DNA from: Donghicola mangrovi
Lineage (GTDB): Bacteria > Pseudomonadota > Alphaproteobacteria > Rhodobacterales > Rhodobacteraceae
Direction: 5' to 3'
DNA: 64,000 nt
Assembly (NCBI RefSeq): GCF_013377535.1
Contig: NZ_JABCJE010000004.1
Span: 1-64,000, forward strand
Shown here piece after piece: positions 1-64,000 of the stretch. Position numbers and translations under genes: made by a program. How positions within the stretch are numbered: position 1 is the first letter of the stretch; every line of letters begins with the position of its first letter. The notes below the pieces were generated by a model. The model searched no databases, had not been told where the DNA came from, and worked only from the letters and a program-made list of their open reading frames with translations.

Positions 1-105
1 TGTCTTGAGGCTCACATAGACCGAGGTCCGGTCCTCGACGCTCTGGAATCTGACGGGAACACGCCGCCGCAAATGATACACACCACCGCGTTTGACGACC
101 GACAT
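1..105 (-). CDS. Tyrosine recombinase (phage/island integrase), N-terminal fragment
   Basis: The first 35 codons of a gene that reads leftwards out of the window. The start is ATG at 105, preceded by a GGAGG ribosome-binding site. The visible peptide begins MSVVKRGGVYHLRRRVP and continues with a beta-strand-like stretch (SVYVSLKT). That is the typical N-terminus (DUF6538-like) of integrases of the phage integrase family, which catalyse site-specific integration and excision. The catalytic R-H-R-Y residues lie outside the window, so activity cannot be judged. The gene points away from the 3' end of tRNA-Ser about 145 bp off, the usual layout of an element integrated into a tRNA gene. The family call rests on a short fragment plus context. 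Confidence 0.72.
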   Translation of the reverse strand, partial: MSVVKRGGVYHLRRRVPVRFQSVEDRTSVYVSLKT

Positions 106-140
106 TCCGCGCCCTCCACACCAGTTCTGTGATGCAGATT

Positions 141-164
141 GTGTGGCAAAATGTGTGGCAAAAC
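141..164. repeat. Tandem 12-bp direct repeat beside the integrase
   Basis: GTGTGGCAAAAT at 141-152 is followed directly by GTGTGGCAAAAC at 153-164, differing only at the last base. The pair lies between the integrase start and the tRNA-Ser 3' end. Direct repeats of this size near an att site often serve as arm-type binding sites for an integrase or excisionase. That role here is inference. Confidence 0.6.
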
Positions 165-237
165 AAGGCTACCGGCGGACCGGATGAACGGCAGCGCAGT
201 GTAACTTATTGATATGTATGGGTATATAAATTTTTAA

Positions 238-252
238 GCCACGTTTAGTGGC
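238..252 (-). terminator. Hairpin at the 3' end of tRNA-Ser
   Basis: Read on the minus strand, GCCAC-TAAAC-GTGGC forms a 5-bp stem whose 5' arm is the last bases of the tRNA (the encoded CCA). It is followed by TTAAAAATTTAT. It may terminate the tRNA transcript, but the following run of T is interrupted. The same bases lie at the presumed integration junction. Confidence 0.35.
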
Positions 253-338
253 GGAGGCTCAGGGATTCGAACCCTGGGGACGCTCTCACGCCCAACGGTT
301 TTCAAGACCGCCGCAATCGACCACTCTGCCAAACCTCC
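249..338 (-). tRNA. tRNA-Ser (anticodon UGA)
   Basis: A 90-nt tRNA with a 7-bp acceptor stem (GGAGGTT pairing with AGCCTCC), discriminator G and an encoded CCA. The anticodon loop CTTGAAA gives anticodon UGA (plus-strand tca at 302-304). A long variable arm typical of serine tRNAs and a TTCGAAT T-loop are present. Its 3' end faces the integrase gene, so this tRNA is the probable attachment site of the element to the left; the gene itself appears intact. Confidence 0.95.
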
Positions 339-546
339 GTGGTTCGCAGGGGTTACCCCGCCGCGTTCGATTCGGAAAGACCCGTTCCGCACCAAAAGGT
401 TGGTGAATTTCTGCCCATCCGGCGCGGCGCACTTCCCAACAGCGGGAGCTTTCATTAAAGTTAAGCCAGCTTTGCCTTGGTCGAATGGCAGGCGCGTAAC
501 AAATAACGGCGGCGCAAAAGACGCCGCAGGCAGAGGGCAGTTCTGA

Positions 547-1386
547 ATGGCTCGGATTTTGGTGAAACGCACCTTGGTGGGGATAGCCGCACTTTCGCTG
601 GTTGCGGGATGCATGGAAGGGGTCAACCCCCTGTCCAAAAAGGGAGAGGGCGCTGCCGCCATCGCCTCGGGCCAGACGTCGCGTCGGGTAGAGCGTGATG
701 TCGAAGCGCCCGATGTCTTTCAGGTCAGCGAAAAAGGCCTGTGGGACGGACGCCCCTCTCTCGGGGGTGTGTGGGTTGCCCATCCCGACGTCAAAGAGCC
801 CGAGCGTGTGATCATCCGTAACGAAAGCAACGGCTCGTTCGTGATCGGCGCCCTGTTCCGCCGCGAACGCGCCAATGCCGGACCTCGCCTCGAGGTGTCG
901 TCTGATGCGGCCGCTGCGCTGGGTCTGCTGGCCGGTGCGCCCGCGGATATCACCGTGACCGCCCTGCGCCGCGAAGAGAACGCCGAGCCCGAAGCAGAAG
1001 CCGTAATCGCCGATGCGCCCATGGCCGAAGGATCGGAAATCGCAGCCCCCGAAGCGGTGGAAACCGCAACGCTGGACCCGATTGCCGCTGCCGAAGCCGC
1101 GATCGACGCCCCTGCCCCCGTGGCCGCCGCGCCCGTTCCGGCCAAGAGCGACATCAGCAAACCCTATGTCCAGCTCGGCATCTTCAGCGTTCAGGCGAAC
1201 GCTGACCGCACCGCCGACAAGATGCGCAAGATCGGCCTGACCCCCGAGGTTCACGAATCCTCGATCAAGGGGAAAACCTTCTGGCGCGTGGTTGTCGGCC
1301 CTGCCATGACCGCAGCGGAACGCGCGGACATTCTGGCCAAGGTTAAGGCCGAAGGTTTCGCCGACGCCTATTCTGTAACGGACTGA
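547..1386 (+). CDS. SPOR-domain lipoprotein
   Basis: A 279-residue exported protein. The N-terminal hydrophobic segment ends in a lipobox (LVAGC, Cys22), so it is probably lipidated and membrane anchored. The middle is rich in Ala, Glu and Pro and looks disordered. The last ~75 residues (from KPYVQLGIFSV) match the SPOR domain, which binds denuded glycan strands of peptidoglycan at division or remodelling sites. It lies 23 bp before a D,D-carboxypeptidase gene, which fits a joint role in cell-wall work. The exact physiological role is inferred. Confidence 0.85.
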   Translation: MARILVKRTLVGIAALSLVAGCMEGVNPLSKKGEGAAAIASGQTSRRVERDVEAPDVFQVSEKGLWDGRPSLGGVWVAHPDVKEPERVIIRNESNGSFVIGALFRRERANAGPRLEVSSDAAAALGLLAGAPADITVTALRREENAEPEAEAVIADAPMAEGSEIAAPEAVETATLDPIAAAEAAIDAPAPVAAAPVPAKSDISKPYVQLGIFSVQANADRTADKMRKIGLTPEVHESSIKGKTFWRVVVGPAMTAAERADILAKVKAEGFADAYSVTD

Positions 1387-1409
1387 CCCCAGCCCGGAGG
1401 AAATGATAC

Positions 1410-2570
1410 ATGCGTAATCTGCTAATGATCGCAGCCCTTGTGGCCTCGACCGCCCTGCCCGCGTTTGCCTTTGATACCCAGGCGCGGGCGGCCTATGTCT
1501 ATGACCAGACCACGGGCACGGTGCTGCTGTCGAAAAACGCCGACCAATCCCTGCCGCCGGCGTCCATGTCCAAGCTGATGACGCTGTATATGACCTTCGA
1601 GGCGCTCGGGGATGGCCGCCTGACCCTGAACGAACGCCTGCCGGTGTCCGAACACGCCATGAGCTATGGCGGCTCGACCATGTTTCTGGACACCACCGAC
1701 CGCGTCGCCGTCGAGGACCTGATCAAGGGCGTGATCGTCCTGTCGGGCAACGACGCCTGCGCCGTTCTGGCCGAGGCTCTGTCCCCCGACGGAACCGAGG
1801 CCGGGTTCGCCCGCATGATGACCGAACGCGCCAAGCAGATCGGCCTGACCCAATCGACCTTTGCGAACTCGAACGGTTGGCCCGCGCCCGGTCACCGCAT
1901 GAGCATGAAGGATCTGGTCGTGCTGGCCGATCATCTGATGCAGGACTTCCCGCAGTACTATGCGCTGTTCTCGCAGCGCGAATTCGCCTTTGATGGCCGT
2001 GCGCCACAGAACACCCGCAACCGCAACCCGCTTCTGGCGCTGAACATCGGCGCGGATGGCCTGAAGACCGGCCACACCGAAGAGGCCGGTTATGGCTTGG
2101 TCGGGTCGGCCAAACAGGGTGAACGCCGTGTGATCTTTGCCATGAGCGGTCTGGCCAGCCAGCAAGCCCGCGCCGAAGAGGCCGAGCGCGTTGCCACTTG
2201 GGCCTTCCGCCAGTTTGCCGAACGTCATATCGCGGACCCCAAAAACCCTTTGGCCACAGCCAAGGTATGGATGGGCAACGAAACAACCGTTAACCTCGTA
2301 CCGCGAGAGGATGTGCTTTTGCTGCTGCCGATCCTCTCGGGCAATGAAATCCCTGCAGAAGTCATCTATGACAGCCCCGTCGAGGCACCGATCACCGCTG
2401 GCCAGCAACTGGCCGAGCTGGTCCTGCACCCCGAAGGTCTGCCCGAACGCCGCCTGCCCTTGGTCGCTGACCGCAGTGTCGCCCGTGCCGGTTTCGTCGG
2501 CCGCGTGCGCACGGCCGCTCAGGTGCTGATGCGCAAGCTGAACGAACAAGCCGAGGCTGCCGCGAACTGA
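1410..2570 (+). CDS. dacA: D-alanyl-D-alanine carboxypeptidase (PBP5/6 family)
   Basis: A 386-residue penicillin-binding protein of the S11 family that trims the terminal D-Ala from peptidoglycan pentapeptides in the periplasm. It has a cleavable signal peptide (about 1-20, ending AFA). All three active-site motifs are visible: SxxK as S52-M-S-K55, SGN at 112-114 and KTG at 219-221. The C-terminal ~100 residues fit the PBP5 C-terminal domain. The start follows a GGAGG site. The stop overlaps the next start (TGATG), so it is probably translationally coupled to tmk. The dacA/dacC/dacF sub-type is not resolved. Confidence 0.93.
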   Translation: MRNLLMIAALVASTALPAFAFDTQARAAYVYDQTTGTVLLSKNADQSLPPASMSKLMTLYMTFEALGDGRLTLNERLPVSEHAMSYGGSTMFLDTTDRVAVEDLIKGVIVLSGNDACAVLAEALSPDGTEAGFARMMTERAKQIGLTQSTFANSNGWPAPGHRMSMKDLVVLADHLMQDFPQYYALFSQREFAFDGRAPQNTRNRNPLLALNIGADGLKTGHTEEAGYGLVGSAKQGERRVIFAMSGLASQQARAEEAERVATWAFRQFAERHIADPKNPLATAKVWMGNETTVNLVPREDVLLLLPILSGNEIPAEVIYDSPVEAPITAGQQLAELVLHPEGLPERRLPLVADRSVARAGFVGRVRTAAQVLMRKLNEQAEAAAN

Positions 2571-3208
2571 TGGCACAGGACATCGCCCCGAAGGGGCTCT
2601 TCGTCACCTTCGAGGGCATTGACGGGTCTGGGAAATCCACTCAGGCCCGTTTGCTGGCCGAGGCCCTGCGGGCCGAGGGCTGCGATGTGGTCCTGACCCG
2701 CGAACCCGGCGGCAGCCCCGGCGCCGAGGAAATCCGCGCCCTTGTCCTGCAAGGGGACAAAGACCGCTGGAGCGCCGAGACCGAACTGCTGCTCTTTACC
2801 GCCGCCCGCCGCGATCATCTGGAGCGCGTGATCAATCCCGTGACCGAACGGGGCGCAACGGTAATCTGCGACCGCTTTGCCGACAGCACCCGCATGTATC
2901 AGGGCCTGAGCCGTGGCGACCTACGCGCCAAGGTGGACACCCTGCACGCGCTGATGATCGGCCGCGAACCGGACCTGACCATTCTCGTGGACATGCCGCC
3001 CGAAGTGGGCCTGAGCCGCGCCTTAGGCCGCCAAGGGGTCGAGGAACGCTTTGAAAGCATGGGGCTAGAACTACAGCAGAAGATGCGCGATGGGTTTCTG
3101 GCGCTGGCCGCCGAATTCCCCGCCCGCTTCCGCGTGGTGAACGGCGACCAACCGATCGAGGCGGTCAGCGCCGACATCCGCGCCCTCTATGACGAGGCCC
3201 GCGCATGA
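2570..3208 (+). CDS. tmk: Thymidylate kinase
   Basis: A 212-residue dTMP kinase that phosphorylates dTMP to dTDP for DNA synthesis. The P-loop EGIDGSGKST (15-24), the TREPGG motif and the CDRFADST motif are all present at normal spacing, and the length is normal for the family. It overlaps dacA by one base and holB by four, so the run dacA-tmk-holB-tatD reads as one operon. The tmk-holB pairing is common across bacteria. Confidence 0.97.
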   Translation: MAQDIAPKGLFVTFEGIDGSGKSTQARLLAEALRAEGCDVVLTREPGGSPGAEEIRALVLQGDKDRWSAETELLLFTAARRDHLERVINPVTERGATVICDRFADSTRMYQGLSRGDLRAKVDTLHALMIGREPDLTILVDMPPEVGLSRALGRQGVEERFESMGLELQQKMRDGFLALAAEFPARFRVVNGDQPIEAVSADIRALYDEARA

Positions 3209-4350
3209 GGGCGGTCGAGGTTCCCGAGGACGACCTGATCCCCGAGGCCGACCGCGTCGAAGGGGCCCCGCACCCGCGCGAAACCCCCATTCTGATTGGC
3301 CACCCCGAGGCCGAGCAAGCCTTTCTGGATTCGTTCAACAGCGGACGTCTGCACCACGGCTGGCTGATCAGCGGCCCCCAAGGGGTCGGCAAGGCCACCT
3401 TCGCGTGGCAGATCGCCAAGTTCCTGCTGTCCCAGCCCTTGGACGATGACGGTGGGCTTTTCGGCGCGCCGCCGCCCCCCACCAGTCTGCGCAACGCGCC
3501 GGATCATCCGGTCGCGCAACAGGTCATCGCCCTGTCCGAGCCGGGCCTGTTCCTGCTGCGCCGGGGCTGGAACGACAAGACCAAGAAGCTCAAGTCCATG
3601 ATCACCGTGGACGAAGTGCGCAAGCTGCACGGGTTCTTTGGCATGTCCGCCGTGGATGGCCGCCGCCGCGTGGTCATCGTGGACGCCGCCGACGAAATGA
3701 ACGTGCAGGCCGCCAACGCGATCCTGAAAATGCTCGAGGAACCGCCCGCCCGCACCACGATCCTGCTGATCGCGCACCAGCCCTCTCGGCTGTTGCCTAC
3801 GATCCGGTCGCGCTGCCGCGAACTGCGCCTGCGCCCGCTGGAAGCTGGCGATATGTCTGCCGCCCTGTATCAGGCTGGCGCGGAACCCGAGGATGAGGCA
3901 GCCGCTCTGGCCACCCTGTCTGGCGGGTCCGTGGGCGGGGCGATGCGTCTGATCCGGTTGGACGGGCTGAAGCTCTATGAGCAGCTGATCACCCTGATGG
4001 GCACCATGCCCCGCTTGGACCACGGCGCCGCGATCAAGCTGGCCGACCATCTGGCCGCCCGCGGCAACGAGGCAAAGCTGGAGCTGTTTGAAACCCTGCT
4101 GGATCTGGCGCTGGCCCGCATGGCCCGTCAGGGCAGCATCGGCATGGCCGCCGCCCTGCCCGCCACCGGCCACGAATCCCAAGTGTTCGACAAACTGGCG
4201 CCCGATCCTTGGGCAGCGCGCAAATGGGCTGATAACGCACAGGACCTGTTGGCACGTTTCCGACATGGACGGGCGGTGAACCTTGACCCTTCCGCGCTCA
4301 TCCTAGATACGCTGTTTCGTATGAACAGTACGGCAGCGGGTGGAGCATGA
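3205..4350 (+). CDS. holB: DNA polymerase III subunit delta'
   Basis: A 381-residue clamp-loader subunit that, with the delta and tau/gamma subunits, loads the beta clamp during replication. It has an AAA+-like N-terminal domain with a P-loop relic GPQGVGKAT (57-65) and a region with conserved ANAILKMLEEPP, a hallmark of delta' and gamma subunits. The stretch SRCRELRLRPL matches the usual sensor region. It is longer than the E. coli protein (about 334 aa), as in other alphaproteobacteria. Start and stop overlap tmk and tatD by ATGA. Confidence 0.95.
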   Translation: MRAVEVPEDDLIPEADRVEGAPHPRETPILIGHPEAEQAFLDSFNSGRLHHGWLISGPQGVGKATFAWQIAKFLLSQPLDDDGGLFGAPPPPTSLRNAPDHPVAQQVIALSEPGLFLLRRGWNDKTKKLKSMITVDEVRKLHGFFGMSAVDGRRRVVIVDAADEMNVQAANAILKMLEEPPARTTILLIAHQPSRLLPTIRSRCRELRLRPLEAGDMSAALYQAGAEPEDEAAALATLSGGSVGGAMRLIRLDGLKLYEQLITLMGTMPRLDHGAAIKLADHLAARGNEAKLELFETLLDLALARMARQGSIGMAAALPATGHESQVFDKLAPDPWAARKWADNAQDLLARFRHGRAVNLDPSALILDTLFRMNSTAAGGA

Positions 4351-5153
4351 GCGCTAAAGCAGAAATCACCGACAGTCACTGCCATCTGGATTTCCCCGAT
4401 TTCGACGGTGAGCTGGACCAGATCGTCGAACGCGCCCTTGCGGCCGGGGTCACCCGGATGGTGTCGATTTGCACCAAACTCCATCAGGAGCCCCGCGTTC
4501 GCCAGATCGCTGAAACCTATCCGCAGGTGTTCTACACCTTTGGCGTCCACCCCATGAGCGCGGCCGAACACCCCGCCGTGACCGTGGACCAGCTGCTAGA
4601 GCTGACCAAGCACCCGAAAATGGTGGGCATCGGCGAGACCGGTCTGGACTACTACTACACCGCCGAAAGCGCGCAGGTGCAGCAGGACAGCCTGCGCATC
4701 CACATCGCCGCGGCCCGTCAGAGCGGCCTGCCCCTGATCATCCACGCCCGTTCGGCGGACGATGACATGGCCCGCATACTGACCGAGGAATACAAGAACG
4801 GCGCCTATAACTGCGTGATGCACTGCTTCTCCAGCTCTGCGGAACTGGGCCGTGCCGCGCTGGATCTGGGCTTCTATCTGTCGATGTCTGGCATCGCGGC
4901 CTTCCCCAAGAGCCAAGAGCTGCGCGATATCTTTGCCTCTGCCCCGCTGGACCGGATTTTGCTGGAAACCGACAGCCCCTATCTGGCGCCGCCGCCCTAT
5001 CGCGGCAAACGCAACGAGCCGTCCTATACCGTACACACCGCCCAAAAAGGCGCCGATGTGTTCGGCCTGAGCTATGAAGAATTCGCCGCCGCGACGCAGG
5101 CCAATTTCGAGCGCCTGTTCTCCAAGGTCGTGGCCTATCAAGAGGCCGCGTAA
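4347..5153 (+). CDS. tatD: TatD family metal-dependent hydrolase
   Basis: A 268-residue TIM-barrel metallohydrolase of the TatD/YcfH family (3'-5' exonuclease or DNA-repair nuclease activity is reported for members). The metal-binding HxH is in DSHCHLDF (residues 9-16), IGETGLDYY supplies the conserved Glu, and LLETDSPYLAP the C-terminal Asp. It overlaps the holB stop by four bases and is followed without spacing by an MBL-fold gene. The tmk-holB-tatD-MBL order is frequent in proteobacteria. The substrate in vivo is not known from sequence. Confidence 0.93.
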   Translation: MSAKAEITDSHCHLDFPDFDGELDQIVERALAAGVTRMVSICTKLHQEPRVRQIAETYPQVFYTFGVHPMSAAEHPAVTVDQLLELTKHPKMVGIGETGLDYYYTAESAQVQQDSLRIHIAAARQSGLPLIIHARSADDDMARILTEEYKNGAYNCVMHCFSSSAELGRAALDLGFYLSMSGIAAFPKSQELRDIFASAPLDRILLETDSPYLAPPPYRGKRNEPSYTVHTAQKGADVFGLSYEEFAAATQANFERLFSKVVAYQEAA

Positions 5154-5951
5154 ATGGCCGAGCTGCGCTTTACCATTCTGGGCTGTGGATCATCGGGCGG
5201 CGTGCCGCGGATTGGCGGGCATTGGGGCGAATGCGACCCCAAGAACCCCAAGAACATCCGCCGCCGCTGCTCCCTCTTGGTCGAGCGCGAGACCGATTAC
5301 GGCATCACCCGTGTGCTGATCGACACCACCCCCGATATGCGGGCGCAGTTGGTCAGCGCCGGTGTCGGGGAACTGGACGGCGTGGTCTATACCCACGCCC
5401 ACGCGGACCACACCCACGGGATCGACGACCTGCGCCAAGTGGTCTTTAACATCGGCCGCCAACTGGATGTCTGGGCCGACGGGGACACGCAGGACAGCCT
5501 GCTGGGGCGCTTTAGCTATGCGTTTGTGCAGCCCGAAGGGTCGCCCTATCCGTCGATCCTGAACATGCACACCATTCGCGGGCCGATCACCATCACCGGC
5601 GCGGGCGGGGACATCACCTTTACCCCGTTCAAAGTCGAGCACGGCAGCATCGACGCGCTGGGCTTCCGCATCAAAGACGTCGCCTATCTACCTGATGTAT
5701 CAGAGATTTATGACGATGCGTGGGCCACGCTGAAACAGCTGGACTGCTGGATCGTCGACGCCCTGCGCCGCAAGCCGCACCCGACCCATGCCCACCTTGC
5801 CAAGGCGCTGGAATGGATCGAGCGGATGCAGCCGCGCACAGCCGTTTTGACCAATATGCATATCGACCTTGATTACGAGGACGTTGCAGCCGAGACGCCA
5901 GAACATGTATCCCCTGCATATGATGGCATGGTCCTAAGGTATCCCGATTAA
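5154..5951 (+). CDS. MBL-fold metallo-hydrolase (PhnP-like)
   Basis: A 265-residue metallo-beta-lactamase-fold enzyme. It has an N-terminal ILGCGSSGGVPR strand-loop and the zinc motif THAHADHTHG (HxHxDH), followed by IDDLR. This arrangement resembles the PhnP / cyclic phosphodiesterase branch. A Cys-rich stretch near residues 24-42 may bind structural zinc, as in PhnP. The ATG follows the tatD stop directly. No phn (phosphonate) genes are nearby, so a phosphonate role is not supported; it is probably a general phosphodiesterase. Confidence 0.88.
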   Translation: MAELRFTILGCGSSGGVPRIGGHWGECDPKNPKNIRRRCSLLVERETDYGITRVLIDTTPDMRAQLVSAGVGELDGVVYTHAHADHTHGIDDLRQVVFNIGRQLDVWADGDTQDSLLGRFSYAFVQPEGSPYPSILNMHTIRGPITITGAGGDITFTPFKVEHGSIDALGFRIKDVAYLPDVSEIYDDAWATLKQLDCWIVDALRRKPHPTHAHLAKALEWIERMQPRTAVLTNMHIDLDYEDVAAETPEHVSPAYDGMVLRYPD

Positions 5952-6881
5952 ATGCAAATCCTTCTCGAAGTCATTGTCCCCGTTTTTATCGTCATTGGCT
6001 TCGGGTATCTGGTCACCTGGCGCAAACTGTTCTCGGACAATGCGGTCGACGGGATCATGCGCTTTGCCCAGAACTTTGCCGTGCCTTGCCTGCTGTTCCG
6101 CGGGATTTCACGGCTGGATCTGGGGGCGAACTTTGACTTCAACCTGCTCAGCAGCTTTTACGGCGGCGCGGTCAGCGGGTTTGTGATCGGCCTTCTGGCG
6201 GCGCGCTATGTGTTCAAGCGCGACTGGGAGGATGCGGTCGCCATCGGCTTTTGCTGCCTGTTTTCGAACTCGCTCCTGCTGGGGATTCCGATCACCGAGC
6301 GCGCCTATGGCCCCGAGGCCCTGACCAACAACTACGCGATCATCGCGATGCACTCGCCGTTCTGCTACGCGATCGGCATCACCGCGATGGAGATCGTGCG
6401 CGCCCAAGGGGCCAGCCCCACCACCATCGCGCCCAAGGTGCTGAAGGCGATGTTCCGCAACCCCCTGATCCTTGGCATCAGCGTGGGTCTGTTCGTGAAC
6501 CTGACCGGCATCACCCTGCCCATGCCCCTGAACGACGCGATCGACATGATGATCCGCTCGGCCATTCCGGTGGCACTGTTCGGCCTTGGCGGGGTTCTGT
6601 ACCGTTACCGCCCCGAGGGCGACCTCAAGACGATCTTCTTTGTCTGCTTTGTCTCGCTGGTGGTGCACCCGTCGATTTCGTGGACCCTTGGCCACCTGCA
6701 GAACCTGACCGTGGAACAAACCCGTTCGCTGATCCTGACGGCCTCTATGGCGCCGGGAGTGAACGCCTATCTGTTCGCGAACATGTATGGGCGGGCGCGG
6801 CGCGTTGCGGCCTCCAGCGTGTTGCTGGCGACCGCGGGTTCGATCATCACCGTCTGGGGTTGGCTGTCGGTCCTGCCTTAA
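5952..6881 (+). CDS. AEC family (auxin efflux carrier-like) transporter
   Basis: A 309-residue integral membrane protein with about ten hydrophobic segments in the two-half arrangement of the AEC / bile-acid symporter-like fold. Conserved family features include NFAVPCLLFRG in the first repeat, an NSLLLGIP segment and the C-terminal ASMAPGVNAYLFA. Bacterial members export or import small carboxylates such as malonate or malate; the substrate here is unknown. It starts immediately after the MBL gene and ends in a 3-base convergent overlap with the rhodanese gene. Confidence 0.88.
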   Translation: MQILLEVIVPVFIVIGFGYLVTWRKLFSDNAVDGIMRFAQNFAVPCLLFRGISRLDLGANFDFNLLSSFYGGAVSGFVIGLLAARYVFKRDWEDAVAIGFCCLFSNSLLLGIPITERAYGPEALTNNYAIIAMHSPFCYAIGITAMEIVRAQGASPTTIAPKVLKAMFRNPLILGISVGLFVNLTGITLPMPLNDAIDMMIRSAIPVALFGLGGVLYRYRPEGDLKTIFFVCFVSLVVHPSISWTLGHLQNLTVEQTRSLILTASMAPGVNAYLFANMYGRARRVAASSVLLATAGSIITVWGWLSVLP

Positions 6882-7261
6882 TCGCGGGTCTCAATCGGTA
6901 GCGCAGCCTCTCGCCACGCGGTGAAACCGCCGCGAAGGGACGCGCATTTCAGCCCCATCCGCTGCGCCACCTGCGTCGCCAGCAGCGACCGCCAGCCAGA
7001 GGCGCAGTAGAACACAAACGTCTTGTCCTCAGCAAAATAGGGTTTGTGATAGGGGCTTTCCGGGTCGATCCAGAATTCCAGCATCCCGCGCGGGGCGTGC
7101 CGCGCCCCTTGCACCAGACCGTCCCGCTGTAATTCACGCACATCGCGGATATCGACGAAAACGGTCCCCTCGTCCGCCAGCAAATCCGCTGCCTCGGCCG
7201 GTGTCACCGACCGCACCTGCGCCTCGGCCTCGGCCATAAGTTCTTTGATCCCGACGGGCAT
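6878..7261 (-). CDS. Rhodanese-like domain protein
   Basis: A 127-residue single-domain rhodanese. The active-site loop CASGWR carries the sulfur-accepting Cys at its first position, and VFVDIRDVRE near residue 35 matches the rhodanese start motif. I chose the ATG at 7261 because GGGAGG precedes it; a longer upstream reading lacks a ribosome-binding site. Such proteins transfer sulfane sulfur between thiol carriers. It is divergent from a TauE/SafE-type exporter, which suggests a shared role in sulfur-compound handling (inference). Confidence 0.9.
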   Translation of the reverse strand: MPVGIKELMAEAEAQVRSVTPAEAADLLADEGTVFVDIRDVRELQRDGLVQGARHAPRGMLEFWIDPESPYHKPYFAEDKTFVFYCASGWRSLLATQVAQRMGLKCASLRGGFTAWREAALPIETRD

Positions 7262-7361
7262 GAGTGCCTCCCTTTTTCCTGCCTCTGGGGTCAGCCTAGC
7301 CGCCGTTCCGATGTGACGCGACGGAAAATGCGGAGGCGCGCACAGGTTCTGCGCAAAATCT

Positions 7362-7371
7362 TTGTATACAA
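7362..7371. promoter_or_regulatory. GntR-type operator palindrome
   Basis: TTGTATACAA is a perfect 10-bp palindrome lying 59 bp before the TauE start. A half-site TTGTAT recurs at 7393-7398. This sequence is the common operator core of FCD-type GntR regulators, and such a regulator is encoded just beyond the transporter (8258-8911). Control of the exporter by that regulator is an inference. Confidence 0.6.
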
Positions 7372-7429
7372 TCTTGCAGGATTTCTGTCTTTTTGTATTC
7401 ACCACCTTTGCACCATCATAGGAGCCCCC

Positions 7430-8257
7430 ATGGAACACTTGTCCACCCCCGAACTAGCCATGATTCTGGTTGGCGTGATCGGCACCGCGATCATTGCCGG
7501 TATTCTTGCGGGTCTGTTGGGGGTTGGAGGCGGCATCGTACTGGTGCCGGTGCTGTTCTGGATCCTGTCCCTGACGGACTTTCCGCCGGATCTGTCGATG
7601 CACATGGCGGTGGCGACCTCCTTGGCGACGATCATCTTTACCTCGGTGTCCTCGGCACGCGCGCACCACAAGCGTGGCGGCGTTGACAAATCCCTACTCA
7701 AGCTTTGGGCGCCTGGGATCATTCTGGGGGCCCTGTCTGGCGGTCTGGCGGCGAAATACATCAACGGTGACGGGCTGCGCGGGATTTTCGGGGCCATCGC
7801 CCTGTTGGTCGCGATCAACATGGCGACACCGAAAACGCTGGTTATCTCGGACAAGCTGCCGGGCTCCAAGCTGGTGAACGGCCTGATCTCCTATGTCACG
7901 GGCTTCTTCTCGGCGCTTATGGGGATTGGCGGCGGCACGCTGTCGGTGCCCCTGCTGGTGGCCTTCTCGGTCGAGGTGCGGCGGGCGGTCGGCACGGCCT
8001 CGGCCTTTGGCATTCTGATCGCGGTGCCTGCGGTGATCGGGTTCATCAGCGCCGGTTGGGGGATCGAAGGACGCCCGCCCCTGTCGCTGGGCTATGTGAA
8101 CCTGCTGGCGGCGGGCCTGATCCTGCCATTTACGGTCAGCTTTGCTCCTGTGGGTGCGAAAATCGCCCACAGTGTCGATCCCAAATGGATCAAGCGCGCC
8201 TTCGCCCTGTTTCTGGCGATCACCGCGATCCGGATGCTGATGTCAGTGTTCGGGTAA
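7430..8257 (+). CDS. Sulfite exporter TauE/SafE family protein
   Basis: A 275-residue membrane protein with 7-8 hydrophobic segments. It contains the paired glycine-rich repeats of the TauE/SafE (DUF81) family, GLLGVGGGIVLVP in the first half and ALMGIGGGTLSVP in the second. The ATG at 7430 is chosen because GGAG precedes it; an upstream in-frame start has no such site and would add a basic, non-family N-terminus. Members export sulfite or other C1-C3 sulfonate products. It sits between a rhodanese gene and a GntR regulator, with a GntR-like operator upstream. Confidence 0.9.
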   Translation: MEHLSTPELAMILVGVIGTAIIAGILAGLLGVGGGIVLVPVLFWILSLTDFPPDLSMHMAVATSLATIIFTSVSSARAHHKRGGVDKSLLKLWAPGIILGALSGGLAAKYINGDGLRGIFGAIALLVAINMATPKTLVISDKLPGSKLVNGLISYVTGFFSALMGIGGGTLSVPLLVAFSVEVRRAVGTASAFGILIAVPAVIGFISAGWGIEGRPPLSLGYVNLLAAGLILPFTVSFAPVGAKIAHSVDPKWIKRAFALFLAITAIRMLMSVFG

Positions 8258-8911
8258 TCACCCGATCCGGGACAGAACCTCTTGCGCCGCGCTCAGTAGG
8301 TGGCGGCGCAGGGCGGTCTCGGCCTCGGCGGATTTGCGATCGACGATGGCGGTGACGATGCCGTCGTGTTCGCCGTTCGACTGCTCCATCCGCGAGACGG
8401 ACTTGAGCTGATTGCGCCGGAACGCGGACAGCTTGATGCGCATCCCCTCGGCCAGTTCGAACATGTCGGTGTTGTGGGTGCCGCGATAGATCATCTGGTG
8501 AAATTCGGTATTCGCGGTCTCATAGGCCCCCGTGTCGCCGGAAACAGCCAGCGCCTGCATGGTCCGATGCATGGATTGCAGCGCGGCCCGTTCGCCCAAG
8601 GTCATCCGCTCGGCGGCAAAACGGGCACAGAGGGCTTCGACCTCGGCCATGGTTTCGAACATCTGTTCGATCCGCTCGCGGGTGATCTCCAGCACCACCA
8701 CCCCGCGATAGGGCACCCGCTCTACCAAGGACCGCGCCGCCAGCAAATGCAGCGCCTCGCGGACAGGGGTGCGGGACACGTCGAACCGCTGGGAAAGGCT
8801 CTGCTCGTCCAGTTTTGTTCCGCCCGGAATTGTGCCCGTAATGATTTCCGCCTCGAGCGTGGCCGCAATAGATACAGCGCGCAACGGAGGCTGGCCTTGG
8901 CTGTGCAGCAT
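8258..8911 (-). CDS. GntR family transcriptional regulator (FCD type)
   Basis: A 217-residue regulator with an N-terminal winged helix (SRTPVREALHLL is the classic recognition segment) and a C-terminal all-helical FCD effector domain (FHQMIYRGTHN and following). The ATG at 8911 is preferred over an in-frame GTG six bases upstream because AGG sits at suitable spacing before the ATG. Its stop abuts that of the TauE-like gene. The palindrome TTGTATACAA upstream of that gene is its likely operator; the effector ligand is unknown. Confidence 0.9.
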   Translation of the reverse strand: MLHSQGQPPLRAVSIAATLEAEIITGTIPGGTKLDEQSLSQRFDVSRTPVREALHLLAARSLVERVPYRGVVVLEITRERIEQMFETMAEVEALCARFAAERMTLGERAALQSMHRTMQALAVSGDTGAYETANTEFHQMIYRGTHNTDMFELAEGMRIKLSAFRRNQLKSVSRMEQSNGEHDGIVTAIVDRKSAEAETALRRHLLSAAQEVLSRIG

Positions 8912-9048
8912 AGACACCTGCTATTGTTTAGTTTTTTGTAAAATAGCGCCAACCAGCCAAAAGGCAAAACAGCAAAAGCGTGGAGTCCCAAAGAAGAGAC
9001 ACAACGTAACTATTTTTTTGGGAGTTTGCTTCACCCTCTTCGGTGAAA

Positions 9049-9135
9049 TGGTGCGGTCGAGAAGACTCGAACTTCCACGGGAGTTACCCCACAGCGACCT
9101 CAACGCTGCGCGTCTACCAATTCCGCCACGACCGC
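9049..9135 (-). tRNA. tRNA-Leu (anticodon GAG)
   Basis: An 87-nt class II tRNA. The acceptor stem GCGGTCG pairs with CGACCGC, with discriminator A and encoded CCA. The anticodon stem CAGCG/CGCTG encloses loop TTGAGGT, giving anticodon GAG. A long variable arm and a GTTCGAG T-loop fit tRNA-Leu. No integrase or repeated 3' end is seen beside it. Confidence 0.95.
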
Positions 9136-9260
9136 ACTGTCAATGACTTGGTGAGGGGCGATATAGCGGGGCCGCGCGGGGAAGCCAAGAGCCAAAATGC
9201 GCCTTTTGACAATTCCTTGGCAAAGGGGCACACCCTACTGCGGAACAAGGGGATACCGGC

Positions 9261-9923
9261 ATGGTGGAATGGATCATCAGCGAAGGTCTGACCGACTATC
9301 GCGAGGCAGAAACCTTTATGGAGGAGCGCGCCGCACGAATCGCGGCCGGCCAAGCTGACGAGGCCATCTGGCTGGTCGAGCACCCTCCTCTGTACACGGC
9401 CGGGACCTCGGCCAAGATCGAGGATCTGACCGATCCCGACCGCTTTCCGGTCTATCCGACCAAACGCGGGGGCCAGTATACCTATCACGGGCCGGGGCAG
9501 CGCGTGGCCTATGTGATGCTGGATGTGGGCAAGCGCGGCCACGATGTGCGTGCTTTTGTCCAGAGCCTTGAGGAGTGGGTCATCGCCACGCTGGCCGAGT
9601 TCAACGTCCGAGGCGAGATTCGCGAGGGCCGCGTAGGCGTCTGGGTTGTGCGAAATGACAAAGGGCAGACCGCCCTTGGCACCCCGCCCGAGGACAAGAT
9701 CGCCGCGATCGGCATCCGTCTGCGTAAATGGGTGAGCTTCCACGGGATTTCCATCAACGTCGAACCCGATCTGAGCCATTTCGGCGGCATCGTCCCCTGC
9801 GGAATTACCGAGCATGGGGTGACCAGTCTGGTTGATCTGGGCTTACCTGTCACGATGGATGATCTGGACGTCGCTCTGAAACGTACCTTCGAGGACCATT
9901 TCCCTCCGGTGGTAAGCAATTAA
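9261..9923 (+). CDS. lipB: Octanoyltransferase
   Basis: A 220-residue LipB enzyme that moves octanoyl from acyl carrier protein to lipoyl domains, the first step of lipoate synthesis. The family motifs are intact: [22 protein letters not shown] and the catalytic Cys/Lys neighbourhood with GGIVPCGI and KIAAIGIR. The start follows AAGGGGATA. It stands alone between tRNA-Leu and a cytochrome c gene. Confidence 0.96.
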
Positions 9924-10012
9924 GCGAAAGGTCGCATTTGCTTTCCACTATATAATTGGCACATCTGGGGGGATTTGTGCTTTAGTCGCGCAAGCAACGA
10001 AAGGGAAGAGAC

Positions 10013-10408
10013 ATGAAGACCATCCTTACCGCAGCCGCAACCCTTCTGGCGCTGGCCGCCCCTGTTCTGGCCGAGGGCGATGCCGCCAAGGGCGAAAAAG
10101 AATTCAAGAAGTGCAAAGCCTGCCACAAGCTGGAAGAAGGCGCCAAAAGCACCGTTGGCCCGAACCTCTATGGCGTGATCGGCCGCGTGATCGGCACCTA
10201 CGACGGTTACACCTACAGCTCTGACATGGCTGCTGCCGCTGCCACCGGCACCGTCTGGGACGCCGAGCACCTGGAACAGTACCTGCCCGATCCGTCCAAG
10301 TATCTGGCTGGCCTGACCGGCAATGATGCCGCCAAGTCGAAAATGGCCGCTCAGCGCGTCAAAAGCGCCGAAGATATCGCTGCTTATCTCGCTTCGGTTG
10401 TGAAGTAA
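10013..10408 (+). CDS. cycA: Cytochrome c2
   Basis: A 131-residue periplasmic class I c-type cytochrome with a signal peptide (1-20, ending VLA). The heme-binding site is C34-K-A-C37-H38, and Met111 in SKMAA is the likely sixth ligand. The C-terminal helix (EDIAAYLASVVK) matches cytochrome c2 of Rhodobacter. It carries electrons from bc1 to terminal oxidases (or reaction centres where present). ctaD lies 160 bp downstream, so it is a natural donor for that oxidase. A TATAAT at 9951-9956 may be its -10. The cycA symbol is by resemblance. Confidence 0.88.
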   Translation: MKTILTAAATLLALAAPVLAEGDAAKGEKEFKKCKACHKLEEGAKSTVGPNLYGVIGRVIGTYDGYTYSSDMAAAAATGTVWDAEHLEQYLPDPSKYLAGLTGNDAAKSKMAAQRVKSAEDIAAYLASVVK

Positions 10409-10450
10409 GCCACGGGTGCGACATTTCACCATACCTCTGGGCACATTTTT

Positions 10451-10464
10451 TTGATCTGCGTCAA
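10451..10464. promoter_or_regulatory. FNR/FnrL-type box upstream of ctaD
   Basis: TTGAT-CTGC-GTCAA matches the FNR-family consensus TTGAT-N4-ATCAA at 9 of 10 defined positions. It lies 104 bp before the ctaD start. In Rhodobacteraceae FnrL switches respiratory genes in response to oxygen, so it may adjust aa3 oxidase expression. Function is inferred from the match alone. Confidence 0.65.
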
Positions 10465-10567
10465 AGTCGTGCATTGCTCAAGGTAAAGGTGCAATCTAAA
10501 ACCCGAAAATGAATCCGGGCGCGGAGTCTCCTCTGCGCCCTAAATCTAACCAGCAGGAGGCAAGAGT

Positions 10568-12238
10568 ATGGCGGACGCAGCCATTCACGGCCACGGGCAC
10601 GAAGACAACCGGAGTTTCTTTACCCGGTGGTTCATGTCCACTAACCACAAGGACATCGGGATCCTCTACGTCATCACCGCGGCGTTTGTAGGTCTGATCT
10701 CGGTCGCCTTCACCGTTTATATGCGCCTGGAGCTCATGCATCCCGGCGTTCAGTACATGTGCCTTGAAGGGGCTCGTTTCATCGCATCCGATGAAACCTG
10801 TACCCCCAACGGTCACCTGTGGAACGTGATGATCACCTACCACGGCATCCTGATGATGTTCTTCGTGGTGATCCCCGCACTGTTCGGCGGCTTCGGCAAC
10901 TACTTCATGCCGCTGCAGATCGGTGCTCCGGACATGGCGTTCCCCCGTCTGAACAACCTCAGCTACTGGCTCTATGTTGCCGGTACCGCGCTGGGTGTTG
11001 CTTCGCTGCTGTCCCCCGGTGGTAACGACCAGCTGGGCTCGGGTGTTGGCTGGGTTCTTTATGCGCCTCTGTCGACCAACGAAGCAGGCTACTCGATGGA
11101 CCTCGCGATCTTTGCGGTTCACGTTTCGGGTGCTTCGTCGATCCTGGGTGCGATCAACATCATCACCACTTTCCTGAACATGCGTACCCCCGGCATGACC
11201 CTGCACAAGGTTCCGCTGTTCGCATGGTCGGTGTTCGTCACCGCGTGGCTGATCCTTCTGTCGCTGCCCGTACTGGCCGGCGCGATCACCATGCTGCTGA
11301 CCGACCGTAACTTCGGCACCGCCTTCTTCCAGCCTGCTGGTGGCGGCGACCCGATCCTGTACCAGCACATCCTGTGGTTCTTCGGTCACCCCGAAGTGTA
11401 CATCATCATTCTGCCCGGCTTCGGTCTGGTCAGCCACGTGATCGCCACCTTCTCGCGCAAGCCCGTCTTCGGCTACCTGCCGATGGTCTACGCGATGGTT
11501 GCGATCGGTGTTCTGGGCTTCGTCGTGTGGGCACACCACATGTACACCGTCGGCATGAGCCTGCGTCAGCAGTCGTACTTCATGATGGCCACCATGGTTA
11601 TCGCGGTTCCCACCGGCGTGAAGGTCTTCAGCTGGCTGGCAACCATGTGGGGCGGCTCGATCGAGTTCAAAACCCCCATGCTGTGGGCTCTGGGCTTCCT
11701 GTTCCTGTTCACCGTTGGCGGCGTGACCGGCGTTGTCCTGTCGCAAGCAGGTCTGGACCGCGCATACCATGACACCTACTACGTGGTTGCTCACTTCCAC
11801 TACGTGATGTCGCTGGGTGCGATCTTCTGTATCTTCTCGGGCATCTACTACTACTTCGGCAAAGTCACTGGCCGTCAGTACCCCGAGTGGGCCGGCAAGC
11901 TGCACTTCTGGGCGATGTTCGTCGGCGCAAACCTGACCTTCTTCCCCCAGCACTTCCTGGGCCGTCAGGGCATGCCCCGTCGTTACATCGACTACCCCGA
12001 AGCATTTGCCTTCTGGAACACCATCTCGTCGATCGGCGCATTCATCGCCTTCGCATCGTTCCTGTTCTTCTTTGGCGTCATGATCTACTCGCTGCTCTAC
12101 GGCAAGAAAGAGACCCGCGCCAACTACTGGAACGAGTACGCAGATACTCTGGAATGGACCCTGCCCTCGCCGCCGCCCGAGCACACCTTCGAGCAGCTGC
12201 CGAAGCAGGAAGACTGGGACAAGGGCCACGCGCACTAA
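10568..12238 (+). CDS. ctaD: Cytochrome c oxidase subunit I (aa3-type)
   Basis: A 556-residue, twelve-helix catalytic subunit that reduces O2 to water and pumps protons. Heme a ligands are His92 (YHGILMM) and His411. CuB ligands are His274, His323 and His324, with the cross-linked Tyr278 in GHPEVY; His409 is the heme a3 ligand. Glu276 (D-channel) and Lys352 (K-channel) mark an A1-type oxidase. The other subunits are not nearby, as is usual in Rhodobacter and Paracoccus. Codons are biased to CGT/GTT relative to neighbours, consistent with high expression. A strong AGGAGG precedes the start. Confidence 0.98.
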
Positions 12239-12264
12239 TCCCGGGCTCCAATCCCGAATAATCC

Positions 12265-12295
12265 AAAGGCCCGGGGGAAACCTCGGGCCTTTTTC
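12265..12295 (+). terminator. Rho-independent terminator of ctaD
   Basis: An AAGGCCCGGGG arm and a CCTCGGGCCTT arm form a GC-rich hairpin around AAA, followed by TTTTTC. It starts 27 bp after the ctaD stop. Confidence 0.88.
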
Positions 12296-12325
12296 TTCCG
12301 CCCCCTTTTTCAGGTAGTCCCCCCT

Positions 12326-12844
12326 ATGCCTTATGAATGGGTCAAAAACCTGCCCGACGTCCCCGAGGACGGATCGGACCCCGTGGCCGAACTGCACCTC
12401 TGGCCCTATCGCTCTTTGCCGCGCAAGGGGTTCGTGGCGTTCTTTGCCATCACCTCTCTCTTCATCGCGCTGCCCTTGGTCGCCGTCATCGGGTCCAAAG
12501 TCCTCTGGGGCCTCCTGCCGTTTATCGTGCTTGTCATGGGCCTGATGTGGTACATGCTGGAACGCAGCTACCGCGACGGCGATGTCATCGAAACGTTGAC
12601 CCTCTGGCCCGACCGCATCCACCTGCTGCGCCGCGACCAGAAGGGCAAAACCCACACATGGGAATGCAACATCTACTGGGCCAAGGTCAGCCTTTATCCG
12701 ACCGGCGGACCCGTTCCGAACTACGTCACCCTCAAAGGCAACAGCAGAGAGGTTGAGATCGGCGCATTTCTGAGCGAAGACGAGCGCAAGGAACTGCATA
12801 GCGAGCTGGTGCTCGCCCTGCCCCGCGCTGCCCGCAAACAATAG
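12326..12844 (+). CDS. DUF2244 membrane protein
   Basis: A 172-residue protein matching the DUF2244 family, which is frequent beside cytochrome oxidase genes in alphaproteobacteria. Two adjacent hydrophobic segments (about 35-75) are followed by a soluble C-terminal domain with ERSYRDGDVIETLTLWPD and WECNIYWAKVSL. No biochemical function is established for the family. The position after ctaD suggests, but does not show, a link to oxidase biogenesis. The ribosome-binding site is weak. Confidence 0.85.
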   Translation: MPYEWVKNLPDVPEDGSDPVAELHLWPYRSLPRKGFVAFFAITSLFIALPLVAVIGSKVLWGLLPFIVLVMGLMWYMLERSYRDGDVIETLTLWPDRIHLLRRDQKGKTHTWECNIYWAKVSLYPTGGPVPNYVTLKGNSREVEIGAFLSEDERKELHSELVLALPRAARKQ

Positions 12845-12855
12845 AAAGCCCGTTC

Positions 12856-13770
12856 ATGGCCCAGGTCCCCGCCACCCCGAAAATGCGCCGCTTCAGCCTG
12901 CTGACGGCCGCACGCCTGTTCGGCCCCGAATTGCTGCTCAAGAATTCGGACCTGCAAGCATCGGAGCGGGCGGCCTTGGCCCTTCGCGCGGCCAAACCGG
13001 CCAAAGCCCCTGAAAACCCCGTTTCGGTTTTTCTGATCCCGCTGGTCGGCCCGCACCACGTGGGCGACTGGGCTGCGGTCTGCGCACGCCTTGATGCCAC
13101 GCTCCGCAGCTTCGTCGCGCAAACGAACCCGAACTGGCGCGTCCTGATCTGCGGCCAGGCCAGCCCCGATCTGCCCGACGATCCGCGCATCACCTTTGTC
13201 CCCTTTACCACGCCGGTCGAAGGCAACGACAAATGGCTCAAACTGCGCCAACTGGCGGACACCATCCCGACCCTCGGCATCCCCCAAGGCTACGCCATGA
13301 GCTTTGATGCCGACGATCTGGCGCATCCCTCTTTGGTTCAGGAAATGCACGACCGCCGCAGCGCGGGCGGTTACCTGATGACCCAAGGCTACGTCTATGA
13401 TGTCGGCAACAACCGCATCGCGCTGGCGCAGCCCGCCAGCCCTGCGCAGCCCCTGTGTAAACCGTTCTGGAAGCTCTGCGGCAGCTGCGCCGCGCTGGCC
13501 TTTGACCTGACCCACAATCCAGAGGCCGAGATCGCCCGCATCGCGGAATCCACCCAGCACGAACACCGGATGTTCCCCTATCTGGCGCAGCTCGCTGGTC
13601 GCCCCCTGATGCCGCTCTCGGGCCCAAAGGCGCTCTATCTCCTCAATCACGGGGAAAACTTCGGCGCCCGCCGTGGCCGCGTCAGCTTCAAACAGCGCTT
13701 TGCCGAACGGTTCCAGATCACCGATGCCGCAACCCTGACCCAAATCCGTCAGGACTTCGCGCTCGATTGA
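12856..13770 (+). CDS. Putative GT-A fold glycosyltransferase
   Basis: A 304-residue soluble protein beginning 12 bp after the DUF2244 gene. The central region VSVFLIPLVG...TLRSFVAQTNPNWRVLICG resembles the nucleotide-binding half of family 2 glycosyltransferases. MSFDADDLAHPSL supplies a DxDD metal/sugar-nucleotide motif near residue 150. Rhodobacterial relatives are annotated as glycosyltransferases, but donor and acceptor are unknown. No signal peptide or membrane segment is evident. It ends 1 bp before an interspersed repeat. Confidence 0.7.
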   Translation: MAQVPATPKMRRFSLLTAARLFGPELLLKNSDLQASERAALALRAAKPAKAPENPVSVFLIPLVGPHHVGDWAAVCARLDATLRSFVAQTNPNWRVLICGQASPDLPDDPRITFVPFTTPVEGNDKWLKLRQLADTIPTLGIPQGYAMSFDADDLAHPSLVQEMHDRRSAGGYLMTQGYVYDVGNNRIALAQPASPAQPLCKPFWKLCGSCAALAFDLTHNPEAEIARIAESTQHEHRMFPYLAQLAGRPLMPLSGPKALYLLNHGENFGARRGRVSFKQRFAERFQITDAATLTQIRQDFALD

Positions 13771-13771
13771 T

Positions 13772-13810
13772 CTTCATCTTGGGAAAAATACCCACGGCGG
13801 TCCAACCGCC
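13772..13810. repeat. Interspersed 3'-end element, copy A
   Basis: CTTCATCTTGGGAAAAATAC plus CC begins 1 bp after the glycosyltransferase stop. It is followed by the small hairpin GGCGG-TCCAA-CCGCC. Read on the minus strand, the hairpin followed by TATTTTT would act as a terminator for the convergent coxG gene. The core is identical over 22 bp to copy B at 22521. Confidence 0.75.
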
Positions 13811-13857
13811 AATCGCGCGGCGCAGCCCATAGGCCCCACCGCGCCACAAGCACGGGG

Positions 13858-14310
13858 TCACTCGACCCGAGCGCCTTCCATCTCGGCCGCGAACTTCTCA
13901 AAGAACGCCGCCGACAGCTTTCGCGCCGTGCCCATGATCAGGCGGCTGCCCAACTGGGCAATCTTGCCGCCCACTTCGGCCTTGGCGTCATAGGCCAGAA
14001 GGGTGCCGCCCTCGACCTCGGTCAGGGTCACTTCGGCACCGCCCTTGGCAAAGCCCGCCGCGCCGCCTTTGCCCTCGCCCATCAGGGAAAACGCATCGGG
14101 CGCGACTGCAGTGTCCAGCGTGACAACGCCGCCAAAGCTTGCCTTCACCGGCCCGATCCGCAGCACCACCTTGGCCTCCAGATCGGTGGGGGAATGCTGG
14201 ATCAGTTCCTCGCATCCGGGGATACAGCGGCGCAAAATCTCGGGGTCGTTCAGTGCCCGATAGACTGCGTCCTTGGGGGCGTTAATGATAATCTCGTCAC
14301 TCAGTTCCAT
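13858..14310 (-). CDS. coxG: CoxG, carbon monoxide dehydrogenase accessory protein (SRPBCC fold)
   Basis: A 150-residue protein of the CoxG/SRPBCC family. Its N-terminus MELSDEIIINAPKDAVYRALNDPEILRRCIPGCEEL is split over the typical family pattern (residues 1-36). Work on Oligotropha and mycobacteria indicates that CoxG helps attach CO dehydrogenase to the membrane and pass electrons to quinones. It is the last gene of coxMSLDEFG here, 17 bp after a small unlisted gene. The interspersed element beyond its stop supplies a possible terminator. Confidence 0.92.
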   Translation of the reverse strand: MELSDEIIINAPKDAVYRALNDPEILRRCIPGCEELIQHSPTDLEAKVVLRIGPVKASFGGVVTLDTAVAPDAFSLMGEGKGGAAGFAKGGAEVTLTEVEGGTLLAYDAKAEVGGKIAQLGSRLIMGTARKLSAAFFEKFAAEMEGARVE

Positions 14311-14327
14311 TCACTCGGTGCCTTTCC

Positions 14328-14441
14328 TCAACAGCATCTGGGGTGGGAATTCAGCAGGATCGCCGCCTTTTGTTCAGGCGTCAGAGGCGGAGGCTTGGGG
14401 GCCGCACGGCGGCGGGCCAGCCAGTTACGCAGTCGCTTCAT
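14328..14441 (-). CDS. Small 37-residue protein inside the cox operon
   Basis: A short gene between coxF and coxG. The ATG at 14441 lies 8 bases after a perfect AGGAGG, the best ribosome-binding site in the operon, and the frame overlaps the coxF 3' end by 17 bp. The product begins MKRLRNWLARRRAAPKPPP, then TPEQKAAILLNSHP and a C-terminal Cys-Cys pair. It is very basic at the N-terminus and could sit on the membrane surface. I know of no named family. Support is the ribosome-binding site, tight operon spacing and the lack of other use for the gap. Confidence 0.6.
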   Translation of the reverse strand: MKRLRNWLARRRAAPKPPPLTPEQKAAILLNSHPRCC

Positions 14442-15237
14442 GGGCGCCTCCTGATGTTTTGCGGTCGGTGTTCCGCCATTGGATGATCTCTGCCATGACC
14501 GAGATCGCGATCTCTTGCGGGTCGATGGCGTGGATATGAAGGCCCGCGGGGGATTTCAGCCGCCCCACCTGCGCCGCGTCCATGCCAGCGGTGACCAGCT
14601 TGGCGCTCAGGGTGTCGGCCTTGCGGCGCGAGGCCACCATGGACACCCGATGCGCAGGGCTTTCCAAAGCCGCCCGCAAACACACGCCGTCCTGATTGCC
14701 TTGGGTCGCAACGACCACAAAATCACGGGGCCCAAGGGGCAGGTCCGCAATCGCGTTGTCGCTGAACCGCGCAGCCTCCAGATGGCTTGAAACACCCTCG
14801 GGCAAAGCCAGCCGGTATCCCGCCAGCGCCCCATGGGCCGCAATCGCGCGGCTGATCGGCGTGTCCCCGAACACCACCAGCATCGGCGGCAGCTCGAATG
14901 GTTCGATCAGAATGTCCACCGTCCCGCCCGAGGGGCAGCCGCTCTTGTAGAGCTGCGCGCCATCCGTATCGGTCAGCGACACCACCTTGTCCGAGGGTTT
15001 GACGCGGATCAGGCGCGTCTCGCCGCTGGCAATCGCCTCGGACACGGCGCTGGTCACGGCGCGCTTTACACAGGCCCCGCCAAGATGGCCGATGATCTCG
15101 CCGGTTTCGGTGATGACCGCCTTGGCCCCTGCCTTGGCCGAGGTCACATCCGCCGTCCGCACCACCGTCGCCACACAGAACGGACGCCCCGTGCGCCGCT
15201 GCTGGTCGATCACATCAAAGATATCGAGTTGTCCCAT
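14425..15237 (-). CDS. coxF: XdhC-family maturation factor (CoxF)
   Basis: A 270-residue XdhC/CoxF-family protein. Its N-terminal domain has FCVATVVRT and GHLGGACVKRAV with the conserved Cys, YKSGCPSGG supplies another conserved Cys, and a Rossmann-like C-terminal domain begins at MLVVFGDTPIS. XdhC proteins bind and sulfurate or insert the molybdenum cofactor into xanthine-oxidase family enzymes. Here the substrate is most likely CoxL. AAAGGAG precedes the start, 12 bp after coxE. Confidence 0.9.
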   Translation of the reverse strand: MGQLDIFDVIDQQRRTGRPFCVATVVRTADVTSAKAGAKAVITETGEIIGHLGGACVKRAVTSAVSEAIASGETRLIRVKPSDKVVSLTDTDGAQLYKSGCPSGGTVDILIEPFELPPMLVVFGDTPISRAIAAHGALAGYRLALPEGVSSHLEAARFSDNAIADLPLGPRDFVVVATQGNQDGVCLRAALESPAHRVSMVASRRKADTLSAKLVTAGMDAAQVGRLKSPAGLHIHAIDPQEIAISVMAEIIQWRNTDRKTSGGAHEATA

Positions 15238-15249
15238 AAAGCTCTCCTT

Positions 15250-16431
15250 TCAGAGCCGAGCGAATTCGGGTTCGAGGGCGGCCAGCGCCTCGATGGTGTT
15301 GGCGGGCAGATGCGCGTCCAGATAGGGCAGCGCAGCGGTGATCGAGGCCGACACAGGCGCATAGTCCCGCCAGCCTTTCAGGGGGTTCAGCCACACGATC
15401 CGCCCCGATTTGCGGCGCATCCGGCCAAGGGCAGCGGCCAATTCCGCAGGCGCCCCGGTGCAATAGCCATCGGACAGGATGATCACGATGGTGCGTCCCG
15501 ACAGGGCCTTGGCGGCATAGGTTTCGGCAAAGGCGGTCAGGGATGCGCCGATGTCGGTGCCCCCGCCGAACCCCTCGGCCATCAGGCTCAGGCGGCCGGC
15601 GGCGCGCAGGGTGTCGTGGTCGCGCATTGCCGCCGTGACCCGCATCAGGCGGGTGTGAAACAAGTAGGCGTCAGCGGTGGTGTCCGCATCGATCAGCCCT
15701 TTGACAAAGGCCAGAAAGACGCGGGCATAGTGCTGCATCGATCCCGACACATCGCACAGGGCCACAATCCGCATCGGGCGTTCAGGGCGCGTGCGGCGGA
15801 ACAAGTCCAGCGGCTCGCCCCCACGGGGCAGGCTGGCGCGCAAGGTCCGGCGCAGGTCCAGCATCGCCCCGCGCCGTGCCTGAATGCGGCGGCGGGAACG
15901 GCGGTCGCGGATGGCGCGGGCCAGTTGCTGCGCGGCCCGTTCGGCGGCGCGCAGGGTGTCCTCGTCCAGCAACTCGCGCAGGTCGCGTTTACGCAAGTTG
16001 TCCGTGCGGGTGGCGATCAGGCGACCGTCGATCCCCTCGGCTTCGCCCTGCCCGTCGCCGGGGGTGGTCTGACCGTCCGCATCCGCGCCGCCGCCGTCCT
16101 GATCCAGATGGGATTGCCACAGCGTGGGACGAGCGGACTGGACCCGCACATGGGCAGAGGCCGCGCCGGTACGGGTCTTGCCCGCGTTGAACCAGTAGGC
16201 ATCGAACAGTTCGTCGAATTTGCGCCAACCGTCCGCGTCAGGGGCGATCAAGGCCTTTAGCGCCAGCCGCGCTTGGCCTGTATCGGTGGCATCCACCGCC
16301 CCCAGAACCGCCATCGCGTCCGAGGTCTCCGCAGGGCCCAGCTTCAGGCCGTTCATGCGCAGATGGGCCATGAAACCGGTAATCCGGTCGGCGATACCTT
16401 CGGCGCGGGCGGGAAAGCGGGTGACAGCCAT
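15250..16431 (-). CDS. coxE: CoxE, VWA-domain protein for CO dehydrogenase maturation
   Basis: A 393-residue protein of the CoxE/VWA family with the MIDAS motif DVSGSM at 227-232. The preceding charged, low-complexity stretch (about 112-190) is typical of the family. In Oligotropha, CoxE acts with the AAA+ ATPase CoxD in building the [CuSMoO2] centre of CO dehydrogenase. The ATG at 16431 overlaps the coxD stop as TGATG, so coupled translation is likely; a GTG one codon upstream is an alternative. Confidence 0.93.
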   Translation of the reverse strand: MAVTRFPARAEGIADRITGFMAHLRMNGLKLGPAETSDAMAVLGAVDATDTGQARLALKALIAPDADGWRKFDELFDAYWFNAGKTRTGAASAHVRVQSARPTLWQSHLDQDGGGADADGQTTPGDGQGEAEGIDGRLIATRTDNLRKRDLRELLDEDTLRAAERAAQQLARAIRDRRSRRRIQARRGAMLDLRRTLRASLPRGGEPLDLFRRTRPERPMRIVALCDVSGSMQHYARVFLAFVKGLIDADTTADAYLFHTRLMRVTAAMRDHDTLRAAGRLSLMAEGFGGGTDIGASLTAFAETYAAKALSGRTIVIILSDGYCTGAPAELAAALGRMRRKSGRIVWLNPLKGWRDYAPVSASITAALPYLDAHLPANTIEALAALEPEFARL

Positions 16432-17291
16432 CACGCCACCTTGCCGATAATGCGGTCCAGCACTTCGGGCGGGGCGGCATCGCGGTCGGCGGCGGTTTTC
16501 AGCAGGCAGACCAGCGTGGCCTGGAGCGCCACACGATCCTCGGTCAGGTCATTGATCCCAAGGCCCGCCAGCGCCGCCGCCCAGTCCAGCATCTCGGCGA
16601 TACCGGGTTTCTTCTCCAGCTCTTCGCGGCGCAGCGCCTGCACGGTGCCGATGATCTGACGGGCCAAGCGCGGCTCGATCTGCGGACCGCGGGCGCGCAG
16701 GATCGCCAGTTCGGTGTCTCGGTCGGGATAATCCACATAGGAATAAAGGCACCGGCGCCGCAGCGCATCGGACAGGTCCCGCGTGCCGTTCGCAGTCAGG
16801 ATGACCACCGGGCGGGAGTGCGCGGTGATGGTGCCGATCTCGGGGATTGTGATCTGGAAATCGGACAGGATTTCCAGAAGATAAGCCTCGAATTCCTCAT
16901 CGGCACGGTCAATTTCGTCGATCAACAAGACGGGCGGCGTGTCCTGCGAGATCGCCTCGAGCAAGGGGCGCTTCAGCAGATATTTGTCGGAAAACAGCGC
17001 CTCTTCACCCGTGCCTTCGCTGCGGATCGCCAGAAGCTGGCGCTGGTAGTTCCACTCGTAAATCGCGTGGCTGGCATCCAGCCCTTCGTAACATTGCAGG
17101 CGGATCAGACGGGTTTGCAGATGGGCGGCCATGGCTTTGGCGACCTCGGTCTTGCCCACACCGGCGGGTCCCTCCAGCAGCAGGGGGCGGCCCAAAGCCA
17201 GCGCAAGATGCAGCGCCATCGCCAGACTGTCATCGGCCACATAGCCGACCTGCCCCAGCGCCATTTTCATGTCGGTATAGGTTCTGCTCAT
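16431..17291 (-). CDS. coxD: CoxD, MoxR-type AAA+ ATPase
   Basis: A 286-residue AAA+ protein of the MoxR/CoxD group. It has Walker A GPAGVGKT (41-48), Walker B with DEID (125-128) and a sensor stretch ILTANGTRDLSDALRRRC. CoxD is needed to introduce sulfur and copper into the active site of CO dehydrogenase, working with CoxE. I use the ATG at 17291; a longer in-frame start at 17339 would overlap the intercistronic hairpin and adds a Gly/Pro-rich non-family stretch. Confidence 0.92.
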   Translation of the reverse strand: MSRTYTDMKMALGQVGYVADDSLAMALHLALALGRPLLLEGPAGVGKTEVAKAMAAHLQTRLIRLQCYEGLDASHAIYEWNYQRQLLAIRSEGTGEEALFSDKYLLKRPLLEAISQDTPPVLLIDEIDRADEEFEAYLLEILSDFQITIPEIGTITAHSRPVVILTANGTRDLSDALRRRCLYSYVDYPDRDTELAILRARGPQIEPRLARQIIGTVQALRREELEKKPGIAEMLDWAAALAGLGINDLTEDRVALQATLVCLLKTAADRDAAPPEVLDRIIGKVA

Positions 17292-17313
17292 CGCAACTCT
17301 GCCTGAATTAGGG

Positions 17314-17347
17314 GGCCGCCCGCCCATCCCCATGTCCACGGGCGGCC
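17314..17347 (-). other. Intercistronic hairpin between coxL and coxD
   Basis: Two perfectly complementary 9-base arms, GGCCGCCCG and CGGGCGGCC, flank a 16-base loop. The hairpin starts 11 bp after the coxL stop and has no following T-run, so it is not a standard terminator. It is well placed to protect the coxMSL message or to attenuate read-through into the maturation genes. Confidence 0.6.
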
Positions 17348-17357
17348 TGTCAGGGCC

Positions 17358-19778
17358 TTAGCTATGCAGGCCCAGATTTTCGGCGATCCGCCAGATGCGC
17401 CACTGATCGTGGGGCATATGGCTCTGGACCAGACCAAAGGCGCGGAACGCATCGTGCACCGCATTCGAGAACGCCGGAACCGAACCCACGTTCGGGCTTT
17501 CGCCCACACCCTTGGCGCCGATCGGGTGATGCGGGCTGGGGGTGACGGTGTGGTCGGTGGTGTAGTGCGGCGTTTCCCATGCGGTCGGCACGAAGAAGTC
17601 CATCAGGGTCGCGGTCTTGTGGTTGCCCATGTCGTCATAGGCAATCTCCTGACCCATCGCGATGGCATAGCCCTCGGTTGCGCCGCCGTGCACCTGCCCT
17701 TCGATGATCATCGGGTTGATGCGGGTGCCGCAATCGTCCAGCGCATAGAAGGTCCGGACCTTGTGCTCGCCGGTGTCCACGTCGATCTCCATGACGCAGA
17801 TATAGGCGCCAAAGGGATAGGTCATGTTCGGCGGGTCATAGTAGCTGACGGCCTCGAGGCCCGGCTCGACGCCGGGGATCGCCTGGTTATAGGACGCAAA
17901 GGCGATTTCCTTCATCGTCTTGAACCGTTCCGGCGCGCCCTTGACCACAAAGCGGTCGACCTCGAATTCCACGTCGTCGTCGTGAACCTCCAGCAGGTAG
18001 GCCGCGATCATCTGGGCCTTGGCGCGGATTTTACGGGCGGCCATAGCGGTGGCAGCCCCCGCAACCGGCGTCGAGCGTGAGCCATAGGTCCCCAGACCAT
18101 AGGGGGCGGTGTCGGTGTCGCCCTCTTCTAGCGTGATGTCATCGGCGGGGATGCCGATTTCACTGGCGATGATCTGGGCAAAGGTCGTGGCGTGCCCCTG
18201 CCCTTGGCTGATGGTGCCCAGACGGGCGATCGCCGATCCGGTCGGGTGAATGCGGATTTCGCAGCTGTCGAACATCCCCAAGCCAAGGATATCGCAGTTC
18301 TTGACCGGCCCTGCGCCCACGATCTCGGTAAAGTGGGTCAGACCGATACCAAGGAGCTTGCGGGTTTTGCCTGCTTTGAAATCCTCGATCCGCTGGGCCT
18401 GTTCGGCGCGCAGACCGTCATAGTCCACGGCCTTCAGGGCCTTGTCCCACGCGGTGTGGTAATCGCCCGAGTCATATTCCCAGCCCAATGCCGACTGATA
18501 GGGGAACTGGTCCTTGCGGATAAAGTTGATGCGCCGCAGTTCAGCCGCGTCCATCCCCAGCTTGATCGCGAGAACCTCGATCATGCGTTCGATGAAATAG
18601 GCAGCCTCGGTCACGCGGAAGGAACAGCGATACGCCACGCCGCCCGGTGCCTTGTTGGTATAGACGCCGTCCACGGACAGGAACGCGACGGGGATGTCAT
18701 AGGACCCCGTGCAGATGTTCATGAAACCGGCGGGGAACTTGGTCGGGTCCGCGCAGGCGTCAAAGCCGCCGTGATCCGCAGTGGTGTGGCACCACAGGCC
18801 GGTGATCTTGCCCTCTTTGGTGGCGCTGATCTTGCCGTGCATCCAGTAGTCACGGGCAAAGGCGGTGGACATCAGGTTGTCCATCCGGCTTTCGACCCAC
18901 TTCACCGGCTTGCCTGTCACGATCGAGGCCACGATCGCGCAGATATAGCCGGGATAGACGCCGACCTTGTTGCCGAAACCGCCGCCGATATCGGGGCTGA
19001 TGACGCGGATGTTGTGCTCCGCAATCCCCGAGATCAGCGAGGCCACGGTGCGCACCGCGTGCGGCGCCTGAAACGTGCCCCACAGGGTCAGCTTGCCCGT
19101 CACCTTGTCCATCGAGGCCACGGCCCCGCAGGTTTCCAACGGCATCGGGTGCGTGCGGTGGTAATAGACCATTTCGTCCGCGACCACGTCGGCCTCGGCC
19201 AGAACCTTTTCGGTGGCGTCCTTGTCGCCGACTTCCCAAGTGAAGATGTGGTTGTGATGGCGGCGGGGGCCATGGGCACCCTCGGTCTTGCCTGCCAGAT
19301 CTTCGCGCAGGACGGGGGCATCGGGTTCCATCGCCTTGAAGGGATCGGTGACGACTGGCAGTTCCTCGTAGTCAACCTCGACCGCGGCGACGCCATCGGC
19401 GGCCGCATAGCGGTCCTTGGCCACCACAAAGGCCACTTCCTGCCCTTGGAACAGCACTTTGCCGTCCGCCAGAACCATCTGCTTGTCACCGGCCAGCGTG
19501 GGCATCCAGTGCAGGCCAAGCGGCTCCAGATCCTTGGCCGTGATCACCGCCAGCACGCCCGGAATGGCCAGCGCGGCCTCGGCGTTGATCGACGCCACCC
19601 GCGCATGGGCATAGGGGGAACGCACAAAGTCGCCCACCAGCATACCGTCCAGCTTGATGTCGTCCACATAGTTGCCGCGCCCCTGGGTAAAGCGCACATC
19701 CTCGACCCGCTTGCGCGAGCAGCCCATGCCTTTCAGCTTGGCGCTGCGGTCCTCGGGGGATTGAACCTCGTCTTTCAT
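17358..19778 (-). CDS. coxL: Aerobic carbon monoxide dehydrogenase large subunit, form I
   Basis: An 806-residue molybdenum hydroxylase subunit that oxidises CO to CO2 at a Mo-Cu centre. The form I signature AYRCSFR is intact, with the copper-bridging Cys at residue 385 (codon TGT at 18624-18626; Cys388 in Oligotropha). Cofactor motifs GGGFGNK, GQGHATT and IGAKGVGE are present. The ATG at 19778 overlaps the coxS stop (ATGA). The motif separates it from form II/xanthine-dehydrogenase relatives, which carry AYRGAGR. A true CO oxidation function is therefore well supported by sequence. Confidence 0.97.
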
Positions 19779-20272
19779 TCCGCGGCCTCCTTGACAGCGT
19801 TCAGTTGCGCCGCCGAGGCAAGGATCGCCTTGACGATATTCTGGTAGCCGGTGCAGCGGCACAGGTTCCCCGCCATGCCGAAGCGGACTTCCTCTTCGGT
19901 GGGGTTCGGGTTTTCCTGCAGCAGACGGTGCGCGCGGGTGATCATGCCCGGCGTACAGAACCCGCACTGAAGGCCGTGGTGCTCGCGGAACATCTCTTGA
20001 ATGACCCCGAGCGAGCCATCGGCATTCACCAGACCTTCGACGGTTGTGATGTCCGACCCGTTGGCCTGCGCCACAAAGACGGTGCAGGATTTCACCGACT
20101 TGCCGTTCAGGTCCACGGTGCAGGCGCCGCAATGGCTGGTTTCACAGCCGATATGGGGGCCGGTGATTTTCAGGTTCTCGCGCAGAAAGTGGATCAGCAG
20201 GGTGCGCGGTTCGGCCAGCCCTTCGACCTCTTCGCCGTTGACGGTCAGTTTGACGTGCATCTTGTTGCTCAT
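19775..20272 (-). CDS. coxS: Carbon monoxide dehydrogenase small (iron-sulfur) subunit
   Basis: A 165-residue subunit carrying two [2Fe-2S] clusters that relay electrons from the Mo centre to FAD. The plant-ferredoxin-type ligands are Cys43, Cys48, Cys51 and Cys63. The second cluster uses Cys103, Cys106, Cys138 and Cys140 (CGFCTPGM and CRCTGY). Length is typical. It follows coxM by 11 bp and overlaps coxL by four. Confidence 0.97.
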
Positions 20273-20283
20273 GGTGACGCTCC

Positions 20284-21117
20284 TCAGGACTTGCGCGACA
20301 GGGCGCTGTCGATGGCGCGGCGCAGGATCACGGCCGCAACGTGGCGTTTAAAGGGGATGGGCCCGCGCATATCCTCTTGCGGATCGATCGAGGCCAGCAT
20401 CGCCGCGACACAGCCGTCGATGTCCCCGTTGGCAAGGGCTTCGCTGGCCTCGGCGGAATAAACGGGGGTGTCCGACAGGTTGGTCATGGCCACCGATGCG
20501 GTGCCGTTGCCGATCAGCACAGCGGCGGCGGCGGTGGCATAGTCCCCGATCTTTCGCTTCTGTTTGACATAGGCTTGGCCGGTCCCTGCAGCGGGCACCG
20601 GAATGGTGATGCGGGTCAGAATCTCGTCATCGCTGCGCGAGGTAAAATAGGCCGCCTGATAGAAATCCCGCGCGGGCACATCGCGGGTGCCATCGGGACC
20701 AAACAGGGTAAAGGTCGCATCCAGACACTGCATCAAGCCGGGCATATCGTTCCCCGGATCGCCGTTCGCCACGTTCCCGCCAATGGTGCCCACATAACGC
20801 ACCTGCGGGTCCGCAATCTGCAGCGCCGCCTCGCGGATCACGGGGATCGCTTTGGCCAGCCCTTCGTGGGTGATCAGCTCGTGCTGGGTGACCATCGCCC
20901 CAAGGGTCACCGTGCTGGCCCCCAGTTCGATGCCCTTCAGCTCTCCGATGTCCTGAAGGTCGATCACATGGGCCAGTTCGGCCATGCGCAGCTTCATCAT
21001 GGGGATCAGGCTGTGACCGCCCGCGACCACGCGCGCTTCGTCCCCGTGCTCTAGTAGAATGCCGATCGCCGACGACAGATCGGCGGGCCGATGGTACTCG
21101 AACCCTGCTGGTATCAT
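20284..21117 (-). CDS. coxM: Carbon monoxide dehydrogenase medium (FAD) subunit
   Basis: A 277-residue flavoprotein subunit of the xanthine dehydrogenase FAD-binding family. The two FAD motifs are [13 protein letters not shown] (from residue 32) and TIGGN (111-115). It is the first gene of the structural operon. The ATG at 21117 follows GGGAGGAG; longer readings have no such site. The promoter region upstream contains three phased direct repeats (21220-21270). Confidence 0.96.
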
Positions 21118-21219
21118 GCTTCTCTCCTCCCTTCGGCAAAGATGCCGTTCCTCGAAGTCGGAGGTTAGAATGCGCCGCCAAGCCGCCAATCAGCGCCTAG
21201 CGAATGTCGTTGTTTTCTT

Positions 21220-21270
21220 CATGAAATACGGGGGCGCTGCACGAAATGCGAAAGGCGCGCACGAAATGCG
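21220..21270. promoter_or_regulatory. Three 20-bp-phased direct repeats upstream of coxM
   Basis: The 11-mer CAYGAAATRCG occurs at 21220, 21240 and 21260, exactly 20 bp apart. Copies 2 and 3 are identical (CACGAAATGCG) and copy 1 differs at two positions. A weaker fourth match starts at 21200. They lie 103-153 bp before the coxM start and immediately after the coxC stop. LytTR regulators bind direct repeats spaced about two helical turns, and the adjacent CoxC has a LytTR domain, so this is the likely operator of the cox operon. Confidence 0.7.
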
Positions 21271-21273
21271 CCT

Positions 21274-22395
21274 TCACATCCCCAAGAGTTCGCGAACCTC
21301 TTGCAGGCGCGATCGGGCGACAGGAACCATGGTCAGGGACTCGGTGTCGCGGAACAGGCAAAAGCCGGTGTCCTTTGTCCGCTGGAAGTCCGCCACGAAC
21401 GCCGGATTGACCAGCCAAGATCGGTGAACGCGCAAGAACCCCAAGGGTTCCAGCCGCCGGTCGGCGTCGGAAATGGACCACGAGCAGAAGATCTTGTCGG
21501 GCCCGCGATAGACCACGGTATAGTGTCCCTCGGCGCGGATGGCGGCGATGTCCGCGGACTCCGCATACTGGGTGCGCCCCTCGCGGTCATAGGGCACGCG
21601 GACCGAGGCCACGGGCGCAGCAGTCGGCGCCTCTGGGGCGTCCACCACCAAGGGCATCTCGGGCAGCGCAATCTCTTGCTCTTGCGGCAAGGGGACAAAG
21701 AACGACACCCCGCTCAGCAAAGACACCCCGCTGATCACAAAGGACGACACCGCCACCATCATCGCCAGTGTCGCGTTGCTCAGGGCGGGTCCCGTGGTCA
21801 CGGACACATCATCCAGATAGAAATCCGTCCCCAGCATTGCGATGAAATGCATCGACACGACGGCGACCGCAAAACACAGGGTCCCCAGCAGGATGTTCCC
21901 CCGCGTCCGCGCGCCATACCCCACCCAGATCGCCAGATTGGACAACAAGAGCGAGGCCACCAGCGCCACCACCACGCCCATCGGGCGGAACACCGGTCCG
22001 CAAATCTCCATCCCGGACATGCCGACATAATGCATGGCGGCGATCCCCGCCCCCATGATCACCCCCGCGATGGTCATGGTCACTGGCGTGCGGCGCGGGA
22101 AATGCAGCACCAGCAGCGCCAATCCCACCATCAGGATCGCCACCAGCACCGACACCAGCGTCGTCAGCCCGTCATAGTAAAACGCCACCGGCAGCTGCAG
22201 CCCCAGCATCGCCACAAAGTGCATGGACCAGATGCCGCCCCCCAGCACAAAGGCCGCCACCGCCACCAGAAACTTCCTGCGGCCCACATCCAATCTGGAT
22301 GCCCCCCGCAACAAGGACATGCCGCTGAAGCCTGCAAATAGCGCAATCGCGAACGCCGCCGCGACCATCCATAGATCGTGAGTGAATGCTAGCAA
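21274..22395 (-). CDS. coxC: CoxC-type MHYT-LytTR membrane regulator
   Basis: A 373-residue protein (from TTG at 22395). The N-terminal ~230 residues are a seven-helix MHYT sensor with three repeat motifs MHFVAM, MHYVGM and MHFIAM, which are proposed to bind a metal and sense diatomic gases. The C-terminal ~100 residues form a LytTR DNA-binding domain (IRAEGHYTVVY, FLRVHRSWLVN). This architecture matches CoxC/CoxH of Oligotropha. The TTG is chosen because GAGGA precedes it and the reading then begins at the first helix; an ATG at 22509 would give a 411-residue form. It probably activates coxM through the phased repeats. Confidence 0.86.
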   Translation of the reverse strand: MLAFTHDLWMVAAAFAIALFAGFSGMSLLRGASRLDVGRRKFLVAVAAFVLGGGIWSMHFVAMLGLQLPVAFYYDGLTTLVSVLVAILMVGLALLVLHFPRRTPVTMTIAGVIMGAGIAAMHYVGMSGMEICGPVFRPMGVVVALVASLLLSNLAIWVGYGARTRGNILLGTLCFAVAVVSMHFIAMLGTDFYLDDVSVTTGPALSNATLAMMVAVSSFVISGVSLLSGVSFFVPLPQEQEIALPEMPLVVDAPEAPTAAPVASVRVPYDREGRTQYAESADIAAIRAEGHYTVVYRGPDKIFCSWSISDADRRLEPLGFLRVHRSWLVNPAFVADFQRTKDTGFCLFRDTESLTMVPVARSRLQEVRELLGM

Positions 22396-22520
22396 TCGGT
22401 TTTCCTCGCTCCCCGAAGGGAACACTAGCACAGAACCCAACTCCCGCAACGGGCCCGCAAACCCGCTGACACAAAACGCAAAAATCCGCGAATCCCTCGG
22501 GGGGTTCACGGGCGCTCTAA

Positions 22521-22542
22521 CTTCATCTTGGGAAAAATACCC
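22521..22542. repeat. Interspersed 3'-end element, copy B
   Basis: A 22-bp core identical to copy A at 13772 (CTTCATCTTGGG then AAAAATACCC). It lies between the 3' end of yqeY and the 5' end of coxC. On the minus strand its TATTTTT follows the hairpin at 22559-22583. Confidence 0.75.
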
Positions 22543-22558
22543 TCTCGCCGGAGGCGCT

Positions 22559-22583
22559 GAGGGATTTGCCGCGCAAATCCCTC
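22559..22583 (-). terminator. Hairpin after yqeY
   Basis: GAGGGATTTGC and GCAAATCCCTC form a perfect 11-bp stem with a 3-base loop, 8 bp beyond the yqeY stop. The nearest T-run on the minus strand is the TATTTTT within interspersed element copy B, about 20 bases further on. It is probably a terminator or 3'-end stabiliser. Confidence 0.65.
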
Positions 22584-22591
22584 AAACCGGA

Positions 22592-23053
22592 TCAGGCCGA
22601 CAGACGGGCCTTCACAGCGGGACCAGCCAGACCGAAGTCCATCTGACCCATGTATTTCTCTTTGAGCAGGCCCATGACCTTGCCCATGTCGCGGATCGAG
22701 GTGGCCGCGCTCTCGACAATGGCAGCGTCGATGGCAGCACTGGTTTCTTCCTCGTCCAGCTGACGGGGCAGAAATTCTTCGATGATCGCGATTTCGGCCT
22801 CTTCGGCCTGAGCCAGATCCAGACGCCCGCCTTCTTCGTAGGTCTTGGCGCTTTCCTGACGCTGTTTCACCATCTTGGCCAGAATCGCCTGTACTTCGCC
22901 TTCGGACAGCTCGGTTTCCTCGCCATCGACACGCAGTGCGATTTCACGGTCCTTGATTGCGGCATTGATCAGTCGCAGCGTCGACAGGCGCGCTGCATCT
23001 TTTGCCTTCATGGCTTCCTTGAGGGCGGAGCCAATCCGATTTCGCAATTCCAT
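22592..23053 (-). CDS. yqeY: GatB/YqeY domain protein
   Basis: A 153-residue protein of the YqeY family, related to the tRNA-binding tail of GatB amidotransferase. Family motifs TLRLINAAIKDREIA and MGKVMGLLK are clear. It is thought to take part in tRNA-dependent amidation or glutaminyl-tRNA metabolism, but no defined reaction is established. The ATG at 23053 matches the common family N-terminus (MELRNRI); a start three codons upstream is possible. It is divergent from carA, a frequent pairing in Rhodobacteraceae. Confidence 0.88.
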   Translation of the reverse strand: MELRNRIGSALKEAMKAKDAARLSTLRLINAAIKDREIALRVDGEETELSEGEVQAILAKMVKQRQESAKTYEEGGRLDLAQAEEAEIAIIEEFLPRQLDEEETSAAIDAAIVESAATSIRDMGKVMGLLKEKYMGQMDFGLAGPAVKARLSA

Positions 23054-23227
23054 TAGATACATCCCATCCCAGGGTTCTGCACAAGTGCATGCCTATACTT
23101 GCCGCACCGCGAAATGTCTACACTGTCTGTTAGCGCTGTGCATAGCGCCCAAATTGACGCCATTGTGCTTGACCCTACCTTCCTGCGGGCCTATGTCTCG
23201 CCCGATTTGTCCCCAAGGAGAGAGCCG

Positions 23228-24391
23228 ATGCCCAGCAGCGCACATGCCCCTGCCCGCCCGACCGCCTGTCTGGCCCTTGCAGACGGGACCATTTTCTATG
23301 GCAAAGGCTTCGGCGCGACCGGAGTGACCGAAGCAGAACTGTGCTTCAACACTGCCATGACCGGTTATCAGGAAATCATGACTGACCCCTCCTATGCGGG
23401 CCAGATCGTGACCTTTACCTTCCCCCATATCGGGAACACCGGCGCCACCCCCGAGGACGACGAAACCGGTGATCCGGTTGCCGCGGGTATGGTTGTAAAA
23501 TGGGACCCGACCGAACCCAGCAACTGGCGTTCCGTTGAAACCCTGACCGAGTGGCTGTCCAAGCGTGGTCGCATCGCGATCGGTGGCATCGACACCCGTC
23601 GCCTGACCCGCGCGATCCGCCAGCAAGGCGCGCCCCACGTTGCTCTGGCCCACGATCCCGAAGGCAACTTCGACATTGAAGCTCTGGTCGCCAAAGCTCG
23701 TGCGTTCAAAGGCCTCGTTGGCCTTGATCTGGCCAAAGACGTGACCTGCGCGCAGTCCTACCGCTGGGACGAGATGCGTTGGGCATGGCCCGAAGGCTAC
23801 GCCAAGCAAGAGGCCCCCAAGCACAAGGTTGTCGCGGTCGATTTCGGCGCCAAGCGCAACATCCTGCGCTGCCTTGCCTCCGCTGGCTGTGACGTGACCG
23901 TCCTGCCCGCCACCGCAACCGGCGAAGAAATCCTGGCTCACAACCCCGATGGCGTCTTCCTGTCGAACGGCCCCGGCGATCCGGCAGCAACCGGCGAATA
24001 CGCCGTGCCCGCGATTAAAAAGGTGCTCGAGGCTGACCTGCCCGTCTTTGGTATCTGCCTAGGCCACCAGATGCTGGCTCTGGCCCTTGGTGCCAAGACC
24101 ATCAAGATGAACCACGGCCACCACGGCGCGAACCACCCCGTCAAAGAGGTCAAGACCGGCAAGGTCGAGATCACTTCGATGAACCACGGCTTCACCGTTG
24201 ACACCCAGACCCTGCCCGAGGGCGTGGTCGAAAGCCACGTGTCGCTGTTCGACGGCTCGAACTGCGGTATCGAGATGGTCGGTCGCCCTGTTTTCAGCGT
24301 TCAGCACCACCCCGAAGCCAGCCCCGGCCCGCAGGACAGCTTCTACCTGTTCGAGCGTTTCGCCGAAGCCATGGACGCGCGTAAGGCCTGA
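23228..24391 (+). CDS. carA: Carbamoyl-phosphate synthase small subunit
   Basis: A 387-residue glutaminase subunit that supplies ammonia to CarB for arginine and pyrimidine synthesis. The N-terminal domain has GYQEIMTDPSYAGQIV, and the class I amidotransferase domain has the nucleophile Cys in FGICLGHQ and the His-Glu pair in QHHPEASPGP. AAGGAG precedes the ATG at 23228; longer upstream readings are not supported. Codon use is biased as in ctaD and ilvC, suggesting high expression. carB is not in the window. Confidence 0.97.
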   Translation: MPSSAHAPARPTACLALADGTIFYGKGFGATGVTEAELCFNTAMTGYQEIMTDPSYAGQIVTFTFPHIGNTGATPEDDETGDPVAAGMVVKWDPTEPSNWRSVETLTEWLSKRGRIAIGGIDTRRLTRAIRQQGAPHVALAHDPEGNFDIEALVAKARAFKGLVGLDLAKDVTCAQSYRWDEMRWAWPEGYAKQEAPKHKVVAVDFGAKRNILRCLASAGCDVTVLPATATGEEILAHNPDGVFLSNGPGDPAATGEYAVPAIKKVLEADLPVFGICLGHQMLALALGAKTIKMNHGHHGANHPVKEVKTGKVEITSMNHGFTVDTQTLPEGVVESHVSLFDGSNCGIEMVGRPVFSVQHHPEASPGPQDSFYLFERFAEAMDARKA

Positions 24392-24432
24392 AAATTAAGG
24401 CCCCATTAACGCGAAATTAAGAAAATCAGAGG

Positions 24433-24465
24433 ATGCTCTTCTCACTTGGTGAGGAGAGCATTTTC
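24433..24465 (+). promoter_or_regulatory. Hairpin burying the ribosome-binding site of the glycosyltransferase gene
   Basis: ATGCTCTTCTCAC (24433-24445) pairs over all 13 positions (one G-U) with GTGAGGAGAGCAT (24449-24461) around a 3-base loop. The GAGGAG ribosome-binding site of the next gene lies in the 3' arm, and its ATG starts at 24466. The trailing TTTTC could also make it a weak terminator for carA, whose stop is 41 bp upstream. Confidence 0.7.
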
Positions 24466-26163
24466 ATGTTCGGCAACGGGCACAAGGCGACAGTCGATAC
24501 GGCACCGCCTGCGGGCGGGTTAAACGGGCCCACCGGCCCTGCCCTGACCAGCGACGCCCCGTTAACCATAGATCCCGATCGGACGGACTGGCTTTTGCCG
24601 CAGGACTGGGTGCGTTTCGGCGCGGTTCCGGTTCAGGGCGGGCTGATCGCCCTGTCCGACCCCGAAATGATCACCCGTCTCGCCGTTGCCCTGACGGGCA
24701 AGCGTGGTTGGCGCGCCATTCTGGCCGTCCCCACCGCGATCGAAGCCCTGCATCACCAGCACTTTGGCGCCGCTCTGGCACGGCGCGCCGAAACCCGCGT
24801 GCCCCTGTGGCTCAGTTCCCGCGGGTTTGGACAGCGCATTTCCCGCGACCGTCTGCAAATGCCATTGCTGACGCTGTCGGGGATCATGTTCTCGGTCGCA
24901 GCCCCGTCCAAGGCTGCCGTTGCCCTGACCGCTTGGTGCATTTTCACCTTGCTCTGCGTGACCTTGCTGAAGCTGTCCTGCGTCACCGCCTCATTGATTT
25001 CACGCCGGAAAACCGTCCAGCCCACGCCCTTGGCCGAGGACGAGCTGCCGATCCTGTCGATCATGGTCCCCCTTCACCGCGAGGCGCAGATCGCCGAACG
25101 TCTGGTCCGGCGGATGACGCGCCTCGATTACCCCGCAGACAAGCGCGACATTCTGTTTGTGACCGAAGAAAACGACACCAAAACCCGAGAGGCGTTGGAC
25201 CGCGCCCAGCCCCTGCCCGAGGGGTTCCGGATTATCGTCGTCCCCGATGGCCACCCGAAAACCAAACCCCGCGCCTTGAACTATGCGCTGGATTTCTGTC
25301 GGGGCAGCATCGTCGGGGTCTACGACGCCGAGGACGCCCCCGAAGCCGACCAGCTGCGCAAGGTCGCCGCCGCCTTTGCCGCTGCCCCGCCCGAAGTGGT
25401 CTGCCTGCAAGGACGGCTTGATTACTACAACCCCCGCGACAACTGGCTATCCCGTTGTTTTACAACAGAATACGCCGCTTGGTTCCGTCTGATCCTGCCC
25501 GGCCTGTCGGCCCTACGATTGGCGGTCCCCTTGGGGGGTACAACCCTGTTCGTCCGCCGCCACGCGCTAGAGGAATTGGGCGCGTGGGACGCCCACAACG
25601 TGACCGAGGATGCCGATCTGGGTATCCGTCTGGCCCGCCGCGGTTGGCGCACCGAACTGATCCCCACCACCACGATGGAAGAGGCCAACTGCCGCACGTG
25701 GCCGTGGATCAAGCAGCGTTCCCGCTGGATCAAGGGCTACATGGTCACCTATCTGGTCCACATGCGGAACCCGTTCCGGCTGGTGCGCGAATTGGGCCTC
25801 TGGCAGTTCATCGGATTTCAGGTGTTCTTCGTCGCCTCGATCAGCCAGTTCCTACTGGCCCCCCTGATCTGGAGCTTCTGGCTCTTGCCCTTTGGGGTGA
25901 ACCATCCGGTGATCGGCATTTTGGGGCACGAAGGGACCATTGCCCTGATCGTCCTGTTCCTAACCTGCGAGGTTGTGAACCTGCTGACCAGTTTTGTCGC
26001 GCTGACGGGGCAGCATTTGCGGCATCTGGTGCCTTGGGCGATCTTTATGCCGCTCTATTTCCCGCTCGCGACGCCTGCCGCGTTCAAGGCGGCCTACGAG
26101 CTGGCCTTGCGCCCGTTCTACTGGGACAAGACCGCTCATGGCATATCCGGGTCCGAGGATTAG
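24466..26163 (+). CDS. Membrane glycosyltransferase family 2 with GspE-N-like N-terminal domain
   Basis: A 565-residue processive-type GT2 enzyme. Residues ~25-105 (LLPQDWVRFGAVPVQ..., ALSDPEMITRL, LTGKRGWRAILAV, HHQHFGAAL) resemble the T2SSE-N fold of GspE/PulE. Two membrane helices follow (~135-185). The catalytic domain has DAEDAPEADQL and the QRSRWIKGY (Q-x-x-RW) motif of polysaccharide synthases, then four C-terminal helices. It probably polymerises or exports a surface polysaccharide. The ATG at 24466 is chosen for its GAGGAG site, which is sequestered in a hairpin. No other polysaccharide genes are adjacent. Confidence 0.82.
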   Translation: MFGNGHKATVDTAPPAGGLNGPTGPALTSDAPLTIDPDRTDWLLPQDWVRFGAVPVQGGLIALSDPEMITRLAVALTGKRGWRAILAVPTAIEALHHQHFGAALARRAETRVPLWLSSRGFGQRISRDRLQMPLLTLSGIMFSVAAPSKAAVALTAWCIFTLLCVTLLKLSCVTASLISRRKTVQPTPLAEDELPILSIMVPLHREAQIAERLVRRMTRLDYPADKRDILFVTEENDTKTREALDRAQPLPEGFRIIVVPDGHPKTKPRALNYALDFCRGSIVGVYDAEDAPEADQLRKVAAAFAAAPPEVVCLQGRLDYYNPRDNWLSRCFTTEYAAWFRLILPGLSALRLAVPLGGTTLFVRRHALEELGAWDAHNVTEDADLGIRLARRGWRTELIPTTTMEEANCRTWPWIKQRSRWIKGYMVTYLVHMRNPFRLVRELGLWQFIGFQVFFVASISQFLLAPLIWSFWLLPFGVNHPVIGILGHEGTIALIVLFLTCEVVNLLTSFVALTGQHLRHLVPWAIFMPLYFPLATPAAFKAAYELALRPFYWDKTAHGISGSED

Positions 26164-26813
26164 GCTTTCTTCTCGGCCGCTGCCGCGTCAGCCTTCAGAC
26201 GGGTGACAAACGCCTTGGAAATATGGGACTTTAGCGCCGCATAGGCCGCGTCCCCATCCCCTGCGGCAATCGCGTCCACGATCTGGTCATGCTCTTTGAT
26301 CGCGGTTTCCGAACGCCCCTCGGCGGCCAGCGACGTGGTCGCCATCAGGGCCATGGTCCGGTAGACCAGATCAAGCTGCTGGAACAGATAGCGGTTGTGC
26401 GAGGCCAGATGCACCTGACGGTGGAACCGGCGGTTCGCACGGGACAAGGCCGCAGGATTACCGATCAGGGCGCGGTCAGCCTCGACCATATCGCGCAGGA
26501 CGTTGATTTCCTCTTCGGTGGCGTGACGGGCGGCCAGACGGGCGGCCAAGGCCTCCAGCTCCGACCGAACCACATATAGTTCGGCCAACTGGTTGTGATC
26601 CAGTGAGGCCACGATCATCGAACGCCCGTCGCGGGTCAGCAGGGACTGGGTCTCAAGACGCTGCAACGCCTCGCGGATGGGGGTGCGGGACACGCCGAAC
26701 CGTTCGGCCAGTTCGCTTTCCACCAGACGATCGCCGGGCCGGTAAATGCCCGTGTCGATGGCATCCAGAATCAGCGTATAGGCGTCCTTGTTCTGGGTCT
26801 TGTCCTCAGGCAC
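26160..26813 (-). CDS. GntR family transcriptional regulator (FCD type)
   Basis: A 217-residue regulator starting at GTG (26813) with GGGAGG before it. The winged helix has VSRTPIREALQRLE near residue 45, and the FCD domain has NRRFHRQVHLASHN. It overlaps the stop of the glycosyltransferase gene tail to tail and is divergent from a HAD phosphatase gene 115 bp away. Target and effector cannot be inferred. It is a distant paralogue of the regulator at 8258. Confidence 0.9.
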   Translation of the reverse strand: MPEDKTQNKDAYTLILDAIDTGIYRPGDRLVESELAERFGVSRTPIREALQRLETQSLLTRDGRSMIVASLDHNQLAELYVVRSELEALAARLAARHATEEEINVLRDMVEADRALIGNPAALSRANRRFHRQVHLASHNRYLFQQLDLVYRTMALMATTSLAAEGRSETAIKEHDQIVDAIAAGDGDAAYAALKSHISKAFVTRLKADAAAAEKKA

Positions 26814-26928
26814 GTGCAGCCTCCCTTACAGGTCTTTGCGCCACGTTAAGCTGGCACTCTATCGGGGATCAACCCGTTGTGTTCTAGTGCTTATGGGCAA
26901 AGTGCCCCAGTTGGGCTAGGACAAAACC

Positions 26929-27573
26929 ATGCCACGTCAGAATTTCAGTCATATCGATACGTGGGTGTTCGATCTGGACAACACCCTGTACCCGCCCCGC
27001 TTTCGCCTGTTCGACCAGATCGAGAAGCGGATGGTCGATTGGGTCATGGGGACGCTTGGCGTATCCAAGGCCGAAGCCGACCGCCTGCGCAGCACCTATT
27101 GGGCGCTGCACGGGACCACGCTGGCCGGCCTAATGGCCGAACATAATATCGAGCCGGACCCCTTTCTGGAGCATGTGCACGACATCGACTTTACGGTGCT
27201 GGAACCGGACGCCGCGCTGGCCGGTCACATCCGCGACCTGCCCGGCCGCAAGATCGTTTATACCAACGGCTCTGCCCCCTATGCCGAACAAGTGCTACAG
27301 GCGCGCGGGCTGTCAGGCCTGTTCGACGCTGTCTACGGGATCGAGCACGCCAATTACCGTCCGAAACCCGAAGCTGCGGCCTTTGACGCGGTGTTCAAAC
27401 GGGACAACCTGCGCCCCGAAACCGCTGCCATGTTCGAGGATGACCAGCGCAATCTGGCCGTTCCCCATGCCATCGGGATGCGCACCATCCATGTGGCCCC
27501 CGAGGCCCATACCGCCGACCACATCCACCACCACACCGTTGATCTGACAGACTTTTTGTCGCAGATCAAATAG
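26929..27573 (+). CDS. HAD-superfamily pyrimidine 5'-nucleotidase-like phosphatase
   Basis: A 214-residue haloacid-dehalogenase hydrolase. Motif I is FDLDNTLYPP (Asp15 and Asp17), motif II is VYTNGS, motif III contains the Lys in YRPKPE, and motif IV is MFEDDQRN. This pattern matches the SDT1/pyrimidine 5'-nucleotidase group. It probably dephosphorylates nucleoside monophosphates or small phosphoesters. A histidine-rich patch (DHIHHH) lies near the C-terminus. Confidence 0.88.
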   Translation: MPRQNFSHIDTWVFDLDNTLYPPRFRLFDQIEKRMVDWVMGTLGVSKAEADRLRSTYWALHGTTLAGLMAEHNIEPDPFLEHVHDIDFTVLEPDAALAGHIRDLPGRKIVYTNGSAPYAEQVLQARGLSGLFDAVYGIEHANYRPKPEAAAFDAVFKRDNLRPETAAMFEDDQRNLAVPHAIGMRTIHVAPEAHTADHIHHHTVDLTDFLSQIK

Positions 27574-27658
27574 CCGCACTGCGTCAAAGATGCCCATCGC
27601 GCATCTCTTTTGGAAAACCTAACTAGGGGCCGAACCATTAACCGAAGGACCCCTCCTT

Positions 27659-27910
27659 ATGACTGATATCACCAGCACCCCCTCGCAGCCCGGCTCTGTC
27701 ATGCGCTTGATTCTGTCGGTTCCGGTGATCGGCTGGATCGCCAAGGACCTGCTGCACGGGGACAAGGACAACATCTGGTACCTGCTGGTCGCGATCCTCA
27801 GCCTGTGGGCGGCGGCTGTGATGACCTGGGGCGTGCCCGCGCTGTACCTGCCCGCGGTCTGCTTTGTGCCCGTGATGTTCGTGATCCTGCTCTTCATCAC
27901 GCGCGGATAA
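27659..27910 (+). CDS. Small conserved membrane protein
   Basis: An 83-residue protein with two clear hydrophobic segments (about 38-58 and 61-80) after a short polar N-terminus. Between them a short turn (TWGVPALYLP) gives a helical hairpin. It lies alone between the HAD phosphatase and the UbiH-like hydroxylase, both on the same strand. A proper AGGA-type site precedes the ATG. I do not recognise a functional family. Confidence 0.75.
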   Translation: MTDITSTPSQPGSVMRLILSVPVIGWIAKDLLHGDKDNIWYLLVAILSLWAAAVMTWGVPALYLPAVCFVPVMFVILLFITRG

Positions 27911-27968
27911 ACTGTCGCTTGGACCTTCGGGCGGAAACGCCCTATGTCATGGGCCAAGGAGAGATCCC

Positions 27969-29171
27969 ATGACGACATTCCAAAGCTATGACATCATCGT
28001 ATCCGGAGGCGGCGTTGCCGGCCTGAGCGCCGCGGCGGCCTTCGGATCAGCGGGCTTCACCGTTCTATGCGTGGACCCTCAGCCCCCCGTCACTGAACGC
28101 GATGCCGAAGGGTCCGACCTGCGGACCACGGCGATCCTGCAACCCGGCCGCCTGCTGCTAGAGGAAGCCGGTCTGTGGGCGCGTCTGGATGCCGAAGCGA
28201 TGCCCTTGGACATCATGCGGATCATCGACGCGGGCGGCGAAGTGGCCGAGCCCCGCGTGACCAAGGATTTCGTCGCCTCCGAGATTTCCGATCAGCCCTT
28301 CGGGTGGAACCTGCCCAACTGGCTCTTGCGCCGCGAACTGGTCGCGCATTTGCAGGGGATGGAAACCGTGACCTTCCGCCCAGGCGTCGGCACCGCTGGC
28401 GTTCTGGCCCGCACCGACCACGCCCGCGTGCGCCTGAGCGATGGCACCGTGGCCCAGTGCCGCCTGCTGGTCGCTGCCGATGGCCGCAACTCGCCCGTGC
28501 GCAAGGCCCTGAATATCCCCGTTAAAACCCGCACCTACGGGCAAAAGGCGCTGGCCTTTGCGGTCACACACCCCCTGCCGCACGAGAATGTCTCGACCGA
28601 GATTCACCGCACCGGCGGGCCGTTCACCTTGGTGCCCCTGCCCGACTATCAGGGTCGTCCCAGCTCTGCGGTTGTTTGGATGGAAGATGGCCCCGAGGCG
28701 ATGCGCCTGATGGCCCTGCCCGAAGCCGAGTTCGAAGCGGCGATGAACGAACGGTCCTGTCAGATTCTTGGCCCGCTGACGCTGGCCTCGCGCCGGACCG
28801 TGTGGCCGATCATCAGCCAGTGGGTCGATACCATGTACGGCGCTCGCACCGCGCTGGTGGCCGAGGCCGCCCACGTCGTGCCCCCCATCGGCGCCCAAGG
28901 TCTGAACATGTCGCTGGCCGATCAGCGCTGCCTGCTGGATTTGGCCAAGGCCGACCCCGCCAACATCGGCGCACCCGAGATGCTGCAACGCTATCACCGC
29001 CGCCGCCACCCAGAGGTGCTGGCCCGCGTCACCGGCATCGATCTGCTAAACCGCACATCGCAGTTGTCGGCCCAGCCCCTGCGCGACCTGCGCGCGGCGG
29101 GACTGAACGCGCTCTATTCTCTGGCGCCCGTGCGTAAGACGCTGATGCAATTGGGGCTCGGCATGCGCTAA
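27969..29171 (+). CDS. UbiH/UbiF/COQ6-family FAD monooxygenase
   Basis: A 400-residue flavin monooxygenase probably hydroxylating the ubiquinone ring. The N-terminal dinucleotide fold is SGGGVAGLSAAAAFG, the middle DG motif is AADGRNSPVR, and the second FAD motif is LVAEAAHVVPPIGAQGLNMSLAD. All three match the Ubi hydroxylase family rather than other aromatic hydroxylases. Which ring position it acts on cannot be told. AAGGAGAG precedes the start. Confidence 0.9.
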   Translation: MTTFQSYDIIVSGGGVAGLSAAAAFGSAGFTVLCVDPQPPVTERDAEGSDLRTTAILQPGRLLLEEAGLWARLDAEAMPLDIMRIIDAGGEVAEPRVTKDFVASEISDQPFGWNLPNWLLRRELVAHLQGMETVTFRPGVGTAGVLARTDHARVRLSDGTVAQCRLLVAADGRNSPVRKALNIPVKTRTYGQKALAFAVTHPLPHENVSTEIHRTGGPFTLVPLPDYQGRPSSAVVWMEDGPEAMRLMALPEAEFEAAMNERSCQILGPLTLASRRTVWPIISQWVDTMYGARTALVAEAAHVVPPIGAQGLNMSLADQRCLLDLAKADPANIGAPEMLQRYHRRRHPEVLARVTGIDLLNRTSQLSAQPLRDLRAAGLNALYSLAPVRKTLMQLGLGMR

Positions 29172-29189
29172 GCCCCCAGCGCGGCGCCT

Positions 29190-30314
29190 TTACAGCGCCG
29201 CGTCCAGTGCCCGTGTCAGACGCGCAATCGTCGCGGGCACATCATACAGCTTGTCCAGACCGAACAGCCCCAGACGGAAGGTCGAGAACCCCTGCGGCTC
29301 GTCACACTGCAGCGGCACACCTGCCGCAATCTGGGTACCATTGGCGGCAAATGCCCGGCCCGACTGGACCTCGGGGTTGTCCGTATAGCTGACCACCACA
29401 CCCGGCGCGCCAAAGCCCTCTGCCGCGACGGATTTGATCCCCCGCTTGGCCAGCAACTCGCGCACACCATTCCCCAGCGCCCACTGCGCCTCGCGCAGAC
29501 GCTCGAAGCCATAGGCTCGGGTTTCGGCCATGGTATCCCGGAACGCCCGCAGCGAATCCGTCGGCATCGTCGCGTGATAGGCATGGCCACCGTTTTCGTA
29601 GGCCTGCATGATCTGGAACCACTTCTTCAGGTCCACGGCAAAGCTGTCGGACTGGGTCGCCTCAAGCCGCTTGATCGCCCGCTCTCCCAGCATGACCAGA
29701 CCGGCAGACGGGGTCGAGGACCACCCCTTTTGCGGGGCCGAGATCAGCACATCTACACCGGTGGCCTTCATATCCACCCAGATGCAGCCACTGGCGATGC
29801 AGTCCAGCACCATCAGGGCACCAACCTCATGGGCGGCCTCCGCCAGAGCGGTGATATAGCTGTCCGGCAGGATCACCCCTGCCGAAGTTTCCACATGGGG
29901 CGCAAACACCACATCAGGCTTTTCCTCACGGATTTTAGCGACCACCTCGTCGATCGGCGCGGGGGCAAAGGGCGCGGTGGGCTCGTTCCCCTGCTGGCGG
30001 GCCTTCATCACCGTGGTCTCGGCGGCCAAAGCGCCCGCATCAATGATCTGGCTCCAACGGAACGAGAACCATCCGTTGCGCACCACCAGAACCTTGGCGC
30101 CCTTGGCGAACTGTCGGGCCACAGCCTCCATCCCGTAGGTGCCGCCACCGGGCACGATCGCCACGCCATCGGCCTTGTAAGCCTCTTTGAGCAAGGACGA
30201 AATGTCCCGCATAACCGCCTGAAAGGTCGCTGACATATGGTTCAGGGACCGGTCGGTGAACACCACCGAGAATTCGTCCAGACCGGTCGGATCAACGTTA
30301 TCAAGCAAAGCCAC
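29190..30314 (-). CDS. Class V aminotransferase (alanine/serine-glyoxylate type)
   Basis: A 374-residue PLP enzyme. Lys196 in SAPQKGWSS is the Schiff-base lysine. Preceding motifs include GGGTYGMEAVARQF near residue 56 and VLDCIASGC at 169-177, which holds the conserved Asp for the pyridine nitrogen. It resembles alanine-glyoxylate and serine-glyoxylate aminotransferases and related pyridoxal transaminases; the substrate is uncertain. It starts at GTG with GAAGGAG upstream. Two Lrp/AsnC regulators follow on the same strand upstream. Confidence 0.86.
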   Translation of the reverse strand: MALLDNVDPTGLDEFSVVFTDRSLNHMSATFQAVMRDISSLLKEAYKADGVAIVPGGGTYGMEAVARQFAKGAKVLVVRNGWFSFRWSQIIDAGALAAETTVMKARQQGNEPTAPFAPAPIDEVVAKIREEKPDVVFAPHVETSAGVILPDSYITALAEAAHEVGALMVLDCIASGCIWVDMKATGVDVLISAPQKGWSSTPSAGLVMLGERAIKRLEATQSDSFAVDLKKWFQIMQAYENGGHAYHATMPTDSLRAFRDTMAETRAYGFERLREAQWALGNGVRELLAKRGIKSVAAEGFGAPGVVVSYTDNPEVQSGRAFAANGTQIAAGVPLQCDEPQGFSTFRLGLFGLDKLYDVPATIARLTRALDAAL

Positions 30315-30439
30315 GGCTCTCTCCTTCTACTTCCATTGCCCAAAGGAGTAACCAGCCCCACGCCCTGTGGCGAGGAATACTTTGGCATGCAGTTCGGCCC
30401 TTGCCGGAATGCAAGGCGTGTGGCGGCCCACAGGACAAT

Positions 30440-30495
30440 GGGTATTTGGGCCAAGATGAAGACCAACCTGCGCCTTCTTCTTTGCCCAAATACTC
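30440..30495. repeat. Inverted pair of interspersed elements, copies G1 and G2
   Basis: GGGTATTTGGGCCAAGATG plus AAG at 30440-30461 faces CTTCTTCTTTGCCCAAATAC plus TC at 30474-30495. They are reverse complements apart from a few mismatches, separated by 12 bp. Transcribed, they would form a long stem between the Lrp gene 3' end and the start region of the aminotransferase gene. Confidence 0.72.
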
Positions 30496-30506
30496 AAAAT
30501 TCAGGT

Positions 30507-30968
30507 CTATCCCCCAAGCGGCCCCGGCAGTCGTTCCTCGCTCAGCAGGACGTTGGCTTCGACATCACCGACCCCGGGCAAGGCCATGATCCGCCTACGA
30601 AGAACACGCTCGAAGTCACTGATATCACGGGCAACAATGCGCAAACGGTAGTCGTAGACGCCCAAAATATGCTCGACAGTTTGGACTTCGGGGATGGCGG
30701 TTACGGCGCGCTCGAAATCCTCTAGGCTGACGCGGCCTTTGGTGGCCAACTTGACGCCGAGAAAGACGGTCACGCCAAAGCCCAGCGCCTCGTGGTCCAG
30801 CACGAGGCGGCGGTGAGAGAACGCCCCTTCGGTCCAGAGGCGCTTGATGCGGCGCCATGCCGCCGGTTGGGACAGGCCGAACCGGCGCCCCAAGGCCCCT
30901 GCGCTGAGGGTCGCGTCCTGGGACAGGGCGTGCAGGATTTTGAAGTCCAGCTCATCAAGGTCGATCAT
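30507..30968 (-). CDS. Lrp/AsnC family regulator (second of a tandem pair)
   Basis: A 153-residue Lrp/AsnC regulator. The N-terminal helix-turn-helix (DELDFKILHALSQDATLSA, then LSQPAAWRRIKRLW) is followed by a RAM ligand-binding domain (LGVKLATKGRVS..., HILGVYDYRLRIV). It overlaps the upstream paralogue by ATGA. The neighbouring aminotransferase and ilvC suggest control of amino-acid genes (inference). Confidence 0.92.
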   Translation of the reverse strand: MIDLDELDFKILHALSQDATLSAGALGRRFGLSQPAAWRRIKRLWTEGAFSHRRLVLDHEALGFGVTVFLGVKLATKGRVSLEDFERAVTAIPEVQTVEHILGVYDYRLRIVARDISDFERVLRRRIMALPGVGDVEANVLLSEERLPGPLGG

Positions 30969-31420
30969 ATGGGCAGGGTCCCTTTGCTCTGGATGCGGGC
31001 GACGTGCATCAGGGCTTCGATGTCCACGATATGCGGCAGGGTCAGGATACGGTCGCGGTAGAGCTGCTGGTAATGGGGCATGTCCCGCGCGATCAACGAC
31101 AGGCGCAGGTCCACGCGGCCAAGGAAACTCTGGATTTCCAGCACCTCGGGGACGTGCCGGGCAGCGGCGCTGAATTCGTCAAAGGCAAGCGGCACGGTTT
31201 TGTCCAGAACGATGCGCAAGGACACCTCGACCTCATAGCCCAAGGCGCGCCAGTCGATCACGGCCTCGACGCCCTTGATGACCCCTGTGCTGCGCATTTT
31301 TTCAAGCCTGCGCCAGCAGGCACCGGTGCTGACCCCCGCTCTTTCTGCAAGGTCCGCCGTCGAAATGGACGGGTCTGCCTGAAAAAGGCGCAAAATGCGT
31401 CTGTCCGTGTCATCAAGCAT
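30965..31420 (-). CDS. Lrp/AsnC family regulator (first of a tandem pair)
   Basis: A 151-residue Lrp/AsnC regulator with DNA-binding helices (DDTDRRILRLFQADPSIST and GACWRRLEKM) and a RAM domain (SFLGRVDLRLSLIARD). It is divergent from ilvC across a 135-bp AT-rich intergenic region, so it may control both its own operon and ilvC. Overlapping translation with the second paralogue would yield equal amounts, so a heteromer is possible. Confidence 0.92.
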   Translation of the reverse strand: MLDDTDRRILRLFQADPSISTADLAERAGVSTGACWRRLEKMRSTGVIKGVEAVIDWRALGYEVEVSLRIVLDKTVPLAFDEFSAAARHVPEVLEIQSFLGRVDLRLSLIARDMPHYQQLYRDRILTLPHIVDIEALMHVARIQSKGTLPI

Positions 31421-31447
31421 GAATTACTCGCTTATCCCGAAATATGA

Positions 31448-32578
<1,131 letters not shown>

Positions 32579-32640
32579 TTCGGCAACGGCGGTTTTTCCG
32601 CTGGCCGGTGGCCGTTGACAAGGCGGCCACCACCTCATCT

Positions 32641-32673
32641 AAAGGCTCCGATCCGCGTGGTCGGAGCCTTTTT
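32641..32673 (+). terminator. Rho-independent terminator of ilvC
   Basis: AAAGGCTCCGA and TCGGAGCCTTT form a 11-bp stem with a 9-base loop, ending in a T-run (TTTTTC). It lies 62 bp after the ilvC stop and just before the EamA gene. Confidence 0.92.
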
Positions 32674-32690
32674 CATTTGCAGGTCGCGAA

Positions 32691-33602
32691 ATGCCCGAAG
32701 TCACCCTGAAAAGCTGGATCATGGTGCTGACCCTTGGTTGCGTCTGGGGGGCCAGTTTTCTGGGGATCGAAGTCGCGCTGCGCGGGATCACCCCGTTCTG
32801 GCTGGCCGAGGCGCGGCTGTTCTTTGCGGCGCTTTTGCTGACCGGCGTGTGGTGGGCCCTTGGCGGGCGGATCAATGCAGCCGATGACGGGCGGAACCGC
32901 TGGCCCTATCTGGTGGTGGTGGGGCTGTTCAGTTCGGTCGTGCCGTTTTTCCTGCTAAGCTGGGGTCAGACCCATGTGACCTCTGCCACCGCGGGCGTGT
33001 CCATGGCGGGCGTGCCGCTGCTGGTCATGCCGTTGGCGCATTTCTTTTCCGTGGGCGAGCGCGTGACCCCGATGAAGCTGCTGGGCCTTGTGATCGGGTT
33101 CTGCGGGGTACTCGTGCTGCTGGGGGACGGGCTGATGCAAAGCAGCGGCTCGGCGATGGAGGGTTGGGGACGTCTGGCCTGTCTGTCCGCCGCCGGGTGC
33201 TATGCGATCAGTTCGGTCACTACGCGCAACTGCCCGCCTATTGATCCCTATGCGATGTCGGCGGTGGTGATGATCATCGCGGCCGGAGTGGGCCTGCCGA
33301 TGGCGTGGGCTGTCGAGGGGCCGCCGCCCCTACCCGACCATCAGACCATCGCGGTTCTGTGCGGCTTGGGTCTGGTGCAGACGGCCGGTGCAAACCTGCT
33401 GCGCATTCTGGTGATCCGGAGCGCTGGCTCGACCTTCATGTCCCTGACCAACTATCAGGTGCCGTTCTGGTCGATGATCTTTGGCGCTGTCGTGCTGGGA
33501 GAGGCGCTGCCTGCAGGGCTGCTTGTTGCCTTGGGGCTGATCCTGACCGGCATGGCCCTGAGCCAGTGGAGCCATTTGAAGCGGCTGTTTGGCCAAGCAT
33601 AA
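32691..33602 (+). CDS. EamA/DMT family transporter
   Basis: A 303-residue permease with ten hydrophobic helices in two homologous EamA halves (first half beginning VLTLGCVWGASFLGIEVAL, second half from GWGRLACLSAAGCYAISS). Members export amino acids or other metabolites; the substrate is unknown. The ATG lies 18 bp after the ilvC terminator and has a CAGG-type site, so it probably has its own promoter or low read-through. It ends against the convergent glmM gene. Confidence 0.88.
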   Translation: MPEVTLKSWIMVLTLGCVWGASFLGIEVALRGITPFWLAEARLFFAALLLTGVWWALGGRINAADDGRNRWPYLVVVGLFSSVVPFFLLSWGQTHVTSATAGVSMAGVPLLVMPLAHFFSVGERVTPMKLLGLVIGFCGVLVLLGDGLMQSSGSAMEGWGRLACLSAAGCYAISSVTTRNCPPIDPYAMSAVVMIIAAGVGLPMAWAVEGPPPLPDHQTIAVLCGLGLVQTAGANLLRILVIRSAGSTFMSLTNYQVPFWSMIFGAVVLGEALPAGLLVALGLILTGMALSQWSHLKRLFGQA

Positions 33603-33657
33603 ACGGCACGCGTTGGGGACCGGCGCGCCGTTTGAGTATTTTTTGGCAAAAAGAAGT
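33602..33657 (+). terminator. Terminator of the EamA gene with interspersed element copy F
   Basis: AAACGGC (33602-33608) and GCCGTTT (33628-33634) form a stem with an imperfect GC-rich inner part, followed at once by GAGTATTTTTT. The following GGCAAAAAGAAG completes the interspersed element core in reverse orientation. It abuts the glmM stop. Confidence 0.7.
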
Positions 33658-33658
33658 C

Positions 33659-35008
33659 TTAGGCGCGGCTGGCGGTTTCGACCTCGGCCACGATGGAATC
33701 GACGACTTTTTCCAAGAGGATCGGGTCTTCGCATTCGGCCATGACACGGATCAACGGCTCGGTGCCCGATTTGCGGATCAGAAGGCGGCCTTGGCCCTTG
33801 AGGTCCGATTCGGCGGCGGCGATCGCCTGTTGAACAGCCAGCGTTTCCAGCGGGGTCTGGCCTGCGCTGTAGCGGACGTTTTTCAGGAGTTGCGGCACCG
33901 CTTCGAAGCTGGTGGCAAGCTCGCTGGCCTTTTTGCCGGTCAGGACCATTTCCGCGAGGAACTGGAGCCCCGCCAACAGGCCGTCGCCGGTGGTGGCGTA
34001 GTCGGTCATCACGATGTGGCCCGACTGTTCGCCGCCAAGGTTGAAGCCGTTTTTGCGCATTTCCTCGACCACGTAGCGGTCGCCGACTTTGGTGCGCTTC
34101 AGGTCCACGCCGCGGGCGGCGAGGAACCGTTCGAGCCCAAGGTTCGACATGACGGTCGCGACAAGGGCGTTGCCCTTGAGGCGCTGCTCTTCGGCCCAGC
34201 GGGCGGCGATCAGCGCCATGAGCTGGTCACCGTCAGCGATCTGACCCTTTTCGTCGATGATCATGATGCGGTCAGCGTCACCGTCCAGACAGATGCCAAT
34301 ATCGGCACCGTGTTCCAGCACCGCTTTGGCGGCGGTTTCGGGGTGGGTCGAGCCGCAGTTCAGGTTGATGTTCTTACCATCGGGGTTCGTGCCGATCTTG
34401 ATCACGTCGGCGCCGAGTTCCCACAGGGCTTCGGGCGCGGCGCGATAGGCAGCACCATTCGCGCAGTCGATCACGACCTTCAGGCCATCAAGGCGCTTGC
34501 CATGGGGGAAGGTGGATTTGAGGCGCTCGATATAGCGGAAGCGGCCGTCGTCGATGCGAGTGGCGCGGCCGATGTTCTCAGCCTTGGCGGGCTGGATGTC
34601 GCCCATCACCATGGCTTCGATTTCTGCCTCGGCCTCGTCCGACAGCTTGAACCCGTCAGGTCCAAAGAACTTGATGCCGTTGTCGTGGTGCGGGTTGTGG
34701 CTGGCCGAGATCATAACGCCCACATCCGCCCGCATGGAGGTGGTCAACAGACCCACGGCGGGGGTCGGAACCGGACCCAGCAGCAGCACGTTCATCCCAG
34801 TCGAGGTAAAGCCCGCGGTCAGCGCGTTTTCGAACATATAGCCCGAGAGGCGGGTGTCCTTGCCGATCACCACGCGGTGGGCGGTGCCTGCGTCGCGGCG
34901 GAAGTACCGGCCAGCCGCTGCACCAATACGCAGCGCCATATCTGCGGTCATGGGATAGATGTTCGCCTTGCCGCGAACGCCATCGGTTCCAAAAAGCTGT
35001 CTGACCAT
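33659..35008 (-). CDS. glmM: Phosphoglucosamine mutase
   Basis: A 449-residue enzyme interconverting glucosamine-6- and -1-phosphate for UDP-GlcNAc synthesis. The phosphoserine loop SASHNP has its catalytic Ser at 103, the metal motif is DGDADR and the C-terminal phosphate loop is [11 protein letters not shown]. Length is normal. It follows folP by only 3 bp, forming the widespread folP-glmM pair, here extended by folB upstream. Confidence 0.97.
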
Positions 35009-35011
35009 AGT

Positions 35012-36016
35012 TTATTCTCCAGTCACGGCCCGGAATAATGTGAGGGCCTGCCGTGTTTCTTTAACATCGTGAACACGAAGGATTTGTGCACCTTGGGCCA
35101 CGCCCGCCAATGCCACAGCGACCGAGCCGGGCATGCGGGCCTGCGCCTGCGGTTCATTCGCCAGCGTCCCGATAAAGCGTTTGCGGGACACCCCCAGCAA
35201 AATCGGGCAGCCCAAGGAATGCAGGATCGAAAGGCGCTGCAGCAGCGCCAGATTATGCTCCAGCGTTTTGCCAAAGCCGATACCGGGGTCCACCATGATG
35301 CGGTCCAGCGGGATGCCTGCGGCCATCGCGGCCTGAACCCGTTCCTGCAGGAAGTCATAGACGTCCAGCACCACATCGTCATAGCGCGGTGCGTCCTGCA
35401 TGGTTTGCGGGTCGCCTCGGGCATGCATCAGGCAGATGGGGGCCTGCGCTGCGGCAGTCACATCGCCAATGGCCGGATCATAGATCATGGCGGCGACGTC
35501 GTTCACCAGATCGGCACCTGCCTCGAGCGCGGCCTTGGCCACCACGGATTTGCGGGTGTCGATCGAGATGGGAATGGCGCTCTCGGCGCGGATCGCCTGA
35601 ATGACGGGGGCCGTGCGGCGGGTTTCCTCGGCCAAGTCCACGTCAGCGGCGCCCGGGCGGGTGGATTCGCCCCCCACGTCCAGCATATCGGCGCCGTCTG
35701 CGATCATCTGGCGCGCATGGGTCAGCGCGCGGTCCGCGTCGGAAAACTGCCCGCCATCGGAAAAGCTGTCGGGCGTGGTGTTCAGGATGCCCATGATCGT
35801 CGGGCGCGTCATGTCCAGACGGGCCATCGCGGGGCGCGGGGTGACCAGCGTTTGCATGGCGTCCTGCGGCATGGAGCTGGCAGGAATGACCTCTGGCGCG
35901 GCCCCGCGGCGCAGGACCTCGACATGGGTGAACCACGTCCAGCCCCCGCCAAGCGTCAGAGCGCCTTCGGGACGGGCCGGACCGGATTGCAAAAGTGGGC
36001 GAAAATAATCACGCAT
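35012..36016 (-). CDS. folP: Dihydropteroate synthase
   Basis: A 334-residue enzyme joining p-aminobenzoate to the dihydropterin in folate synthesis; it is the sulfonamide target. MGILNTTPDSFSDGG and DMLDVGGESTRPGA are the two DHPS signatures. SIDTRKSVVA and GVSRKRFIG complete the active site. It has a ~70-residue N-terminal extension compared with E. coli, common in this family of bacteria. It is the middle gene of folB-folP-glmM. Confidence 0.96.
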   Translation of the reverse strand: MRDYFRPLLQSGPARPEGALTLGGGWTWFTHVEVLRRGAAPEVIPASSMPQDAMQTLVTPRPAMARLDMTRPTIMGILNTTPDSFSDGGQFSDADRALTHARQMIADGADMLDVGGESTRPGAADVDLAEETRRTAPVIQAIRAESAIPISIDTRKSVVAKAALEAGADLVNDVAAMIYDPAIGDVTAAAQAPICLMHARGDPQTMQDAPRYDDVVLDVYDFLQERVQAAMAAGIPLDRIMVDPGIGFGKTLEHNLALLQRLSILHSLGCPILLGVSRKRFIGTLANEPQAQARMPGSVAVALAGVAQGAQILRVHDVKETRQALTLFRAVTGE

Positions 36017-36033
36017 GGTGCGTGGATGCTGGA

Positions 36034-36990
36034 TCAGCCGACGTTTGACAAGAGCAGAGATTCCTCCACCCGATGTTGGCGTTCCTCGACCTTGCCGCCC
36101 TGCCCCGCGATTTCATCGCTGCTGACGACGATGATCTCGGCCGCGTCCATCTCGGCGGCGAACCAGCGGGTCAGGCCAAGGGTGTCGCGCACGGCCACAT
36201 GGGGGCCGTCCACCGCGTCCAGAACGATCTTGGACGGAGCCCAGACGCTGATCTGGCCATGCTTCATGCCCCAGTCCAGCTCGGTGCGGGTGCCGACGAC
36301 CACACAGCGGCGGTCACGGCCTGCCAGCCCCCAAGCGTTCTGCTCGATCGACAAGAGGTCAATGCGGCGCTGCGCCAGCGGAACAGCGGCCACAGGGCCC
36401 GCCACATCGGGCAGACCGACGCACAGGATTGCGGGACGGTCGCCCTTGGCCAGCTGGTCCAGCCACGCGCTCAGGTGGTCAGAGGAGATGGCTTCGTTGG
36501 TCAGGTAGATCACACGCGGATCACGGGCGGCATTGTGCGCCACAGTCAGCCCGTGGCCATAGTCCTGACGGTTGCGTACAATCTCGACCCCCAGCGCACC
36601 GGGGCCACGATCCAGCTTCTCGATCCGGACAAAGGCGCGCACGGCCTGAGGTTCGGCCAGAATGCGGCTCGCGACGCGGTCGGCCAGAGTTTCCAGAAGG
36701 TTCAGACGCTCTTCGGCCAAAGAGTCCGCGATCGCCTCGGTCACGCGGTCATAGGACAGGATGCGGTCCACATCGTCATCGACAACACCGGTGATGGGCT
36801 CGACCTCGACCACGACGTTGAAGCACACGCGCTGGGTGGTGCCCCGCTCGGCCTGAAAGGCGCCGATCTCGACCTCGACAATGTGGTCGCGCAGGCTGAT
36901 CCGATCCAAAGGCCCCGCGATGCCGGGCATCGGGGTGGCTTGGGCGCGTTCGTCGGGGTGGGAAAAGGCCAGCCGTACTTCGTTGGTCAT
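36034..36990 (-). CDS. folB: Dihydroneopterin aldolase with extra C-terminal domain
   Basis: A 318-residue protein. The first ~150 residues are a FolB domain: ISLRDHIVEVEIGAF is the start of the tunnel fold, and DRILSYDRVTEAI and NLLETLADRVA provide conserved active-site positions. E. coli FolB is about 122 residues. The remaining ~165 residues (from about RVIYLTNEAISSDHL) show an alternating strand/helix pattern and include AILCVGLPDVAGPVA; I cannot assign them. It begins the folB-folP-glmM operon, 17 bp before folP. Confidence 0.85.
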   Translation of the reverse strand: MTNEVRLAFSHPDERAQATPMPGIAGPLDRISLRDHIVEVEIGAFQAERGTTQRVCFNVVVEVEPITGVVDDDVDRILSYDRVTEAIADSLAEERLNLLETLADRVASRILAEPQAVRAFVRIEKLDRGPGALGVEIVRNRQDYGHGLTVAHNAARDPRVIYLTNEAISSDHLSAWLDQLAKGDRPAILCVGLPDVAGPVAAVPLAQRRIDLLSIEQNAWGLAGRDRRCVVVGTRTELDWGMKHGQISVWAPSKIVLDAVDGPHVAVRDTLGLTRWFAAEMDAAEIIVVSSDEIAGQGGKVEERQHRVEESLLLSNVG

Positions 36991-37092
36991 GTCGCTACAC
37001 TCTTACCGGAATTTTCGGCGACCCTAAGCGCTGGAGCCGGAAAAGCCAACCTTGAGGCGGCACATCGGGGGCCAGCGGCGACAGATAGGGGA

Positions 37093-37752
37093 TTAGCGCT
37101 GTGTCAGACGCGAGGTCGGGCTGTAGAACTGGTGTACGCCGATGGTCGCGGTCTTGTGGAACTTGTTGGCCCAGCGGGGGCGCACAGCGTTCGTGTGATA
37201 GAAGGTAGCGCCGTTGGTCAGTTTGCGGTCCGCACCGTCCAGCATCAGGCGGGCAACCTTGGCAACGCGCTCGTAGGCTTTGGGTTCGGCGATCACCTCG
37301 GCGTAGCCGTCACAGGTGTAGGTGAATTGGCAGGCATAGCGCTTGCCGGTTCCCTGGTTCACGACGCCGCACACCGTGTTCGGGAATTTCTTGCTGTCCA
37401 CGCGGTTCAGGATAACCTCGGCCACAGCAAACTGGCCTTTGACCGTCTCGCCACGCGCTTCGAAGTACAGCGCCTCTGCGAGGCATTCGAATTCGGAGTT
37501 CCCGTTGGCCTTGGGCTGTGTCGCCAGCCACTGCGCCGAGTATGTCACCTCGGTCTTCGGCGGGGAGGCGTTTTGCGCCTCCACAGGCAATCGGGTCAGG
37601 CTGCCCAGATGGCTCGAAGAAACTGCAGCCAGAGCTTCCTTTTCTTGACCAAGCAGATCGGTCAGGCGTTCGTTCAAAGTATCAGAAAACGCAACCGCCG
37701 GCATAACTGCCGCCAGAACGATAGCTGCTACTTTTAAGATGCCTAATCGCAT
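37093..37752 (-). CDS. SleB/CwlJ-type cell wall hydrolase
   Basis: A 219-residue exported protein with a signal peptide (about 1-21). The C-terminal half is a Hydrolase_2 (SleB) domain: ECLAEALYFEARGE holds the catalytic Glu, followed by AEVILNRVDSKKFPNTVCGVV. In spore formers the family cleaves cortex peptidoglycan; here it is more likely a septum or wall-remodelling lytic enzyme. It is monocistronic, with an AT-rich promoter region upstream. Confidence 0.88.
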   Translation of the reverse strand: MRLGILKVAAIVLAAVMPAVAFSDTLNERLTDLLGQEKEALAAVSSSHLGSLTRLPVEAQNASPPKTEVTYSAQWLATQPKANGNSEFECLAEALYFEARGETVKGQFAVAEVILNRVDSKKFPNTVCGVVNQGTGKRYACQFTYTCDGYAEVIAEPKAYERVAKVARLMLDGADRKLTNGATFYHTNAVRPRWANKFHKTATIGVHQFYSPTSRLTQR

Positions 37753-37915
37753 GCCGTATCCTCGCTGCTGGAACCGTCTAGCGGTCCGGCGGTGTTCGTA
37801 AACGACAACGGACCACTATTTCAATACTCACAGAAGAGTCTTAAAAGCATGTAACCTTTTGGTGCGTATGTAAAATCTTTCGCAGGGCAGTGTTTTACAG
37901 TTTTTTTACAAACGC
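37753..37915. other. Intergenic region between the SleB gene and the PPDK-like gene
   Basis: A 163-bp AT-richer stretch. It ends with two near repeats, TTTTACAG and TTTTTTACAAA (about 37892-37912), next to the stop of the PPDK-like gene, and probably carries the promoter of the SleB gene. I see no ORF with a ribosome-binding site or RNA gene. Confidence 0.5.
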
Positions 37916-40456
37916 TTAGCCGATCCCACGGTCACGCAAAGCGAACTGCGCGGCGGCCAGCCTCGCACCCGGCACACGGAACGGTGAACACGATACATAG
38001 TTGAATCCTGCCTTTCGACAGAAGGCAATTGATTCGGGGTTGCCGCCGTGTTCGCCGCAGATGGAAAGCACAATATTTGGGCGCGCCTCTCGTGCGCGGG
38101 TTGCCGCCAAGTCGAGCAACTCGCCCACACCTTCAGTGTCCAGCCTATGGAAAGGATCCTCGGGAAAGACGCCTTCTGTTACATAATTTGACATAAATCG
38201 GCCCGCATCGTCGCGGGACAGACCATAGGTCATCTGCGTCAGGTCGTTCGTCCCGAAGCTGAAGAAGGCCGCGTGGCTGGCAATGTCCCCTGCCCGCAGA
38301 CAGGCGCGGGGGGTCTCGACCATCACGCCAAGGCGGTAGGTAAAGTCCCTGCCCGTCTCGTTCCGCACAGCGGCTGCCACGGCATCCACACGGGTTTTGA
38401 CCAGCTCGACCTCGCGCTTGGCGGAAACCAGCGGGATCATGATCTCTGGCACCACAATCGCGCCCGAGCGGACGGTAGCCACGGTGGCCTCGAAAATGGC
38501 GCGAGCCTGCATTTCATAGATTTCAGGGACCGTCACACCCAGACGCACGCCCCGCAGACCGAGCATGGGGTTGTACTCCTCCAGCTCCTCGGCGCGGCGG
38601 GTCACGTCGGACAGCGGCAGGTCCAAGGCCTCGGCCAGGTTCAACAGGCCGTTCCGGTCCGAGGGCAGGAATTCGTGCAGCGGCGGATCGAACAGACGGA
38701 TGCACACCGGCAGACCGGCCATGATCCGGAACAGATCGATAAAGTCAGCCCGCTGCATGGGCAGAATACGCTCCAGCGCGGCGCGGCGGTCCTCTTCGGC
38801 ATTGGCAAAGATCATCTCGCGCATGGCGGTCAGGCGATCGGCCTCAAAGAACATGTGCTCGGTCCGAGCAAGGCCGATTCCCTGCGCCTTGAAGTTGCGC
38901 GCCACCTGCGCGTCGGCGGGCGTATCAGCGTTGGCACGGATCTGGATGTCGCGGAACTCGTCCGCCCAATCCATCAGGGTCTGAAGACCATCATCCAGCG
39001 CGGGCTCCAGCATCGCCGGTTCACCTGCCAGAACATCACCGGTCGTCCCGTCGACGGTGATCACGTCCCCCTCGCGGAAAATGCGGTCATCGCGGGTCTG
39101 AAGCTGCTTCTTGCGCATACTGAACCGCAGCCCGTCCACGCCCACCACACAAGGCAGACCAAGGCCGCGCCCGATTACCGCCGCGTGGCTGGTCATCCCG
39201 CCCCGCTCGGTCACCACGGCCACGGCCGCGTGCATCCCGCGAATATCCTCGGGCTGAGTCTCGCGCCGCACCAGAACGCAAGGCTCCCCCCGCGCGGCAC
39301 TGGCCTGAGCGTCTGCCGCGCTGAACACGATCTTGCCGGTCGCCGCACCGGGGCTGGCGGCCACACCGCGCGCAATCCGGTCGCGGGGCGCGGTCGGGTC
39401 CACCTGACGGTGGAGCAATTCGGACAAGGCACCGGGCGCAATCCGCAGCACGGCCTCTTCGCGGCTAATCACGCCGCTCTCGGCCAGATCCACAGCGATC
39501 CGCAGGGCCGCACGGTTGCTGCGCCCCACCCGAACCCCGTCCAGAATGTGCACTTCGCCATTCTCGATGGTGAACTCGATCTGCATTTCCTCGCGCAGGC
39601 GGACCCGCATCCGCGCGCCATAATCCTTTAGCATTTCAAAGGCTTCAGGCGCCTGCTCCTGCAGCGATGGCCCGCGGGTGTCTTTCTCAAGATAGATCGC
39701 CTCGGCCTGCAAGAGCGCCTCGCGCCCCTGACTCTGGCTCAGATAGCGCCCTTTGACCTTGGGCTCGCCGGTGGACGAATCGATGAACTGGATCACACCG
39801 GACCCGCATTCACCTGCCCCCAGACCCAAAGCCATCCGCTGCACGACCAGCCCCAGCCCCGCATCCGCAGGCGCGCCTTTGGCCTGCCGCAAGAGCCGCG
39901 CGCTGGTTCCCTCCCACGCACGGGCCATGGACCGCAGAACCTCGGTCAACTGCTGCCCCACGTCCTGAGGGAACGGCTCGTCCGTCTCGTCCTCATAGGC
40001 CGCCAGCGCCGCCCCAAGGCCCACAGACCCCTCTTCGGTGATCTCGTCGAACACATCGGGGTCCAGACGCGCCACGTGCACCGCAAAGTTCTTTACAAAC
40101 CGCAAATACAGCTCGGCCGCAGCCTCGTGCCCGATCTTGTCGGACAGCTCCACATAGGTGGCGTCGTTCATCCCGATGTTCAGAACCGCGCCCGGCCCGC
40201 CCCAATCGGGGTCCTCGGACGACGGACGCACACACATCAGCGCGCCTTCCCCGAACGGCTCCAGAATTCGGTCCAGATCGGGCAAACGCCCGCCCGCGAT
40301 GTCTTTGACAGCCTTGAACGACAACGCCACCGTGTCGGGCACCGGCAGATCCATCCGGACCAGCCGCTGCAAACACTTCGCCCGACCGCCATGGGTGGCC
40401 ACTGCCACCGGCGCCGAAGGAGTAATCAGGGTGACGTTCTCATCAAAATTCTGCAC
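37916..40456 (-). CDS. PEP-binding protein, divergent pyruvate phosphate dikinase
   Basis: An 846-residue protein with the PPDK domain order: ATP-grasp domain, phosphohistidine domain and PEP/pyruvate TIM barrel. The swivelling His is in GGMTSHAAVIGRG, and the barrel has the PEP-site Arg in GIGLARTEHMFF and the catalytic Cys in SICGEHGG. The ATP-site segment, normally RSGA..SMPGMMDT, is replaced by RPSSEDPDWGGPGAVLN (about 77-93). Its reaction may therefore differ from classic PPDK. It follows glyS in Rhodobacteraceae and is probably regulated with it, though 145 bp and a repeat element separate them. Confidence 0.85.
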   Translation of the reverse strand: MQNFDENVTLITPSAPVAVATHGGRAKCLQRLVRMDLPVPDTVALSFKAVKDIAGGRLPDLDRILEPFGEGALMCVRPSSEDPDWGGPGAVLNIGMNDATYVELSDKIGHEAAAELYLRFVKNFAVHVARLDPDVFDEITEEGSVGLGAALAAYEDETDEPFPQDVGQQLTEVLRSMARAWEGTSARLLRQAKGAPADAGLGLVVQRMALGLGAGECGSGVIQFIDSSTGEPKVKGRYLSQSQGREALLQAEAIYLEKDTRGPSLQEQAPEAFEMLKDYGARMRVRLREEMQIEFTIENGEVHILDGVRVGRSNRAALRIAVDLAESGVISREEAVLRIAPGALSELLHRQVDPTAPRDRIARGVAASPGAATGKIVFSAADAQASAARGEPCVLVRRETQPEDIRGMHAAVAVVTERGGMTSHAAVIGRGLGLPCVVGVDGLRFSMRKKQLQTRDDRIFREGDVITVDGTTGDVLAGEPAMLEPALDDGLQTLMDWADEFRDIQIRANADTPADAQVARNFKAQGIGLARTEHMFFEADRLTAMREMIFANAEEDRRAALERILPMQRADFIDLFRIMAGLPVCIRLFDPPLHEFLPSDRNGLLNLAEALDLPLSDVTRRAEELEEYNPMLGLRGVRLGVTVPEIYEMQARAIFEATVATVRSGAIVVPEIMIPLVSAKREVELVKTRVDAVAAAVRNETGRDFTYRLGVMVETPRACLRAGDIASHAAFFSFGTNDLTQMTYGLSRDDAGRFMSNYVTEGVFPEDPFHRLDTEGVGELLDLAATRAREARPNIVLSICGEHGGNPESIAFCRKAGFNYVSCSPFRVPGARLAAAQFALRDRGIG

Positions 40457-40521
40457 TGCAGCACCTCATTCGCTGCGCACAGAATAGGCGCTAACTCTCC
40501 CCGAGCAAGCGCCTCTTCAGT

Positions 40522-40566
40522 CTTCTTTGCAAAAATACTCCGGGGGTGTGGGGGCAGTGCCCCCAC
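40522..40566. repeat. Interspersed 3'-end element, copy E, with hairpin
   Basis: CTTCTTTGCAAAAATACTCC (40522-40541) is followed by a perfect hairpin GTGGGGGC-AGT-GCCCCCAC at 40548-40566. It lies between glyS and the PPDK-like gene. In the minus direction the hairpin precedes TATTTTT, so it may terminate the glyQ-glyS transcript. Confidence 0.75.
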
Positions 40567-40601
40567 GCACCTGTCCGCCCCGCGATAGCGGGACTTACAG
40601 C

Positions 40602-42653
40602 TTACCCTTCGATCCGGCCCAGATCGGCTACCTGACCACAAGTCGAGCGGATCTGGCTCAGCAGGTTCAAGCGGTTCCGGCGCACGATCTCGTTGTCGGT
40701 GTTCACCTGAACGGCAGTAAAGAAGCCGTCGATCGGCCCGCGCAGCGCCGCCATCTGGCCCATCGCACCGGCGAAATCTTCGGATGCCAAGGCCTCTTTG
40801 ATCGAACCGCTCGCAGCGGTCAGCGCATCGAACAGGGCCTTTTCCTCGTCCACTTCGGCGAACTTCGGATCGGCACCGAACGAATACTCGACCCCGTCCT
40901 TCGCCTCGGCCTGCGCCAGAATGTTGGCGGCGCGCTTGTAACCCTGAACAAGGTTCACACCGTCCTCGGTCCCCAGCACATCGGACAGAGCCCGCACGCG
41001 CTTGACCAGCAGGGTCAGATCGTCCGCACCGTCCATCGCCAGACAGGCGTCGATGATGTCGTGACGGATGCCCTGATCCTTCAGGTAAACCTTCAGTCGG
41101 TCGTGGAAGAAGGACAGCAGATCGCCCTTGGCCTCGCCTGCCGCAGAAAGGTGATCCAGCAGCGACATGCGCAGATCATTCTCCAGCAGCAGACGGATCA
41201 CACCCAGTGCCGCGCGGCGCAGGGCGAAGGGGTCTTTGGAGCCAGTGGGCTTCTCGTCGATGGCCCAGAAACCGGTCAGCGTATCCAGCTTGTCCGCCAG
41301 CGCGACGGTCACCGACAGAGGCGCGGTGGGCACGTCGTCCGACGGACCGAGGGGCGAGTAATGCTCTTGGCACACGCGCGCCACATCGGCGTCATAGCCC
41401 GCTGCTTCGGCATAATAGCGGCCCATAAGCCCCTGAAGTTCGGGGAATTCAAAGACCATCTCGGACTGCAGGTCAGCCTTGGCGATACGGGCAGCGGTTT
41501 GCGCGGCCTCAACCTCGGCACCAGCCACGGGGGCCAGTTCTGCGGCCATAGCAACGATGCGTTCGATCCGCTCTTTTTGCGAGCCAAGCTTGTTGTGGAA
41601 GGTCACATTGCCCAAGCCATCAACCCACTTGTCGATGCCCGCTTTGGCGGTGCGCAGGTCGTTCTCCCAAAAGAATTTCGCGTCCGACAGACGGGCGGCC
41701 AGAACCTTCTGGTTGCCCTTCAGGATGGTCGCGCCGTTATCGCGGGTTTCGATGTTCGCGACGGTGACGAACTTTTCGATCCGGCCGGTTTTCGGGTTCT
41801 TAACCGAGAAGAACTTCTGGTGCTCTTTCATCGAGGTCTGCAGAACTTCGGGCGGCAGGTTCAGGAAGTCTGCGCCGATCTCGCCCATCAGGACGACGGG
41901 CCATTCGACCAGACCGGCCACTTCGGCCAAGAGACCGCGATCCTCGACCACTTCCATGCCTTGGGCAAAGGCCATGTTGGTCGCGTCGTGCCAAATGCTT
42001 TCGGCGCGTTCCTCGGGGTCCAGAATGACCTTGGCCTTCTTCAGCTTGGCAACATAGTCGTCAAAGCTGTTCACCTCGAAGGCATCGCCGCCCATGAAGC
42101 GGTGACCACGGGTCGCGCGGCCTGATTTGATGCCGTCGATGTCCAGATCAACGACCTCTGCGCCGTCCTCGCGGGTCAGCAGGCAGATGATCGAGTGCAG
42201 CGGACGCACCCAACGCAGGCTGCCCGCGCCCCAGCGCATGGATTTCGGCCAAGGGAAGGTGCGGATGGTGTGTTCCAGAACCTCGGCGATGATCGCGGCG
42301 GCCTCGCGGCCGGGGGTCTCGATCATGGCAAAGTAGACCTGACCCTTTTTCTCGTCGCGGATTTCCAGCTGGTCTTTGGTCAGACCAACGCCGCGCAGGA
42401 ACCCTTCCAGAGCTTTCTCGGGGGCGTCCACACGGGGGCCTTTGCGCTCTTCTTTCAGGGTCGGGGACTGGTCCAGAACGCCCTCGACCGCCAGCACCAG
42501 ACGGCGCGGGGTCGCAAAGGCTTTGGCGTGGGCATAGGTCAGGCCGGCCTCGACCATGCCGTCGGTCATCTTCTTTTTCAGGTCCTCGGCGGCACGGGCT
42601 TGCATGCGCGCGGGGATCTCTTCGGAAAAGAGTTCAATCAGCAGATCGGGCAT
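40602..42653 (-). CDS. glyS: Glycyl-tRNA synthetase beta subunit
   Basis: A 683-residue subunit of the tetrameric bacterial GlyRS; it carries tRNA-binding domains. The N-terminus [18 protein letters not shown], the RWVRPLHSI motif and EFPELQGLMGRYYA are characteristic. The ATG at 42653 shares a base with the upstream gene's stop region and matches the usual N-terminus; a longer reading adds ten non-family residues. It is in the operon glyQ, small membrane protein, glyS. Confidence 0.96.
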   Translation of the reverse strand: MPDLLIELFSEEIPARMQARAAEDLKKKMTDGMVEAGLTYAHAKAFATPRRLVLAVEGVLDQSPTLKEERKGPRVDAPEKALEGFLRGVGLTKDQLEIRDEKKGQVYFAMIETPGREAAAIIAEVLEHTIRTFPWPKSMRWGAGSLRWVRPLHSIICLLTREDGAEVVDLDIDGIKSGRATRGHRFMGGDAFEVNSFDDYVAKLKKAKVILDPEERAESIWHDATNMAFAQGMEVVEDRGLLAEVAGLVEWPVVLMGEIGADFLNLPPEVLQTSMKEHQKFFSVKNPKTGRIEKFVTVANIETRDNGATILKGNQKVLAARLSDAKFFWENDLRTAKAGIDKWVDGLGNVTFHNKLGSQKERIERIVAMAAELAPVAGAEVEAAQTAARIAKADLQSEMVFEFPELQGLMGRYYAEAAGYDADVARVCQEHYSPLGPSDDVPTAPLSVTVALADKLDTLTGFWAIDEKPTGSKDPFALRRAALGVIRLLLENDLRMSLLDHLSAAGEAKGDLLSFFHDRLKVYLKDQGIRHDIIDACLAMDGADDLTLLVKRVRALSDVLGTEDGVNLVQGYKRAANILAQAEAKDGVEYSFGADPKFAEVDEEKALFDALTAASGSIKEALASEDFAGAMGQMAALRGPIDGFFTAVQVNTDNEIVRRNRLNLLSQIRSTCGQVADLGRIEG

Positions 42654-43186
42654 TATTTCACGCTCTTCGGGGGTTCGGGGCAATCTTCGGGAACGGGATC
42701 GCCGTCATAGACGACTTCGCCGCAATGGTTCATCTGGTGCCAGACAAAGCCGCGGCCATCGGGCAGCACGGCCACAACGCGGTCGATGCCATAGATAAAG
42801 TCGCGCTGACCGAGAAAGGCCACAGCCTCGCCGGTTTCCAGCGCGTTGCCGATGGCGGTCGCGTCAAAGCAGTCGAACCAGCCGGGACCGACCAGCGGCT
42901 CGGCCTTGGGGTAGTCGACATAGGTTTCGGTCATCATCGCCTGCGACATGGGCGTGTGGAAACACGCGCGATAGCGCAGCGGGCTGCTGTCCGCATCAAT
43001 GGACTTGAAGTCATCATAGAGGATGCCTTCGGGCTGGTTGCTGGCAAAGGTCGTGACCATCACGTCGTCGGTGCCTTTGGCCTCGACAGGTCCGTAATAG
43101 GCATAGACCTGCTGGTAATACAGCAATGCGCCTGCCGCCAGCGCCGTAACAGCGATACCACCCACGATCAGTTGTCCGATCCTCAT
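42653..43186 (-). CDS. DUF6446-like single-pass membrane protein
   Basis: A 177-residue protein with one N-terminal hydrophobic helix (about 7-24) and a periplasmic or extracytoplasmic domain with four Cys (ACFHTP, FDCFDA, HCGEVV, EDCPEPP) that could form disulfides. Relatives occupy this same spot between glyQ and glyS in Rhodobacterales (DUF6446 as I recall it). No function is known. It overlaps glyQ by four bases and glyS by one, so it is translated within the synthetase operon. Confidence 0.78.
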
Positions 43187-44121
43187 GCGGTTTCAGGCGT
43201 GTAGCCGCCCGCCTCGGTCTGGACAAAGGCATCTGCACACATCTTGGCCAGTGCACGGACGCGGCCGATATAGGCCTGACGCTCGGTGACCGAGATCACG
43301 CCGCGCGCGTCCAACAGGTTGAAGATGTGGCTGGCCTTGATGGTCTGGTCATAGGCAGGGTGCGCCATGATGATGCGCTTGCCGGTTTTGGGGTCCACGT
43401 GGGGCTCTGCCAGAATGCGGGCGCATTCGGCTTCGGCCTCTTCGAAGTGGCGCAGCAAAACCTCGGTGTCCGCGACATCGAAGTTCCAGCGCGAATATTC
43501 CTGCTCGGTCTGCTGGAACACGTCACCGTATTTCAGCGGGATCGGGCTGTCGGGATCGCTGTAGGGCATGTCCATCACGTGATCGATGCCCAGAACGTAC
43601 ATGGCCAGACGCTCCAGACCATAGGTCAGCTCGCCGGACACGGGGTGGCAGTCATGGCCGCCGACCTGCTGGAAATAGGTGAACTGCGACACTTCCATGC
43701 CGTCACACCAGACTTCCCAACCCAGACCCCAAGCGCCCAAGGTGGGGCTTTCCCAATCATCCTCGACAAAGCGGATGTCGTGCAGGTCCATGTCGATGCC
43801 GATCGCCGCCAGCGAGCCCAGATACAGCTCTTGCAGGTTGGCGGGCGACGGTTTGATCAGCACCTGATACTGGTAGTAGTGCTGCAGGCGGTTCGGATTC
43901 TCGCCATAGCGGCCATCGGTGGGACGGCGCGAGGGCTGGACATAGGCCGCAGCCCAGGGCTTGGAGCCCAGCGAACGCAGGGTGGTCGCGGGGTGGAACG
44001 TACCGGCACCGACCTCCATGTCGTAGGGTTGCAGGACGGCGCATCCCTTGCTGCCCCAGTACGACTGGAGACGAAGGATGATTTCCTGAAAGCTACGGGG
44101 TTTTTCAAGCGGTGCAGACAT
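43183..44121 (-). CDS. glyQ: Glycyl-tRNA synthetase alpha subunit
   Basis: A 312-residue catalytic subunit of Gly[35 protein letters not shown] and [19 protein letters not shown] (each within the class II active site) identify it. I use the ATG at 44121 since AGAGGA is six bases before it; an ATG two codons earlier would sit directly against that site. It heads the operon leading to glyS. Confidence 0.96.
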
Positions 44122-44174
44122 GCTCATTCCTCTAGGGCTCGTGCGCAACACTCTCTAGTCGCGTCGGGCCTCAG

Positions 44175-44203
44175 GGTCAATTATATGACCGGCATTATTG
44201 ACC
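44175..44203. promoter_or_regulatory. Inverted repeat in the glyQ / envelope-protein divergent promoter
   Basis: GGTCAAT (44175-44181) and ATTGACC (44197-44203) are perfect inverted repeats with an internal TGACC at 44186-44190 forming a second, tighter pair with GGTCA. This could be an operator for either divergent gene; no regulator is adjacent. Confidence 0.4.
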
Positions 44204-44279
44204 TATGCCCCGAACGCAGATTTGTTGGGGCCAACAGGGCCGCAAGCTGGCTTAACAAAAGACTTTTCAAGGAATCTGT

Positions 44280-46076
44280 ATGAATCGGTATCTTTCGTTG
44301 CTGACCACTGTTTCGGTTTTCGCTGCTTCGGCGGCGATTGCCCAAGAGGTTGCCTATATCCAGATCGAAGCCCAGCCCACCCTGAACGAAGCGCAATTCC
44401 GCGCACAGGCCTATGCGGGCGCCCTGCCCCAAGTCAGCGGTTATGCTTTGGGATCAGGGTGGTACGCGATTACGTTGGGGCCGTTCGATCGTGATCAGGC
44501 GGAACTACTTCGCCGCGAATACCTGCGCAGCGGGCAGATCCCGCGGGACGCTTACATTACCGACGGTCGGGAATATCAGCAGCAGTACTGGCCCGTGGGC
44601 GCCGTGACCGCCCCGCTTGCTGAACCTCCGGTTACAGGCGAACCCCCTGCTCCGGTGGTCGAAGTTACCCCGCTGGACGAACCGCCCGTGGTCGACACCG
44701 CCAGCCCCGAACCGGTGGCCGAACTGCCCCCGCTGCCCGATGTTGCCCCCGTTTTCATCGAAGAGACCCCCTACGAGGCCCGCGCAAGCGAGTCTTTGCT
44801 CACCGCGGACGAACGCTACATGCTGCAAGTGGCGCTGAAATGGGCTGGTTTCTACGACGGCCGCATTGATGGCGCTTATGGTCAGGGCACCCGTGCCTCG
44901 ATGGCCAACTGGCAGGCCGCGAACGGGTTCGAGCCGACCGGCATCCTGACCACCTTCCAACGCTCGGAACTGCTGGCCAAGTATAACGCCGTGTTCGACG
45001 GGCTTGGTTTCGAGACGGTCGCGGATTCCGAAGCAGGCATCCAGATCGAGCTGCCCATGGCCGCGCTGAAGTTCGATGGCTACACCGCCCCCTTCGCGCG
45101 CTATATGCCCAGCGGCGATCTGCCCGTTCAGGTCCACCTGATCAGCGAACCGGGCGATGCGGCGACCCTTGGCGGTCTTTACGAGATTATGCAGACCCTG
45201 CAGATCATCCCCTTGGATGGGGCGCGCAAACTGACCCGCACCGGCTTTGTGATCGAGGGTGCCAACGACGAGATCGTGTCCTATACCGAGGTTTCGCTCG
45301 TGGATAACCAGATCAAGGGCTACACCCTTGTCTGGCCCGCCGGTGACGAAGGCCGCCGCACCCGCGTGATCGACCGCATGTCTGCCAGCTTTACCCGCAT
45401 TCCGGGCCTGCTGTCGGGTGGCGCGGATCTGGATGTGCAGCAAAGCATCGACATGGTCGCGGGCCTAGATGTGCGCAAACCGTCCTTTACCCGCTCGGGC
45501 ATGTGGGCGGATGGCGCGGGGCGCGTGCTGACCTTGGCCGAGGGGCTGGATACCTGCTCGAGCATCCTCTTGGAAAGCGAGCATGAGGCCACCGTGGCCG
45601 CCGTCGATGCCAGCGGTCTGGCCCTGCTGGCCCCCAAGGATGCCTTGGCCCCGCTGGCGCAGCCCCTGCTGCAAAAGTCCATGCCCCGCCTTCAGACCGA
45701 GATCGCTGTGGCTGGCTACAGCTTTGGCGGCCAGTTGGGCGCGCCCTCGGTCACCTTTGGGACGGTCGAGGATATGCAGGACCTGAGCGGCGACAACACT
45801 CGGATGCGCCTGTCCGCCCACACCACCGACGCCGATTTCGGCGGCCCCGTTCTGGACATGAGCGGCGCTGTGATCGGCCTTCTGGCTCCGCAAAAGGACA
45901 GCAGCCGCGCCCTGCCGGACGATGTGCGTTTCGCCATCAAGGAAGGCGGCCTCGAGGCGTTTCTGGCGACCCAAGGCATCACCGCTGGCACCACCACCGA
46001 TGTCGGCCGGATGGAGGCCGAGGACCTGCGCCACGCCGCCAGCGACCTGACCACCTTGGTGGAATGCTGGAAATAA
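44280..46076 (+). CDS. Envelope protein with SPOR-like, peptidoglycan-binding and degenerate trypsin-like domains
   Basis: A 598-residue exported protein with a signal peptide of about 21 residues. Residues ~25-100 look SPOR-like (VSGYALGSGWYAITLGPF), a Pro-rich linker follows, and ~175-240 is a peptidoglycan-binding domain 1 (YMLQVALKWAGFYDGRIDGAYGQGT). The C-terminal ~200 residues fit a trypsin-like fold, but the nucleophile position of the expected D/N-S-GGP motif reads D519-F520-GGP, so Ser is replaced by Phe. It is probably a non-catalytic wall-binding protein. Confidence 0.78.
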   Translation: MNRYLSLLTTVSVFAASAAIAQEVAYIQIEAQPTLNEAQFRAQAYAGALPQVSGYALGSGWYAITLGPFDRDQAELLRREYLRSGQIPRDAYITDGREYQQQYWPVGAVTAPLAEPPVTGEPPAPVVEVTPLDEPPVVDTASPEPVAELPPLPDVAPVFIEETPYEARASESLLTADERYMLQVALKWAGFYDGRIDGAYGQGTRASMANWQAANGFEPTGILTTFQRSELLAKYNAVFDGLGFETVADSEAGIQIELPMAALKFDGYTAPFARYMPSGDLPVQVHLISEPGDAATLGGLYEIMQTLQIIPLDGARKLTRTGFVIEGANDEIVSYTEVSLVDNQIKGYTLVWPAGDEGRRTRVIDRMSASFTRIPGLLSGGADLDVQQSIDMVAGLDVRKPSFTRSGMWADGAGRVLTLAEGLDTCSSILLESEHEATVAAVDASGLALLAPKDALAPLAQPLLQKSMPRLQTEIAVAGYSFGGQLGAPSVTFGTVEDMQDLSGDNTRMRLSAHTTDADFGGPVLDMSGAVIGLLAPQKDSSRALPDDVRFAIKEGGLEAFLATQGITAGTTTDVGRMEAEDLRHAASDLTTLVECWK

Positions 46077-46097
46077 AGAACCCTTTGGCGCGCCGGT

Positions 46098-47546
46098 TCA
46101 GGCGCGCCAGAACCGCAGGGTGAACAGGGTGTAAACGGCCAGCAGTTCCAGCCGCCCCGCCAGCATCCCGAAGCACAAGAGCCACTTCGCCGGATCATTC
46201 ACGTTCTGGAAGTTCCCCGAAGGCCCGATCTCGTCCCCTAGACCCGGCCCGATATTGGCCAGCGCCGTCGCCGCGCCGGAAATCGAGGTCACCAGATCAA
46301 GCCCCGTCAGGGACAGCATCACGGTAAACGCCCCCAGCGACACCACGAACATCACGAAATACGCCATGACCGAGTTCAGAACATCCTCGGACACAGGCCG
46401 CCCGTCATAGCGCGGGATGAACACGCCGTTGGGCGCATAGATCTGCTGGATCTGCACCTTGAGCGAGGCAAGCAGCAGCTGATAGCGGAAAATCTTGATC
46501 GAACAGGCGGTAGAGCCCGCACAGCCCCCGATCAGCCCGATGAAAAAGAACATCGTGATCAGGAACGGGCCCCACTCCATGTAATCGACGCTGGCATAGC
46601 CGGTGCCGCTGATGATCGAGGTGATGTTGAACAGACCCTCGCGGAAGGCATCCTGCCAGTGGTGGGGAAAGATGCTGGTCAGCACCAGCGTCGTGGTCAC
46701 GGTCAGCACCAAGATCACCAGCAAGAAGCCACGGACCTGACTATCCTTGAAGATCGCCCGGCTGTCCCCGTTCAGGATTTGCACATAGCGCACGAACGGC
46801 AGCGCCGCGAGGATCATGAACACCGAGGCCACATATTCCGGCGCACCGGAAAAGGCCCCGAAGCTGGCGTCATAATTTGCAAACCCGCCCGTCGACAGCG
46901 TGGTCAGCGAATGCACCGTGGCGTCAAAGGGGCTCATCCCCAGCATCAGGTAGCACAGGCCGCAGATCAGGGTCAGGCCCAGATAGATCACGAAAATCTG
47001 CCCCGCAATCGCACTGGCCCGCGGCAGGATTTTCCCCATGGTGTCAAACGCTTCGGCGCGGAAAATCTGCATACCGCCCACGCGCAATTCGGGCAGGAAC
47101 ACCATCGCCACCACAATGATCCCGATGCCCCCCAGCCATTGCAGGGTGCCCCGCCACAGCAGAATGCCCATCGGCATGTCGTCGAGCCCTGTGAACACCG
47201 TCGATCCGGTGGTCGTCATGCCCGACATCGCCTCGAAGAACGCATCAACGAACCGCGCCTCGGTCGCCCCCAGCATGAACGGGATCGCCCCGAACAGCGG
47301 TAGCACCACCCAGACCATCACGGTCAGCAGGAATGTCTGTTGAAGGCTCAGCCCCTCGTCGACCGCATTGGCGCAGGCCAGCGCCATCAGGCCCCCAAAG
47401 GCCATTGTGATCAAAGAGCTTTCCAGAAAAACGTAGCGGTGCCCCACCCCTTCGGCCAGATCGACGGCAAAGGACGGCAGCATGGTCACGCCAAGGGCTA
47501 GCAGCAGAAGGCCGATAACATATCCGACGGGTCGCAGATCAAACAT
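46098..47546 (-). CDS. trkH: TrkH family potassium uptake protein
   Basis: A 482-residue membrane protein of the Trk/Ktr/HKT superfamily with four pore-loop repeats. The first selectivity segment is AMSGMTTTGSTVFTGL, and later ones are LSTGGFANYD, ISGTGYASVDY and NIGPGLGDEIG. It imports K+ with the NAD-binding TrkA, which is not in the window. It is downstream of folE2 by 45 bp on the same strand, but functional coupling is doubtful. Confidence 0.94.
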   Translation of the reverse strand: MFDLRPVGYVIGLLLLALGVTMLPSFAVDLAEGVGHRYVFLESSLITMAFGGLMALACANAVDEGLSLQQTFLLTVMVWVVLPLFGAIPFMLGATEARFVDAFFEAMSGMTTTGSTVFTGLDDMPMGILLWRGTLQWLGGIGIIVVAMVFLPELRVGGMQIFRAEAFDTMGKILPRASAIAGQIFVIYLGLTLICGLCYLMLGMSPFDATVHSLTTLSTGGFANYDASFGAFSGAPEYVASVFMILAALPFVRYVQILNGDSRAIFKDSQVRGFLLVILVLTVTTTLVLTSIFPHHWQDAFREGLFNITSIISGTGYASVDYMEWGPFLITMFFFIGLIGGCAGSTACSIKIFRYQLLLASLKVQIQQIYAPNGVFIPRYDGRPVSEDVLNSVMAYFVMFVVSLGAFTVMLSLTGLDLVTSISGAATALANIGPGLGDEIGPSGNFQNVNDPAKWLLCFGMLAGRLELLAVYTLFTLRFWRA

Positions 47547-47591
47547 GACTGCGACCCTTGGCTTTAGACCCGCTGGGTGTCAAGCAAACTG

Positions 47592-48695
47592 TCAGCCGAC
47601 GTGGAACAGCGATGCAAAGAGGCGCGGGTCAAGCGACGCATTCGCAAAGGTCGGCCCTTCGGTCAGGACGCTGACCGCATCATGGCTGTGCAGGCTTTCC
47701 TGATGGCTGGCGATGACGCGGAAATCACCGATACGGGGGTCGTTCTGCATCTGCTGGCAGAACAGGCGCGCGGCATCCTCGACAAAGATCGGGTTGGCGG
47801 CGTTCAACTCGGCAAAGGCCTGTTCATCCTCGCGTTTGACCATCACCTGCGTTTCGGTGGGGACAGCGGCACGGCAGAGGGCGATCAGGTCCTCGAACCA
47901 CAGGCAGCCCTGCCCCGGCTCCAGCACCGCCGACACACGGGCAACCGAGCGTTGGGAATGGGGCGTCGCAAGCTGGCCGCGCATCATGCGGGCGTGCTCG
48001 GACAGTTCCAGCGAACAGGGGCACGTGGAGCTATAGACATAGTCCAGATGCACGATCTTGCGGCGGACACCGTTCTGTTCGATCAGTTCCAGCGCGATGT
48101 CATAGTACTGATAGCCCGACAGGCCCGAGCGCAGACTTTCTACCCGCACAGGATAGCTGAGGCGCATCTGGATGCGGGCGTCAAAGCTTTCGAGGTCGGT
48201 CTTGTAATCGTCCAGCGCGGCCTCGATCACTTCGAAGCTGAAGGTCGCATCGGCGTGCTTGTAGAAGCTGCGCATGATGCGGGACATGTTGATGCCCTTT
48301 TTGTCGGCATCAAGGCTGACGGTGCCGGTCACGCTGGTTTCCAGCGTCATCTCGCCCTTGCCACGGGTGCGGTAGCGGATCGGCAGGCGGAAGTTCGATA
48401 TCCCCACGTGCTGGATCTGCTTCTTGGCGCCCTTGATCAGGCTGGCGGGGCCGTTCTGCAAATCGGGCAGATCGGCGCGATACTCGTCATCCACCGCAAA
48501 ATCGCTGGGGTAAATGCGCGACAGAACGGGGTAATCCACGGGGCGCGCCTCGGGCAGCAGGGCGCGCAACTCGGGGTCCAGCGAGGCGATCTCGGTGTCC
48601 GTCGCGCGCACGGCCCAACGGCGCAAGACCGCCAAAGCCTCGGCGGCTTGACGGTCGGTTGGTTGCTGGTCCAGCTCCGGAGTATGGATATTCAT
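47592..48695 (-). CDS. folE2: GTP cyclohydrolase FolE2
   Basis: A 367-residue type IB GTP cyclohydrolase (COG1469) making dihydroneopterin triphosphate for folate. The metal-ligand Cys is in STCPCSLELSEHAR, and the His/Glu positions lie in TPHSQRSVA and SFEVIEA. Unlike FolE it can work with metals other than zinc. The ATG at 48695 follows GAGGGA. A 27-bp inverted repeat sits 33 bp upstream. It supplies the same pathway as folB and folP at 35012-36990. Confidence 0.94.
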   Translation of the reverse strand: MNIHTPELDQQPTDRQAAEALAVLRRWAVRATDTEIASLDPELRALLPEARPVDYPVLSRIYPSDFAVDDEYRADLPDLQNGPASLIKGAKKQIQHVGISNFRLPIRYRTRGKGEMTLETSVTGTVSLDADKKGINMSRIMRSFYKHADATFSFEVIEAALDDYKTDLESFDARIQMRLSYPVRVESLRSGLSGYQYYDIALELIEQNGVRRKIVHLDYVYSSTCPCSLELSEHARMMRGQLATPHSQRSVARVSAVLEPGQGCLWFEDLIALCRAAVPTETQVMVKREDEQAFAELNAANPIFVEDAARLFCQQMQNDPRIGDFRVIASHQESLHSHDAVSVLTEGPTFANASLDPRLFASLFHVG

Positions 48696-48727
48696 GGACT
48701 TTGTCCCTCGCATTCTGGTGCCTAGTA

Positions 48728-48754
48728 CAATGTAGGAACGGCGTCCCTACATTG
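48728..48754. promoter_or_regulatory. Operator-like inverted repeat upstream of folE2
   Basis: CAATGTAGG (48728-48736) and CCTACATTG (48746-48754) are perfect 9-bp inverted arms separated by 9 bp. On the minus strand it lies just after a TATAAT-like hexamer, that is, in the presumed promoter or leader of folE2. It is not a Zur, Fur or FNR consensus. It may be a repressor operator or a leader hairpin. Confidence 0.55.
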
Positions 48755-48799
48755 CCACGATCGACCCATTATACGCCCCGACCGTCATACCGGATCAGT

Positions 48800-49990
48800 T
48801 TACGCCTGCTCCAGAGCCTGAAGCACGTCGTTCACCAGATCCTGACTGTCTTCGAGGCCGGCGCTCATACGGATCAGTCCAGTGGTAATCCCCAGATGAT
48901 CCTTTTGTTCCTGCGGCAGACGCTGGTGCGTGGTGGTGAACGGGTGGGTGATGATGGTTTTCGCATCGCCCAAGTTGTTCGAAATCACGCAGATTTTCAG
49001 CGCGTTCATAAAGCGGAACGCCGCATCACGGCCGCCCTTGATCTCGTAACCGACCATGGTGCCGCCCGCGCCCATCTGCGCCATGCACAGGTCATGCTGC
49101 GCGTGGCTGGCCAGACCCGGATAGATCACGCGCTCGAGCTTGGGGTGACCTTCCAGCGCCTTGGCGATGGCTTCGGCGGTGGCGGTTTGCGCTTTGACGC
49201 GCAGTTCCAGCGTTTCCAGACCCTTGAGCATGATCCACGCGGTAAAGGGGCTCATCGCAGCGCCGGTGTGCTTCATGTAGGGTTCCAGCGTGCCGCGGAT
49301 GAATTCACGGGTGCCCAGAACGACGCCGCCCAGCGCACGGCCCTGACCGTCGATGTGCTTGGTGGTCGAGTAGACAACCACGTCAACACCCAGCTCGATG
49401 GCCTTGGAATAGACGGGGGTCGCGAAGACGTTATCGACAACGACCTTGGCGCCGACAGCATGGGCCATCTCGGCGACCGCTTTGATGTCGATGACCTCCA
49501 GCGTAGGGTTCGACACGGACTCAAAGAACACGGCTTTGGTGTTCGGACGGATCGCGGCCTTCCACTGCTCCAGATCGGTGCCGTCCACAAAGGTGGTCTC
49601 GACGCCATAACGGCCCAGAATTTCCTCGAGGATATAGAGACACGAGCCGAACAGCGCCTTGGCCGAAACCACGTGGTCGCCCGCGCGCAGCATCGACACC
49701 AGCGCCGCGTTCACGGCCGCCATGCCGCTGCCACAAGCAAAGGCGTCTTCGGCGCCTTCCAGCGCGGCGCAACGCTCTTCGAACATCGCGACGGTGGGGT
49801 TGCCGTAGCGGGCATAGATGAACTCGTCCTCACCCAGCTTGATAAAGCGCTGCTCGGCGCTTTCAGCGGTCTCGTAGACAAAGCCCTGGGTCATGAAAAT
49901 GGCCTCGGAGACTTCGTTGTACTGGCTGCGGCGGGTGCCTGCGTGCACGGCCTTAGTGCGCGCGCTCCAATTCGAGGTGTCCTTTTTCAT
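48800..49990 (-). CDS. metZ: O-succinylhomoserine sulfhydrylase
   Basis: A 396-residue PLP enzyme of the Cys/Met metabolism family, adding sulfide to O-succinyl- (or O-acetyl-) homoserine to make homocysteine. The PLP lysine is in YSTTKHIDGQG. FATPVYSKAIELG and GTLEPYMKHTGAAMSPF match MetZ of alphaproteobacteria. AAGGAGA precedes the start. A SAM-II riboswitch and a terminator hairpin lie in its leader, so transcription is shut down when S-adenosylmethionine is plentiful. Confidence 0.93.
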   Translation of the reverse strand: MKKDTSNWSARTKAVHAGTRRSQYNEVSEAIFMTQGFVYETAESAEQRFIKLGEDEFIYARYGNPTVAMFEERCAALEGAEDAFACGSGMAAVNAALVSMLRAGDHVVSAKALFGSCLYILEEILGRYGVETTFVDGTDLEQWKAAIRPNTKAVFFESVSNPTLEVIDIKAVAEMAHAVGAKVVVDNVFATPVYSKAIELGVDVVVYSTTKHIDGQGRALGGVVLGTREFIRGTLEPYMKHTGAAMSPFTAWIMLKGLETLELRVKAQTATAEAIAKALEGHPKLERVIYPGLASHAQHDLCMAQMGAGGTMVGYEIKGGRDAAFRFMNALKICVISNNLGDAKTIITHPFTTTHQRLPQEQKDHLGITTGLIRMSAGLEDSQDLVNDVLQALEQA

Positions 49991-50033
49991 ACCGTCTCTC
50001 CTTCGGCCCCGCGGGGGTTAAACGCGAGGCAAT

Positions 50034-50066
50034 AAAAAACCCCCGGTCGCGGTCAGCAACGGGGGG
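50034..50066 (-). terminator. Riboswitch expression-platform terminator before metZ
   Basis: Read on the minus strand, a CCCCCCGTTGC arm pairs with GCGACCGGGGG (one mismatch) around loop TGACC, followed by TTTTTT. It lies between the SAM-II aptamer and metZ. The loop and flanking base (CTGACC) are complementary to GGTCAG at the aptamer 3' edge, giving a possible antiterminator. Confidence 0.85.
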
Positions 50067-50076
50067 TACCCAGTCT

Positions 50077-50133
50077 GACCTCTTTAGCGGCTTGTTTAAC
50101 GTGGCCCGCAATCCGGTAACAAAGCGCCACTTT
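50077..50133 (-). ncRNA. SAM-II riboswitch aptamer
   Basis: On the minus strand, GTGGCGC pairs through GTGGC with GCCAC to form P1. TTTGTTACCGGATTGC follows within the first loop, and AACAAGCCGCTAAAGAGG lies on the 3' side. TTGTT of the loop pairs with AACAA downstream, making the pseudoknot. Conserved bases ACCG, TTGC and GCTAAAGAGG match the SAM-II (metA-type) consensus, known almost only from alphaproteobacteria. It binds S-adenosylmethionine and represses metZ. Confidence 0.92.
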
Positions 50134-50247
50134 TCGCCCGAATACGCCCCTTGGCCATATGCGTCAAGATATCCGTGTAGCATGGCGGGGTTGACGGATG
50201 CGCGGCAATGGCCACCTTCTGATGGCGACCCCAGCCGGAGGAACCCG

Positions 50248-50964
50248 ATGTCCGCCCCGATCGACCTGTATTATTGGCCCACGCCGAACGGCTGGAAAAT
50301 CTCGGTCCTGCTCGAGGAGTTGGGACTGCCCTACACGGTGCACCTGATCAATATCGGTGCGGGCGACCAGCACACCGATGCGTTCAAGGCCGTGTCCCCC
50401 AACGGCAAGATGCCAGCCATTACGGACCCTGAAGGACCCGATAGCACCCCCATCAGCATCTTTGAATCCGGCGCGATCCTGCAATATCTGGCCCGCAAGA
50501 CGGGGCAGTTCTATGGCGGGTCCGAGCGGGACCGGATCGCAGTGGACCAATGGCTGATGTGGCAGATGGGCGGCGTAGGGCCGATGGCAGGCCAAGCGCA
50601 CCACTTTCTGAAATATGCGCCCCAGATGCAGCCGCCCCAAGTGATCCCCTATGCCAAGGCCCGCTACCGCAAAGAGGTCGCGCGTCTGTATGGCGTGCTG
50701 GACGAGCAGCTTGGGAAACATGGCTATGTGGCGGGGGATTTCTATTCGATTGCCGACATGGCGATCTATCCGTGGGCCAGCCTGTGGGAAGGCCAGCAGC
50801 AAACGCTGGACGACAAGCCACACATGAAGCTCTGGCTGGATGATCTGGCCGCCCGTCCCGCCGTGCAGCGCGGTATGGCGCTGCATCTGGACAAACGGCA
50901 AGCCCTGCAGGCGGACAAGACCGCCATTCAGGGGATGTTCAACGGCGGATCAAAGCGCCGCTGA
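50248..50964 (+). CDS. Glutathione S-transferase (YfcG/Ure2-like)
   Basis: A 238-residue GST. The thioredoxin-fold N-terminus is LYYWPTPNGWKISVLLEELG, a pattern of the Nu/YfcG class, with the SNAIL-like motif ESGAILQYLA. The all-helical C-terminal domain includes YSIADMAIYPW with the structural Asp. The ATG at 50248 has GGAGGAAC upstream; longer readings run into the metZ leader. Such enzymes act as disulfide-bond reductases with glutathione. It is divergent from metZ. Confidence 0.92.
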   Translation: MSAPIDLYYWPTPNGWKISVLLEELGLPYTVHLINIGAGDQHTDAFKAVSPNGKMPAITDPEGPDSTPISIFESGAILQYLARKTGQFYGGSERDRIAVDQWLMWQMGGVGPMAGQAHHFLKYAPQMQPPQVIPYAKARYRKEVARLYGVLDEQLGKHGYVAGDFYSIADMAIYPWASLWEGQQQTLDDKPHMKLWLDDLAARPAVQRGMALHLDKRQALQADKTAIQGMFNGGSKRR

Positions 50965-52227
50965 TCATTTGGCGCTCTGGGCCCGCATGGCCATCAGCAT
51001 CCGGTCCTTTTCGCCGCTATCGCCGGAAAGGGCCTGCGCCAGCCCCTCGATCGAGGCGATGTTATGGCCCGTGCGGAAGACATCCACATGGGGCAGGATC
51101 GCCTGAATACCGGCGGCTTTGGGGGCGAACTCCTCCCACCGCAGCAGGGGGTTGATCCAGATAAGCTTGCGGGCAGAGCGTCCCAATCGGCCAGCCTCTA
51201 CCTGCAACAGATGCGGGTCGCCCCGCTCCAACCCGTCGGTGATCAGCAGCACCACTGCCCCCTGCCCCAATACGCGCCGTGACCAGTCGCGGTTAAAGCG
51301 GGCGAGTGTCTCGCCAATGCGGGTGCCGCCCTGCCAGTCCTGCGCCTCGGCCCCTGCGGCGGCAAGGGCGGCATCCACATCGCGGGCCTTGAGGTGGCGG
51401 GTGATGTTGGTCAAGCGGGTGCCAAAGGTAAAGGCGTGCACCTTGCCCCACCCTGCGCTGGCATCGTTGCTGATCGCGTGCAGGAAATGCAGCATGGCGC
51501 GGGAATACTGGCTCATGGAGCCAGAGATATCACAGAGCGCCACCAGCGTCGGTGGCCGTGTGCGGGGCGCGGATCGGGGCAGTTGGCGCAGCTCGCCCCC
51601 GTTGCGCAGGGCGGCCCTGAGGGACTTGCGTGCATCAATCCGCGATCCGTTGACCGAAGGACTAAGGCGGCGCGAGATCAGCGGCGGCACCGGCAGGCGC
51701 AGGGCCGCGATCCGGCGCTTGGCCTCGGCCAGTTCGGCGGCGGTCATCTGTTCGAAGTCGAGGGTGCGCAGGCGCTCTTCCATCGACATGGTGAGGGTGG
51801 ATTTGATCTCGACCTCTTCGCCGCCCTCTTCTTGCTGGCTTTCGGGGATTTCGGGGATCTGGTCCTGAAGCAGGGCCTGCGCGGCGCGGCGTTCGGCGGC
51901 CTGCGCCTTGCGTTCCTCTGACACGCCGCGGACGGACGGGAGCATCAGGCTCATCATATGTTCGAGGTAACGGGGGTCGCGCCAGAACAGCCGGAAGGTT
52001 TGGGCAAAGACCAAGCGGTGCTCGGGGCGCGAGATGAAGCAGGCCGCGAGGGCGTGGTAGAAATCGGTGCGGTTGGTGAAGCCGGCTGCGCTGATCGCCT
52101 GAATGGCATCGACCACGCGGCCCGGCCCCACGGGCAGGCCCGCATGGCGCAGGGCCCGCGCAAAATGGGCAATGTTCTGCGCCAGTTTCGGGTTTTCCGG
52201 CAGTAGGAGCGGGATATATTCGGCCAT
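50965..52227 (-). CDS. VWA-domain protein, CoxE-like paralogue
   Basis: A 420-residue protein of the CoxE/VWA family. The MIDAS motif is DISGSM, and the same flanking pattern (VALCDISGSMSQYSRAMLHFLHA) as in CoxE at 15250 is present. It has an N-terminal helical region and a charged middle (EEGGEEVEIKSTLTMSMEER). With the neighbouring AAA+ gene it makes a second CoxD/CoxE-type pair far from coxL. It may mature a different molybdenum hydroxylase or another metal enzyme. The stop abuts the GST stop. Confidence 0.88.
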   Translation of the reverse strand: MAEYIPLLLPENPKLAQNIAHFARALRHAGLPVGPGRVVDAIQAISAAGFTNRTDFYHALAACFISRPEHRLVFAQTFRLFWRDPRYLEHMMSLMLPSVRGVSEERKAQAAERRAAQALLQDQIPEIPESQQEEGGEEVEIKSTLTMSMEERLRTLDFEQMTAAELAEAKRRIAALRLPVPPLISRRLSPSVNGSRIDARKSLRAALRNGGELRQLPRSAPRTRPPTLVALCDISGSMSQYSRAMLHFLHAISNDASAGWGKVHAFTFGTRLTNITRHLKARDVDAALAAAGAEAQDWQGGTRIGETLARFNRDWSRRVLGQGAVVLLITDGLERGDPHLLQVEAGRLGRSARKLIWINPLLRWEEFAPKAAGIQAILPHVDVFRTGHNIASIEGLAQALSGDSGEKDRMLMAMRAQSAK

Positions 52228-52247
52228 CGCTTAGGGCCGACGTTGCA

Positions 52248-52313
52248 GGGGGGCTGCCTGCCCCCCCTCGCCATTCTGGCGAGTCCCCCCGGGAGTATTT
52301 GAGCCAAGAAGAA
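52248..52313 (-). repeat. Composite interspersed element, copy D
   Basis: On the minus strand, 3 bp beyond the AAA+ gene stop, CTTCTTGGCTCAAATACTCC introduces a G-run, an inner hairpin CTCGCCA-GAA-TGGCGAG and an outer perfect hairpin GGGGGGC-AGGCA-GCCCCCC (52248-52266). The same module order is present in copy C at 55600. Confidence 0.8.
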
Positions 52314-52316
52314 ACA

Positions 52317-53228
52317 TCAGAGCATTTCTTTGGCTTGGGTGCGGGCCTCTTCCAGCAGGCGCGATGCTTCGGAGCCTTGGATGCGCTGGATGTCGTCCTG
52401 ATATTTCAGGAGCGCGCCGAGGGTGTCCGAGATGACCTCGGGGGTCAGGGCGATCACGTCAAGCGCAAGAAGGCACTTCGCCCAGTCGATGGTTTCGGCC
52501 ACGCCCGGCTTCTTGAACACGTCTTCGGTGCGTAAGGATTGGACGAAGGCGATGACCTCTTTGGAGAGTTGCAGCGAGGCTTCGGGGACGCGGGCCTGCA
52601 GGATATCGAGTTCGCGCTGCACATCGGGGTAATCGACCCAATGATAAAGGCAACGGCGTTTGAGGGCGTCGTGGACCTCTCGGGTGCGGTTGGAGGTCAG
52701 GATGACGATCGGGGGTTCGGGGGCTTTGATCGTGCCCAGTTCGGGGATCGTGACCTGAAAATCGGAAAGGGCTTCGAGGAGGAAAGCCTCGAACGGTTCG
52801 TCCGTGCGGTCGAGTTCGTCAATCAGCAGGACCGGCGCGCCGCTGGCGTGGGGGCGCATGGCCTGCAGGAGCGGGCGTTCGATCAGGAAATCGGGACCAA
52901 AGAGTTCCTCTTGCAGCCCTTCGCGGGTCGAGGCACCGGTGGCCTCGGCGGTGCGGATGGCGATCATCTGCGCGGGGAAGTTCCAGTCATAGACCGCGCT
53001 CGAGGCATCGAGCCCCTCGTAGCATTGCAGGCGGATCAGGGGGCGGCCCAAGGCGCGGGCCAGTGTCTTGGCGATCTCGGTCTTGCCGGTGCCCGCCTCG
53101 CCTTCCAGAAACAGGGGACGACCCAGCTTGAGCGACAAAAACACAACCGTCGCCAGAGCGCGGCCACACACATAATCCTCGCGCGCGAGCAAATCCTGCA
53201 CCGCGTCGATACTGCCTGGTAATCCCAT
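52317..53228 (-). CDS. MoxR-type AAA+ ATPase, CoxD-like paralogue
   Basis: A 303-residue AAA+ ATPase of the MoxR/CoxD group with Walker A LEGEAGTGKTEIAK (about 41-54), Walker B VLLIDELDRTDEPFEAFLLE (within 20 residues) and ILTSNRTREVHDALKRRC. It has the extended CYEGLDASSAVYDWNFPAQM stretch shared with CoxD. GGGAGGA precedes the start. It is transcribed first, followed by an interspersed element and the VWA partner. The target enzyme is unknown. Confidence 0.9.
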   Translation of the reverse strand: MGLPGSIDAVQDLLAREDYVCGRALATVVFLSLKLGRPLFLEGEAGTGKTEIAKTLARALGRPLIRLQCYEGLDASSAVYDWNFPAQMIAIRTAEATGASTREGLQEELFGPDFLIERPLLQAMRPHASGAPVLLIDELDRTDEPFEAFLLEALSDFQVTIPELGTIKAPEPPIVILTSNRTREVHDALKRRCLYHWVDYPDVQRELDILQARVPEASLQLSKEVIAFVQSLRTEDVFKKPGVAETIDWAKCLLALDVIALTPEVISDTLGALLKYQDDIQRIQGSEASRLLEEARTQAKEML

Positions 53229-53549
53229 CGATGTCCTCCCTCACCGATGCCATTGCTGCACGGGACACAGCACCGGTCAAGCCTGCTTTTTCGGGACTTT
53301 AGTGGCGGGGACTATTGCAAATCGGGAAACAGTAGGCACATAAAAATGCGAAACACCCAAAGGTATTGGCCTTACGGCCTTTTGGGGTTGGTCATATCAT
53401 TAACGCCGCATTTACTGGGCCTAACGGACATTAACCCTACACTTTATTTGTAAGTCAGCCTTTGAAATTACCTTCGATTTTCGCAATTCCGCCTCATTCC
53501 CCGGATACCTCGACCGTTAACAGTAACCACCAAGGCCCAGGAGAGCGCG
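53229..53549. other. 321-bp intergenic region
   Basis: The divergent promoter region of the AAA+ gene (minus) and the gene at 53550 (plus). It is AT-richer than its surroundings and holds one short ORF (53346-53453). GGCCTTACGGCC near 53368 is a small palindrome. No tRNA, known riboswitch or operator was recognised. Confidence 0.5.
53346..53453 (+). CDS. Possible 35-residue membrane peptide
   Basis: ATG at 53346 with a weak AGG site nine bases before it. The product has a polar start (MRNTQRYW), a hydrophobic stretch (GLLGLVISLTPHLLGL) that could span or lie on the membrane, and the end DINPTLYL. Nothing beyond composition supports it, and it may be a chance ORF. Confidence 0.25.
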   Translation: MRNTQRYWPYGLLGLVISLTPHLLGLTDINPTLYL

Positions 53550-54509
53550 ATGCAAGACACGGCGAATGCATTTGACGATTCAATGCTCGACCTGTCCGAT
53601 GACGAATGGCTGGAACGGCTGTCGCAAATCGGTGAGGAACATGGATATTTCCAGCCTCTCGGCGACCAGCATTGCGCTGTCTTCATCGACCAGAAACCGC
53701 AACTTCTGGTGACATTCGAAACCCTGACAAGTGCGCAAACCTCGACCGATCTGGGTCAGCCCATGGGCTTTGATCTGGTGCGGGCGCTGGGGTGGTCGCA
53801 TCTGGCGCTGATCAGCGACGGTGACACATGGTTCCGCCGCGATCACGTCTACGGCTTCTTTGACCGGCTGATCGACGATGGCTTCTTCGAGGAATTCGAC
53901 AACGTCGTTTTCTATGGCAAGGGCAGCTGCGGCTATGCGGCGGCGGCCTATTCGGTGGCCTGCCCCGGCTCGACCGTGATCGCCATCCAGCCCCAAGCCA
54001 CGCTGGAACCCCGCCTGACCCATTGGGACGAACGGTTCCACCCGATCCGCATGACATCGTTCACCGACCGTTACGGCTTTGCCCCCGACATGCTCGAGGC
54101 CGCTGAGCGCGCCTTTGTCATCTACGATCCGGCAGACACGTTTGATTCGATGCACGCCGCGCTTTATCGCCGGCCGAACGTAACGCCCGTCCGCCTGCAC
54201 CACATGGGCGAGGATCTGGAGACTCACCTCGTCGAGATGCAGATCCTGTACCGGATGCTGGCAAAGGCGATGTCGCGCAAGCTGACCCCCGGCGCGATGT
54301 TCAAACTGCTGCGGGCCCGCCGCGAATATCTGGTCTATCTGCGCACCCTTGCGCTGAACCTGCGCCACCGCGACCGCCCCGCCTACGAGGCTCTGGTTCT
54401 GCGCAACATCACCCGCAGGATGCGTGCCCCCCGTCTGGCCCAACGCCTGCGCGAGTTGGAAGCAGAGGCCGAAAAGGGACGCCTGCACATCCCCGGTGAG
54501 CACGCCTAA
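53550..54509 (+). CDS. Conserved protein of unknown function
   Basis: A 319-residue soluble protein. The middle third has an alternating strand/helix pattern with a sharp turn FYGKGSCGYAAAAYS near residue 125, followed by STVIAIQPQATL. This resembles the nucleophile elbow of alpha/beta hydrolases, although a Lys replaces the usual small residue at -2. The C-terminus is strongly basic and helical. In related genomes the gene is often named phosphosulfate reductase, but no such motif is visible. It lies upstream of pyrC. Function unknown. Confidence 0.75.
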   Translation: MQDTANAFDDSMLDLSDDEWLERLSQIGEEHGYFQPLGDQHCAVFIDQKPQLLVTFETLTSAQTSTDLGQPMGFDLVRALGWSHLALISDGDTWFRRDHVYGFFDRLIDDGFFEEFDNVVFYGKGSCGYAAAAYSVACPGSTVIAIQPQATLEPRLTHWDERFHPIRMTSFTDRYGFAPDMLEAAERAFVIYDPADTFDSMHAALYRRPNVTPVRLHHMGEDLETHLVEMQILYRMLAKAMSRKLTPGAMFKLLRARREYLVYLRTLALNLRHRDRPAYEALVLRNITRRMRAPRLAQRLRELEAEAEKGRLHIPGEHA

Positions 54510-54558
54510 GCCTCTCTTGGGACTGGCGCAAAGCCGCATCTTGGGCTAAGGCCCGCAC

Positions 54559-55599
54559 ATGACCCAGAGCATCACGATCCGTCGCCCCGACGACTGGCAC
54601 CTGCACCTGCGCGATGGCGCTATGCTGCAGGGCATCGCACCCGAAAGCGCCCGCCACTTCGGTCGGGCGATCATCATGCCCAACCTCGTGCCCCCTGTGG
54701 TCACGGGCGCTCAGGCCGCCGCCTACCGCGAGCGGATCATGGCAGCGATCCCTGCGGGCGCGGATTTCAAACCGCTGATGACCTGCTACCTGACCGAGGA
54801 CACTGATGCCAATGATCTGGCGCAGGCCCACGCGGACGGCATCATCACCGCGGTCAAGCTCTACCCCGCCGGCGCGACCACCAACTCGGCCAGCGGCGTG
54901 ACCGACTTCGACAAAGTCCGCCCCGTTCTGGAAAAGATGGCCGAGATCGGCCTGCCCCTGTGCGTCCACGGCGAAGTCACCGACCCCGCCATCGACATCT
55001 TTGACCGCGAGGCCGTGTTCATCGACCGCGTTCTGGACCCGATCCGCAAGGCCACCCCCGGCCTGCGTGTGATCATGGAACACATCACCACCAAGAACGG
55101 CGTCGATTACGTGCGTTCGGGTGGCGATAACCTCGGCGCGACGATCACCACGCACCACCTGATCATCAATCGCAACCACATCCTCGTGGGCGGGATCAAG
55201 CCGCACTACTACTGCTTGCCCGTCGCCAAACGCGAAGAGCACCGCATCGCCCTGCGCGAAGCCGCCACCAGCGGCGAGGCCAGCTTCTTCCTTGGCACCG
55301 ACAGCGCGCCCCACGCGGACGCGGCCAAAGAATCCGCCTGCGGCTGCGCAGGCTGCTTCACGGCCACCAACACCATGTCCCTGCTGGCCCATGTCTTCGA
55401 AGAGGATGGCGCGCTGGACAAACTCGAAGCCTTCGCTTCGCTGAACGGTCCGGCCTTCTACGGCCTGAAACCCAACGACGCGACGCTTACCCTGACCAAA
55501 CAGGACGCCCCCGTCGAGTTCGCGGACAAAATCGTCACCGGCGCAGGCCCCGTCACCGTCTTCCAGCCCGGCTTCCCGGTCTTCTGGGCCGCCAGCTAA
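54559..55599 (+). CDS. pyrC: Dihydroorotase (class II)
   Basis: A 346-residue zinc amidohydrolase cyclising carbamoyl-aspartate to dihydroorotate in pyrimidine synthesis. The metal site begins with DWHLHLRDG, the carbamylated lysine is in [13 protein letters not shown], and the catalytic Asp is in FLGTDSAPH. Length matches E. coli PyrC (348 aa). It is followed by pyrE after a composite repeat. Confidence 0.97.
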
Positions 55600-55664
55600 C
55601 TTCATCTTGGCGAAAATACCCTCGGGGGGAGGCGCGCGAGCGCCGGGGGGCAGACAGCCCCCCC
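55600..55664 (+). repeat. Composite interspersed element, copy C
   Basis: Immediately after the pyrC stop, CTTCATCTTGGCGAAAATAC plus C is followed by a G-run, an inner hairpin GGCGC-GCGA-GCGCC and the outer perfect hairpin GGGGGGC-AGACA-GCCCCCC (55645-55663). Its outer hairpin matches that of copy D except for one loop base. It separates pyrC from pyrE. Confidence 0.8.
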
Positions 55665-55689
55665 TCCGCAGCCACAAGGAACCACACCG

Positions 55690-56367
55690 ATGATCCCCAC
55701 CTCCTACCCCACCCGCGAAGAGATCGCCCGCCTGACCGCCCGCATGCTGCTCGAGATCAAGGCCGTCCACTTCAATGCGCGCGAGCCCTTTACTCTGGCG
55801 TCCGGCCTGCCCTCGCCGACCTATATCGACTGCCGCAAGCTGATCAGCTTCCCCCGCATCCGCTCGACCCTGATGGACTTCCTGACTGTCACCGTCATGC
55901 GCAACGCGGGGTTCGAGGCGTTCGACAACATCGCTGGCGGTGAAACCGCAGGCATCCCGTTCGCGGCTCTGGTCGCAGAACGCATGGCCCTGCCCATGAC
56001 CTACGTGCGCAAGAAGCCCAAGGGTTACGGCCGCAACGCCCGCATCGAGGGCGCCATGACCGAAGGCGAGCGCGTTCTGCTGGTCGAGGATCTGACCACC
56101 GACGGCGGCTCCAAGCTGTCGTTCGTGGATGCGATCCGTGAAACCGGCGCGACCTGCGGCCACACTGCGGTGATCTTCTACTACGGCATCTTCCCCGAGA
56201 CCGAGAAAACCCTCGGCGATCACGGGGTTGACCTGCACTACCTCTGCACATGGTGGGACGTTCTGGCCGAAGCCAAGGAAAGCGGCGCCTTTGACGAGGA
56301 AACCCTGACCGAGGTCGAGAAATTCCTGAACGCGCCCCGCGAATGGCAGGAAGCCAACAAGAAATGA
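55690..56367 (+). CDS. pyrE: Orotate phosphoribosyltransferase
   Basis: A 225-residue enzyme transferring phosphoribose from PRPP to orotate. The PRPP-binding motif [13 protein letters not shown] is clear, and [17 protein letters not shown] provides the catalytic Lys-rich loop. The N-terminal [18 protein letters not shown] matches the family. A terminator lies 38 bp after its stop. Proximity to pyrC suggests joint control, although a repeat element separates them. Confidence 0.96.
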
Positions 56368-56405
56368 TTCCGCCGCGCCCCCGCGGCGCCAGGCAAAATC
56401 ACCGG

Positions 56406-56431
56406 ACCGGCGGACACCCGCCGGTCTTTTT
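56406..56431 (+). terminator. Rho-independent terminator of pyrE
   Basis: ACCGGCGG-ACAC-CCGCCGGT is a perfect 8-bp hairpin followed by CTTTTT. Confidence 0.92.
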
Positions 56432-56500
56432 CATTGCCCCTTAACGGTCCGCCCACCATTTGGCCCATAGGGACAGAAGCCCACCACATATGGTAGGGTT

Positions 56501-56532
56501 CTATTCACAACCTATCCACAGACTTATACAGT
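56501..56532. promoter_or_regulatory. DnaA-box-like triplet upstream of dnaB
   Basis: CTATTCACA (56501), CTATCCACA (56512) and TTATACAGT (56524) resemble the DnaA box TTATNCACA, with one, one and two mismatches. Their spacing is 11-12 bp, about one helical turn. They lie 59-90 bp before dnaB, so DnaA binding could tune helicase expression. No AT-rich unwinding region or further boxes point to an origin here. Confidence 0.45.
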
Positions 56533-56590
56533 TTGCCTGACAGGTCCGGCCTCGGCTATCACGGGGCCTCACTACCATTCGAGGATCCAG

Positions 56591-58072
56591 ATGAACGAGA
56601 TTGCAGCCATCAAAGCGCAAGTCGACGATTCCAAAGGCCTGCCCCACTCGATCGAGGCAGAGCAGCAGCTCCTTGGGGCGATCCTGACGAATAACGAGAT
56701 TTACGATCGGGTCGCGACCCTGATCAAACCCCACCACTTCCACGACCCCGTGCACGCCCGCATCTGGGAGGTCGCCGCCGCGCGCATCGCGAAAAACACC
56801 CTTGCCTCGCCCGTGACGCTGAAGGCGTTCATGGAGAACGACGAAGGGCTCAAGGAACTGGGGGGCGCCGCCTATCTGGCCCGTCTGGCGGGCAGCGCCG
56901 TGGCCGCCTATGCGGCCCGCGACTATGCGCAGATGATCTATGACATGGCGATCCGCCGCGAACTGATCACCTTGGGCGAAGAGATCAAAGGCAAAGCCTC
57001 GCGCGTTGAGGTCGAATCCGACCCCCGCCAGCAAATCACCGAGGCCGAGCAGAAGCTCTATAAACTTGGCGAACAGGGCAAATCGGAAACCGGCTTCCAG
57101 TCCTTCCTGCGCGCCGTGACCGAGGCTGTGAACACCGCGAACATTGCCTACCAGCGCGAAGGTCAGCTGGCCGGTATCTCGACCGGTCTGATCGATCTGG
57201 ACGGCAAAATGGGCGGTCTGCACAAATCGGACCTTATCATTCTGGCGGGTCGTCCCTCGATGGGGAAAACCTCGCTCGCGACGAACATCGCGTTCAACGT
57301 GGCCAAAGCGTTCCGCCGCGGCACCCGCCCCGACGGGACCGAAGGCACCTTGGATGGCGGCGTTGTGGGCTTCTTCAGCCTCGAAATGAGCGCCGACCAG
57401 CTGGCGGGCCGTATTCTGGCCGAAGCGTCGGAAATCAGCTCTCACAAAATCCGTCAGGGTGACTTTACCGAAGAAGAGTTCCGCCGGTTCGTCGAGGCCG
57501 CAAAAAGCCTCGAATCCTGCCCGCTGTTCATCGACGACACCCCCGCGCTGCCCATTTCACAGGTCGCCGCCCGTGCCCGCCGCCTGAAGCGGACCCACGG
57601 TCTGGACGTGCTGATGGTCGACTATTTGCAGCTTCTGCGCGGCTCGCAGTCGGAAAACCGCGTGAACGAAATCTCGGAGATCACGCAGGGCCTCAAGGCA
57701 ATCGCCAAAGAACTCCAGATCCCTGTGATCGCCCTGTCGCAGCTGTCGCGTCAGGTGGAAAACCGCGAAGATAAACGCCCGCAGCTGTCGGACCTTCGTG
57801 AATCGGGCTCAATCGAACAGGACGCCGACGTGGTGATGTTCGTGTTCCGCGAGGAATACTACAAAGAACGTGAGAAACCCGGTGAACACGATCTGGAACG
57901 CTTGCAGGTCTGGCAAGAAGAGATGGAGCGCCTGCACGGCAAGGCCGAAGTCATTCTGGGCAAGCAGCGTCACGGTCCCATCGGCACGGTCGAGCTGTCC
58001 TTCGAAAGCCAGTTCACCCGCTTTGGCAACCTTGTGAAGCCGTGGCAGCAGAACCAGCAGGCCGATTACTGA
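56591..58072 (+). CDS. dnaB: Replicative DNA helicase
   Basis: A 493-residue hexameric 5'-3' helicase of the replication fork. The N-terminal DnaB domain starts at PHSIEAEQQLLGAIL. The RecA-like C-terminal domain has Walker A AGRPSMGKTS, Walker B VLMVDYLQLL and the arginine-finger region SQLSRQVENR. Length is normal and no intein is present. DnaA-box-like sites lie upstream. Confidence 0.97.
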   Translation: MNEIAAIKAQVDDSKGLPHSIEAEQQLLGAILTNNEIYDRVATLIKPHHFHDPVHARIWEVAAARIAKNTLASPVTLKAFMENDEGLKELGGAAYLARLAGSAVAAYAARDYAQMIYDMAIRRELITLGEEIKGKASRVEVESDPRQQITEAEQKLYKLGEQGKSETGFQSFLRAVTEAVNTANIAYQREGQLAGISTGLIDLDGKMGGLHKSDLIILAGRPSMGKTSLATNIAFNVAKAFRRGTRPDGTEGTLDGGVVGFFSLEMSADQLAGRILAEASEISSHKIRQGDFTEEEFRRFVEAAKSLESCPLFIDDTPALPISQVAARARRLKRTHGLDVLMVDYLQLLRGSQSENRVNEISEITQGLKAIAKELQIPVIALSQLSRQVENREDKRPQLSDLRESGSIEQDADVVMFVFREEYYKEREKPGEHDLERLQVWQEEMERLHGKAEVILGKQRHGPIGTVELSFESQFTRFGNLVKPWQQNQQADY

Positions 58073-58147
58073 TCGCCACACATCTTTGTGGCAGGGGTAA
58101 CCCGCGATTTCACTTGACCCTACGGGGCGTCATGGCATCTAGGCGCT

Positions 58148-59188
58148 ATGGCACGCTCTGTACTGAAAATTGATCTCGACGCCCTAGTGGCGAACTGGCG
58201 CGATCTGGCGACCGCTTCTGGCAAGGCCGAAGCGGGCGCAGTGGTCAAAGCCGACGCATATGGGTTGGGGGCCGGTCCGGTCGCCGCCCGTCTGGCCCGC
58301 GAAGGCGTGAAGCGCTTCTTTGTGGCCATCGCCGAAGAAGGCATCGCTGTCCGTCAGGCCGTTGGGCCGGACGCCTTGATCCACGTTTTCGGCGGCCACA
58401 TGGCGGGTGACGCAGCAGTCCTGCGCGAGAACGCCCTGATCCCCATGCTGAACTCGGCCGAGCAGTGGCAACGTCACCAGAGCGAATGCCCCAACCTGCC
58501 CTTTGGCATCCAGCTGGACACCGGCATGAACCGTCTGGGCCTCGAGCCGGCCGACTGGGCCGCTGTCCGCGATGCCGTTCTGGCCGCGAAACCTGCGCTG
58601 ATCATGAGCCACCTCGCCTGCGCGGACGAGCCGGATCACGCCATGAACAGCCAGCAGCTGGCCGCCTTCCGCCGGATGACCGATGGCATTGACGTGCCCC
58701 GTTCGCTGTCGGCCACCGGTGGCATCCTGCTGGGCCCCGACTATCATTTCGACGTGACCCGCCCCGGTATCGGCATGTATGGCTGCGATCCCTTCATGCA
58801 GGGACGCACCGTGACGCAGCTGTCGATCCCCGTGATACAGACCCGCGATGTCGCCGTGGGCGAGAGCGTCGGTTATGGCAATTCGTGGATCGCCGAGCGC
58901 CCCACCCGCGTGGCGACCATCGCGGCCGGTTACGCCGACGGCATCATTCGCGCCCAATCGGGCAAGGGCCAGATGTGGGCGGGCGATGTGCCGTGCAACA
59001 TCCTTGGCCGCGTGTCGATGGACCTGATCGGGATCGACATCACCGATCTGGACCACACCCCTGCCTCTGTTGACCTGCTGGGGGCGCATCAGAACGCCGA
59101 CGCCGTCGCCAAGTTCGCGGGCACCATCGGCTATGAAATTCTGACCTCGCTCGGGGCGCGGTACGCACGGGAATATATCGGCGCATGA
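58148..59188 (+). CDS. alr: Alanine racemase
   Basis: A 346-residue PLP enzyme making D-alanine for peptidoglycan. The PLP lysine is Lys34 in VVKADAYGLG, and the C-terminal beta domain has VGYGNSW and RVSMDLIGIDI, which line the active site. It is shorter than E. coli Alr by a few residues. Its stop overlaps the next start (ATGA). Confidence 0.95.
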   Translation: MARSVLKIDLDALVANWRDLATASGKAEAGAVVKADAYGLGAGPVAARLAREGVKRFFVAIAEEGIAVRQAVGPDALIHVFGGHMAGDAAVLRENALIPMLNSAEQWQRHQSECPNLPFGIQLDTGMNRLGLEPADWAAVRDAVLAAKPALIMSHLACADEPDHAMNSQQLAAFRRMTDGIDVPRSLSATGGILLGPDYHFDVTRPGIGMYGCDPFMQGRTVTQLSIPVIQTRDVAVGESVGYGNSWIAERPTRVATIAAGYADGIIRAQSGKGQMWAGDVPCNILGRVSMDLIGIDITDLDHTPASVDLLGAHQNADAVAKFAGTIGYEILTSLGARYAREYIGA

Positions 59189-59961
59189 CCCGCTTTCTGG
59201 CATCTGTCGGCCGCACGGTACTGTCCGCGCTGGCCATGGTCGGCTCGGTCGCGCTGTTCGCGCTGGAAACCGTCAGCCACCTGCTGCGCCCGCCGTTCTA
59301 CTGGCGCGAGTTCTGGCAGGCGCTGATCCAGATCGGCTGGCTGTCCTTGCCCGTGGTTGGCCTGACAGCGTTCTTCACCGGCGGTGCGCTGGCCCTGCAA
59401 ATCTTTGCGGGCGGCTCACGTTACGGGGCCGAAGCAGTGGTGCCGTCCATCGTAGCCATCGGTATGGTGCGCGAACTGGGCCCTGTGCTGGGGGGCCTGA
59501 TGGTGGCTGCCCGCGTGGCCAGCTCGATCGCGGCTGAAATCGGCACCATGAAAGTGACCGAGCAGATCGACGCTCTGGTCACCCTGTCCACCAACCCGAT
59601 GAAGTACCTGACCCTGCCCCGCGTTCTGGCGGCCACTTTGGCCGTGCCGGTTCTGGTGGCGGTCGGTGATTCCGTCGGCATCTTTGGTGGCTACTTGGTT
59701 GGTGTGAACCGTCTGGGCTTCAATGGCGCGGTTTACCTGAAGAACACCGTCGATTTCCTAGAGCAGTGGGACGTGGTCAGCGGCCTGTTCAAGGGCGCGG
59801 CGTTCGGCTTTATCGTGGCGACCATGGGCTGCTATCACGGCATGAATTCGGGCCGCGGGGCCCAAGGCGTAGGCCGTGCCACCAAATCGGCCGTGGTCTC
59901 TGCCTCGGTTCTGATTTTCGCCGCTAACTACATCCTGACAGAACTGTTTTTCGCCGCATGA
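59185..59961 (+). CDS. mlaE: MlaE-type ABC transporter permease
   Basis: A 258-residue membrane protein of the MlaE/YrbE family with five to six helices. Family motifs are ELGPVLGGLMVAARVASSIAA-type (within residues ~97-118) and EQIDALVTLSTNPMKYL. In proteobacteria it moves phospholipids between membranes to keep outer-membrane asymmetry. It overlaps alr and the ATPase gene by ATGA each. An MlaD substrate-binding partner is not seen nearby. Confidence 0.92.
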   Translation: MTRFLASVGRTVLSALAMVGSVALFALETVSHLLRPPFYWREFWQALIQIGWLSLPVVGLTAFFTGGALALQIFAGGSRYGAEAVVPSIVAIGMVRELGPVLGGLMVAARVASSIAAEIGTMKVTEQIDALVTLSTNPMKYLTLPRVLAATLAVPVLVAVGDSVGIFGGYLVGVNRLGFNGAVYLKNTVDFLEQWDVVSGLFKGAAFGFIVATMGCYHGMNSGRGAQGVGRATKSAVVSASVLIFAANYILTELFFAA

Positions 59962-60704
59962 TCGAGCTTCGTGATATCCACAAAACCTTCGGGTCGAACC
60001 ACGTGCTGCGGGGCGTCAACCTGACTGTTCCCAAGGGCAGTTCGATGGTCATCATCGGCGGCTCGGGCACCGGCAAATCGGTGACGCTGAAATGCATTCT
60101 GGGTCTGGTCACCCCTGATCAGGGCCAGATCTTTGTCTCTGGCCAGAATGTCGAGGACGTGAGCCGCGATCCTTTCCTTGCCCGTTTCGGGATGCTGTTT
60201 CAGGGCGCCGCCCTGTTCGACAGTTTGCCCGTTTGGCAGAACGTCGCCTTTCGCCTGATGCGCGGCGCGCTCAAACGCCCCAAGGCTGAGGCCCGCGAAA
60301 TCGCCATCGAAAAGCTGCGCCGCGTGGGCCTGAAGCCCGAAGTGGCGGACAAGTTCCCCGCCGAACTGTCGGGCGGCATGCAAAAGCGCGTGGGTCTGGC
60401 CCGCGCGATCGCCGCCGACCCCGAGATCATCTTCTTTGACGAGCCGACCACGGGCCTTGATCCGATCATGTCCGGCGTCATCAACGACCTGATCCGAGAA
60501 ATCGTGACCGAGATGGGTGCCACCGCGCTGACCATCACCCACGACATGACCAGTGTGCGGGCGATTGCCGACAATGTTGCAATGCTCCACGATGGAGTTG
60601 TGAAATGGACAGGACCCGTTAACGATATGGATACGTCGGGTGATCCATACGTGGATCAGTTCATTCATGGCCGTGCCGAGGGCCCGATCGCAGCGGTACG
60701 ATAA
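59958..60704 (+). CDS. mlaF: MlaF-type ABC transporter ATPase
   Basis: A 248-residue ATP-binding subunit. Walker A is GGSGTGKS (34-41), the signature is LSGGMQKRVGLARAIA and Walker B is IIFFDEPTTGLDP. It pairs with the permease overlapping it upstream. Gene order permease-ATPase is reversed relative to E. coli mlaFE. Confidence 0.94.
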   Translation: MIELRDIHKTFGSNHVLRGVNLTVPKGSSMVIIGGSGTGKSVTLKCILGLVTPDQGQIFVSGQNVEDVSRDPFLARFGMLFQGAALFDSLPVWQNVAFRLMRGALKRPKAEAREIAIEKLRRVGLKPEVADKFPAELSGGMQKRVGLARAIAADPEIIFFDEPTTGLDPIMSGVINDLIREIVTEMGATALTITHDMTSVRAIADNVAMLHDGVVKWTGPVNDMDTSGDPYVDQFIHGRAEGPIAAVR

Positions 60705-60720
60705 TTTCGCAGGAGGGCGC

Positions 60721-61110
60721 ATGTTTCTAGAGCCCAGTTATCCAGTTCTTATTTTCTTTGCCCTGCGCAACGGGCTCTATCTGGCGGGTCTTTTGCCCAT
60801 CGCACTGGCCAAGGCAATTGTCTGCCGCAGCCCTGCCCGCCTCTGGGCCATTGCGGCCCTGATCGTCTGTCTGGTCAGCGCTGTCGCCTATTACGTGGTG
60901 CCCGCGCTGGGCCTTTATACCGCGCCGATCGCGGTCTGGGCCTCTTCGGTCAAGACCTATGGCGGCGGGGTGATGCTGCCCCTCTTTGCCTCTTTGATGA
61001 TGCTGGCCTGCGGCACCGCGCGCGGATCGCGCTGGCCGTGGCTGGACTACCTGCATGGGGCGGGTTTCATCGTCTGGCTGGCCCTCTGGGCCTGGAGCAC
61101 ATGGAGCTGA
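60721..61110 (+). CDS. Small integral membrane protein
   Basis: A 129-residue protein with four predicted helices (about 8-27, 37-58, 66-80 and 86-104) and a further C-terminal one. AGGAGG precedes the ATG at 60721; an upstream in-frame start would lie inside mlaF and lacks such a site. It overlaps the PqiA-like gene by ten bases. It is probably part of the envelope transport operon; no family recognised. Confidence 0.78.
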   Translation: MFLEPSYPVLIFFALRNGLYLAGLLPIALAKAIVCRSPARLWAIAALIVCLVSAVAYYVVPALGLYTAPIAVWASSVKTYGGGVMLPLFASLMMLACGTARGSRWPWLDYLHGAGFIVWLALWAWSTWS

Positions 61111-61535
61111 TCCGCCGGTGGGCCAATCTGGCCTGCCTGATCCTCTATCCCCTCGCGTGGTGGGCGCCTTTGGCCCGCGCGGGGGTGCTGCCCTTGTTCG
61201 GGCTGTCGGAAATCTCGGTTCTGTCGGGCATCCGATCCCTGTGGGAAACGGATGTGGCTCTGGCGCTGGTCGTGGCGTTCTTTGCCATGGTCGCGCCGGT
61301 GGCGAAATCCGTGGCCATGGCGTTGGTCGATTTCGGCCGCGCCCCCCGCCACATTCTGAAATGGGTGGCCGTGATGGGACGGCTGGCAATGGCGGATGTG
61401 TTCCTGATCGCCCTTTATATCACGCTGGCCAAGGGGATCGGCGTCGGGCGGGTCGAGACCGCTTGGGGCCTCTATCTGTTTACAACGCTGGTAATTTTGC
61501 AGCTGCTTCTTAGCCTGACTAAACGAGAACATTAA
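61101..61535 (+). CDS. PqiA-like (paraquat-inducible protein A) membrane protein
   Basis: A 144-residue protein with four helices. The segment FGLSEISVLSGIRSLWE..., APVAKSVAMALV and ILKWVAVMGRLAMADVFLIAL matches the second half of PqiA (with the GRWSMLDVF-like motif here as GRLAMADVF). Full PqiA has two such halves, so this is a single-unit version without the zinc-finger Cys. PqiA proteins work with MCE-type lipid transporters, which fits the adjacent mlaEF genes. Confidence 0.8.
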   Translation: MELIRRWANLACLILYPLAWWAPLARAGVLPLFGLSEISVLSGIRSLWETDVALALVVAFFAMVAPVAKSVAMALVDFGRAPRHILKWVAVMGRLAMADVFLIALYITLAKGIGVGRVETAWGLYLFTTLVILQLLLSLTKREH

Positions 61536-61578
61536 AAGAACACTTGCATCTTGGCCGCTGACAGATCAAATCAGGGGC

Positions 61579-62946
61579 ATGGCAAAAAACGCGATCTTCA
61601 AATGCTCCGAATGTGGGGCCTCCTTCACAAAATGGTCTGGCCGCTGCGATGGCTGCGGCGCGTGGAACTCGATCGAGGAAGAGGTCCCGCTGTCGACCGC
61701 TGGCCCCGCCAAGAAAACCCTTGGCGCGATGAAGGGGCGCAGCATTCCCCTGACCGATCTGGGCACGACCGAAGCCCCCCCGCCCCGCACCATGAGCGGG
61801 ATGGGCGAGCTCGACCGCGTGCTTGGGGGCGGCTTGGTGGATGCCTCGGCGATTCTGGTGGGCGGTGATCCGGGGATCGGGAAATCGACCTTGCTGCTTC
61901 AGGCCGCCGCACGCTTTGCCGAAGCGGGGCTGAAGGTCGTCTATATCTCGGGCGAGGAAGCCAGCGCTCAGGTTCGTATGCGGGCGCAACGTCTGGGGCT
62001 GTCACATGCGCCGGTTCTACTGGGGGCCGAGACCAACCTGCGGGACATCCTGACCACACTGGAGACCGAAAAGCCCGATCTGGCGATCATCGACTCGATC
62101 CAGACCATGTGGGCCGACCATGTCGAAAGCGCCCCCGGCAGCGTCAGTCAGGTGCGCGCTGCCGCCCATGAATTGACCACCTTTGCCAAGCAGCGCAGCA
62201 TGGCGGTCGTCCTGGTCGGTCACGTCACCAAAGAAGGCCAGATCGCTGGCCCCCGCGTGGTCGAGCACATGGTTGATACGGTCCTCTATTTCGAGGGCGA
62301 GCGTGGCCACCAGTTCCGCATCCTGCGCAGCGTTAAGAACCGCTTTGGCCCCGCGGACGAGATCGGCGTGTTCGAGATGACCGGCGGCGGGCTGTCCGAG
62401 GTATCGAATCCCTCGGCGCTATTTTTGTCGGAACGCGGCAAGCCCACGCCGGGCTCTGTGGTGTTCTCGGGGATCGAGGGGACGCGCCCTGTTCTGGTGG
62501 AATTACAAGCCCTTGTGGCCCCTAGCCCCCACTCCCAGCCCCGCCGCGCGGTGGTCGGTTGGGATTCGGCGCGCCTTGCGATGATCCTTGCGGTGCTCGA
62601 GGCGCGGTGCGGGATCGCCTTTACGGGCCTTGATGTGTACCTGAACGTCGCCGGCGGCATGAAGATTTCCGAACCCGCCGCCGATCTGGCGGTCGCGGCA
62701 GCCCTGCTTTCTGCCCGCGAAGATGCCGCCCTACCCGCCGACACTGTGGTTTTTGGCGAAATTAGCCTGTCTGGGGCGATACGTCCTGTCGGTCAGACCG
62801 AAAACAGGTTGAAAGAAGCCCAAAAACTTGGTTTTTCAACGGCGATCGTTCCTGAAGCAAAAAAGGACGGGGACACGGCCGGAATGCAAACCCGCAGCTT
62901 TGCGGACCTGACCGGTTTTGTTGGTGACATGTTCGGCGCGGGATAG
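61579..62946 (+). CDS. radA: DNA repair protein RadA/Sms
   Basis: A 455-residue branch-migration ATPase acting in recombinational repair. The N-terminal zinc finger uses Cys9, Cys12, Cys23 and Cys26, Walker A is GGDPGIGKST, the RadA-specific motif is VKNRFG, and the C-terminal Lon-like domain has LNVAGGMKISEPAADLA. Length is typical. An ATG directly after a weak site starts the reading. Confidence 0.96.
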   Translation: MAKNAIFKCSECGASFTKWSGRCDGCGAWNSIEEEVPLSTAGPAKKTLGAMKGRSIPLTDLGTTEAPPPRTMSGMGELDRVLGGGLVDASAILVGGDPGIGKSTLLLQAAARFAEAGLKVVYISGEEASAQVRMRAQRLGLSHAPVLLGAETNLRDILTTLETEKPDLAIIDSIQTMWADHVESAPGSVSQVRAAAHELTTFAKQRSMAVVLVGHVTKEGQIAGPRVVEHMVDTVLYFEGERGHQFRILRSVKNRFGPADEIGVFEMTGGGLSEVSNPSALFLSERGKPTPGSVVFSGIEGTRPVLVELQALVAPSPHSQPRRAVVGWDSARLAMILAVLEARCGIAFTGLDVYLNVAGGMKISEPAADLAVAAALLSAREDAALPADTVVFGEISLSGAIRPVGQTENRLKEAQKLGFSTAIVPEAKKDGDTAGMQTRSFADLTGFVGDMFGAG

Positions 62947-62967
62947 CGCCCAAGGCGGGGAATACGC

Positions 62968-63534
62968 ATGGAAGGTTTCACGATTATTGACGCAGTGGTC
63001 GCGGGCGTTGTTGTCCTATCGGCACTGCTGGCGTTCTCTCGTGGGATCGTCCGCGAGGCGCTGGCCATCGCCGGCTGGATCGCTGCAGCGGTGCTGGCGT
63101 TCATCTTCGCCCCGGCGGTAGAGCCACTGGTCACCGAAATTCCTGTGGTTGGCGGCTTCCTGTCGGACAGCTGCGAGCTGTCGATCATCACCGCCTTTGC
63201 GATCGTGTTCGCGCTGGCACTGGTGATTGTTTCCCTGTTCACGCCGGTTTTCTCGAGCCTGGTGCAGGAATCGGCCCTTGGCGGGATTGATCAGGCGGCA
63301 GGGTTCCTGTTCGGCGTGATCCGCGGCATCCTGCTGGTTGGGATCGCGTTCTTCCTCTACAACACCATCATGACCACGCAAACCATCGAGGTTGTGAACA
63401 ATTCGCGCTCTGCGGTGGTTTTCAGCAAGATGGCCCAGCAGATCGAAGACAAAAACCCCGAGCAGGCTCTTGGCTGGGTGACCCAGCAGTACGAAGGTCT
63501 GGTTGGCCGTTGCGGTCAGCCTTCGGGTAACTGA
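62968..63534 (+). CDS. cvpA: CvpA family membrane protein
   Basis: A 188-residue protein with four helices in the first ~130 residues (TIIDAVVAGVVVLSALLAFSRG begins the CvpA domain, kept here under 22 as residues 4-25) and a soluble C-terminus. CvpA is linked to envelope integrity and colicin V export in E. coli. It is followed by purF, the same order as in E. coli, where cvpA and purF share an operon. Here 108 bp separate them. Confidence 0.9.
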   Translation: MEGFTIIDAVVAGVVVLSALLAFSRGIVREALAIAGWIAAAVLAFIFAPAVEPLVTEIPVVGGFLSDSCELSIITAFAIVFALALVIVSLFTPVFSSLVQESALGGIDQAAGFLFGVIRGILLVGIAFFLYNTIMTTQTIEVVNNSRSAVVFSKMAQQIEDKNPEQALGWVTQQYEGLVGRCGQPSGN

Positions 63535-63642
63535 ACACGAAACAATAAACTTCCATTCACGAATGTAATCCTTTCGTGACACTTTTGAGCGCGGCCACTA
63601 TATGGGGCCGTGCTAGGCCATTCTTGGATTCGGAGACCCCTC

Positions 63643-64000
63643 TTGACCGCCCAGATGCCCCCCGCCCATCCGTTCGATGATGACAAACTGCGCGAAGAGT
63701 GCGGTGTCTTCGGTGTCGTCGGAGTTCAGGACGCTGCAAACTTTGTCGCTCTTGGCCTTCACGCGCTGCAACACCGTGGTCAGGAAGCAGGCGGTATTGT
63801 CAGCCACGATCCGGAGCAAGGGTTCAACTCTGCCCGCCGTTTCGGCTATGTCCGCGACAACTTCACCAAACAGAGCCTGATGGAAACGCTGCCCGGTCCG
63901 CTTGCGATCGGCCACGTGCGGTATTCCACCGCCGGCTCCAAAGGGAACACCGCGATCCGCGACGTGCAGCCCTTCTTTGGCGAGTTTTCGATGGGCGGCG
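63643..64000 (+). CDS. purF: Amidophosphoribosyltransferase, N-terminal part
   Basis: The first 119 codons of the enzyme for the first step of purine synthesis; the gene runs out of the window. The nucleophile Cys, exposed after propeptide cleavage, is in EECGVFGV. HALQHRGQEAGGI and GHVRYSTAGS are glutaminase-domain signatures. I favour the TTG at 63643 because GGAG lies seven bases before it; the ATG at 63655 is the alternative, four codons in. Confidence 0.95.
   Translation, partial: MTAQMPPAHPFDDDKLREECGVFGVVGVQDAANFVALGLHALQHRGQEAGGIVSHDPEQGFNSARRFGYVRDNFTKQSLMETLPGPLAIGHVRYSTAGSKGNTAIRDVQPFFGEFSMGG

Follow-up and report, generated by a model that had tools for sequence, protein, structure and literature searches.

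In Afipia carboxidovorans, purified C-CoxC binds the coxB promoter (PcoxB) via three direct repeats of the form TTNNNGCN, spaced by 18-21 bp or about two helical turns, which overlap the predicted -35 box (PMC11347149). This operator was defined by mutation in an experiment published in 2024, the third unit being needed, and in an E. coli reporter CoxC acted as a repressor, with CO relieving both repression and binding and with copper being required (PMC11347149). RcoM, a single-component activator with a haem sensor domain, targets CO dehydrogenase genes, and its motif in Paraburkholderia xenovorans, as quoted in the same paper, is a triplet of TTCNNGCA with 12-13 bp spacers (PMC11347149). 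RcoM and most LytTR regulators activate from sites upstream of -35, and the canonical LytTR site is a pair of 9-bp direct repeats 10-13 bp apart (PMC11347149). Among titles and abstracts in the open literature we found none on an operator at coxM in the Rhodobacteraceae, and among the papers found there for MHYT with LytTR only PMC11347149 treats the regulator.

We analysed a stretch of 64,000 nucleotides from Donghicola mangrovi (contig NZ_JABCJE010000004.1, positions 1 to 64,000; “the window”), which carries a cox cluster on the minus strand. The coxC gene (21274..22395, minus strand) encodes an MHYT-LytTR regulator, with Pfam scores of 101.3 bits for MHYT and 49 bits for LytTR, both above the cut-off; its translation contains three M-H-F/Y motifs and has no Pfam match beyond these two domains, and a search by sequence (E 0.01) revealed no solved relative of its LytTR domain. 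The start of coxC is probably the TTG at 22395; the open frame extends to a GTG at 22509, and in most CoxC matches from the family homology starts near residue 35-40 of this longer frame. A YqeY-like gene, not coxB, lies upstream of coxC. Downstream, coxM (20284..21117, minus strand; Pfam FAD_binding_5 and CO_deh_flav_C) encodes the medium subunit of CO dehydrogenase and is followed by coxS for the small subunit (19775..20272, minus strand), an open frame that owes its name to its position and to tblastn matches of 68-93% beside coxM in family loci, and by coxL for the large subunit (17358..19778, minus strand; TIGR02416 1385.9 bits, cut-off 991.15), whose start near 19778 is likewise a probable one within an open frame extending to 20132. 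After coxMSL come genes for an AAA ATPase and for CoxE-like, XdhC/CoxI-like and CoxG-like proteins.

Between coxC and coxM, where the initial annotation had correctly placed it, lies an array of direct repeats that begins 3 bp after the coxC stop codon. On the minus strand, unit A (21258..21270; CGCATTTCGTGCG, core TTCGTGCG) scores 20.8 bits with a motif trained on family loci (20.7 with the window left out), unit B (21238..21250; CGCATTTCGTGCA, core TTCGTGCA) scores 23.0 bits (22.9 with the window left out) and is the best 13-mer of the window, and unit C (21218..21230; CGTATTTCATGAA, core TTCATGAA) scores 13.8 bits, the best third unit among 93 family loci. The three lie 153, 133 and 113 bp, respectively, before the coxM ATG at 21117, so that the array lies in the promoter region of the cox genes, 113-153 bp upstream of coxM. 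Read on the plus strand, they appear as CATGAAATACG at 21220-21230 and as CACGAAATGCG at 21240-21250 and 21260-21270, which confirms the three copies of CAYGAAATRCG at steps of exactly 20 bp that had been noticed earlier. The weaker fourth repeat proposed at the same time can be traced in its best register (21197..21209, minus strand; CGACATTCGCTAG), 21 bp beyond unit C, but is marginal at -3.9 bits, with only the CG and TTCG letters kept.

What is special here is the array and not the single copy. Matches to the 11-mer with up to two mismatches occurred in the window at chance level (55 versus 56.7 expected), and across the genome single units were equally uninformative, with 707 matches at up to two mismatches and 411 for a backwards control. 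The array was the sole place in the window where any 11-mer recurred three times at one equal lag, in a scan allowing lags of 18-23 bp and asking that neighbours be identical at 9 or more of the 11 positions, and the 4.3-Mb genome has a single occurrence of the pattern GCATTTCGTG N8-12 GCATTTCGTG. The looser TTCRTG N13-15 TTCRTG was found at 14 genome places, as against 2 for its backwards control; two of the 14 are the window array, overlapping into three in a row, and no other overlapping pairs exist among them. Under the family motif the pair of the array scored 43.7 bits and the 12 other places 11.1 bits at most, and we therefore claim no further CoxC targets in this genome. One of these pairs, CGCAATTCATGCA / ACTGATTCATGCA, 20 bp apart (11.1 bits; L156:2784-2816, C56 near 49283), is flanked on one side by an operon for an ABC-type transporter and on the other by a gene whose product has a sugar-binding regulator domain (PF04198); it is probably a site of that regulator, not of CoxC.

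To follow the array through the family, we searched for CoxC in 394 Rhodobacteraceae genomes, drawn from a larger group. Matches were found in 98, counting the window's own genome and one (G192) that matched in the MHYT part only and whose locus was left out, and the surroundings of coxC were taken from the 96 others. In 92 of these coxM lay directly behind coxC, giving 93 loci with the window. The repeats, which the initial annotation had expected at orthologous cox promoters, were present throughout: in 93/93 loci a pair of 13-bp units with the consensus CGCANTTCGTGCA precedes coxM on the coxM strand, spaced by 20 bp in 48 loci and by 21 bp in 45 (17-24 bp allowed). The lowest pair score was 12.3 bits (L127) and the other 92 exceeded 15, as compared with at most 6.5 bits on the opposite strand and at most 5.2 bits on shuffles, which were first-order Markov resamplings and not exact dinucleotide permutations. 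Leave-one-out training recovered the same place in all 93 loci, and the information per unit was 18.4 bits, versus 4.7-5.0 bits when the motif was retrained on six shuffled sets. The units are conserved across these loci and most spacer positions are not. No second pair above 15 bits was found in 1.1 Mb of family loci with both strands counted, and hence there is no second array upstream of coxC.

Downstream of the pair, at 20-21 bp, a third unit is traceable but degenerate, with a median score of -7.2 bits versus -21 at control distances. What the family strictly keeps is thus two strong units plus this degenerate third, rather than the four repeats first suggested. A strict pattern of three TTC..G or TT...GC units recovered the array in only 9 of the 93 loci, because the third unit is degenerate in most loci under the motif model. 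The choice between 20 and 21 bp tracks the CoxC tree, with 10 changes versus about 31 on shuffled labels (91 rows); the spacing is slow to change and perhaps tuned to the protein. In the same tree, the window's CoxC groups with those of other genera (L032-L037), to which it is about 60% identical at best, while the CoxC of a same-genus relative (G039, locus L093) is 47% identical and falls in another clade. Several relatives are on plasmids, including ones from Roseivivax, Marivivens and Pseudosulfitobacter, and the cox cluster may have moved horizontally.

The array belongs to coxM, as indicated by its steadier distance to that gene and by the pair staying at coxM when coxC is far away. In 89/93 loci the distance from unit A to the coxM start downstream is 121-160 bp (median 131), and the coxC-coxM gap ranges from 108 to 360 bp. 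These distances are less sure for six loci, since the coxM start was assigned as GTG or TTG (L087, L109, L110, L117, L118) or was missing, any start codon lying more than 8 codons away from the expected position (L047). In four family genomes coxC is separated from coxM, by 3.8, ~14 and ~30 kb (G007, G328 and G279) or by its position on another contig (G296); all four have the pair upstream of coxM, at 40.4-44.6 bits, and none has a pair beside coxC. Outside the family, the pair was also found with coxM in G656, where 11 kb lie between coxC and coxM. In 23 of the 93 loci (L067, L075, L077 and 20 others) the coxC frame runs through unit A, and there an operator unit therefore also codes for the CoxC C-terminus. 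Within the leader we looked for palindromes or an RNA hairpin and set both aside: inverted repeats were found in 16/93 loci versus a mean of 11 and a maximum of 19 on shuffles, and folding was near chance (mean z -0.7).

The array also goes with the presence of CoxC. The coxM gene occurs in 101 of the 394 family genomes, five of which lack a CoxC match; in two of these (G102, G354) coxM runs up against a contig end, which leaves them outside the testable set. The remaining three comprise G008 and G083, with no pair before coxM, and G109, which has a degraded pair of one good and one poor unit (15.6 bits; L131:1908), no MHYT gene in its genome and perhaps an operator decaying after the loss of coxC. 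In a sample of 385 genomes from the class, 15 genomes outside the family matched CoxC. Ten did so over both domains, and each of these carries the pair upstream of coxM, at 7.3-38.9 bits; the other five matched in the MHYT part only (G407, G408, G514, G594, G737) and were left out of the count. With the addition of G462, in which coxC is in pieces at two contig ends and the pair scores 37.1 bits, the pair was present in 11/11 CoxC genomes outside the family, weakly so in G575 (7.3 bits); for G724 and G462, where the start of coxM could not be placed, the scan took in the whole locus. A second coxM-like gene in G575, a genome that has CoxC, carries no pair (-19.5 bits). Two genomes with coxM and neither a LytTR nor an MHYT gene (G696, G728) have no pair. 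Across the testable genomes with coxM and without CoxC, the pair was accordingly absent in four of five and degraded in the fifth. This set is small, and with G008 and G728 only 82-83% complete it is the weak point of the link to CoxC. G008 has a LytTR gene and still lacks the pair, and a LytTR gene as such therefore does not bring the array.

Turning back to Afipia, the highest score of the family motif within 13 kb of pHCG3 fell on the PcoxB region (23.7 bits, L185:4178). We identify this place with the published PcoxB because, reckoned from the 626-bp intergenic gap, the coxB start of the paper falls on an in-frame ATG at 4450; the published 282-bp probe would then include the array. Second in rank (19.1 bits, L185:7218) was a place between coxC and coxM, matching the location in the window. 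There, in pHCG3 of A. carboxidovorans OM5 (NC_015689.1, L185:7218-7270), three units, at 7218, 7238 and 7258, stand at exact 20-bp steps, 155 bp before coxM. Neither this coxC-coxM array nor a PcoxM is mentioned in the main text of PMC11347149, in which coxM appears in gene lists only.

Taken together, these data make it very probable that the array, conserved as it is, anchored at coxM and associated with CoxC, serves as the operator of CoxC at the coxMSL promoter and is switched by CO. For direct binding by CoxC, for CO as the signal and for a part played by copper, we rely on the Afipia precedent. CoxC, encoded just upstream of the array, would sit in the membrane, and the LytTR domains of several CoxC molecules would lie side by side on cores of the TTCGTGCA type, along one face of the DNA, two helical turns apart; bound CoxC would hold the promoter at the membrane. 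CO arriving at a copper-bearing MHYT domain would then change how CoxC grips the array, thereby switching coxMSL. The LytTR operator that the initial annotation had proposed is supported by the repeats across the family, their anchoring to coxM and their link with CoxC, and has a direct published precedent in the CoxC LytTR domain on the PcoxB repeats of Afipia (PMC11347149), although the CO-relieved repression of that precedent had not been named. Several findings count against the reading: most family loci have a degenerate version of the third unit, on which the Afipia operator depends; the Afipia CoxC is only ~32% identical to that of the window, over 90% of the latter; the genomes with coxM and without CoxC are few, and one of them, G109, keeps a degraded pair; the pair is weak in G575, which has CoxC; and the genome encodes three further LytTR proteins.

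If the array is the CoxC operator, the sign of its action can be considered separately. By orthology with Afipia the default would be repression without CO, and CO-relieved repression is, by a small measure, what we expect; activation is a serious candidate, somewhat short of an even prospect. The latter may be put as CoxC acting as a CO-dependent activator, or switching from repressor to activator, and aiding RNA polymerase from upstream of -35, a possibility we regard as appreciable and still doubtful. It is the distal units that the family keeps strictly, the promoter-nearest unit being degenerate, which suits an activator. Activator-dependent promoters commonly lack a consensus sigma-70 promoter, and a consensus scan found none in the region of the window; likewise, we found no convincing conserved sigma-70 hexamers downstream of the array in the family loci. 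A de novo motif search downstream returned a CCGCATGC-like element 55-57 bp from unit B in 27/93 loci, with a log-likelihood of 76 versus 25-29 on three shuffles that were given fewer restarts and iterations. This weak hint of what is possibly a -10 box would set units A and B near -84 and -64. Against activation, the element is weak, the shuffle control had fewer restarts, and the window has its best match 75 bp from unit B instead of 56; moreover, the only CoxC studied is a repressor, in the E. coli reporter (PMC11347149). The window departs from the family in other respects as well, its array lying about one repeat farther from coxM (153 bp versus a median of 131) and its third unit being strong. 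We tentatively suggest, as a minority reading, that CoxC in this family activates coxMSL or switches sign, tethered to the membrane, from two strong upstream units. If CoxC did activate, a membrane-bound gas sensor would be using almost the same operator code as RcoM, a soluble haem sensor, and the Afipia coxC-coxM array would be a second, unstudied promoter under CoxC control.

It is improbable, by contrast, that the array is bound by another regulator, such as one of the three other LytTR proteins, instead of CoxC. The genes for these proteins lie elsewhere in the genome, two side by side at C23:272757-273940 and one at C45:204406, and the RcoM consensus is nearly the same as the core, so that more than one LytTR protein might read the array. 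Yet the pair goes with MHYT-LytTR genes in 97 family genomes and 11 outside, the LytTR gene of G008 comes with neither an MHYT gene nor the pair, and in Afipia it is CoxC that binds this motif (PMC11347149). That the repeats are non-regulatory, arising by chance, from the coding constraint of the coxC 3' end or from a leader or terminator structure, is very improbable: coding constraint could contribute in the 23 loci where unit A lies wholly within the coxC frame, but unit A is outside that frame in the other 70, conservation falls on the units and not on most of the spacer, and the pair persists at coxM where coxC is distant; no terminator was found in this region of the window.

Roseobacter-like bacteria matter for marine CO consumption, and the plasmid relatives named above suggest that the family studied here is theirs. 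If CoxC is indeed the regulator, the array would represent a coxMSL operator that some 95 genera of a single family have retained and that is tied to one sensor, and the characterised MHYT-LytTR system would be extended from a single carboxydotroph to a whole family. The sites named here make the sign of regulation, repression or activation, testable, and they indicate a second site in Afipia.

Compared with the systems described so far, the kind of operator is already known from Afipia, and what is new is its place at coxM, the sharp family consensus and the Afipia counterpart between coxC and coxM. As in the window, the operator at Afipia PcoxB has a cognate MHYT-LytTR regulator in the cox cluster and cox genes as its target; it lies before coxB, whereas that of the window lies before coxM. 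When set against TTNNNGCN, TTCGTGCG and TTCGTGCA fit fully and TTCATGAA departs at the C, with steps of 20 and 20 bp, and the window is more regular than PcoxB, its spacing being exactly 20 bp and its units nearer to one consensus. Repression was demonstrated in Afipia and for the window would follow by orthology. Relative to the RcoM triplet, unit B is an exact fit and the other two are one letter off, with 12-bp spacers that together with the 8-bp core make up the 20-bp step, and CO dehydrogenase genes are the target in both cases; RcoM, however, is soluble with a PAS/haem sensor, whereas the neighbouring regulator in the window is a membrane-bound MHYT-LytTR protein. Finally, the window shares with canonical LytTR sites the same-face direct repeats at a period of about 20 bp, with 11 bp between 9-bp units, and differs from the canonical pair in having three units, the third of them degenerate in most family loci, and a core of the CO-regulator type.
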